Source: Candidatus Schekmanbacteria bacterium
GTDB taxonomy: Bacteria > SZUA-182
DNA: 34,917 nt
Direction: 5' to 3'
Assembly: GCA_016235675.1 (NCBI GenBank)
Contig: JACRJN010000017.1
Coordinates: 1-34,917 of the forward strand
Shown here: in pieces, positions 1-34,917 of the stretch
Numbering within the stretch: position 1 is the stretch's first letter
Layout: every line of letters begins with the position of its first letter
The notes under the pieces: generated by a model
The model's database searches: none
The model's input: only the letters and a program-made list of their open reading frames with translations
What the model was told of the DNA's origin: nothing
Program-made: the position numbers and the translations under genes

Positions 1-30
1 AATCTGTTTGGTATCGCCGCTTAAAAAACT

Positions 31-166
31 GGTAGCGTAGAAATACAGAGACCCAAAGCGTCATTGCGAGGCAGCCTTACCGCCGAAGCAATCTCAGGCG
101 CACGCATGGAGATTGCTTCGCTACCGCTCGCAATGACACTTCAGATCTCTATATTTCTACGCTACC
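31..166. repeat. Long inverted-repeat element, GGTAGCG family, copy 1
   Basis: A 136-bp element bounded by GGTAGCGTAGAAATACAGAG and its near-exact reverse complement. Inside are a second inverted pair, GTCATTGCGAG and CTCGCAATGAC, and a third built on GAAGCAATCTC/GAGATTGCTTC. The whole unit can fold into one long hairpin. No ORF for a transposase is present, so it resembles a MITE or a large REP/BIME-like palindrome. It lies downstream of cobO (minus strand). Further copies are at 2809, 6630, 6926, 8177, 13505, 15595 and 25017. Confidence 0.9.
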
Positions 167-174
167 AAAATCTT

Positions 175-225
175 TTCCCTTTGGCCTTAATTTCCTTCGC
201 GTCCTTTGCGCCTTTGCGGTAAAAT
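175..225. repeat. Half copy of the 'CTTTGCG...TGCGGTAAAA' repeat
   Basis: Sequence rich in TTTGCG/CTTTGCGGT, just downstream of the cobO stop. It resembles one arm of the inverted repeat at 791-871 and the stretch at 34699-34732, so it is probably a partial copy of that family. Positions 1-232 hold no gene, only this and copy 1 of the GGTAGCG element. Confidence 0.5.
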
Positions 226-232
226 TCAGCCA

Positions 233-772
233 TTAAAACTCAATTCCCCGCCGCGCCTTGATTCCCCGCTGATAAGGATGTTTAATCAGCTTGATTTCCG
301 TCACCAAATCCGCCTGCTTAATCAGCCATTCCGGAGCAGTTCGTCCGGTAAGAACTAATTCCACCTGAGGATGTTTACAGGTGATTAAGTTTTTTAGTTC
401 CATCTCGCTTATTAGTTCTAGCGTTAAGACATTCAAAATTTCATCCAGAACAATCAAATCAAAATCATAGTTCTGAATGACGGTTTGTAAACGGATTACA
501 GCCTGGGATATATGTTGTCTGCTTTTGGCCTTCAGCTCCTGGGAAATCGTTCCGATATAAGAATCTTCATTAACCCGCTCGATCACAAAATCAGCGCCCA
601 AAGCCGGGGCAAGATTCATTTCCCCGGAAGATAAGAAGCGGGGTTTTAAAAACTGCACAAAATAAACCCGCAACCCTTGTCCCGCAGCCCGCAGCGCCAG
701 CCCTAAAGCGGCAGTGGTCTTGCCCTTTCCCTGTCCGTAATAGACTTGAATCAATCCCGTATCCAGAGGCAT
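233..772 (-). CDS. cobO: Cob(I)yrinic acid a,c-diamide adenosyltransferase (CobO/BtuR type)
   Basis: Transfers the 5'-deoxyadenosyl group of ATP to the cobalt of cob(I)alamin or corrinoid precursors in the cytoplasm, giving the coenzyme B12 form. The 179-aa product has the family's unusual P-loop, GQGKGKTT at residues 13-20, a Walker B-like LIVLDE ending at D110-E111, and the typical C-terminus KHPYQRGIKARRGIEF. Full length for the CobO/BtuR family. The start ATG (772) has AGGA about 9 nt upstream. No other cobalamin gene and no cobalamin riboswitch was seen nearby, so it may serve salvage, but that is inference. It follows the phospholipase-like gene on the same strand after a 100-bp gap filled by a palindrome. 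Confidence 0.93.
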   Translation of the reverse strand: MPLDTGLIQVYYGQGKGKTTAALGLALRAAGQGLRVYFVQFLKPRFLSSGEMNLAPALGADFVIERVNEDSYIGTISQELKAKSRQHISQAVIRLQTVIQNYDFDLIVLDEILNVLTLELISEMELKNLITCKHPQVELVLTGRTAPEWLIKQADLVTEIKLIKHPYQRGIKARRGIEF

Positions 773-790
773 TTAATGAATCCTAATTAC

Positions 791-871
791 TTCACCGCAG
801 AGACGCAAAGAACGCGGAGAATTAAAGACCATAAAAATTTTTCTCTGCGTACTCTGCGTCTCTGCGGTGAA
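791..871. repeat. Inverted repeat of the 'TTCACCGCAGAGACGC' family
   Basis: The arms TTCACCGCAGAGACGCAAAG and the reverse complement ending CTCTGCGGTGAA enclose a short AT-rich loop. It fills the gap between cobO (start 772) and the stop codon of the phospholipase-like gene (875). A half copy is near 34699-34732 and a divergent one near 175-225. Confidence 0.85.
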
Positions 872-874
872 AAA

Positions 875-1969
875 TTATTTCCCTTTCCCTATCGGCAAAT
901 CCCGGTTAGCCAATTCCAGCAGCCCTTTGGTACCCCCGGCGACCACACTCAGCGCCGCCCTGGCGTTACGCTCGAAGGCGACTCGCCGGACATCGCTGCC
1001 GGGCAGATTTAAAATATAGTGAACATCTTCCGTGGTGAGTTTGACCGGCTCTTTGGCCTTCATTTTCTCCCCGAAAATGGCGATCGATGTGCCAAAAGCC
1101 TCGGCAGATAAGTTTCGGCTTTGCCGAACTATTGATTTTACCAAATCATCGATATTCTCAGCCTTGATAGCCGGCGTACTAATCAGGATTTGATGATAAT
1201 CCGCGGGAAGCTTTTTTCCGGCTTCCAATTCCAGAATACGGGCGATCAAAGATTCGTAGGCAAAATGATAATTTTTAGTGGTTTCGACAGCATGTGTAAA
1301 CGGACTGCGCCAATTGAAAAATTTAAAACAAAGCTGGGCGGTATGATAAGGCTGCGCTAAATCCTGAATAAAGTGAAGCGACCGGGCTAAAAAACGAAAT
1401 CCCCAGTAACGGTCATTATTGGCAAAAGCGTTTTTGGCCATTTGATAAAAATGTTCCAGCCTTTCAGGGGCGACGCCTTGCGGTAAAAACATCCACGGCA
1501 AATGGAAGGTAAAAGCCGAATAGTACATATGACGGTAACCCTGGCTGCCGCCCATCAAGTGTTGACTAAGCGCCAGATTAAGATTCTTGTCCATCCCCCA
1601 GTCCGGTTCATCGCTGTAATCAGCCAATATTTGCAGGGGAGGGCATTTTTCCCCAATCTCTCCCCCTTGATAGCCGTAACGCAAATCTGAGTTTAAATCG
1701 TGGTATATGAATTTAGGCGGTACAATCAGGCGCTGGTTGGGATCGGAATTGATATAAACAGGGAAAAAATCCGGGTTGAGACTTTCATCTAAATATTTGT
1801 TCTCGGTAACGGGACAGGAGGGAAGTTTTTTCAGCCAGGGAATATTCCTGATAGCGGCGTACGTCATCAAATTATGGCGCGCCCAGGCTGAAACGATTTG
1901 AGGGAAAAGAAGGACTAAAATTAAGAAACCGCTGATAGCAATCTTTAGCTTCAATGATTTTTTGATCAT
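875..1969 (-). CDS. Secreted zinc-dependent phospholipase C / S1-P1 nuclease-like protein
   Basis: The 364-aa product opens with a signal peptide (KK near the N-terminus, hydrophobic residues 9-22, VSA) and predicted cleavage directly before W29. In zinc phospholipase C and P1 nuclease the mature N-terminal Trp is itself a zinc ligand, so this fits the fold. Other candidate ligands are H32, an acidic stretch DEPDW near 120-124, H147, HxxxD at 199-203 (HFIQD), H209 (QPYH) and HxxxE at 235-239. The spacing of HxxxD, QPxH and HxxxE matches the phospholipase C/P1 core. It should act outside the cytoplasmic membrane. Whether the substrate is a phospholipid or nucleic acid cannot be told from sequence. 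Strong SD AGGGGGG just upstream of ATG 1969. Confidence 0.8.
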   Translation of the reverse strand: MIKKSLKLKIAISGFLILVLLFPQIVSAWARHNLMTYAAIRNIPWLKKLPSCPVTENKYLDESLNPDFFPVYINSDPNQRLIVPPKFIYHDLNSDLRYGYQGGEIGEKCPPLQILADYSDEPDWGMDKNLNLALSQHLMGGSQGYRHMYYSAFTFHLPWMFLPQGVAPERLEHFYQMAKNAFANNDRYWGFRFLARSLHFIQDLAQPYHTAQLCFKFFNWRSPFTHAVETTKNYHFAYESLIARILELEAGKKLPADYHQILISTPAIKAENIDDLVKSIVRQSRNLSAEAFGTSIAIFGEKMKAKEPVKLTTEDVHYILNLPGSDVRRVAFERNARAALSVVAGGTKGLLELANRDLPIGKGK

Positions 1970-1993
1970 TGACCCCCCTGAAAATCTTAATTT

Positions 1994-2050
1994 CGTAGTC
2001 CCAGTCCTTTAGGGCTGGGCACTTACCGGGGCTAAAGCCCCGACACTACG
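1994..2050. repeat. Palindromic repeat of the CGTAGTCCC/GGGGCTAAAGCCCCG family
   Basis: Two hairpins in series (CAGTCCTTTAGGGCTG and CGGGGCTAAAGCCCCG) enclosed by CGTAGT...ACTACG. A close relative is at 28095-28148, and the block at 34235-34342 is related. It lies between the VanZ-like gene and the phospholipase-like gene. Confidence 0.85.
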
Positions 2051-2074
2051 CTGATACTTGAAAAAATGTTATAT

Positions 2075-2659
2075 TTAAGCCGGACATTTGACAACCGCCG
2101 CCGGTTTTTGCGCCAGGGTGCCCCAGATAAAAATCAAGCCCAGCACTGCACTGACTACATTTAACATTATATCATTTATATCGTAATAACGGGTGGGTAA
2201 TAAACCTTGATACAGTTCATCGGCCACCCCAACTAATAAACTAAAGAAGGCGGCTTTGTAATAGCGTTCGAAAGGATAGGGCAGATTTTTTACATCGTCC
2301 AATTTATAAAAAATATAAACGCTTAGCCCCCCGTATTCCAGAAAATGAGTCACCTCTGCCGCTGCGGCAGTACGAGTGGTTAAAAAGGCAAATCCACCCC
2401 CTACCAATATGGTGATAAACCAGCTAAAAATGTTTTTATAGCATTGGCTGATAAACATATAAAGTATGATAACAAGCGCAAGCATAGCCAAAGAAGTAAC
2501 TCTTATATAAGTCAAAAAGGAAGTCAAATCTATAGCAGACCATTTGGCGGTCTGCCTGATAATCGCCGGTAACCAGGGAGCGGTCAGGAATATAAACAAG
2601 ATGTATATCCCTACGCCCCGCCAGTTTTTAAGATCTAATTTTTTCACTTTTTCAAGCAT
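2075..2659 (-). CDS. VanZ-like family membrane protein
   Basis: A 194-aa protein with about five hydrophobic segments. The C-terminal half carries the VanZ-like pattern: HFLEYG near 105-110, then DELYQGLLPTRYYDINDIMLN (D147, E148, Q151, R157, D160, D163, N167) before a final helix. VanZ-like proteins are small membrane proteins of poorly known role; VanZ gives low-level teicoplanin resistance in enterococci, but most homologues are not resistance genes. SD AGGTGG lies 5 nt before ATG 2659. The phospholipase-like gene follows on the same strand after 105 bp containing a palindrome. Confidence 0.82.
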   Translation of the reverse strand: MLEKVKKLDLKNWRGVGIYILFIFLTAPWLPAIIRQTAKWSAIDLTSFLTYIRVTSLAMLALVIILYMFISQCYKNIFSWFITILVGGGFAFLTTRTAAAAEVTHFLEYGGLSVYIFYKLDDVKNLPYPFERYYKAAFFSLLVGVADELYQGLLPTRYYDINDIMLNVVSAVLGLIFIWGTLAQKPAAVVKCPA

Positions 2660-2808
2660 TCGGCCACCTACATATTATTTATGTATCTTTTACCAGCTTA
2701 CCTGTAAAATGGCTTTCAGTCAATACTGTTTTTGCTTGAAAATCAAAATAGTCTTAAAATTTATGAACTAATATAACGTTTCATAAATAATAATATGGCA
2801 CGTTTAAT

Positions 2809-2898
2809 GTCATTGCGAGGCAGCCTTACCGCCGAAGCAATCGCAGGCGCTACAATAAGATCGAGATTGCTTCGGCGATAAGGCTGCCTCGCAATGAC
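2809..2898. repeat. GTCATTGCGAG core palindrome, copy 2 (no outer arms)
   Basis: A 90-bp element consisting only of the inner inverted repeat GTCATTGCGAGGCAGCCTTA ... and its complement. The outer GGTAGCG arms seen in other copies are missing. It lies 33 bp downstream of the pyrC stop, where it could act as a 3' hairpin. The rest of 2660-2930 is AT-rich and holds no gene. Confidence 0.9.
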
Positions 2899-2930
2899 AG
2901 CATAAACTCAATTATTTATAAAATCGGGTA

Positions 2931-4214
2931 CTAGCTGTTTTTATACATTACCTTTCCGTTCATAATAGTAGCCATTATTTTACCGGGAAGTTTCCAGCCT
3001 AAAAAGGGAGTGTTCTTGCTTTTGGAAAAAAGTGTCGCCTCTTGTATTTCTATTTGTTCGGCAGAATCGAAGATGGTAATATCCGCCCAGCAGCCTTCGG
3101 TCAATCTGCCGTAAGGCAATCCTAAAATATTGGCCGGATTGATAGTCAGCTTTTCCAGGGCTTGATGGATGGTCAGATGTCCTTTGTTGACTAATTGGCT
3201 GATGGTGAGCGCCAACGTCGTTTCCAGGCCGATTAACCCGAAAGGCGCATTGGTGTATTCCAATTCCTTTTCCGCCGAACTATGCGGGGCGTGATCGCTG
3301 GCGATGGCATCTATGGTGCCGTCTTTTAGCCCCTCGATCAAGGCGCAAATGTCTTGGGAGGTTCGCAGGGGAGGGTTGACTTTGGTGTTGGTGTCGAAAC
3401 CGGCTACTGCCTGATCGGTCAGGGTAAAATGATGAGGGGTGACCTCGGCGGTGATTTTTATCCCCCTGATTTTAGCCAATCGGACTAATTCTACCGATTT
3501 AGCGCTGCTGACATGGGCAAGATGCAGGCGTCCTCCCGTCAGTTCCGCCAAAGCGATGTCCCGCGCCACCATCAGCGATTCGGCCTCCGCCGGGATGGGC
3601 GGCAATCCTAAGCGAGTGGATACCAGCCCCTCGTGCATTACCCCGCCGTGGCTTAAATCGGTATCCTCACAATGGGAGATAATAGGGCGCTCCAGCATGC
3701 GGGAGTATTCCAAAGCCCGCCGCATCAGGGCAGCATCCCTGATCGATTTGCCGTCGTCGGAAAAGGCGATGGCCCCGCTGTCTTTTAAATCGCCCATTTC
3801 GGCTAATTCTTTGCCTTCCTGCTTTTTGCTGATTGCGCCGACGGGGTAGATACGGCACAAAGCGGATTTAGCGGCGCAAGAGACGATGAAATTACAAACC
3901 GCCTGATTGTCGTTGACCGGATTGGTGTTGGGCATACAGGCCAGACAGGTAAAGCCGCCGTGTACCGCCGCACGAGATCCGCTTTCGATGGTTTCCTCAT
4001 CCTCCCGCCCCGGTTCCCGCAAATGAACATGTAGATCGATCAGGCCGGGGGAAACTATTTTCCCTTGGGCGTCAATCTGCTGACATGCGGCATCAGGCGG
4101 ATCGATATGTTCGGCAATCCGGCTGATTTTCTCCCCCTCGACCAGAATGTCGCCGATAAAATCGGTAAAACTTGCCGGATCGATGATTCTTCCGCCTTTG
4201 ATAAGCAGACTCAC
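2931..4214 (-). CDS. pyrC: Dihydroorotase
   Basis: Catalyses the reversible cyclisation of N-carbamoyl-aspartate to dihydroorotate, the third step of pyrimidine synthesis, in the cytoplasm. From the GTG at 4214 it is 427 aa, the usual length of class I (B. subtilis type) PyrC. Metal-site motifs are DLHVHLREPG (H62, H64), HCED (H181), LAHVS (H234) and ASDHAPH (D307). A longer reading frame starts at GTG 4250, but AGGAG lies 8 nt before GTG 4214 and the conserved LLIKGGRIIDP begins right there, so 4214 is preferred. It lies downstream of pyrR-pyrB on the same strand, separated by the toxin-antitoxin pair and 450 bp of repeats, so it may have its own promoter. Confidence 0.95.
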   Translation of the reverse strand: MSLLIKGGRIIDPASFTDFIGDILVEGEKISRIAEHIDPPDAACQQIDAQGKIVSPGLIDLHVHLREPGREDEETIESGSRAAVHGGFTCLACMPNTNPVNDNQAVCNFIVSCAAKSALCRIYPVGAISKKQEGKELAEMGDLKDSGAIAFSDDGKSIRDAALMRRALEYSRMLERPIISHCEDTDLSHGGVMHEGLVSTRLGLPPIPAEAESLMVARDIALAELTGGRLHLAHVSSAKSVELVRLAKIRGIKITAEVTPHHFTLTDQAVAGFDTNTKVNPPLRTSQDICALIEGLKDGTIDAIASDHAPHSSAEKELEYTNAPFGLIGLETTLALTISQLVNKGHLTIHQALEKLTINPANILGLPYGRLTEGCWADITIFDSAEQIEIQEATLFSKSKNTPFLGWKLPGKIMATIMNGKVMYKNS

Positions 4215-4318
4215 TATGGTAGCTCCTGGGGATGATTCCCTTTTATTCACTCATGTTACGCAAGGATTGGCAATCGGCCATAAACAAACAGATTAACACC
4301 AGACGATGCGTAAATTTG

Positions 4319-4420
4319 TCATTCCCGTGAAAACGGGAATCCAGGGTTTTCAAGACTCCGGCTTAAGCCTACGCTGATGGAGTTAATTATATTCTGGATT
4401 CCCGCTGCTGCGGGAATGAC
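4319..4420. repeat. GTCATTCCCG...CGGGAATGAC palindrome
   Basis: A 102-bp inverted repeat bounded by GTCATTCCCG and CGGGAATGAC, with inner arms CGGGAATCCAG / CTGGATTCCCG. The same family occurs at 12660-12786 and as a short copy at 25317-25354. Confidence 0.85.
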
Positions 4421-4465
4421 ATTTGTGAGTTTTTTTCAAAGTCTGCGTAAGATGAGTTATTCATA

Positions 4466-4544
4466 TGTAGCGTTAGGGTTTATCCCCAACATTGCAGACG
4501 TAGGAGCCCTGCATCGGAAGCGGGGGATAAACCCTAACGCTACA
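4466..4544. repeat. TGTAGCGTTAGGGTTTATCC palindrome
   Basis: A 79-bp inverted repeat: TGTAGCGTTAGGGTTTATCC at the left and its complement ending GCTACA at the right. A related copy is at 15458-15540. The interval 4215-4665 contains no gene; it holds three different palindromes (4319-4420, this one, 4549-4594). Confidence 0.85.
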
Positions 4545-4548
4545 AAAT

Positions 4549-4594
4549 TTGATGTTTCGGTGTGTTCTCACGCCGAAACGTCAAACATCAAATC
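4549..4594. repeat. Small GATGTTTCGG hairpin
   Basis: TTTGATGTTTCGG ... CCGAAACGTCAAACATCAAA folds into a hairpin with GGTGTGTTCTCACG in the middle. It belongs to the same family as 13384-13458, 15680-15711, 22100-22184 and 34602-34694 (core TTTCGGCxTGTCCTCAxGCCGAAA). Confidence 0.75.
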
Positions 4595-4665
4595 GGTGGG
4601 CTACAGTCTAATTATAAGAATTGCGGCGTTCATTTGTTTTCCAAGATTGATATTTAAAACCAGCC

Positions 4666-4857
4666 TTAATTCAATCCAAGCTCCTTAAGCGCCTGCTCAA
4701 AAGGAACGGGTTTTTCTTTCCTGGCCGCCTTTTTAGCCTTTCTCAGTTCTTTCAAATCTTCGTAATCTTCCAAGGATTCAGACATCTCTACAAAATCCTC
4801 ATAAGTCATAACCACAAATTCCTTTTTGCCGTCCTTTTCTAATACTTGTGGTTTCAT
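4666..4857 (-). CDS. Antitoxin of a type II toxin-antitoxin pair (Phd/YefM- or RelB-like)
   Basis: From ATG 4857 (SD GGGAGGG upstream) the product is 63 aa: short, charged, with VLEKDGKKEFVVMTYEDF followed by a helical LEDYEDLKELRKAKK tail. This pattern is common in small antitoxins that sit beside RelE/ParE toxins. The reading frame stays open upstream to 4935, but that part overlaps the toxin gene and lacks its own SD. It starts 13 nt after the toxin stop, so the order is toxin first, antitoxin second. Expected to bind and neutralise the toxin; the N-terminal DNA-binding part seems short, so autoregulation is uncertain. Confidence 0.72.
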   Translation of the reverse strand: MKPQVLEKDGKKEFVVMTYEDFVEMSESLEDYEDLKELRKAKKAARKEKPVPFEQALKELGLN

Positions 4858-4870
4858 AAAATACCCTCCC

Positions 4871-5119
4871 TTACCGATAAGCCTCTCTTCGGTGTAAAAT
4901 TCGATAAATAACAATCTTCCCGCCTTCAGCCTCAAACAGCACTCTCCAATTTCCTACCCGGAGTCGGTATTCAGGGGTAAAATTGGTAAGTTTCTTGACA
5001 TCGCCTGAAAGATTATTACTCATAGCGTTAATTTTATCAATTATCGTTGCTGCTTCTGCCTTGGGAATTCTCTTTATGTCTTTGATTGCTTTGGGCATTA
5101 TTTCTATTTTGTAGTTCAT
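4871..5119 (-). CDS. RelE/ParE-family toxin
   Basis: An 82-aa basic protein with the RelE/ParE superfamily pattern: KIEIMPKAIKDIKRIP near the N-terminus, then a central helix, YRLRVGNWRVLF at about 51-62 and a C-terminal IYRILHRREAYR. RelE members cleave mRNA on the ribosome and ParE members inhibit gyrase; the RVGxWRVLF and HRREAYR signature is more usual in RelE-type members. It begins only 8 nt after the pyrB stop and is followed by the antitoxin gene. A possible SD (AAAGGCGG) lies inside the end of pyrB, so expression probably depends on pyr transcription. Confidence 0.85.
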   Translation of the reverse strand: MNYKIEIMPKAIKDIKRIPKAEAATIIDKINAMSNNLSGDVKKLTNFTPEYRLRVGNWRVLFEAEGGKIVIYRILHRREAYR

Positions 5120-5127
5120 TTACTTGT

Positions 5128-6066
5128 TCATTCCGCCTTTCCCCCCAACAGCAAATACATCAACGCCATCCGCACCGCCACGCCGTTGGTCACCTGATCG
5201 AGGATTACGGCGTAAGGGCCGTCGGCGACTTCCGGTTCGATTTCGATGCCGCGGTTGGTCGGGCCGGGGTGCATGATCAGTACATCCGGCCTGGCATTTA
5301 CTAATTTAGTGCGCGATAAGCCAAACAAGCGGGAGTATTCCCGTAATGAGGGGAACAAACCCTTTTCCTGCCGCTCCAATTGGATGCGCAGCATCATGAT
5401 CACATCCGCTTGCGGGATAACCTCCGGCAGGTTATACGATACCTCGACGCCTAATTTTTCGATTTCCGCTGGTATCAGAGTGGGCGGGCCGACTACGGTA
5501 ACATGCGCGCCCAGTTTGGTCAGCCCCCAGATATTGGAGCGCGCCACCCGGCTATGGCTGATGTCTCCCACGATAGCCACATTCAATCCTTCAATACGCT
5601 GCTTCTTTTCCCGAATGGTCAATAAATCCAGCAAGGCTTGGGTGGGATGCTCATGTGCCCCGTCTCCGGCATTGATAATGGAGCAGGGCAATAACCGCGC
5701 CAGCAGATGAGAGGTGCCGGGGACGCTGTGGCGCAGCACGATAATATCCGGACTCATGGCTTGCAGATTTTTAGCGGTGTCTTGCAGGCTCTCCCCCTTG
5801 GAAACGCTGCTGCCGGAGCCGGAGATATTGATTACATCGGCGGAAAGGCGCTTGCCGGCGATTTCAAAAGAGGTGCGGGTGCGGGTACTGGGTTCGAAAA
5901 ACAGGTTGATGATGGTTTTGCCGCGCAGGGTGGGGACTTTTTTGATTTGGCGGGTGGAGATTTCCTTCAGCGATTCGGCGGTGTCCAGGATGTGGTAAAT
6001 CTCTTCAGCGCCGAGGTCTTCCATCCCCAGAAGGTCTTTGCGTTTTAATGTAATGGATTCTACCAT
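5128..6066 (-). CDS. pyrB: Aspartate carbamoyltransferase catalytic subunit
   Basis: Condenses carbamoyl phosphate with aspartate to N-carbamoyl-aspartate, the committed step of pyrimidine synthesis. The 312-aa length is typical. Carbamoyl phosphate site STRTRTS at 60-66, SVSKGES loop at 87-93, HPTQ at 140-143 and HPGP at 266-269 are all intact. No regulatory subunit gene (pyrI) is seen. Its ATG overlaps the end of pyrR by 7 nt, so the two are translationally coupled. A toxin gene follows immediately at its 3' end. Confidence 0.97.
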
Positions 6067-6605
6067 TTTAATAATTCCGGTTCCTGGAGTAATACCACCT
6101 CATCCTGAGCAGGGTCTTTTTTGAAAAGCACGCGTACCGATTCCTGGCGGGTGGTGCTGATGGTCATCCCGATATAATCGGCATGGATGGGCAATTCCCG
6201 ATGGCCGCGGTCGATCAGTACCGCCAGATGAATACTCATCGGACGTCCCAAGTCTGTAATGGCGTCCAAGGCAGCGCGGATGGTACGCCCGGTATAGAGC
6301 ACGTCGTCTACCAGGATAATGCGTTTATGGTCAACCGCAACTGGCACATCCGTACCGCATAAAACCGGACGGCGGCTGGCCATGTTGACGTCATCCCGAT
6401 AAAGGCTGGTGTCGATAACCCCTACCGGCAGTTCTTTTCCGGCCTGGAGGTTGATTTTAGCACAGATACGCCTGGCCAGTTCCAATCCCTTATTGCGAAT
6501 CCCCAGCAAAGCCAGTTCCTCCAGCTGAGGATGGTTGCCGATAATCTGACTACCGATTTTAGCCAGGGCATCATCTATCGCCCGGCTGTCCATAAGCTGT
6601 TTCAT
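6060..6605 (-). CDS. pyrR: Bifunctional pyr operon regulator / uracil phosphoribosyltransferase
   Basis: PyrR senses UMP and, in Bacillus and relatives, binds pyr mRNA to promote attenuation; it also has uracil phosphoribosyltransferase activity. The 181-aa product has the PRPP-binding motif [12 protein letters not shown] at 97-108 and the N-terminal [13 protein letters not shown] seen in PyrR. It leads the pyrR-pyrB pair. I did not find a clear copy of the known PyrR RNA-binding loop in the leader; instead a 137-bp palindrome (6630-6766) sits between the gene and a likely promoter. Confidence 0.95.
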
Positions 6606-6629
6606 GAGATTGCCCCGATGTAAAATATT

Positions 6630-6766
6630 GGTAGCGTTCTCAATAGAAGACCCGGAGCGTCATTGCGAGCTTTAGCTAAGCAATCTCCATGCGTACGTAT
6701 GAAGATTGCTTCGGCGATAAGGCTGCCTCGCAATGACGCTTTGGGTCTCTTATTGAAAACGCTACC
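6630..6766. repeat. Long inverted-repeat element, GGTAGCG family, copy 3
   Basis: A 137-bp element with arms GGTAGCGTTCTCAATAGAAG and, at the other end, the complement of GGTAGCGTTTTCAATAAGAG. The flanks TAAAATATT and AATATTATA are also complementary, so the stem could extend. It carries the 'TTCTCAATA' arm type on both sides. It lies in the leader of pyrR. Confidence 0.9.
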
Positions 6767-6771
6767 AAAAT

Positions 6772-6780
6772 ATTATAGCA
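6772..6780 (-). promoter_or_regulatory. Candidate extended -10 promoter for pyrR-pyrB
   Basis: Read on the minus strand, TGCTATAAT is a perfect TATAAT preceded by the TGn of an extended -10 box. No good -35 lies 16-18 bp upstream, which extended -10 promoters can tolerate. Transcription would start near 6765, inside the right end of the palindrome, so the mRNA leader would contain nearly all of that element. Confidence 0.5.
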
Positions 6781-6834
6781 TATTTAGAAAGATTTACCAT
6801 ACTTTATTGACAAGAAAAAAAAAGGGGAAATTGC

Positions 6835-6863
6835 TTGACTTTTTAAATAAAGGGTGATAAAAG
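6835..6863 (+). promoter_or_regulatory. Candidate promoter for the glycan locus
   Basis: TTGACT (6835-6840), 17-bp spacer, TAAAAG (6858-6863). It points toward the first glycosyltransferase at 7091, with a leader that would contain the copy-4 repeat element. The interval 6606-7090 has no gene; it contains two GGTAGCG elements and this site. Confidence 0.4.
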
Positions 6864-6925
6864 TACATCTTGTGTTACTGTTAAGTTGTTACAGTGAACT
6901 ATTTATGGTAAGCATGAAATATCTT

Positions 6926-7061
6926 GGTCGCGTAGCAATAGGGAGACCCCGAAGTGTCATTGCGAGCGGAGCGAAGCAATCTCCATGCGTGCGCCTGAGA
7001 TTGCTTCGGCGGTAAAGCTGCCTCGCAATGACGCTTCAGGTCTCTGTACTTCTACGCTACC
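6926..7061. repeat. Long inverted-repeat element, GGTAGCG family, copy 4
   Basis: A 136-bp element: GGTCGCGTAGCAATAGGGAG at the left (one base changed in the GGTAGCG tip) and the complement of GGTAGCGTAGAAGTACAGAG at the right, with the usual GTCATTGCGAG/CTCGCAATGAC core. It lies just upstream of the first glycosyltransferase. Confidence 0.9.
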
Positions 7062-7090
7062 AATATCTTTTCAGGTACGTTTATAAAACA

Positions 7091-8203
7091 GTGAATAATA
7101 AATACAGGATCGCGATCAATGCAACCTTTCTTCATGCCAACCCCACCGGATTGGGAAGATATGTCTCTGAAATTACACGCAATTTATTAAAACAAGCCAC
7201 AGATTATCACTTTACGCTATATGCTGATTCCCATAGTTTTCCAGGCCAAAAAGCCGATTTGCTGAAATCATTCGGTTTGTTCGGAAGGCATTGGGGAAGG
7301 CTGCTTGATTTACAAACAGCGGCCAAATATAAATTGAAGAATGCCGCTATTGATTTATTTTATTCTCCTGTTGCGGAGGGGATATTAAATTCTAATATAA
7401 AACAGATCATTACTATTCATGATTTGACCCCGGTAAAGTATAGGGAATATCATCCTTTATCCAAATACTATTTCGATTATTTTTTGCCCCGCCTGATTAA
7501 TAAATCCGAGGCTATTATTTGTGTTTCCGAGCATACCAGGCAGGATGTTATCGATTATTACGGGGTGAAAAACAAAAATATCTACGTGATTTATAACGGT
7601 TACGAGCCAGATGTTTTTTATCCCCGCATAAAAAAATCAGTCGCGGAAAAGTATAATCTATCCCCTTATTTTTTATATGTCGGCGATATGCGTCCGCATA
7701 AAAATCTGCCCCGCAGTTTAAAAGCCTTGGCGGATTTAAATGTGCAGGAGATTAAATTCGTCGTCGTCGGCAGAAAAGAGCGGCGCTTTTTCCCCGGCAT
7801 AAAAAGCCTGGTAGAAGAGTTGCATCTGGAAAATCGGGTCGTCTTTTTGGATTATGTGCCGGAAAACGATTTGCCCGATCTATACTCCGGCGCAATTGCG
7901 CTGGTTTTCCCGTCGCTCTATGAGGGCTTCGGCTATCCGGCGCTGGAAGCTATGGCCTGCGGCTGTCCTGTCATCACATCTGATGTAGCTTCCTTACCGG
8001 AAATCTGCGGTGAGGCCGCTTATTATGTCGATCCCGAAGATGTGGAGAGTATCCGTCAGGGGATGCAAAGTGTACTGCATGATGATTTTATGCGCAATAA
8101 TATGATTTACAATGGACTAGAAAGAGCAAAACCATTCAAATGGGATAAAGCGGCGCAGGGGTTGATGAAGATTTTTGGTAGCGTTCTCAATAAGAGACCC
8201 TGA
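7091..8203 (+). CDS. Glycosyltransferase family 4 protein (glycan locus, first)
   Basis: A 370-aa GT-B fold glycosyltransferase, probably retaining, using a nucleotide sugar in the cytoplasm. N-terminal YRIAINATFLHANPTGLGRYV is a typical acceptor-side start. The C-terminal donor site has GDMRPHKNL, then SLYEGFGYPALEAMACGCPV with the E-x7-E motif. The GTG at 7091 is chosen because the conserved region starts there; the frame stays open to 7028 only through the repeat. Oddity: the last eight residues (GSVLNKRP) and the stop codon are encoded by the left arm of the repeat at 8177-8303, so the original 3' end has been replaced. Sugar specificity is unknown. Confidence 0.88.
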   Translation: MNNKYRIAINATFLHANPTGLGRYVSEITRNLLKQATDYHFTLYADSHSFPGQKADLLKSFGLFGRHWGRLLDLQTAAKYKLKNAAIDLFYSPVAEGILNSNIKQIITIHDLTPVKYREYHPLSKYYFDYFLPRLINKSEAIICVSEHTRQDVIDYYGVKNKNIYVIYNGYEPDVFYPRIKKSVAEKYNLSPYFLYVGDMRPHKNLPRSLKALADLNVQEIKFVVVGRKERRFFPGIKSLVEELHLENRVVFLDYVPENDLPDLYSGAIALVFPSLYEGFGYPALEAMACGCPVITSDVASLPEICGEAAYYVDPEDVESIRQGMQSVLHDDFMRNNMIYNGLERAKPFKWDKAAQGLMKIFGSVLNKRP

Positions 8204-8303
8204 AAGCGTCATTGCGAGGCAGCCTTATCGCCGGAGCAATCTCATCCACACGCATGGGGATTGCTTCGCCCCGCTCGCAATGACGCTTCGGGGTCTCGCT
8301 ACC
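8177..8303. repeat. Long inverted-repeat element, GGTAGCG family, copy 5
   Basis: A 127-bp copy with a full left arm (GGTAGCGTTCTCAATAAGAG) and a shortened right arm (GGGTCTCGCTACC). It overlaps the 3' end of the preceding glycosyltransferase gene and supplies its stop codon. Confidence 0.9.
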
Positions 8304-8340
8304 AAATTTTTGATAACGTGTTACTTTAAGGCAGATAAAT

Positions 8341-9789
8341 TTGAACACAATCCAAAGAGTGGTAAAAAACATTCTCTCTCTTTTATTGGGAGGGATAACC
8401 TCAAACCTGTTGAATTTTTTTGCTGTAGCTTATATCGCCAGAATTTTGGGGCCGAAGGATTTCGGTAAAATTAGCTTTGTTCTGGCAATTCAGTCGTTTT
8501 TTCTGGTTATCAGTCAATTAGGCGTAGATACCATTGGAATTAAAGAAATAGCCAGAGACAACAGTATATTAAAAAGTTATATTTCCAACATTGTATTTAT
8601 CAAATTGATATTATTTATTATCTCTATAATTTTAATGGGTAGCATTGCATTATTTATAAACAAACCGGCAGACGTAAAATATTTAATTCTGCTTTACGGG
8701 TTAACTTTATTCCCGCTGGTGTTTCAAACCGATTGGGTCTTCAAGGGGCTGGAAAAAATGCAATACAGTGTGGTGATTCCGGTTGTTAAAAACCTCCTTT
8801 TTCTGGGCGCTGTCTGGCTTTTTATAACAAAAACGCGGCAAATACTTTGGATCCCGCTCATTCAATTTAGCGCCAATCTTTTGCCCGCTTTATTATTATT
8901 AATTATTTTTTTTAACCTTTATGGAAGATTCCATTTTAAATTGGATTGGGATTTAGTTTGGGAAATTTTTGCTCAAGCGTTACCTATCGGTATCTATACG
9001 CTTTTAGTCGTCGTAGTCAACAATGCCGATTCCGTTATGCTGGGCTTCATGCGCAGCGAAGCTGAAGTCGGTTATTATAATGCCGCCTATAAACTCATTT
9101 GGCTGCTTTTAGGCGTTATCCCGGTCTTTTTTATTGCCATTTTCCCTTTAATATCAAAGTATTATCGGACATCTTTAGAAAAGCTGCAAAGGCTTTTGAA
9201 CTATGCCGCCAAGATCATGGTAACCTTGACTATCCCTATGGCGATCGGGGGGGCTGTTCTGGCCAGGCCGATCTTGAATCTTGTTTACGGAAATCAATAT
9301 GCTAACGGTGTGATTGTCTTTCAGCTTTTGATCTGGGTAGTTATCGTTCTTTCGATCAACACCGTTTACGCCTGGGGATTATTGGGTTGCGATCGGCAAG
9401 CTAATTGTATGAAAATAGTAGCAATACAAGCGATATTAAATGTATCGCTAAATTTTATGGTTATCCCAGTTTGGGGAACGGTTGGCGCCGCTATTGCCAC
9501 GCTGATGGCGGAATCCAGCGGCATGTTTTTATACTTCCGGGAATTTAAGCAGATTGTCGCTGTGCCTTTTTACCGCTATCTTCTCAAACCGCTGGCGGCC
9601 TCCCTGCCTATGCTATGTTTTCTGTGGCTGGGATTTGATTTGAATCTGTTCATCTTAATAGCCGGGGCTGTTTTTATCTACTTTTCTTCCATTTACATTA
9701 TCAAGGGGGTCGGCGTGGAGGAAATCAATCTGTTGAAACAACTCCTTCCCTCTAATTCCGGGACAAAATTATCTTATGAAAATTCTTAG
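8341..9789 (+). CDS. Wzx-like polysaccharide flippase (oligosaccharide translocase)
   Basis: A 482-aa very hydrophobic protein with 12-14 membrane segments. The N-terminus (VKNILSLLLGG..., then FFAVAYIARILGPKDFGKISF) is characteristic of the Wzx/RfbX polysaccharide exporter family in the MOP superfamily. These move lipid-linked glycans across the cytoplasmic membrane. The start is a TTG with AAGG about 9 nt upstream; no ATG gives the conserved N-terminus. Lying between two glycosyltransferases, it probably exports the glycan that they build. No Wzy polymerase or initiating transferase was recognised in the window. Confidence 0.88.
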   Translation: MNTIQRVVKNILSLLLGGITSNLLNFFAVAYIARILGPKDFGKISFVLAIQSFFLVISQLGVDTIGIKEIARDNSILKSYISNIVFIKLILFIISIILMGSIALFINKPADVKYLILLYGLTLFPLVFQTDWVFKGLEKMQYSVVIPVVKNLLFLGAVWLFITKTRQILWIPLIQFSANLLPALLLLIIFFNLYGRFHFKLDWDLVWEIFAQALPIGIYTLLVVVVNNADSVMLGFMRSEAEVGYYNAAYKLIWLLLGVIPVFFIAIFPLISKYYRTSLEKLQRLLNYAAKIMVTLTIPMAIGGAVLARPILNLVYGNQYANGVIVFQLLIWVVIVLSINTVYAWGLLGCDRQANCMKIVAIQAILNVSLNFMVIPVWGTVGAAIATLMAESSGMFLYFREFKQIVAVPFYRYLLKPLAASLPMLCFLWLGFDLNLFILIAGAVFIYFSSIYIIKGVGVEEINLLKQLLPSNSGTKLSYENS

Positions 9790-9831
9790 GGACATAGTCT
9801 CTTGTCGGATGGGGTTGTTAAAAAATCCAAC

Positions 9832-10944
9832 ATGAAAATCGGCTACATTATTTCTCAGATTGCAGACGGAACCGGGGTGGCCTCCTATACCTATAATTTA
9901 TTGCAGGCGATGGCCGATGTCTCCGATCATGAGTTTGTGCTGCTAAAAGATCAACATTATTCAGCCGACTGGCTGGCTCAATTTCGCTGCATCGACTTGC
10001 CTTATTCCAAAAAACTTTTCCCTAAAATAATTTTAGGCAGCTTTTTTTTAAAGACGATCCAAAGAAAGGAGCGCTTCGATTTAATCCACGATCCGGCCCA
10101 AATCGCCCCTTTTCTTTTCAAGACCGGAACGATACAGGTAGTCACTATCCATGATTTAACCGCCCTCCGGTTTAAAGAGTACCATACAACCGGAATTTAT
10201 CTTGTGCATAAATATTTACTGCCTTGGACGTTGCGCAACATAGATAAAATTATTGCCGTATCGGGGTTTACCGGCAATGACATCGCGCATTGTTTAAAAA
10301 TCCCCGCAGCTAAAACAGAGGTAATTTACGAAGCCGCTGAAAATATTTATGGTAAACTTGCAGATAATAATAAGCTGCAAACGATAAAAGAAAATTATCG
10401 CTTGCCGAATAAATTTCTTTTATCTGTCGGGACATTAGAACCCAGAAAGGGGATCGATGTTTTAATTAAAGGCTTTGCCCGTATCAGTTCCCAAATCCCT
10501 GATTACAAATTAGTTATTGCCGGAAAGTCAGGCTGGAAGTGTCGAAATATTTTAAACCGGATAAAAGCAGCACAATTGTCCGGGAAGATAATCTATCTCG
10601 GCTATGTTCCCAAAGAGCATCTGCCGTTTTTATATAATTTAGCGGATATTTTTGTCTATCCCAGTTATTCCGAGGGGTTCGGGTTGCCGCTTTTGGAGGC
10701 TATGGCTTGCGGCTGTCCCGTTATTACCTGTGATAATTCATCCTTGACGGAGATTGCGGATAAACAGGCCGCGCTTCTGATTGAATCCGGGAATGAAGGT
10801 AGGCTGGCGGATGCGATTTTAAGGCTGATTCAGGATATTGGTTTGAAAAGGACTTTAATCGAAGCTGGTTTTAAGCGGGTAAATAACTTTAGCTGGAAAC
10901 AAGCGGCCATCGAGACCGTTGCCCTTTATGAAAGGCTGGTATGA
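9832..10944 (+). CDS. Glycosyltransferase family 4 protein (glycan locus, second)
   Basis: A 370-aa GT-B glycosyltransferase with N-terminal MKIGYIISQIADGTGVASY, a central TIHDLTALRFKEYH and the donor site SVGTLEPRKGID, then YPSYSEGFGLPLLEAMACGC with the E-x7-E motif. It is a distant paralogue of the gene at 7091. ATG 9832 starts the conserved sequence; an in-frame TTG at 9802 with AGGG upstream is an alternative adding 10 residues. Its stop overlaps the next gene (ATGA), so the two are translationally coupled. It presumably adds another sugar to the same glycan. Confidence 0.87.
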   Translation: MKIGYIISQIADGTGVASYTYNLLQAMADVSDHEFVLLKDQHYSADWLAQFRCIDLPYSKKLFPKIILGSFFLKTIQRKERFDLIHDPAQIAPFLFKTGTIQVVTIHDLTALRFKEYHTTGIYLVHKYLLPWTLRNIDKIIAVSGFTGNDIAHCLKIPAAKTEVIYEAAENIYGKLADNNKLQTIKENYRLPNKFLLSVGTLEPRKGIDVLIKGFARISSQIPDYKLVIAGKSGWKCRNILNRIKAAQLSGKIIYLGYVPKEHLPFLYNLADIFVYPSYSEGFGLPLLEAMACGCPVITCDNSSLTEIADKQAALLIESGNEGRLADAILRLIQDIGLKRTLIEAGFKRVNNFSWKQAAIETVALYERLV

Positions 10945-12713
10945 CAATAGCCCGTTACAAAATCTTAAAATTTTCCCCATTGCTGCTTTTGCCGGCGATT
11001 TTTGGGCTGCAAAATCTTTACCCGTCAATCGCCGTCGCCGCCATTCATCCGCAAATTGCGGTTTGGCGCTATATTACCATCCCCCTGAGCGGATTTATCG
11101 TTGGCCTGACCGCTTATTTATTCATAAAAGATCAGGAAATAAAGCTGAATAAAGCAGAATTACTGGCAGAAAAATATAAAACATTAATTATTGTGTTTCT
11201 TTGCGTGGTTTTTGGGGCTTTTTATTGGGGTCTATCAGTCCTGCGTTACCTCACCCTCCACACCCATAGCGGCGAACTCGGCTGGTATGACAGCAAGGTC
11301 TGGAATATCGCCCGGTCTTCATCGATCGGCGCGGCGTTGATTACCGCGGCAACCGGATATTTTCAGCCGCTCTTGATAATTCACGGTTTATTATATAAAT
11401 TAAATGATTCGCCTCTGTTAATTCAATTCCTTCAGACCTTGGTCGTTTTACTGGGCGTTATTCCCCTTTATCTGACGGCAAAAGAGCATTTTCCGGAGGA
11501 CTTATGGTGTGTTTGCTTTGTCGTTTTATACCTTTTGTATCCGCCGGTTGAATACAACTCCGCCATGGAATTCCACCCCGATCATCTTTGCATCCCGCTG
11601 TTTTTATGGGCGTTTTATTTAATCGAAAAAGACCGGTATCGGCAGGCGCTTATAGCGGCAGGAATGGGAAGCCTGGCTAAAGAATCTTTAATCTTGTCGG
11701 GCGCTTTCTTTGGCCTTTATCTTTATCTGGTAAAGGGTCGATTCAGACTGGGCTGGGTCAGTTTTATTTTTTATAGCCTATTGTTTTGTCTGGTGATATT
11801 TTTCGTTCAGCCTAACTTGACAACTTATTATAAAAACCTGGGAAGTGTGGCGCACGGGTCTAATTTTTCCTATTTAATCCCTTCCAATTCAAAAGGCATG
11901 GCGGATTATTTTTCTAATATCGTGCGGGGAATTTTAACCTGGAAATCTAAAAAAATGCTGCTGATTATTTTTCTTTTAGCCCCGTTTCTGTGCCTTCCCT
12001 TAATCGCATGGAAAAGATTTATTCCCGCCCTTCCCGCTTTAATGATCCCCGTATTTTCTTTATATCCCTTTCATTCGGCTGTCGATTTGCAATATACCTC
12101 CGCGGTTATTCCCTCAATTTTTATCGGTCTTATTTTGGCGATGTCGCGGATTAGAAAAAGATTCGGCCAGCAGAGATTTACCGCCCTGTTTGCCTGGATA
12201 TTTATTATGACCCTAACCTTTAATATCATCCACAGCCCTATGCCGATCTCCCCTAATTTTTGGGATGAAAAATGGTCAGCGCTATGGAATTTGGATAATT
12301 ATCGGAAAAGCTCCCGTTATGCTATTTTGCAGGAGACGATAAATCTGATCCCTTCCGATCCCGCCGTCAAGATCGTTGCTCAATATAATATTAATCATGC
12401 CAGATTGGCTCATAGACGCGATTACCGCATATTCCCCGACGGCTGGGAGGAAGCGGATTATATTTTACTTGACACAGGGGAGCCGATAATTTCGATTGAT
12501 GTCAAATTTACCCCGAAAGAAATATATGCGACCGATAAATATCTTAGGGCGGCGGAATTAATGGAGGAAGAGTATAAAAAAATCCTGGCAGAGATTAAAC
12601 ACTCTGGAAATTATCGTATTCTCAAGGAAAACAATGGAATAGTCTTGTTCGAACGAATAATATCATTTTCTGGTTGTCATTCCCGAATGCCTTTATCGGG
12701 AATCCAGTTCTAA
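10941..12713 (+). CDS. DUF2079 multi-pass membrane protein
   Basis: A 590-aa protein with around ten membrane helices and a C-terminal soluble part. Features of DUF2079 proteins are visible: GELGWYDSKVWN (acidic loop after the first helices), LQTLVVLLGVIPLYLTAKE and the signature EFHPDHLCIPLFLWAFYLIEKDRY followed by LAKES. These are related to GT-C type membrane transferases, so a role in adding lipid-linked sugar in the glycan locus is possible but unproven. It overlaps the upstream glycosyltransferase by 4 nt. Oddity: the final 16 or so residues (SFSGCHSRMPLSGIQF) and the stop are encoded by an inserted palindrome (12660-12786). Confidence 0.82.
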   Translation: MTIARYKILKFSPLLLLPAIFGLQNLYPSIAVAAIHPQIAVWRYITIPLSGFIVGLTAYLFIKDQEIKLNKAELLAEKYKTLIIVFLCVVFGAFYWGLSVLRYLTLHTHSGELGWYDSKVWNIARSSSIGAALITAATGYFQPLLIIHGLLYKLNDSPLLIQFLQTLVVLLGVIPLYLTAKEHFPEDLWCVCFVVLYLLYPPVEYNSAMEFHPDHLCIPLFLWAFYLIEKDRYRQALIAAGMGSLAKESLILSGAFFGLYLYLVKGRFRLGWVSFIFYSLLFCLVIFFVQPNLTTYYKNLGSVAHGSNFSYLIPSNSKGMADYFSNIVRGILTWKSKKMLLIIFLLAPFLCLPLIAWKRFIPALPALMIPVFSLYPFHSAVDLQYTSAVIPSIFIGLILAMSRIRKRFGQQRFTALFAWIFIMTLTFNIIHSPMPISPNFWDEKWSALWNLDNYRKSSRYAILQETINLIPSDPAVKIVAQYNINHARLAHRRDYRIFPDGWEEADYILLDTGEPIISIDVKFTPKEIYATDKYLRAAELMEEEYKKILAEIKHSGNYRILKENNGIVLFERIISFSGCHSRMPLSGIQF

Positions 12714-12786
12714 TATCTTGAAAAACCATATCCCCGATAAAGACGTTCGGGGATGACAGGGTGCCGTATCAACCAGAAAATGATAT
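12660..12786. repeat. Inverted-repeat element of the ATTCCCG family with long outer arms
   Basis: Outer arms ATATCATTTTCTGGTTG and CAACCAGAAAATGATAT (17 bp, exact) enclose the GTCATTCCCG/GGGGATGAC palindrome. It overlaps the 3' end of the DUF2079 gene. The same TTTTCTGGTTGTCATTCCCG edge occurs, inverted, at 25317-25360 next to feoB. Confidence 0.9.
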
Positions 12787-12792
12787 AATATC

Positions 12793-12821
12793 TTGACAAA
12801 ACGCCGCAGTATTATTATAAT
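12793..12821 (+). promoter_or_regulatory. Consensus sigma-70 type promoter
   Basis: TTGACA (12793-12798), 17-bp spacer, TATAAT (12816-12821): a full consensus match. It begins 7 bp after the palindrome edge and should drive the small membrane protein gene at 12899 with a leader of about 70 nt. Confidence 0.8.
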
Positions 12822-12898
12822 CAAAGCATCATCGATTACACAGTATCTTATATGGCATAGGTAACGCTTGTCTTTTATTGGGTCAGGAAAAAGCAGTC

Positions 12899-13348
12899 AT
12901 GTCTATTAAACATCATGCCGTGCAAGCGGCTATTTTCAGCGCTCTTTTTGCTCCTTATCTGGGATGGGATACAATTGTAATTTTCCTAAGTATGCTTTTT
13001 ATCGATTTAGATCATTACCTGGACTACATAATTGTATGCCGCAGATTTGGCATCAAAAGTATGTTTAAATTCCATGATTGGTTGTGGGAACGGAGAGAGT
13101 CCATATATGCAATCAGTATATTCCATACGGTTGAGGTTTTTCTGCTGTTATTTGTTCTCGGTTTTTTTAAACGCGGTTTTTGGTTGATACTTTTTGGTTT
13201 TTTAATCCATTATCTGGCTGATCTTTATTTTCTATATAAAAATAACTCCCTTTCCGTCAGAGCTTTTTCCATCATTGAATATATGCTTAAAAGAAACGGT
13301 AAGGGGTATCCGCTTCCGGAAATGATATTCGGGGAGACTAAAAAATAG
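12899..13348 (+). CDS. Small membrane protein, DUF457/YdjM-like (putative membrane metal-dependent hydrolase)
   Basis: A 149-aa protein with three or four hydrophobic segments. Conserved-looking polar residues are HH at 4-5, FIDLDHYLDY near 33-42, FHD near 58-60, FHTVE and HYLADLY. The DxDH plus HxxAD pattern resembles the YdjM/DUF457 family of predicted membrane metal-dependent hydrolases; real activity is unknown. ATG 12899 has AGGA about 10 nt upstream; a TTG 21 nt earlier is less likely. A consensus promoter precedes it, so it is probably separate from the glycan operon. Confidence 0.65.
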   Translation: MSIKHHAVQAAIFSALFAPYLGWDTIVIFLSMLFIDLDHYLDYIIVCRRFGIKSMFKFHDWLWERRESIYAISIFHTVEVFLLLFVLGFFKRGFWLILFGFLIHYLADLYFLYKNNSLSVRAFSIIEYMLKRNGKGYPLPEMIFGETKK

Positions 13349-13383
13349 GGGAGTGTTCACCTGAAGATACATAACGATATTTC

Positions 13384-13458
13384 TTTCGGCCTGTCCTCAG
13401 GCCGAAAGTCGCACGATTTCAATGAATTGCGGGTTTCGGCTTGAGGACAAGCCGAAAC
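13384..13458. repeat. TTTCGGCCTGTCCTCAGG palindrome pair
   Basis: Two hairpins of the TTTCGG...CCGAAA family in a row (TTTCGGCCTGTCCTCAGGCC... and GTTTCGGCTTGAGGACAAGC...). They can also pair with each other. Located just downstream of the small membrane protein gene; 13349-13641 has no gene. Confidence 0.85.
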
Positions 13459-13504
13459 AAAATAGCTTTGTTGTATCTATAAGGGAACCCTCTCAACAGG
13501 AAAC

Positions 13505-13635
13505 CCGTAGCGTCATTGCGAGCGGTAGCGAAGCAATCTCCATGCGTGCGGATGAGATTGCTTCGCTTAAGCTCGCAATGACATTTTTCAGCCGGAACAA
13601 ATTTATTGCTCAGGTCTCTGTATTTCTACGCTACC
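13505..13635. repeat. Long inverted-repeat element, GGTAGCG family, copy 6 (left arm altered)
   Basis: The core GTCATTGCGAG...CTCGCAATGAC and a complete right arm (complement of GGTAGCGTAGAAATACAGAG) are present. The left arm is rearranged: only CCCTCTCAACAGGAAACCCG, resembling the middle of the other arm type, precedes the core. It also contains an extra 20-30 bp between core and right arm. It ends 6 bp from the argS stop codon. Confidence 0.8.
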
Positions 13636-13641
13636 AATAAA

Positions 13642-15411
13642 TTATTCAACTCCCTCTTGGTATTTCATGTTCTCCGGCGCCGATACCCCCAGAATCCGCA
13701 AACTCTCCGCCAGGACTATTTTGACCGCATTTACTAAGAACAGACGGGCTTGCGACAGCTTCAGGTTGTCTTTATCGGCAATGCGGTGTTTGTTGTAATA
13801 ACGATGCAGTAAGGCGGCCAAATCTCTGCAATAGAAGGTGAACCGATGCGGTTCTCTGGCGCGGGCGGCTCCGGCTACCAGCGATGGGAATTCGGCCAGT
13901 TTTTGCATCAGTTCCAGTTCCGGTTCCAGATTAAGCAAACTTAAGTCTGCCTCATCAGAAGAGGGAAAGTCGATTTTGGCCTCGGCAGCCTTGGCGAAAA
14001 CGCTGCAAATTCGGGCGTGGGCGTATTGGACATAGTAGACCGGGTTTTCCGCCGACTGCTTCTTGGCCAGTTCCAGGTCGAAATCCAGTTGGCTGTCGTG
14101 GCGTCTGGTCATGAAAAAAAAGCGCGCCGCATCCTTGCCCACCTCGGCTACCACCTCTTCTAAAGTGACATACTCGGCCTGGCGGGTGGACATGGCTACC
14201 GGAACGCCGTCACGCAGCAGGCGCACCAATTGAATGAGGATTACTTCCAGATTGGAGGCCGGATAATTCATGGCCTGCACCGCCGCGAAGATGCGGGCGA
14301 CATAGCCGTGATGATCCGCTCCCCAAATATCGATGATCTTATTAAAACCGCGCTGAATCTTATCCCAATGATAGGCGATGTCGGATGCCAGATAGGTCGG
14401 CTCCCCGGTTTGACGGATCACCACCCGGTCTTTTTCATCGCCGTACCCCGTAGAAACCAGCCACCAAGCCCCGTCGCGCAAAATAATATGCCCGGTCTGG
14501 CGCATCTGCTCGATCGCCTTGTCCACCTCGCCTTGGGTATAAAGGGAGCGCTCGGAAAACCAGCGGTCAAATTTAACATTGAACCTTAACAAGTCCAGGC
14601 GAATTTCTTCCAGGATTTTATCCCCTGCATATTTGCCGCAAAAGGCGATACCTTCCAAATCCGGAACGTCAAGCCATTTATCGGCGTCCTTAGCAATGAT
14701 CTCCTGGGCGATGTCGCGGATATAATCACCCTTGTAGCCGTTCTCGATGAAGGTTATCGATTGACCCAGCAGTTCCTTGTAGCGCAGATAAACGGATGTG
14801 CCCAGCAGGTTGATTTGGTTGCCGGCATCGTTGGTATAATACTCCCGCTGCACCTCGAACCCGGCTTTAGCCAGCAGATTGGCCAGCGAATCGCCGGTAG
14901 CCGCTCCCCGGCCATGACCGACATGTAACGGCCCGGTGGGATTGGCGCTGACGAATTCCACCTGCACCTTTTGCCCCTGCCCCAGGGTAAGCGTGCCGTA
15001 ATTTGACCCTTTGGCATTGATTTCCGGCAGGATGGAAGGCCAGTAATTGGGGTTGATGTAAAAGTTGATGAAGCCCGGCCCGGCGATCTCCACCTGGCGG
15101 ATCATTCCCTCCGGGATGTTCAAATTTTTCACAATGGTCTGGGCGACCTGGCGCGGCGACTGCTTGAAGATATAAGCATTAACTAAAGCTATATTACAAC
15201 TCCAGTCACCAAATTTTTTATCTCTGGGTTTTTCTAGCATCCAAGGTTTATTAGAAGGGATCTCAATATATTTTTCTGGATTTTCCGAATCTTTTTCCAT
15301 AAAACGCGGAGGCATTAGTTTATTCATTAATTCTGCTTCTGAATTTTTCCCGGCAGCATTGAGCGCCTTTTCCCATGCCTCGCTTATAGCTTCGTTCAAT
15401 ATTTCTCTCAT
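13642..15411 (-). CDS. argS: Arginine--tRNA ligase
   Basis: Class I aminoacyl-tRNA synthetase that charges tRNA-Arg. The 589-aa product has ANPTGPLHVGHGRG with the HVGH motif at 153-156, the ArgRS-type loop MSTR at 397-400 in place of KMSKS, and the C-terminal DALR-type anticodon-binding domain. The N-terminus carries an extra stretch of about 30 residues (roughly 28-58, MNKLMPPRFMEKDSEN...) before the GDWSCNIA motif compared with what I recall of typical ArgRS. AAGGAG lies 13 nt upstream of ATG 15411, a little far but the only good start. Confidence 0.96.
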   Translation of the reverse strand: MREILNEAISEAWEKALNAAGKNSEAELMNKLMPPRFMEKDSENPEKYIEIPSNKPWMLEKPRDKKFGDWSCNIALVNAYIFKQSPRQVAQTIVKNLNIPEGMIRQVEIAGPGFINFYINPNYWPSILPEINAKGSNYGTLTLGQGQKVQVEFVSANPTGPLHVGHGRGAATGDSLANLLAKAGFEVQREYYTNDAGNQINLLGTSVYLRYKELLGQSITFIENGYKGDYIRDIAQEIIAKDADKWLDVPDLEGIAFCGKYAGDKILEEIRLDLLRFNVKFDRWFSERSLYTQGEVDKAIEQMRQTGHIILRDGAWWLVSTGYGDEKDRVVIRQTGEPTYLASDIAYHWDKIQRGFNKIIDIWGADHHGYVARIFAAVQAMNYPASNLEVILIQLVRLLRDGVPVAMSTRQAEYVTLEEVVAEVGKDAARFFFMTRRHDSQLDFDLELAKKQSAENPVYYVQYAHARICSVFAKAAEAKIDFPSSDEADLSLLNLEPELELMQKLAEFPSLVAGAARAREPHRFTFYCRDLAALLHRYYNKHRIADKDNLKLSQARLFLVNAVKIVLAESLRILGVSAPENMKYQEGVE

Positions 15412-15457
15412 TTATTTGTATAACTCCTTATTTGTACAAAGTACAAAGTAGTACAAA

Positions 15458-15540
15458 GTAGCGTTGGGGGTTTATCCCCAACATGCAGACGCAGGGAAAT
15501 ATCCCTACCTCGGAAAGCGGGGGATAAACCCCCGCGCTAC
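15458..15540. repeat. GTAGCGTTGGGGGTTTATCC palindrome
   Basis: An 83-bp inverted repeat related to the one at 4466-4544: TAGCGTTGGGGGTTTATCCC at one end, complement ending GCGCTAC at the other. Just upstream, GTACAAAGTA occurs two to three times in tandem (15434-15460). 15412-15789 holds no gene; it is filled by this and three further repeats. Confidence 0.85.
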
Positions 15541-15594
15541 GTCATTGCTACGTCAGTGCGAGCAAAAGCTACGTAATCTACGGAATAACTTAGC

Positions 15595-15674
15595 GTCATT
15601 GCGAGCTTAAGCGAAGCAATCTAAAGTTCGTGCGTCTGAGATTGCTTCGGCGATACGGCTGCCTCGCTTTTGAC
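15595..15674. repeat. Degenerate GTCATTGCGAG core, copy 7
   Basis: GTCATTGCGAGCTTAAGCGA ... ends CTGCCTCGCTTTTGAC, where two extra T replace AA in CAATGAC. A fragment of a second copy (GTCATTGCTACGTCAGTGCG) lies before it at 15541. No outer arms. Confidence 0.75.
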
Positions 15675-15679
15675 AATTT

Positions 15680-15711
15680 GATGTTTCGGTGTGAAAACAC
15701 GCCGAAACATC
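15680..15711. repeat. GATGTTTCGGTGTG hairpin
   Basis: GATGTTTCGGTGTG AAAA CACGCCGAAACATC: a 14-bp stem with one bulge. Member of the TTTCGG family. A TGGGCACAGCCCACCCTACGG motif, also found twice at 19500-19567, follows at about 15737. Confidence 0.8.
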
Positions 15712-15789
15712 GAACAGGTTGCCCCCACCACCAATTGGTGGGCACAGCCCACCCTACGGAATTTTTCGTGTCTTTCGTGGCTAAAATCC

Positions 15790-18700
15790 CTAATTCGCCT
15801 CAGCCAGTCTGACCGAGACGATCTTGGACACCCCCGGCGTTTCCATGGTCACGCCGTAGAGCAGCCCGGCCTGCTCCATGGTTTTATGGTTATGGGTGAT
15901 GACGATAAATTGCGACTTGTCGGTCAATTCCTTGATCACGTTCAGCAAAAGCCCGACGTTGGATTCATCCAAAGCGGCGTCCACCTCGTCTAAAAAGCAT
16001 AAGGGCGAGGGTTTGATCAGATAGATGGCGAATAAAAAGGCGATGGCCGCCATAGTCTTTTCGCCGCCGGACAACAGGCTAAGCTGGCGCAGGCGTTTTC
16101 CCGGCGGACGGATCAAGATTTCCACCCCCGCTTCCAGCAAATCCCCCCCCTCGTCCAACAGACGCAATTCGCCGCTGCCGCCTTTAAATATGCGGGCGGC
16201 CAAGTCCTGGAACTTTTCGTTGACCGCTGCAAAGGTGGCGGAAAGCAGTTCCTTGCTTACCTGGTTGATCTTGTTGATGGCCTGATGTAATCCGGCGCTG
16301 GATTGCTGCAAATCCTCCTGTTGCCTGAGCAGGAAATCGTAGCGCTCCTGCAGGGCATCCACCTCTTCGATAGCCAGCAAATTGACCGTGCCCATTTTAG
16401 CGATTGACTGACGCAGGCCGTCGATGTTTTGCTGCACCTCGGTCAGATTCAGCCCGCCGGGGGCGAACTCGGCCATCAGTTCCTTGACTGAATGGCCGGT
16501 AGGGGCGATCTGGTTTTGCGCCTCCTCCAGTTGAAAGCGCAACTTTGTCAAGTGCACCTCTAACTCATTTAAACGTTTCTGGCGCTTATCGTGCTCATCC
16601 CGCAAGGCTTTGGCATCCTGTTCCATTTGGCGCACCTGGGTGAATTTTTCCCGGTGGGCGTTTTCACAGTTTTTAAGCTGCTCGGAAAGCCCTTGCGATT
16701 TTTGGGCGCCGACGTCCTCCTGCTGACTTAACCCCGCTAAATCCCGTTCACTTTCGTGCTGCTTGGTTTGACTGGCTTCCATCTGCTGCTGACGGACGCC
16801 GATTCTTTGCGTCAATTGCACCTGCTCGGCGGCCAATCGCTTCAAATCGTTGGCGATACTTTCCCTTTTGGCAGCAAGCTGAGCCAGTTTTACCTTGTAT
16901 TCGGTCAACAACTGCTTTTGCCGGTTTAACTGCTGCTCGCTTTCCCGGAAATGATCCTGCAAGGTGGTCAACCGGCTTTGAATCTCATCTTTATTTTGGG
17001 CGAACTGGGTTTTATCCTGATGCAGCTTGTTTTTTTCCTTGTCCAGCGATTCGGTGTCGGCCTGCAACTGTTTGGATTCCAAGGCTAAAGCTGTCGCCTG
17101 CCTTTCCTGACGCTGGTATTCTGCCTCCCAGCGCTGAACGTCTTTTTTCAGACTGACCAGGCTGATTTCCAGTTGATGCTGCTCTTTGTTTAAGCGGTTG
17201 CGTTGTTCGGACATCTCGCTGATTTGGGCGGACAGATCGTCCTGTTGAGCAATGAGGTTGTTCAACTCTTCCTTGAGTTTGGTTACCGCCACCTCTAATT
17301 CCTTTAGGGTACGCTTGCGGGTAAGAAAACCCAGGCGGTTGTTACCAGAACTGCCCCCGGTAACGATTCCGGTGCTGTCGATGATTTCCCCCTTGAGGGT
17401 GACAATGGTGGGTTTGATTTGGGTTTGTTGCCACAAGGCTAAGGCCGTCGTCAAGTCCTCGGTCAGCCAGACTGTCCCCAACAGGTGTTTGACCAACATG
17501 GTATGCTTGGGATCGAATTTGACCAAATCTGGAGCGGCGCCGATTAATCCTTGGCCTTGACTCAAGTTAGGAATTCCCGACGCTTCGGGCAACATGGCGG
17601 GGATAAAGCTACCCCGTCCCAACTGCCTTTTCTCCAATTGCTGGATGGCCTGGAGGGCGGCTTCGTAGTTATCCACCATAATATGTTCCAGGCGCGTTCC
17701 CAACACGGTTTCTATCGCCAATTCATATTGCGGGTCGGTGGTATCGATGATCTGGGCGACCAATCCCTGTAATCCGGGCAAGGGCGGTTTGGATAAGAGC
17801 AATTGTCGCACCCCTTCCTGAAAGCCTTCCAGGTTTTGCTGTAAATCCTTGAGGGTGGTCAGGCGTGAGGATTTTAAGCTGTATTCCTCCCGTTTGGCTA
17901 ACACTTTTTTGTCGATTTCCTTAAGCCGGGCGGCCTGATCGTCGATGCCCTGCTGTAACTCATGCACCTGCTCGCCGATTTGCTTTTTGCGCTCTTCCTG
18001 ACGGGTAAGTTCGGACTGCACCTGGCTAAGCCTGGCAATGGTTTGCTCGTGTTCGGTCTTCAACTGCTGCTGCTCGTGCTGCTGCTGCTGGATGCGCCGC
18101 TGCTGTTTTTGCTCCTCGATTTCCAGGGCTTGCCAGCGGTTGCGCGCCTGCAACACCTGCGATTCCATTTTAATTAGCTGACTTTTCTGACCGTCCAATT
18201 GGTGACGCTGCTCAAGGGTTTGGGCTTCCAGTTCCTTAACCGCTTCTTCTTCATCCTTCAGCAGGCTGTTTTTGTCGGTCAACTCCTGATCGGTGGTTAC
18301 CTGCGCCTGCTGCTGCTGCTGCTCGTTAATCCTGATCTGCCCGATATGCTTGTGCAGGTTGCCAATCTCGGTTTGCGCCTCCAGAAACTGGCGGGTTTGC
18401 ACCGATTGCATTTCCCTTAAATGTTTGATGCGCTCCTGAGTGCTTTTTTGCTCCAATTCGTGCTGATGCTTAATCTTCTGGTATTCGGCCAGTTGATTAG
18501 CCAGTTCGATTAGCTGCAACTCCATCTGTTCCTTTTCGTTGAGGAAATGGGAAATGCGGGCATCATTGGCGATTTGGGTATCGCCAAGCTGCTGCTGCTC
18601 GGCGGATTGCTGCTCGATCAGTTGATGGCAATCAAGATATTGGCGGCAAGCCAGCAATGCTACCAGATGTTGTTCTTCGGCACGTAATTTTCTATAGCGC

Positions 18701-19335
18701 CGGGCTTGGTTGGCCTGTTTCTTCAGTATTTCCAATTGCTGCGTTACTTCATTGATAATGTCGCCCACCCGCAAGAGATTTTGCCGGGTCAGTTCCAGCT
18801 TGGCTAAGGCTTCCTTTTTGCGGGTTTTGTATTTCATGATCCCGGCGGCTTCTTCCAGAAAGGAGCGGCGTTCTTCCGGTTTGGCGCTAAGCAGAAAGTC
18901 CACCTTGCCCTGCTCCACCAGGGAATAGGCGCGGTAGCCCATGCCGGTGTCCAGGAATAGATCGGTGACGTCTTTTAGGCGGCATTGATTTTTGTTGATC
19001 AGGTATTCACTTTCCCCGTTGCGGTAAAGGCGGCGGGTGACCTGCACCTCGGCGTAATCCACTGGCAGGGTGCCGTTATTGGCCAATCTCAGGGAGACTT
19101 CCGCCAGACTGACCGGCTTGCGGTTGGCGCTGCCGTTGAAAATGACGTCTTCCATCTTATCGCCCCGCAGCCCCTTGGCGCTCTGCTCGCCCAATACCCA
19201 GCGGATGGCGTCCATCAAATTACTCTTGCCGCAGCCGTTGGGGCCGACGATGGCGGTAATCCCCGATTCGAAGGAAAGCGTGGTTTTGTCGGCAAAGGAT
19301 TTGAAACCGTAAAGCTCTAATGCCTTGAAATACAT
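15790..19335 (-). CDS. smc: Chromosome segregation protein SMC
   Basis: The ATPase core of bacterial condensin, which organises and segregates the chromosome. The 1181-aa product has Walker A GPNGCGKSN at 31-39, long coiled coils rich in Q/E/K/L, a hinge domain around 510-650, the C-terminal signature LSGGEK (about 1087) and Walker B PLCFLDEVDAALDE. ATG 19335 is chosen because the SMC N-terminus MYFKALELYGFKSFADKT begins there and GGAG is 4 nt upstream; the frame stays open to 19377 only through an AT-rich inverted repeat. ScpA and ScpB genes are not in the window. Confidence 0.97.
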   Translation of the reverse strand: MYFKALELYGFKSFADKTTLSFESGITAIVGPNGCGKSNLMDAIRWVLGEQSAKGLRGDKMEDVIFNGSANRKPVSLAEVSLRLANNGTLPVDYAEVQVTRRLYRNGESEYLINKNQCRLKDVTDLFLDTGMGYRAYSLVEQGKVDFLLSAKPEERRSFLEEAAGIMKYKTRKKEALAKLELTRQNLLRVGDIINEVTQQLEILKKQANQARRYRKLRAEEQHLVALLACRQYLDCHQLIEQQSAEQQQLGDTQIANDARISHFLNEKEQMELQLIELANQLAEYQKIKHQHELEQKSTQERIKHLREMQSVQTRQFLEAQTEIGNLHKHIGQIRINEQQQQQAQVTTDQELTDKNSLLKDEEEAVKELEAQTLEQRHQLDGQKSQLIKMESQVLQARNRWQALEIEEQKQQRRIQQQQHEQQQLKTEHEQTIARLSQVQSELTRQEERKKQIGEQVHELQQGIDDQAARLKEIDKKVLAKREEYSLKSSRLTTLKDLQQNLEGFQEGVRQLLLSKPPLPGLQGLVAQIIDTTDPQYELAIETVLGTRLEHIMVDNYEAALQAIQQLEKRQLGRGSFIPAMLPEASGIPNLSQGQGLIGAAPDLVKFDPKHTMLVKHLLGTVWLTEDLTTALALWQQTQIKPTIVTLKGEIIDSTGIVTGGSSGNNRLGFLTRKRTLKELEVAVTKLKEELNNLIAQQDDLSAQISEMSEQRNRLNKEQHQLEISLVSLKKDVQRWEAEYQRQERQATALALESKQLQADTESLDKEKNKLHQDKTQFAQNKDEIQSRLTTLQDHFRESEQQLNRQKQLLTEYKVKLAQLAAKRESIANDLKRLAAEQVQLTQRIGVRQQQMEASQTKQHESERDLAGLSQQEDVGAQKSQGLSEQLKNCENAHREKFTQVRQMEQDAKALRDEHDKRQKRLNELEVHLTKLRFQLEEAQNQIAPTGHSVKELMAEFAPGGLNLTEVQQNIDGLRQSIAKMGTVNLLAIEEVDALQERYDFLLRQQEDLQQSSAGLHQAINKINQVSKELLSATFAAVNEKFQDLAARIFKGGSGELRLLDEGGDLLEAGVEILIRPPGKRLRQLSLLSGGEKTMAAIAFLFAIYLIKPSPLCFLDEVDAALDESNVGLLLNVIKELTDKSQFIVITHNHKTMEQAGLLYGVTMETPGVSKIVSVRLAEAN

Positions 19336-19355
19336 AAAACTCCGTACCTGCTTAT

Positions 19356-19388
19356 GATAATGGATAATTAATTTCATTATCCATTATC
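19356..19388. repeat. GATAATGGATAAT inverted repeat
   Basis: GATAATGGATAAT and its exact complement ATTATCCATTATC separated by 7 bp, just upstream of smc; a further ATTATCCATTG follows. This is a common intergenic repeat type. Confidence 0.75.
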
Positions 19389-19458
19389 AATTATCCATTG
19401 CTGCCCTATTATTACATAACGGGGGAAAAATTCAACAAATTTCTGGGGAAGTTTTTTC

Positions 19459-19486
19459 TTGGCTTTGGGGGGTATTGGTGTAGAAT
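19459..19486 (+). promoter_or_regulatory. Candidate promoter for the antiporter pair
   Basis: TTGGCT (19459-19464), 16-bp spacer, TAGAAT (19481-19486), pointing toward the gene at 19571. The leader would contain the two tandem repeats at 19500-19567. Confidence 0.4.
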
Positions 19487-19499
19487 AGAGTCTGGTTAA

Positions 19500-19567
19500 T
19501 TTGGCGGGCACAGCCCACCCTACAGAAGCTAACACAAATTTGGCGGGCACAGCCCACCTTACAGAAG
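19500..19567. repeat. Two tandem copies of a 39-bp GGCGGGCACAGCCCACC unit
   Basis: TTTGGCGGGCACAGCCCACC plus TACAGAAG occurs at about 19500 and again 39 bp later, ending a few bases before the start codon at 19571. A related single copy is at about 15737. Confidence 0.8.
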
Positions 19568-19570
19568 CCT

Positions 19571-20737
19571 ATGCAAATCATCCTCGTACTCATCCTCATC
19601 TTAATCTTGGGATACGCCGGGGCGCATCTGCATTTTTATAAATCCAAGCTTCCCCTGGGCACAAGCTATATCCTGTTTGCGGGCAGCGAATATCTTTTGC
19701 TGGGGCTGATCTTGACGATTCCGCCTTTAGCGGCGCTTACTCCCAACGTTACAGAGCGACTCTTTCCTGTGCTTAATATGGGCTTAGGCTGGATCGGCCT
19801 GATGTTCGGGTTGCAATTCGAATGGGGGAGATTGCGCCGGATTCCCTTGTCGTTTATGGGCATTACTCTTGTCCAGGCGCTGATTACATTGCTGATTGCC
19901 TGGGCGGGATTGAAGCTGTTCAGCCCTACAGAACCAGGCAGCGCTCCGCTATGGCTTTTGGCCGCCGTCGCCTCTTTAAGCGCTCCTACCTGCCTGGCTT
20001 ATCTGCGCTCATATCACAAATTCCCGCTTTCGGCGCAGCATTTAGTCAATTATATTTCCAGTCTGGATTCGATTGTGGGCATATTATTTTTTATACTGCT
20101 GACCTGTGTATGGCCTGCCAATGAACTCTATTGCAGCCGAATAAATCTGCTTTATTATCCGATATTTGCCGGTATTTTAATCTTCATTTTTCATTTTCTA
20201 ATTCGCTTTCGTATCGGGGCGGCGGAATTGTTAATTCTGACGGTGGGGATGGTGTTATTTTCAAGCGGCATCGCGCGCTCTTACGGGATTTCGCCTTTAT
20301 TATTAAATATTTTATTGGGCATAGGAATAATTAACCTTCCCAGTACGAATCACCGGGAATTGGCCGGAATTTTACACGGTCAGGAAAAGCCGATTTATAT
20401 TATATTTCTGGTTCTGGCCGGCGCCAACTGGCATCCCTTGGCTACAAATTTCCCCATTTTATTGATATATCTTGCAGCACATCTTGCGGGCAAGCTTTTG
20501 GGAGGCTCTCTGGCGGGGAAAATCTTCCCTCCCCATTTTTCTTTGAAACAAAATTGGGGCCTGGCGCTTTCACCGCAAGGGGGAATGGGGATTGCCCTGG
20601 CGGTGGATTATTTGCAATACCGACCGGGGGGGGCGGGTTTTTTGGTGTTAAATATCATTATCCCGGCCACTATAATCAGTCAACTGTTCGGCCCCTTTTT
20701 AATTATTCAGGGGTTGGGAAAGCGCATCGACCGATGA
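19571..20737 (+). CDS. Cation:proton antiporter-like membrane protein, first of a coupled pair
   Basis: A 388-aa membrane protein with about 11-13 hydrophobic segments, similar in pattern to the CPA2 (Kef/Nap-type) exchanger fold. ASLSAPTC at 134-141 corresponds to the helix-break motif of the family, and NYISSLDSIVGI (D166) falls where the ion-binding acidic residue is expected. There is no C-terminal nucleotide-binding (TrkA-N) domain. The downstream paralogue starts inside its stop codon (ATGA), so both should be made in similar amounts. Transport of Na+ or K+ against H+ is a family-based inference. The SD is weak (AGAAG). Confidence 0.75.
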   Translation: MQIILVLILILILGYAGAHLHFYKSKLPLGTSYILFAGSEYLLLGLILTIPPLAALTPNVTERLFPVLNMGLGWIGLMFGLQFEWGRLRRIPLSFMGITLVQALITLLIAWAGLKLFSPTEPGSAPLWLLAAVASLSAPTCLAYLRSYHKFPLSAQHLVNYISSLDSIVGILFFILLTCVWPANELYCSRINLLYYPIFAGILIFIFHFLIRFRIGAAELLILTVGMVLFSSGIARSYGISPLLLNILLGIGIINLPSTNHRELAGILHGQEKPIYIIFLVLAGANWHPLATNFPILLIYLAAHLAGKLLGGSLAGKIFPPHFSLKQNWGLALSPQGGMGIALAVDYLQYRPGGAGFLVLNIIIPATIISQLFGPFLIIQGLGKRIDR

Positions 20738-22005
20738 ACCGGATAATCTCATTCGCTATTTTAATTGTCTTTATGTTTCTTTTGAGCCGCCATTTGTCAT
20801 TCGGCCAAATACCTGCGGCGGCCGAGGTGACTTTGATATTGGGCTTTATTATTTTAACGGCTTACATCGCCGGGGAATTATTCGATCTGCTGCATTTACC
20901 CAAAATGACCGGCTATTTATTGACCGGCCTGGTTTTCGGCCCTCAGTTGTTGCACTTTATCTCTTCCACCGCCGTACAACGATTGAAATTAATCGACAGC
21001 GTGGCGGTGGGGCTGATTTCCCTTTCCGCCGGACGGGAAATGAATTTCCAGGTATTAAAGAAATATCGCGCCGGTATTATCTCCATCAGTTTCTGGTTGA
21101 CGCTGCTGCAAATTTGCGGGGTGGGGCTGGTAACCTGGTATTTAGCGGGATTTTGGCAGCCTTTGCAGGTCTTGCCTCATTTACGCCTGCCTTTTATCTT
21201 GATTTTGTCTTTACTGGTCTGTTCCGAATCCCCGGTAACGGCCATTGCCATACTGGATGAGACCGGCATCCGCAACCGCTTCAGCTATACCGTTATGGGG
21301 GTAATCATCGTCAAGGGAATTATCCTGATCGTTCTGTTCGGTTTGCTGATCAGCTTTATCAAAGCCGGGACGAGTTTGGGTTGGAGCGCCGGATTGGCGC
21401 TGATTTGGCGACTTTTAGGTTCTTTAGGGATAGGGATATTATTGGGCTGGGCAATATCCCTATATTTGCAGCAAGTGCGGGTGGAACCGGAATTGTTTAT
21501 CATCTTAGTGGCATTTCTGGCCACGGAATTTGCGCAAACCGCGGGTTTGGAATCACTTCTTTTGTGTATGAGCGCCGGAGTTTTTATCGAAAATTTCTCG
21601 CCCCAGGGAGAAAGTTTTCTGTTGAGCATTAAACCGGCCACCCCTTTGATTTATCTGATCTTTTTTGCTTTAGCCGGGGCGCGCTTAGACCTTTACGGAT
21701 TGCGGCAGACAGGTTTATTGCTGCTGCTTTTACTAATTTTACGTACCGTCTTTTCACAATTGGGAGTAGCTCTGGGCAGCCGTTTGGTCGAGGATCAACC
21801 GCTTATCCGGCGTTATACCTGGCTGGGATTGACCAATCAATCGGGCTTTACCTTAGCCCTGACCATCAGTATCGGGCGGGCGATGCCGGAAATTGAGCCG
21901 GTTATAACCCCTATATCCTTAGCAATGATCGCCGCCACCGATTTTTACGCTCCCACTCTGTTTAAATGGAGCTTGCGCAAAACGGCAGATTTGATTGTTG
22001 ATTGA
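20734..22005 (+). CDS. Cation:proton antiporter-like membrane protein, second of a coupled pair
   Basis: A 423-aa membrane protein of the CPA2 exchanger type. EVTLILGFIILTAYIAGELF, LPKMTGYLLTGLVFGP and CSESPVTAIAILDE (163-176) are standard family motifs. The frame is open to 20554, but that part overlaps the previous gene in another frame; ATG 20734 overlapping the upstream stop is the natural start. Oddity: after SESPVTA, close relatives as I remember them have VxxVKD or VLKD with a conserved Asp, whereas here the sequence is IIVKGIIL (K194-G195). If correct, the ion-binding acid is lost and this subunit may work only with its partner. Confidence 0.78.
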   Translation: MNRIISFAILIVFMFLLSRHLSFGQIPAAAEVTLILGFIILTAYIAGELFDLLHLPKMTGYLLTGLVFGPQLLHFISSTAVQRLKLIDSVAVGLISLSAGREMNFQVLKKYRAGIISISFWLTLLQICGVGLVTWYLAGFWQPLQVLPHLRLPFILILSLLVCSESPVTAIAILDETGIRNRFSYTVMGVIIVKGIILIVLFGLLISFIKAGTSLGWSAGLALIWRLLGSLGIGILLGWAISLYLQQVRVEPELFIILVAFLATEFAQTAGLESLLLCMSAGVFIENFSPQGESFLLSIKPATPLIYLIFFALAGARLDLYGLRQTGLLLLLLLILRTVFSQLGVALGSRLVEDQPLIRRYTWLGLTNQSGFTLALTISIGRAMPEIEPVITPISLAMIAATDFYAPTLFKWSLRKTADLIVD

Positions 22006-22033
22006 CAAGCTATTGTGCGCTATTACAAGAGAC

Positions 22034-22061
22034 TTGACATAGTATTATAAATTGTTATATT
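22034..22061 (+). promoter_or_regulatory. Promoter for the AarF/UbiB gene
   Basis: TTGACA (22034-22039), 16-bp spacer, TATATT (22056-22061). It would give a leader of about 195 nt that contains the palindrome at 22100-22184. Confidence 0.6.
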
Positions 22062-22099
22062 CTCTGAAGAGTAAAGGGTAAAGCTGTTGACTTCGGATG

Positions 22100-22184
22100 G
22101 ATGTTTCGGTGTGTCCTCACGCCGAAACAATAAAGGGGAACGTTATCCCTTAAAGGTTTCGGTCTGGGGACAGGCCGAAACATC
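22100..22184. repeat. GATGTTTCGG...CCGAAACATC palindrome
   Basis: An 85-bp element: hairpin GTTTCGGTGTGTCCTCACGC..., a middle containing complementary AGGGGAACGTTATCCCTT, and hairpin GGTTTCGGTCTGGGGACAGG.... Outer arms GATGTTTCGG and CCGAAACATC are exact complements. It lies in the leader of the AarF/UbiB gene. Confidence 0.85.
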
Positions 22185-22262
22185 GAATTTTTAATTTGAC
22201 AGATTGACGAATCACAGTTTATAAGCATCGTAGGTATAAGTTCCGGCAAGGAGAAATAGCCA

Positions 22263-23942
22263 GTGTATAAAAGGGGGGTGCATTTTAGGTATCAAAACAT
22301 CAAACACCTGCATCAAATTGCCAATGTTTTGATTAAGCATGGTTTCGGTTATCTGGTTGGACGCTTAAACCTGTTGCCCTTTTTTTCGGTACACAAGCAG
22401 CTAAATTTTTTCCGGCGCTATATACAAAAAGATGTCCCCCCGCAAAGCGCTGCCGTAAGTGCACGCCTGATTTTAGAGGAATTAGGGCCGACATTTGTAA
22501 AATTCGGTCAGTTGATTAGTTCCCGTCCCGATCTGCTGCCGGAAGAATTTTCCTTTGAATTTAAGAAATTACAAGACAGCGTTCCCCCTTTTACTTTTGA
22601 GGAAGCCAAACAGGTTATCGAGGAGGAATTCGAAACCCCGCTGGGGAAATTATATAAAAGCTTCGACGAGACTCCATATGCCGCCGCATCCATCGCTCAG
22701 GTGCATATGGCCCAATTACACGACGGGCAAAATGTGGTTGTCAAAGTGCAGAGACCGGGAATTAAGTTACTGATAGAAAAGGATTTGGAGTTACTATATT
22801 ATTTTGCCCAATTATTGGAAGAAAGGGTACCGGATGTAAGATTATATCAGCCGATGGGTGTAGTTGAGGAATTGGCGCGATCAATTCGCCGTGAGTTGGA
22901 TTTTATCATCGAGGCTAACAATGCCAATCGGGTAAGGGAAAATTTTGCCGGCGATCCTACGGTTTGCGTCCCCCGGATTTATGCGGAGATGTCCAGCTCC
23001 CGTGTTATGACCATGGAGATGTTGAACGGCATCTCGGTGGATGAGGTTGAGCAATTAAAGGCGGCCGGGCTGAATTTAAAGGAGATCGCCTTTAACGGCT
23101 GTGAAGCTTATTTAAAACAAATCTTCGAGCACGGCTTTTTTCATGCCGATCCCCATCCGGGAAATATTTTAGCCGGGGAAAACAATCGAATCATCTTTTT
23201 GGATTTCGGCCAGGTGGGGCATCTGGATGAAAGCCATATGACCCATATCGCCAATGTGCTTTTTGCCATAATCGATCGGGATTACGATCGCCTGGTGCAT
23301 GAATATTTAATGCTGAGTTACGCTACCATCGATGTTAAAGTCGATGACTTCAAACGGGATATTAGCGATTTTATCGAGCCTTATTACGGGCAGACCTTGA
23401 AGAATATCCCGGTCGGCCTGGTTTTTCTGCAAGGCATGAAGTTGATGGCCAAACACCGGGTTAAAACCCCGGTGGATTTGATTTTACTGGCCAAAACTTT
23501 CGTTTTTGTGGAATCGTTGGGGCGGCAGTTGGATCCCGATTTCAATTTGCTGGAGATCGCCCGCCCTTATGCCCATACCTTGTTGAAAAAGCGTCTGCAC
23601 CCTAAAAGACTGGTTAAAATTGTATATAAGAATGTCCATGAAGTCGGGGAAATGATGAAGATCATGCCCCGCCAATTGCAGTTAATGGCGCATAAATTAA
23701 TGCAAGGGATGGTGGATGTAAGCCGGTATCAAATGGCGATGCTGCGGCTGAAACGTCGCTCCTCACAGGAAATGACATTGGGCATAATCACGGGGGCGTT
23801 AATCATCGGCTCAGCCTTGATTTTAAAAGAACAGAGCCGGTTTGTTTTAATCGGCGGCGTTCATTTGGGCAGCGTCGGATTATTTATCGCCGCTTTTTTC
23901 ATGGCGCTGGTATTATATTCGATGACTACCGGGAATAAATGA
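22263..23942 (+). CDS. AarF/UbiB (ABC1/ADCK) family protein kinase-like protein
   Basis: Atypical kinase-like ATPase of the family needed for ubiquinone synthesis or lipid homeostasis at the membrane. The 559-aa product has KFGQ at 80-83 (KxGQ motif), AAASIAQVH at 140-148 (Ala-rich nucleotide loop), VVVKVQRPG at 158-166, HADPHPGN at 294-301 and DFG at 314-316. Two hydrophobic helices at the C-terminus (about 505-555) anchor it. Start GTG 22263 has AAGGAG 9 nt upstream. No quinone biosynthesis gene is adjacent, so the quinone link is not supported here. Confidence 0.92.
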   Translation: MYKRGVHFRYQNIKHLHQIANVLIKHGFGYLVGRLNLLPFFSVHKQLNFFRRYIQKDVPPQSAAVSARLILEELGPTFVKFGQLISSRPDLLPEEFSFEFKKLQDSVPPFTFEEAKQVIEEEFETPLGKLYKSFDETPYAAASIAQVHMAQLHDGQNVVVKVQRPGIKLLIEKDLELLYYFAQLLEERVPDVRLYQPMGVVEELARSIRRELDFIIEANNANRVRENFAGDPTVCVPRIYAEMSSSRVMTMEMLNGISVDEVEQLKAAGLNLKEIAFNGCEAYLKQIFEHGFFHADPHPGNILAGENNRIIFLDFGQVGHLDESHMTHIANVLFAIIDRDYDRLVHEYLMLSYATIDVKVDDFKRDISDFIEPYYGQTLKNIPVGLVFLQGMKLMAKHRVKTPVDLILLAKTFVFVESLGRQLDPDFNLLEIARPYAHTLLKKRLHPKRLVKIVYKNVHEVGEMMKIMPRQLQLMAHKLMQGMVDVSRYQMAMLRLKRRSSQEMTLGIITGALIIGSALILKEQSRFVLIGGVHLGSVGLFIAAFFMALVLYSMTTGNK

Positions 23943-23964
23943 TTTCGCCAAAAGGCTAAGTATA

Positions 23965-24474
23965 ATGAACGAAGTAATCATTATAGTGGACATGCTGAAG
24001 GGGTTTTTACAACCCGGTTACCCTCTGTTTTGCGGAGAAAAAGCGCGGCGCATCATTCCCTTTGTAGCGGAACTGCTACAAAAATATTCCCCGGAGGAGC
24101 GTATCTATGTTTGCGACCATCATCCCCCTGATGATGCAGAATTTAAAATATTTCCGCCTCATTGCATCAGCGGGACTGAAGAGACTAAAATCATTTATGA
24201 GTTAGTTTCCTGTCCGGGAATAATCGTTCCCAAAACCCGTTATAGCGGATTTTATAAAACCGATCTGGAGGGAAAACTGGAAAAGTTAGTTCCTAAAAGA
24301 GTAACGGTAGTTGGCGTATGTACCGATATTTGTGTCATGTATACCGTAGCTGATTTGCGCAACAGAGATTATCGGGTTTGGGTGCCGATCAAGGGCGTGG
24401 CTTCCTTCGATGAGGAAGCACATCTGTTCGCCTTAAAGCACATGCAGCAAGTGTTGGGAGCGGAGGTAAATTAA
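23965..24474 (+). CDS. Isochorismatase-family hydrolase, probable nicotinamidase
   Basis: A 169-aa cysteine hydrolase. Catalytic triad candidates are D9 (IVDMLKGF), K90 (VPKTRYSGF) and C123 (VGVCTDICV). Metal-site residues of nicotinamidases, D51, H53 and H66 (CDHHPPDD...PPHC), are present, favouring conversion of nicotinamide to nicotinate for NAD recycling over a plain isochorismatase. The start ATG has AAGG 9 nt upstream. It is 22 bp after the UbiB-like gene, and the DUF4416 gene begins 1 nt after its stop, so the three probably form one operon. Confidence 0.85.
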   Translation: MNEVIIIVDMLKGFLQPGYPLFCGEKARRIIPFVAELLQKYSPEERIYVCDHHPPDDAEFKIFPPHCISGTEETKIIYELVSCPGIIVPKTRYSGFYKTDLEGKLEKLVPKRVTVVGVCTDICVMYTVADLRNRDYRVWVPIKGVASFDEEAHLFALKHMQQVLGAEVN

Positions 24475-24475
24475 G

Positions 24476-25021
24476 TTGGGGCAAATTTGTCAGACCGCTT
24501 CCGTCAAGCTTATTTTGGGAATAATTAGCTCCGGTGAAAACTTAATTTCTCAAGCCCTGGATAAATTGAGTACGAGTTGGGGGGAGGCGGATTTGTTAAG
24601 TCCGATAATCCCTTTCGATTACACCGAGTATTATAAAGCTGAAATGGGAACGGATTTATTGCGTCAATTCGTCAGTTTTGAAAGGTTGATAAAGCCGCAG
24701 AATCTTGCCTCATGCAAAGTTTTTAGTAACGAAACAGAGCTGTATTTTGCAGGTAAAGGTAACCAGCGCAAGATTAATTTAGACCCCGGTTATCTGGACG
24801 AATCCAAATTAGTCCTGGCCAGTACCAAAAATTTTGCTCAGCGGATATATCTTGACCAAGGGATATTCGCCGAGGTTACCCTGCAATTTAAGCGCAGGTG
24901 TGGCTGGCAGGATTTGCCCTGGACTTATCCTGATTATCGTTTAGCGGCAACGAAGGATTTTTTAAGTGAGGTGCGCCTGAAATATCGGCAGCAGATTAAG
25001 GACTTAGAAAATTTTTGGTAG
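24476..25021 (+). CDS. DUF4416 family protein
   Basis: A 181-aa protein of unknown function. It shows the family's conserved blocks: KLILGIISS, PFDYTEYYKAEMG, FVSFERLIKP, INLDPGYLDESKLVLASTKNFAQRIYL and LPWTYPDYRL. The start is TTG 24476 with GGAGG 9 nt upstream, placed inside the end of the nicotinamidase gene. Oddity: its last codons (NFW) run into the repeat at 25017 and the stop is the TAG of the repeat's own GGTAGCG tip. Often found in bacteria near nucleotide or tRNA genes as far as I recall, but no function can be given. Confidence 0.85.
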   Translation: MGQICQTASVKLILGIISSGENLISQALDKLSTSWGEADLLSPIIPFDYTEYYKAEMGTDLLRQFVSFERLIKPQNLASCKVFSNETELYFAGKGNQRKINLDPGYLDESKLVLASTKNFAQRIYLDQGIFAEVTLQFKRRCGWQDLPWTYPDYRLAATKDFLSEVRLKYRQQIKDLENFW

Positions 25022-25151
25022 CGTTCTCAACAGGAGACCCGAACCGTCATTGCGAGGCAGCCTTATCGCCGAAGCAATCTCAGACTCACGCATGGAGATT
25101 GCTTCGCTCCGCTCGCAATGACGCTTCGGGTCTCTGTGTTCCTACGCCACC
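25017..25151. repeat. Long inverted-repeat element, GGTAGCG family, copy 8 (mosaic)
   Basis: A 135-bp element. The left arm is the 'TTCTCAACAGGAGACCC' type, while the right arm is the 'TAGGAACACAGAGACCC' type, so it combines the two arm versions seen elsewhere. It lies between two convergent genes and provides the stop codon of both. Confidence 0.92.
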
Positions 25152-25291
25152 AAACTTTTAGCAGTTTTCGATTTACAATCGCCGTGATCGCAACCGGGGC
25201 AATAGCCCTTCTTTTTGAACAGGGATCGATAGAGTAAAAACAGCGCTCCGGCGATGATGATAATTGACAGGATAATATCTGTGATTTTCAT
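25142..25291 (-). CDS. FeoB-associated Cys-rich membrane protein
   Basis: A 49-aa protein, too short for most gene callers. MKITDIILSIIIIAGALFLL is a single membrane helix, followed by a basic YRSLFKKKGY and CPGCDHGDC, the CxGCx4C motif of small proteins encoded beside feoB. They are thought to assist Fe2+ uptake, perhaps in the manner of FeoC, but this is not proven. GGGAG lies upstream of ATG 25291. It is the last gene of the feo operon, 70 bp after feoB. The final residues (SLVA) and stop fall in the repeat at 25017-25151. Confidence 0.82.
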   Translation of the reverse strand: MKITDIILSIIIIAGALFLLYRSLFKKKGYCPGCDHGDCKSKTAKSLVA

Positions 25292-25316
25292 GGATTAATC
25301 TCCCAAGAAATTAGAA

Positions 25317-25354
25317 CTGGATTCCCGATAAAACCATTCGGGAATGACAACCAG
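25317..25354. repeat. Short ATTCCCGA hairpin of the ATTCCCG family
   Basis: ATTCCCGATAAAACCATTCGGGAAT forms an 8-bp stem. The flank CAACCAGAAAATTATTAA matches one outer arm of the element at 12660-12786. It begins right after the feoB stop codon and might act as a 3' hairpin between feoB and the small Cys-rich gene. Confidence 0.75.
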
Positions 25355-25361
25355 AAAATTA

Positions 25362-27548
25362 TTAACCTCCCAAGCCCAGAAAACCGCCGCCCTGGTAGAT
25401 GATAAACGCTACCGTCCAGGCCAGGATCAGCCCATAAGCCGATGCGACGCCCCACCATTTCCAGGTGCCGAATTCATGTTTCATGGCGACTGCAACCACC
25501 ATACAAGGCATATAAATCAGGACAAACGCCATAAAGGCATAAGCGCTAAGCGGAGTAAAAGCCTTTTGCACCACATCCCGCAGACTGACCTGTTCTTCAC
25601 CCTCCTCTGCCGAGATACTGGCGATACCGAAGGTGGAGAAAACATTAGTTGCGGCATTTTGGCAGGCAGAGCCGAAAGAAACGATAATTTCCCGTAAATC
25701 TTCTTTTAAAGCGGGGATTTTTCCGGCTTCCTCTTTAATTTTAACGGCATAGATTTCCCCCATGGTGCCGACAATAATCTCTTTGGCGATGACTCCGGTA
25801 ATCAGCGCTGAAGCCGCCTCCCAGGTGCCGAAACCGAGCGGAGCCAAAACCGGGGCTATTACCTGACCAGCCTGGCCTAAAAAAGAGTCCCGTTTGTTTT
25901 TCACTCCCCAGGGCAGATTAAGCAAAAACCAGACCAGCACGGATACCGCCAGGATATAAGTTCCGGCTTTGACCAGGAAATGCTTGCCCTTTTCCCAGGT
26001 GTGAATCACCAGATTCTTCAGGGAGGGCATCCGATAAGGCGGCAACTCCATGATAAACATCGGGGCCTCACCTTTAAATAGTGTATGTTTAAAGATTATG
26101 CCCATCAGTACCGCTAACACAATACCCAAGACATATAATGACCAAAGCACGCTGCCTGATTGCCCAGGGAAAAAAGCGCCTACAAACAATACATAAACCG
26201 GTAACCTTGCCCCGCAGGACATGAGCGGAATCAGCAGGGCGGTAAGCGTTTTGTCCCGCTCGTTTTCCAGGGTTCTGGTGGCGTAAATGGCCGGGACGTT
26301 GCAGCCGAAGCCCAACAACAGCGGGATGAAGGATTTACCGTGCAGCCCCATGCTGTGCATCGCCCGATCCATGACAAAGGCCGCTCTGGCCATATAGCCG
26401 CTACCCTCCAGGAAGGTGATGAAGAAAAGCATGGCGAAGATCACCGGGACGAAGACCAGCACAAACCCCACTCCGGCGATAATTCCGTTGCAAACCAGCG
26501 AAACCATCCAATCGGAGGCGCCGATATAATTCAAACCGGCCTGTGCCCAGTGATTGAACGGCCCGGCGGTCATGGCGTCCACCCAATCGACAAAGGGGGT
26601 GGAAATATCGAAGGTCAGTTTGAATACCAGCCACATGGCGGCCAGGAAAATCGGGATACCCATAAACCGGTTAAGCATAATCCGATCTATTTTTTCGGTA
26701 AGCTCCGTTTTTTTGATATGCGGTCTTTTCAAGACTTCCTGAGTCAAACCCGCCGCCTGAGCATATCTGGCATCGGCCATTACCGATTCTATGTCATCTC
26801 CGTGCGCTTTTCTCAAATGGCGAACCTGCGTTTCTTGCAGGATTTCGCTGTTATCCAGATTGACCTCAGTCAAGACCTCGCTGTCGCTCTCCAGGATTTT
26901 GAAGGCCAGCCAGCGTTGGGGATATTTTTCCAGCAGTGCCGGATGATGCTTCTCCACCTGCTTTTCGATACAGGTTATGGCGTCCTCAATATCTTCATCA
27001 TATATCAAGGATTTGGGATGATGCTGTGCGGCTTTATCCACCGCTTCAATCGCCGCCTCAAGCAATTTATCCAGGCCGATCTTCTTGGTGGCGACGGTAG
27101 GGATAATGGTAATCCCGGACATGTCCGCCATGGCATGGACCTCGATTTTATAGCCCTTTTGCTCCATCTCGTCATAGATATTCAGGGCCAGCACCATCGG
27201 AAGATTCAACTCCATCAATTGCACGGTCAGGTATAAATTCCTTTCCAGGTTGGTGGAATCCACAACGTTTATAATTACATCCGGTCGCTCATGCACCAGA
27301 AAATCACGGGCGATGATTTCCTCCTGCGTATAGGGACTCAGGCTATAGGTGCCGGGCAGATCGACGAACTTGATTAAACGTCCGCGGTACTCGAAATCGG
27401 CCTCTTTTTTCTCCACGGTCACCCCCGGCCAATTTCCCACATGAAGCCTGGTGCCGGCGATGGCGTTGATTAAGGTGGATTTTCCGGCGTTGGGATTACC
27501 GGCCACCGCGATTATTATTTGTTTATTGGCTGTTTCCGGCCCGCTCAC
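25362..27548 (-). CDS. feoB: Ferrous iron transport protein B
   Basis: Main Fe2+ uptake permease with an N-terminal GTPase. The 728-aa product has G1 GNPNAGKST at 17-25, G3 DLPGTYSL at 63-70 and G4 NIYD at 123-126, then a linker and membrane gate domains with GFGCNVPAI, SCGARLPVY and SACQNAATNVF. Start is GTG 27548 with GGAGGAAG 6 nt upstream; it overlaps the feoA stop (GTGA). Full length. It should be repressed by iron through the DtxR-type regulator encoded divergently. Confidence 0.97.
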   Translation of the reverse strand: MSGPETANKQIIIAVAGNPNAGKSTLINAIAGTRLHVGNWPGVTVEKKEADFEYRGRLIKFVDLPGTYSLSPYTQEEIIARDFLVHERPDVIINVVDSTNLERNLYLTVQLMELNLPMVLALNIYDEMEQKGYKIEVHAMADMSGITIIPTVATKKIGLDKLLEAAIEAVDKAAQHHPKSLIYDEDIEDAITCIEKQVEKHHPALLEKYPQRWLAFKILESDSEVLTEVNLDNSEILQETQVRHLRKAHGDDIESVMADARYAQAAGLTQEVLKRPHIKKTELTEKIDRIMLNRFMGIPIFLAAMWLVFKLTFDISTPFVDWVDAMTAGPFNHWAQAGLNYIGASDWMVSLVCNGIIAGVGFVLVFVPVIFAMLFFITFLEGSGYMARAAFVMDRAMHSMGLHGKSFIPLLLGFGCNVPAIYATRTLENERDKTLTALLIPLMSCGARLPVYVLFVGAFFPGQSGSVLWSLYVLGIVLAVLMGIIFKHTLFKGEAPMFIMELPPYRMPSLKNLVIHTWEKGKHFLVKAGTYILAVSVLVWFLLNLPWGVKNKRDSFLGQAGQVIAPVLAPLGFGTWEAASALITGVIAKEIIVGTMGEIYAVKIKEEAGKIPALKEDLREIIVSFGSACQNAATNVFSTFGIASISAEEGEEQVSLRDVVQKAFTPLSAYAFMAFVLIYMPCMVVAVAMKHEFGTWKWWGVASAYGLILAWTVAFIIYQGGGFLGLGG

Positions 27549-27772
27549 TTAACTTCCTCCACCATAATTCCCTCCGCCTCTTTCTTGCGAAAAGAGAGGT
27601 TGTAATTCTTAATGACAATTTCAATCGGATCTCCCAAAGGGGCGATCTTCACTACCTTGATTTCTTCCCCCACCAGCACGCCCATATCCATTAATCTTCT
27701 TTTCAAAGGGCCAATCGCCCCGATTTGGGTTATCCTGCCCTTTTGTCCCGGTTTTAACGATGAAAGATTCAT
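27545..27772 (-). CDS. feoA: Ferrous iron transport protein A (second FeoA)
   Basis: A 75-aa SH3-like protein: LSSLKPGQKGRITQIGAIGPLKRRLMDMGVLVG is the standard FeoA opening. FeoA is a cytoplasmic partner of FeoB. SD AAGGAG is 5 nt upstream. It overlaps both the preceding FeoA-like gene and feoB by 4 nt. Confidence 0.93.
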   Translation of the reverse strand: MNLSSLKPGQKGRITQIGAIGPLKRRLMDMGVLVGEEIKVVKIAPLGDPIEIVIKNYNLSFRKKEAEGIMVEEVK

Positions 27773-28029
27773 ATGTGCTCCTTTTTAACCAAAATTTTCA
27801 TAGCCAGACTTCTGGCAACCGCGATTCTGGTATTATCCACTTTGACCAATAGCGGCCCTTGCCCTTGATTACTCAACATCTCCACAATTTTCCCAATCCG
27901 CAACCCCATATTTTCTATCCGGGAGCAAAGCTCATCTTTGACATTGAGACATTGATTTATGACCCCTTTTTGCTGAATCCCGATTACTTCTCCCTTTTCA
28001 CCGATACTTAATAACCCAAGAGATAACAT
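27769..28029 (-). CDS. FeoA-domain protein (first of two)
   Basis: An 86-aa FeoA/SH3-like protein: LLSIGEKGEVIGIQQKG, then SRIENMGLRIGKIVEMLSNQGQGPLLVKVDNTRIAVARSLAMKILV. It differs from the second FeoA by an insertion with a lone Cys pair (QCLNVKDELC). GGAGG lies 7 nt before ATG 28029. As first gene of the feo operon it lies directly behind the metal-regulated promoter. Confidence 0.9.
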   Translation of the reverse strand: MLSLGLLSIGEKGEVIGIQQKGVINQCLNVKDELCSRIENMGLRIGKIVEMLSNQGQGPLLVKVDNTRIAVARSLAMKILVKKEHI

Positions 28030-28094
28030 TTTTATACCTCCATAAAAGTGTTTATTAATCTTTTTATGTTTAGACTTCGAAAAACCGTCGTAGT

Positions 28095-28148
28095 CGTAGT
28101 CCCAGCCCTTTAGGGCTGAATCTCCGGGGCTAAAGCCCCGGCACTACG
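28095..28148. repeat. CGTAGTCCC/GGGGCTAAAGCCCCG palindrome, second copy
   Basis: CGTAGTCCCAGCCCTTTAGG ... GGGGCTAAAGCCCCGGCACTACG; a close copy of 1994-2050. It lies in the 5' leader of the feo operon, between promoter and first FeoA gene. Confidence 0.85.
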
Positions 28149-28177
28149 GCTATGTTTAGACTGCGCAAGATTATTAA

Positions 28178-28191
28178 TTAGTATATACTAA
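28178..28191. promoter_or_regulatory. Putative metal-regulator operator 1
   Basis: TTAGTATATACTAA, a perfect 14-bp palindrome, located just downstream of the feo -10 box over the likely start of transcription. Size and symmetry suit a DtxR/MntR dimer. A second similar site lies 22 bp away, two turns of the helix. Confidence 0.6.
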
Positions 28192-28192
28192 T

Positions 28193-28221
28193 ATCATACA
28201 TAGTCTTTACTAATATGTCAA
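28193..28221 (-). promoter_or_regulatory. feo operon promoter
   Basis: On the minus strand, TTGACA (28216-28221), 17-bp spacer, TATGAT (28193-28198). Near-perfect consensus. Transcription would begin around 28186, within operator 1, with operator 2 in the spacer: repressor binding would block RNA polymerase directly. Confidence 0.8.
28200..28213. promoter_or_regulatory. Putative metal-regulator operator 2
   Basis: ATAGTCTTTACTAA matches operator 1 at 11 of 14 positions and keeps the outer TAG/ACTAA symmetry. It lies between the -35 and -10 boxes of the feo promoter. Confidence 0.5.
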
Positions 28222-28252
28222 GAAAAAAATTTATGTGCAAAATATTGAGGTC

Positions 28253-28281
28253 TTGACCCTGCAAGCAAACCCTGTTAGACT
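28253..28281 (+). promoter_or_regulatory. Promoter of the DtxR-type regulator gene
   Basis: TTGACC (28253-28258), 17-bp spacer, TAGACT (28276-28281). Transcription would start near 28288, which leaves too little leader for the upstream GTG at 28291 and supports ATG 28330 as the start. The operators are about 40 bp upstream. Confidence 0.55.
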
Positions 28282-28329
28282 AAGTTCGGGGTGTTGGCTG
28301 ACATCAATATTTTATTGGAAATTAAGACC

Positions 28330-28992
28330 ATGGAAAAGACCGTTGAAATCGGGATAACCTCGCAAGGGGAAGAATATTTGGAAGCCGTATGCCGAATTCG
28401 GGAGCGGGGTATACAGGTGACCGCAACGGAATTGGCACAATCCCTTAATCTGGCGCCGCCCTCTGTTTTGGGTATGCTCAAAAGGTTGGAAGAGCAGGGC
28501 ATGTTGTCTTATTCCCGGCAAAAAGGGGTGCTTTTGACGGAAAAGGGGGAACTACATGCCCATAACCTGCGCCGCCGTCATCGTCTGGCGGAGCGACTTT
28601 TGACCGATCTTCTGGGAATGCCCTGGGAGCGCGCCCACGAAGTGGCTTGCCGTTTTGAGCATATTATCGATGACGAGGTGGAAAAATACCTGTTAGAAGC
28701 GTTGCATTATCCGCACACCTGCCCTCACGGTAACCCCATCGATACCCAAGATCAGGAAATTTACCAGCCGCTGACCACTTTATCTGTAGGCCAAACCGGT
28801 TATTTGAGAAGAATCCTGGATGAATCCTCTGAAACCCTGAATTATCTGCATGGCATGAGTTTGATTCCGGGCGCCGAAGTTACCGTCTATGCCGTTGCCC
28901 CCTCTGACGGCCCGCTTACTGTTGATGTGGCGGGCAACCGCTTTGCCATCTCCAGGGTGATGGCGGGGCAGTTATTGGTGGAACGCAAATAG
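28330..28992 (+). CDS. DtxR/MntR-family metal-dependent transcriptional regulator
   Basis: A 220-aa regulator. The N-terminal winged helix starts at ITSQGEEYLEAVCRI, with recognition region TELAQSLNLAPPSVLGMLKRLEEQGML. The dimerisation and metal-binding domain has HRLAERLLTDLLGM and HEVACRFEHIID (H, C/E and H ligands typical of the family) and CPHGNP. A C-terminal FeoA/SH3-like domain runs from about 145 to the end. It should bind Fe2+ or Mn2+ and repress feo. In-frame GTG 28291 is an alternative start. Its stop codon directly abuts a GGCTTGAGG repeat. Confidence 0.92.
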   Translation: MEKTVEIGITSQGEEYLEAVCRIRERGIQVTATELAQSLNLAPPSVLGMLKRLEEQGMLSYSRQKGVLLTEKGELHAHNLRRRHRLAERLLTDLLGMPWERAHEVACRFEHIIDDEVEKYLLEALHYPHTCPHGNPIDTQDQEIYQPLTTLSVGQTGYLRRILDESSETLNYLHGMSLIPGAEVTVYAVAPSDGPLTVDVAGNRFAISRVMAGQLLVERK

Positions 28993-29082
28993 GCTTGAGG
29001 CTTGAGACCTGAGGTTTGAGGGATGAGGGAAAGCAAAAAGATGCAATCTTCGACGCAAGCCTCAAGTCTCAAGCCTCAAGCC
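28992..29082. repeat. GGCTTGAGG inverted repeat spanning the start of the radical SAM gene
   Basis: GGCTTGAGGCTTGAGACCTG at 28992 and the complementary CAAGTCTCAAGCCTCAAGCC ending at 29082 enclose a 40-bp middle. The likely start codon and first 20 codons of the downstream gene lie inside it. Confidence 0.8.
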
Positions 29083-30006
29083 AATTATGTTCCTCCCCTG
29101 CCCTACAACGACTTCAACACCCATCTGCGCCGGATGTTCAACTGCCGGGTGCAGAAAATCCCCTTATCCGCCGGATTTACCTGCCCCAACCGGGACGGGC
29201 GCATAAACGAGCAACCTTGCATCTATTGCGATGAGCACGGCTCCGCCGCCTGGCCGAACCGGATTATCCCGCCGATAAGACAGCAAATGACAGACGGTAT
29301 CCGGCGGGTGGAAAAGAAATACCCGCAAGCCAAATTCATGGCTTATTTCCAAGCCTTTTCCAATACCTATGCCCCGGTGGAAACCCTTCATAAGCTTTAT
29401 ACCGAGGCGTTGGAGACAGACCGGCGGGTGATCGGTTTGGCGGTCGGCACCCGGCCTGATTGTCTTTCCGATCAGATTTGGGAGTTATTAACCGATCTTT
29501 CCCGGCGCTATTACTTCTGGCTGGAATTGGGGCTGCAATCGGCTTACAACAAAACCCTGCAAGCCATCTGCCGCGGCCATAACCGCAAGCAATTTACCGA
29601 TGCGGTGCAAAAGGCGCACAGTTTGGGTATCCGGGTTTGCGCGCATGTGATTTTGGGTCTGCCGGGTGAATCGAAACGCCACATGATGAGAACAGCTAAC
29701 TATCTGAATGCTTTGGGGATTGAAGGGATCAAGCTGCACAATCTTTATATCCTGCAAAACACCAAATTGGCCGAACTTTATACCGCAGGTCTTTATCGGC
29801 CATTGGAATTAAATGAATATGCCGGATTGACCGCCGAATTTCTGGCTCGCTTATCTCCGAATGTCATTATCCAGCGCCTGGTATCGGATCCGCCGGTCGA
29901 TAGATTGATTGCCCCGCTTTGGGCGGCAAATAAGGGGGAGATTCTCAACGCCGTAAGAGATAAGATGTGGGAAGATGATTTGCGGCAGGGGATACTTTTG
30001 ATTTAG
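29023..30006 (+). CDS. TIGR01212-family radical SAM protein (YhcC-like)
   Basis: A 327-aa radical SAM enzyme of unknown reaction. The [4Fe-4S] cluster cysteines are C54, C66 and C69 (CPNRDGRINEQPCIYC), the spacing of the YhcC/TIGR01212 family. Other blocks are FMAYFQAFSNTYAP, GTRPDCLSD, YYFWLELGLQS and HVILGLPGES. Residues 7-20 (MQSSTQASSLKPQA) are encoded by an inverted repeat and look unlike the family, so the true start may be ATG 29041 or the N-terminus may have been acquired. It follows the metal regulator after 30 bp. Confidence 0.88.
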   Translation: MRESKKMQSSTQASSLKPQANYVPPLPYNDFNTHLRRMFNCRVQKIPLSAGFTCPNRDGRINEQPCIYCDEHGSAAWPNRIIPPIRQQMTDGIRRVEKKYPQAKFMAYFQAFSNTYAPVETLHKLYTEALETDRRVIGLAVGTRPDCLSDQIWELLTDLSRRYYFWLELGLQSAYNKTLQAICRGHNRKQFTDAVQKAHSLGIRVCAHVILGLPGESKRHMMRTANYLNALGIEGIKLHNLYILQNTKLAELYTAGLYRPLELNEYAGLTAEFLARLSPNVIIQRLVSDPPVDRLIAPLWAANKGEILNAVRDKMWEDDLRQGILLI

Positions 30007-30072
30007 TGTCAGAAATGTTTTGCAATTTAATTTGATGATATGGTATAAATGATGACAAAGTGATTTGTATAA

Positions 30073-30147
30073 GTAGGGGCGGGGTTTCCCCGCCCTTTGG
30101 TAATGTTTCCACCGATTGTACCAAGGGCGAGGAGACCTCGCCCCTAC
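30073..30147. repeat. GTAGGGGCGGGG...CGCCCCTAC palindrome
   Basis: A 75-bp inverted repeat with inner hairpins GGCGGGGTTTCCCCGCC and GGCGAGGAGACCTCGCC and paired CCCTTTGG/CCAAGGG. It lies immediately upstream of the YifB-like gene. Confidence 0.85.
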
Positions 30148-30170
30148 AATCGGGTGTTCCGGGAGTTCCT

Positions 30171-31700
30171 ATGCTGGCCAAAGCCCTGAGCAGCTCTCCG
30201 TTAGGCGTCGAAGCTTATCTGGTGGATGTCGAGGTGGATATTGCCCCCGGCCTGCCTTATTTTGCCACGGTCGGCCTGCCGGATCAATCGGTTAAGGAAA
30301 GCCGGGATCGGGTCAAGGCGGCCATCAGCAACAGCGGCTTCGATTTCCCGGCCAAAAAGATCACTATCAATCTGGCTCCGGCGGACACCAAAAAAGAGGG
30401 CACCAATTTCGACCTGCCGATCGCCCTGGGGCTGCTGGCCGCCATGGGGCTTTTAGATAAAGAACATCTGTTAAATTACATCATTCTGGGGGAATTATCG
30501 CTGGATGGAACGATTAAACCGATCCGCGGCGCCCTTTCGGTAGCCATCGCAGCCCGCAACAGTAATTGCGCCGGATTGCTTCTGCCCGCCGAGAATGTCC
30601 GCGAGGCCGCCGTAGTACAGGGCCTTCCCATTTTTCCCGTCAAGACCCTGGAACAAGCCGCCCAATTCATCAATAAGCAGATTAATCTGGCTCCGGCGGA
30701 CATCGATCTGACCGCCGAATTCGATCAGCAAAACGAATATGCAATAGACTTCAATGAGGTCAAAGGGCAAAGTTACGCCAAGCGTGCCCTGGAAGTGGCC
30801 GCCTCCGGAGGGCATAATCTGATTATGATCGGCCCGCCCGGTTCGGGCAAGACCATGCTGGCCAAACGTCTGCCGACCATTCTGCCCGACATGAGTCTGG
30901 AGGAAGCCATCGAAACCACACGGGTGCACAGTGTGGCCGGAGAATTGGGCACCGGCAAAGCGCTGGTATCGATTCGCCCCTTTCGCTCCCCCCATCATAC
31001 CATATCCTATGCCGGACTAATCGGCGGGGGGAAGTTTCCCAAACCGGGGGAGGTAAGTTTAGCGCATAACGGGGTGCTGTTCTTAGACGAGATTCCCGAA
31101 TTTCAGCGCAACGTCCTGGAGGTGATGCGCCAGCCTTTGGAGGACGGGGTAGTGCACATCGCCCGCGCCAGCACATCTTTGAGCTTTCCGGCCCGCTTTA
31201 CTTTTGCCGCCGCCATGAATCCCTGCCCCTGCGGATTTTATACCGACCCCAAGCGGGAATGCACCTGCACTCCCGTTCAGATTCATAACTATCTGCGCCG
31301 CATCTCCGGCCCCTTGTGGGATCGGATCGACCTGCACATTCAGGTACCGGCGCTGGATTACCAAGAACTGATGCAAACTCAGTCTATCGAAAATTCCGGT
31401 GATATTCGTCAGCGAGTGAATAACGCCCGCAAAATTCAGCAGGGACGCTTTCAAAAGGAAAAATTCCACTCCAACGCCTTCATGCCCACCAGGGCGATCA
31501 AAAAATACTGCCAGCTATCCCCCGAATCACAGAATTTATTGCAAACCGCCCTCACCCGCATGAACCTGAGCGCCCGCGCCTATCACCGCATTCTTAAAGT
31601 CGCCCGCACCATCGCCGATTTGGCCGGGATGGAGAATATCAACTCCGCTCACCTGGCTGAGGCGATTCAGTATCGAAACTTGGATCGGTTTAATTTGTAG
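30171..31700 (+). CDS. yifB: YifB/ComM-family Mg chelatase-like AAA+ ATPase
   Basis: A 509-aa protein with an N-terminal Lon-like domain (LAKALSSSPLGVEAYLVDVEVDI), Walker A GPPGSGKT at 221-228, Walker B FLDE at 304-307, a Cys cluster CPCGFYTDPKRECTC and the C-terminal Mg-chelatase domain. ComM homologues are hexameric helicases that aid branch migration in natural transformation. ATG 30171 has GGGAG 6 nt upstream and begins the conserved sequence; the frame is open to 30060 only because it reads through the palindrome. Confidence 0.95.
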   Translation: MLAKALSSSPLGVEAYLVDVEVDIAPGLPYFATVGLPDQSVKESRDRVKAAISNSGFDFPAKKITINLAPADTKKEGTNFDLPIALGLLAAMGLLDKEHLLNYIILGELSLDGTIKPIRGALSVAIAARNSNCAGLLLPAENVREAAVVQGLPIFPVKTLEQAAQFINKQINLAPADIDLTAEFDQQNEYAIDFNEVKGQSYAKRALEVAASGGHNLIMIGPPGSGKTMLAKRLPTILPDMSLEEAIETTRVHSVAGELGTGKALVSIRPFRSPHHTISYAGLIGGGKFPKPGEVSLAHNGVLFLDEIPEFQRNVLEVMRQPLEDGVVHIARASTSLSFPARFTFAAAMNPCPCGFYTDPKRECTCTPVQIHNYLRRISGPLWDRIDLHIQVPALDYQELMQTQSIENSGDIRQRVNNARKIQQGRFQKEKFHSNAFMPTRAIKKYCQLSPESQNLLQTALTRMNLSARAYHRILKVARTIADLAGMENINSAHLAEAIQYRNLDRFNL

Positions 31701-31710
31701 GGGGGATGAC

Positions 31711-31785
31711 ATGTTGAGAGCGGACAGCCGATTTTACCTGATTGAACGCAACTTGGTATGGAAAGAGGGAACGCCTGAAAAATGA
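31711..31785 (+). CDS. Possible 24-aa leader peptide upstream of the Cys-rich protein
   Basis: ATG 31711 has GGGG 6 nt upstream and encodes MLRADSRFYLIERNLVWKEG TPEK, ending in TGA that overlaps the ATG of the next gene (ATGA). It begins 10 bp after the YifB stop. It may be a small leader peptide for translational coupling. No homology is known to me, and it may be chance. Confidence 0.3.
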   Translation: MLRADSRFYLIERNLVWKEGTPEK

Positions 31786-34133
31786 GTGTCGCCGGAGGAA
31801 GAATCAAAATAACCGCGTTACTAATTCTGGCCGGGGGCTGGCCGGGGCTGGCGCTGGCCTGTGGCGGGGAAGATTGTCTCTACGACCGGTGTGCCTGTAC
31901 GGTGGGGTTGTCGGCAAACGAGACGAATACCTGTAACTGCGGGAAAATTTGTATTCTACACCCGACCGGCCCGGATAATCCCGGATGTAAAGGTAGTTCC
32001 CCTTGTGGATGCCGGTACAACAAGTCCGCTATGGGGGGATGTGTTTGCGGAGTACATTGCGGCACAGCCGAAAGTCAATGCGTACATACCTCAAAGCCTG
32101 AAGGGGAAAAGACCGCCTGTAACTGCGGTTACGAGTATTGCCTCTGCGGCAAAACCTGTTCCGAGCAACACAATATATGTCAGGCGGCGGATCAATGCCG
32201 TTGGCAAGGCAAAGAACCGTGGCTTGCCGTGAACAGGCTTAATCCCATTCCTGAGGAGTTTTTCTCAAATTATCAAAGGGGTCTCTCCTCTTTAGCGGGG
32301 CAAAATTTGCCCCAAGCCGTTTCCTGGCTGGGAAAAGCCGTCGACCCCCGATATATCGATTGCTATGCTGCAAGATTAAGCGACCTGGCCTACAAAGATT
32401 TCTTCCCGCGCCGCGAATTGGGAATCGCCTTCTACCGGGCGGGAAACTACCGCAAAGCCATTCAGTTATTGGAAGCCTCCCTGGAAGCCGAAGAAACCGC
32501 CAAAGCCCAACATTATCTTAACCTGGCCAGGCTTAAATTTTTGGAAGAAACTCAGTCCGATCAAAACGTTCCGGAAATCATGCTGAAATTTCCGGTGGGG
32601 ATAAATTCCGATCCCTTCACGGCAACCATAATGGGAACTGTCACGGATGACCAATTTGTCGCTAAAATAGCCATTAACGGGGAAAATGTTCCCCTGTGGT
32701 TATCCAGTAAAACGGTTGAACTAAATGAAACAATACCCCTGACCAAAGGGCTAAATGAGTTTACTGTTTCCGTTACCGATTTAACCGGCAAAACCTCCCA
32801 TAAAAATTTTTCTGTTTATAGCGACGCCGACGGCCCCCTCATAAGTATAAATTATCAAGTATTGGAAGAAACATTCATCGGCAAAAAGATTCTGATTACC
32901 GGCAGCGTGAGCGACGATCTTGAAGTTCAGGAGATATTAATCCAGGGAAATCCCTTGTCACTACCCCAGGGGGAAGAAGTAAACATTAACCAGACTATAA
33001 CCTTATCCGTAATAAAAAACTCTATCACTATTCAGGCCAAGGACATTTTAGGAAATACAACTTCCGGGGAAGTGAGTCTCGACGAAGCCAAAACGGTTTT
33101 AAATACTGCACAATGGGTTGATTCCGGTCAAGTGGCCTATGATGTGGATTTATATAAATCCGGCTCCAATTTTCCGCCCGTTATTGAACTTAAAGACCTG
33201 GCTGATCAACAGACCTTCTTTGTGGACAGTATCTATATTGAGGGCCAGGTAAAATCAGGCGCGGACATTGTTTCCCTGTCGCTTAACAATGAATCATTTG
33301 TAAGTAAACGGGGAAGATTCGTCTTCTTCAACCGTGTGCTGAAATTGAAAGAGGGCGAGAACAAAATCATAGTAAAGGCTACAGATAGCGGGGGGAACAG
33401 CTCCCGCAAAGAGATTAAAGTTTACCGGAAAATCCCGCGGGTTAAAACCATCGGTTCCAGAATGTGCATCAGCATACCGCCTTTCAGACAAAAAGGGCTG
33501 GAGTCTTCGCTGCAAGATGTAATCTACGACAAATTAATCGCCGCCTTTATTAATCAGCAGCGTTTTAACCTGGTGGAAAGAGCCAGGTTAGAGGAAATAT
33601 TGCTGGAACAAAAACTGAGCCGGACGGAACTGGTCAAACAATCGGCGGTAATGAAACTAGGCCGGATAGTCGCCGCCGACGCGGTAATGATTGGGACGGT
33701 GTATGAATCGGAACAATCCATCGAAATTTACGCCCGCCTGATCGATACCGATACCGGCGTCATCATCGAAGCGAAAGATGTTTGGAGCGAAGATAAAAGT
33801 CAGGAAAAGATAAATCTGCTAACCGAGGGTTTAGCCCTCAAATTTAAGAGTAGTTTTCCCCTGGTTGAAGGCTTGATTGTCAACCGCAGCCGGGATAACG
33901 TTATGCAGGATTTGGGTGTTCAAATGGGGATGAAGCCTTACCGCAAGTTACTGGTTTACCGGGAAGATGAACCGGTAGTTCACCCGGTTACCCGACAAAA
34001 CCTGGGAAGCGATTCGGAAGAACTGGGGGAAGTAATGGTAAAAAAGGTGTTTAGTAATATTTCGCGGGGGGATATTTTAAGGGAAAATGCCGATAAAAAA
34101 ATTGAAGCCAAGGATAAAGTGATAGCCAAATAA
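31782..34133 (+). CDS. Secreted protein: Cys-rich CxCGxxC repeats, TPR-like, Ig-like and CsgG-like domains
   Basis: A 783-aa exported protein. Residues 1-26 are a signal peptide (LLILAGGWPGLALA|C). Residues 27-139 hold 21 cysteines with CNCGKIC (51-57), CVCGVHC (87-93), CNCGYEYC (113-120) and CLCGKTC (120-126), spaced about 33-36 residues, which suggests metal-binding or disulfide-linked repeats. Residues 160-255 look like TPR helices. About 265-550 are beta-rich repeats with EGxNxFTVxVTDxxG patterns, like the Ig-like domains of surface proteins. Residues 560-680 match the CsgG/FlgT-like fold (RFNLVERARLEEILLEQ, GRIVAADAVMIGTV, IYARLIDTDTGVI). LALAC is a poor lipobox, so a lipoprotein is possible but not clear. 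The combination is not known to me. Confidence 0.7.
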   Translation: MSVAGGRIKITALLILAGGWPGLALACGGEDCLYDRCACTVGLSANETNTCNCGKICILHPTGPDNPGCKGSSPCGCRYNKSAMGGCVCGVHCGTAESQCVHTSKPEGEKTACNCGYEYCLCGKTCSEQHNICQAADQCRWQGKEPWLAVNRLNPIPEEFFSNYQRGLSSLAGQNLPQAVSWLGKAVDPRYIDCYAARLSDLAYKDFFPRRELGIAFYRAGNYRKAIQLLEASLEAEETAKAQHYLNLARLKFLEETQSDQNVPEIMLKFPVGINSDPFTATIMGTVTDDQFVAKIAINGENVPLWLSSKTVELNETIPLTKGLNEFTVSVTDLTGKTSHKNFSVYSDADGPLISINYQVLEETFIGKKILITGSVSDDLEVQEILIQGNPLSLPQGEEVNINQTITLSVIKNSITIQAKDILGNTTSGEVSLDEAKTVLNTAQWVDSGQVAYDVDLYKSGSNFPPVIELKDLADQQTFFVDSIYIEGQVKSGADIVSLSLNNESFVSKRGRFVFFNRVLKLKEGENKIIVKATDSGGNSSRKEIKVYRKIPRVKTIGSRMCISIPPFRQKGLESSLQDVIYDKLIAAFINQQRFNLVERARLEEILLEQKLSRTELVKQSAVMKLGRIVAADAVMIGTVYESEQSIEIYARLIDTDTGVIIEAKDVWSEDKSQEKINLLTEGLALKFKSSFPLVEGLIVNRSRDNVMQDLGVQMGMKPYRKLLVYREDEPVVHPVTRQNLGSDSEELGEVMVKKVFSNISRGDILRENADKKIEAKDKVIAK

Positions 34134-34234
34134 GCAAACCGTAAAAAATATCTGTAAAATGCCTAACCACCTGCCCGGTACATACGTTCAATGCTGTTGA
34201 CTTAGAACTTATCCGTAAATAATTTTCCCTCTTT

Positions 34235-34342
34235 ATACTGTTCACTTAACGTAGCGCAGACCTTTAGGTCTGCTCCTTCGTTCCCGCCAAAGCCACCCCG
34301 AAAGCAGGGCTAAAGCCCTGCGCTACGTTAAGTGAACAGTAT
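34235..34342. repeat. 108-bp palindrome with exact 25-bp arms
   Basis: ATACTGTTCACTTAACGTAG... at the left is matched exactly by ...CTACGTTAAGTGAACAGTAT at the right; the stem continues into CAGACCTTTAGGTCTG and CAGGGCTAAAGCCCTG hairpins. A half copy (GCAGACCTGAAGGTCTGC) is at about 34422. It begins about 100 bp after the Cys-rich gene. Confidence 0.9.
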
Positions 34343-34535
34343 TGGGACTAAAACCTTGCCTCGACAGATCTTATTGAATACTCTTTTCAAACCCGACATC
34401 TATGTTAATCGTGCATGAGAGGCAGACCTGAAGGTCTGCGCTATGACAATAAATTTACCGGATCAAACGCAAATTGGTATAGGAATGTAAGCAGTTGTAG
34501 TTATTTTGTTCGTACCCGTATTTAAAACAAATACC

Positions 34536-34646
34536 TTGATTTGACATAACAATTGAGCTATATTTTGTGGCAGGAGAAAAGGGGTGAAACAAGAACTCTT
34601 TTTTGGGTCTTTCGGCTTGTCCTCACGCCGAAACAATCAACGGTAA
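34536..34646 (+). pseudogene. Possible gene remnant: promoter, RBS and start codon running into a palindrome
   Basis: TTGATT (34536-34541), 17-bp spacer, TATATT (34559-34564), then AGGAG and GTG 34584 with correct spacing. The reading frame is only 20 codons (MKQELFFGSFGLSSRRNNQR) and enters the repeat at 34602 after six codons. It looks like the 5' end of a gene cut off by a repeat, but chance cannot be excluded. Confidence 0.3.
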
Positions 34647-34694
34647 CGTTCCTCTGAAAAACTTTCGGCTTGAGGACAAGCCGAAAGACCCAAA
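34602..34694. repeat. TTTGGGTCTTTCGGCTTG palindrome with exact 24-bp arms
   Basis: A 93-bp element of the TTTCGG family. TTTGGGTCTTTCGGCTTGTC... at the left is exactly complementary to ...GACAAGCCGAAAGACCCAAA at the right. A half copy of the CGCAGAGACGC repeat follows (34699-34732), and AATCCCCCTTAATCCCCC with a CTTTGCTAAAGGGG hairpin lies at 34876-34909. The interval 34134-34917 contains no clear gene. Confidence 0.9.
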
Positions 34695-34917
34695 TATTCT
34701 CTTTGCGCCCTTTGCGTCTCTGCGGTGAAAAAATCTTAGAATATATCCGTAAATAACTTTTCCCTCTTTGGCAAATAGGGGTTGGGGAGATTTTCAAATT
34801 GAATCTAACCTTAAGTAATTATTCGAACACGACATATTACCAAAAGATTAAATTCTTTATGGAAATTACAATTTGCAAATCCCCCTTAATCCCCCTTTGC
34901 TAAAGGGGAAACCAAAG

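Follow-up and report, generated by a model that had tools for sequence, protein, structure and literature searches.

The open reading frame (ORF) at positions 31782-34133 of the plus strand encodes a protein of 783 residues in which a conserved envelope architecture carries a Cys-rich N-terminal addition. The window, the whole stretch of 34,917 nucleotides analyzed here, is contig C77 of a MAG of 2.98 Mb (190 contigs, about 90% complete). The protein consists, in order, of a signal peptide, a putative anchor Cys, a Cys-rich stalk, a TPR domain, three Ig-like domains and, at the C-terminus, a FlgT/LpoB-type domain followed by a FlgT_C-like one. We tentatively consider that it is best explained as a lipid-anchored envelope adaptor with a lineage-private, thiol-rich stalk close to the membrane, the stalk being more likely metal-binding than disulfide-bonded. 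Since the Cys segment is a private add-on to a conserved protein, forms with and without it can be compared directly.

Genomic Context and Export

The gene, hereafter called the Cys gene, has ComM as its upstream neighbor and is followed by the contig end 784 bp on its 3' side. Immediately 5' of it is a 24-codon ORF (MLRADSRFYLIERNLVWKEGTPEK; 31711-31785), whose TGA stop shares bases with the start ATG of the Cys gene (ATGA), a pattern as in translational coupling. At 25362-28992, the minus-strand genes feoB and feoA lie opposite a DtxR-type repressor that has a FeoA domain of its own; these iron genes were considered as a context for the Cys gene and then dropped, because two unrelated genes intervene.

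The signal peptide covers residues 1-26 (31782-31859, plus strand) and ends in GLALA just ahead of C27. According to the PROSITE PS51257-type lipobox pattern, which the sequence fits, C27 would be the site of lipidation; the N-terminus of the mature protein would then be fixed to a membrane, and 20 Cys residues would lie between the anchor and the TPR domain. The Ala at position -3 and the Leu at position -2 are not the commonest lipobox residues, the strict pattern is found in just 39 of 88 sequences of relatives, and cleavage by signal peptidase I at an ordinary site (between ALA and C) is a possible alternative to the lipobox. The protein is exported and probably lipid-anchored in the envelope, in agreement with the preliminary description, which had depicted an exported protein of several parts, possibly of the envelope, combining a CsgG-like part with a Cys-rich N-terminal region.

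Conserved Domains

An AlphaFold2 model built on a family alignment of 41 sequences has pLDDT values above 90 for most of residues 158-783 and of about 30 for residues 1-153. The part shared with the family begins, at about residue 158, with a TPR-like helical domain (residues 158-257; 32253-32552, plus strand) that gives weak Pfam TPR matches, is modeled with pLDDT mostly above 90 and superimposes on the designed TPR protein 1na3 with a Z of 14.5 over 84 residues. Three Ig-like beta-sandwich domains follow at about residues 263-347, 350-432 and 463-550 (32568-33431, plus strand), seen both in the model and in Pfam matches to Glucodextran_B (E 5e-15, in three stretches) and Big_13. The remainder is formed by a soluble domain of the FlgT-middle/LpoB/TolB-N/GNA1162/PelC/CsgG type (residues 555-694; 33444-33863, plus strand) and a C-terminal FlgT_C-like beta domain (residues 695-783; 33864-34130, plus strand). 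Residues 555-783 match Pfam CsgG with E 1e-10, and the matches to CsgG, FlgO and LpoB lie at about residues 579-666. Pfam and the confident model of residues 158-783 thereby confirm the TPR-like, Ig-like and CsgG-like parts that had been recognized initially.

Structural comparison of residues 555-694 with VIA-align returned Z values of 13.4 for FlgT, 13.3 for GNA1162 (rmsd 1.8 over 110 residues), 13.1 for PelC, 12.9 for TolB, 12.0 for LpoB and 9.7 for CsgG. The FlgT structure 3w1e aligns over residues 555-782, which thus contain the pair of middle and C-terminal folds seen in FlgT, but with an rmsd of 15, probably because the two domains are placed differently. The protein resembles FlgT (3w1e), LpoB (4q6l), GNA1162 (4hrv), PelC (5t0z) and the N-domain of TolB (1crz) in the fold of residues 555-694 and in envelope location, and with FlgT the similarity also covers the C-terminal domain; it differs from all of them in that the fold is here fused to a TPR, three Ig domains and a Cys-rich stalk, with sequence identities of 10-22%. 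No genes related to the flagellar H/T ring, PBP1B activation or Tol-Pal were seen adjoining the Cys gene.

The pore of CsgG is made of two transmembrane beta-hairpins per protomer, which are inserted into the core fold. A CsgG-type core is present in our protein, as indicated by the Pfam match, which falls in the N-terminal half of CsgG (PF03783, about 34-99 of 210), and by the alignment with 4uv2, which covers 120 of its 218 residues. However, in the model (pLDDT above 90 in this part) only 4-5 residues separate the core strands 634-642, 647-655 and 661-669 from each other, and loops of this length are too short for transmembrane hairpins. The secretion-channel role that the preliminary description mentioned for CsgG-like proteins is therefore unsupported; curli-type neighbors are missing as well, the closest folds being those of FlgT, GNA1162, PelC, TolB and LpoB. 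(FlgT_C-like domains resembling the C-terminus of our protein are also present in other exported proteins, L002 [G000:C138] and L017, the former having this domain fused to apparent FG-GAP-type repeats).

Relatives of the Protein

The family alignment was scanned against 84,980 species genomes and 102 relatives were obtained, of which the best 80 were kept. These come from Desulfobacterota, Nitrospirota, Schekmanbacteria and other phyla, with identities of 24-39% among those aligned (the best being 39% over residues 158-783). Homology extends over the full length of residues 158-783, and nearly all matches start at about residue 158. The family is one of widespread, uncharacterized lipoproteins. 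Ahead of the shared part, the relatives begin with a hydrophobic signal, which is in most cases followed by a Cys, and then have a short linker (for example KDGKEYGVTxGxFRxRWW); none of about 80 inspected has a Cys-rich N-terminus, and consequently the Cys region is not a known domain regularly joined to CsgG. Any 114 residues of the relatives contain at most 8 Cys (median 3), and the closest relatives within the class, which were retrieved by whole-genome search, lack the Cys segment as well. The segment occupies the position of the relatives' anchor linker, and as judged from these sequences the short linker between anchor and TPR is replaced by it in this bacterium alone.

The Cys-Rich Segment

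The Cys-rich segment extends from residue 27 to residue 139 (31860-32198, plus strand) and contains 21 Cys in 113 residues, as had been counted previously, namely the putatively lipidated C27 and 20 others; outside it the protein has just two, at 194 and 562. The segment can be divided into three units, of which unit 1 (residues 37-74; 31890-32003, plus strand) and unit 2 (residues 75-112; 32004-32117, plus strand) follow the order CxC...CxCGxxC...C, and the shorter unit 3 (residues 113-139; 32118-32198, plus strand) the order CxC(G)...CxCGxxC...C. The CxC motifs at 37, 75 and 113 are in an exact 38-residue register, and each unit has a lone Cys after CxCGxxC, at 69, 100 and 133. Four copies of CxCGxxC or close variants at spacings of 33-36 had been reported; three exact copies, at 51, 87 and 120, do have spacings of 36 and 33, whereas the fourth is the variant CNCGYEYC, whose position at 113 is just 7 residues ahead of the copy at 120. 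Neither heme (CxxCH) nor ferredoxin motifs were found in the sequence.

Among 20,000 composition shuffles, three CxCGxxC motifs arise with a P of about 5e-5; for three CxC in 38-residue register, P is about 5e-4. The repeat signal resides in the spacing of the Cys residues, since local alignment among the three units scores above full shuffles (P 0.011) but not above shuffles in which Cys is fixed (P 0.31). At the DNA level no tandem duplication of the units was found, just repeats of 12-19 nt, a size expected by chance.

Searches for the segment elsewhere gave no match in Pfam or NCBIfam, only chance matches to lectin-like receptors among PDB sequences (E 0.35), no credible match in about 390 genomes and none in the phages, plasmids or viral contigs searched. 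The genome matches with E from 4e-4 to 0.01 are in unrelated frames; two that were inspected along their length had no credible gene, and most others have stops. As far as searched, the segment appears to be private to this genome.

Metallothioneins are cytoplasmic proteins of about 50 residues. The segment shares with bacterial metallothioneins of the SmtA/PmtA type (PF02069; 1jjd, 6gv7) a high content of Cys and the presence of CxC motifs, and the order CxC...CxxxC...H of unit 1 is loosely similar, but our protein is exported and has three units. Homology with PF02069 was rejected: the Pfam search of the Cys protein gave no match to this family at E<=10, and when a profile built for the analysis was run with filters off, the score of the Cys region was equaled or exceeded by 42 of 500 full shuffles and by 167 of 500 shuffles keeping the Cys in place. 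The resemblance to bacterial metallothionein suggested in the preliminary description is therefore no better than that of shuffled sequences.

Possible Metal Binding or Disulfides, and Other Readings

The Cys-rich part could be a misjoined or frameshifted piece, given that it is present in one MAG only, that frame +1 is also open across it (31861-32232) and that its synonymous codon usage is neutral, hence uninformative. Yet signal peptide, Cys part and TPR part are read in a single continuous frame of 783 codons, and when codons were replaced by synonyms so as to preserve the Cys protein, frame +1 stayed open in 47% of the trials, whereas with the +1 protein preserved instead, the Cys frame stayed open in 0.2% of 3,000 trials, with at most 19 Cys. 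Since a coding Cys frame can be expected to leave frame +1 open and the reverse fails, the Cys frame accounts for frame +1, and these results show that the Cys frame is the coding frame. An artefact of assembly or frame is thus very improbable, the single MAG leaving a small residual chance of an assembly fault. Another reading, which we regard as unlikely, is that of a recently gained or expanded N-terminal segment that serves no specific function and is tolerated since conservation of the anchor linker is poor. It would agree with the absence of the segment from all relatives and everything else searched, with units alike in their Cys positions only and with the lack of a predicted fold (pLDDT of about 30 in the full model and of 42, unusable, for the segment modeled alone); nevertheless, the regularity of the Cys spacing exceeds that of shuffles, and the presence of as many as 21 Cys in an exported protein suggests that selection has acted.

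A stronger competitor, possible though still doubtful, is that the 20 Cys other than the anchor pair with each other in a compact, protease-resistant spacer that would hold the TPR/Ig/LpoB-like part off the membrane without any metal. The extracytoplasmic location, the even count of Cys that remains if C27 carries the lipid, the correspondence in position with the anchor linker of the relatives and an exported DsbA-like protein encoded in the same genome are all consistent with disulfides. Against them stand the high CxC content, which is commoner in metal clusters than in disulfide folds, and the failure to find DsbB or VKOR, a weak absence in a genome about 90% complete. Because neither DsbB nor VKOR was found, binding of soft metals by thiolates is preferred to a disulfide rod, and we infer that metal-thiolate binding is the more likely of the two, being slightly favored. 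Overall, the analysis supports an envelope scaffold with a thiol-rich stalk, and the metal-binding scaffold initially envisaged is possible. The DsbA-like protein (L117:1459-2373, contig C3) has an N-terminal CVCGCN...C motif that is reminiscent of cytochrome-c-maturation proteins.

Recurrent CHAT/Sigma/Barrel Loci and Possible Function

The genes surrounding the family (L037-L116, 80 loci) recur in several phyla as a locus with an ECF-type sigma factor, an anti-sigma factor, a CHAT-TM-(TPR)-CsgG/FlgT_C protein, the TPR-Ig-CsgG lipoprotein and FadL/PorV-like barrels. Sigma, anti-sigma and CHAT genes adjoin the family gene on one strand in 25 of the 80 loci, a neighbor with a FadL/PorV signature is present in 42, and the family gene stands alone in 13. 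(The signature count of 42 replaces a raw barrel count of 60 loci, in which the single-linkage cluster 'B' mixed barrels with other proteins). A cultured relative that carries the locus is Desulfamplus magnetovallimortis. The CHAT proteins show the order CHAT, membrane helix (predicted from hydropathy in 44 of 52) and then CsgG, sometimes followed by FlgT_C, as in the Pfam match of the CHAT partner in L068. A search of the literature on CHAT with CsgG, PorV, anti-sigma or LpoB found no description of such a gene set. The family apparently marks an undescribed envelope system in many Desulfobacterota, Nitrospirota and other MAGs, composed of a CHAT protease-like protein crossing the inner membrane, a lipoprotein with the same LpoB/CsgG-type domain, a FadL-like barrel and a sigma/anti-sigma pair.

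In the genome under study, the genes for sigma, an anti-sigma-like protein and a CHAT-TM-TPR-CsgG protein are located at the end of contig C3 (L137:1660-5879), hence the Cys gene on contig C77 does not adjoin its presumed partners. As expected for a CHAT protease, the CHAT protein (L137:3633-5879) contains the motifs HYAGH and NACQSG; no Pfam match was obtained for the anti-sigma-like protein, which is named by position and family; and no close FadL/PorV partner was found in this genome, weak matches only. The presumed partner shares the order of CHAT, membrane helix and TPR with its nearest published analogue, HetF of Anabaena, a divisome protein that interacts with FtsI (PMC8406250), from which it differs in ending with a CsgG/LpoB-like domain and in being encoded with sigma and anti-sigma genes. 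The combination of a CHAT protease fold with TPR is also shared with the TPR-CHAT protein of Craspase (type III-E CRISPR; PMC9935389); in contrast, the CHAT protein here is membrane-spanning and has different neighbors, with no CRISPR genes in the stretches read.

These observations may be combined in the working model that we tentatively regard as the most likely. After export to the periplasm, the protein would be lipidated at C27 and presumably anchored in the outer membrane, from where it could span the periplasm and contact the CHAT protein of the inner membrane through the latter's LpoB-like domain, the two acting in envelope signaling or assembly. The 113-residue stalk, with its 20 further Cys in three units, would bind soft metal ions via thiolates. 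A bolder version, which we consider improbable, is that of a lipid-anchored extracytoplasmic metal-thiolate module, which would represent a sequence type new to science and have no kinship with known metallothioneins. Placed at the outer membrane, this module would sense soft metals or buffer them and would relay the signal via the TPR/Ig/LpoB-like domains to the membrane-spanning CHAT protease and the sigma/anti-sigma pair.

A short inverted repeat (around TTCGGCTTGAGGACAAGCCGAAA) is of the same kind in two intergenic stretches, at 34240-34917 of the window and at the end of contig C3 (L137:5940-6309); such repeats at the ends of both contigs may be the cause of the breaks there.
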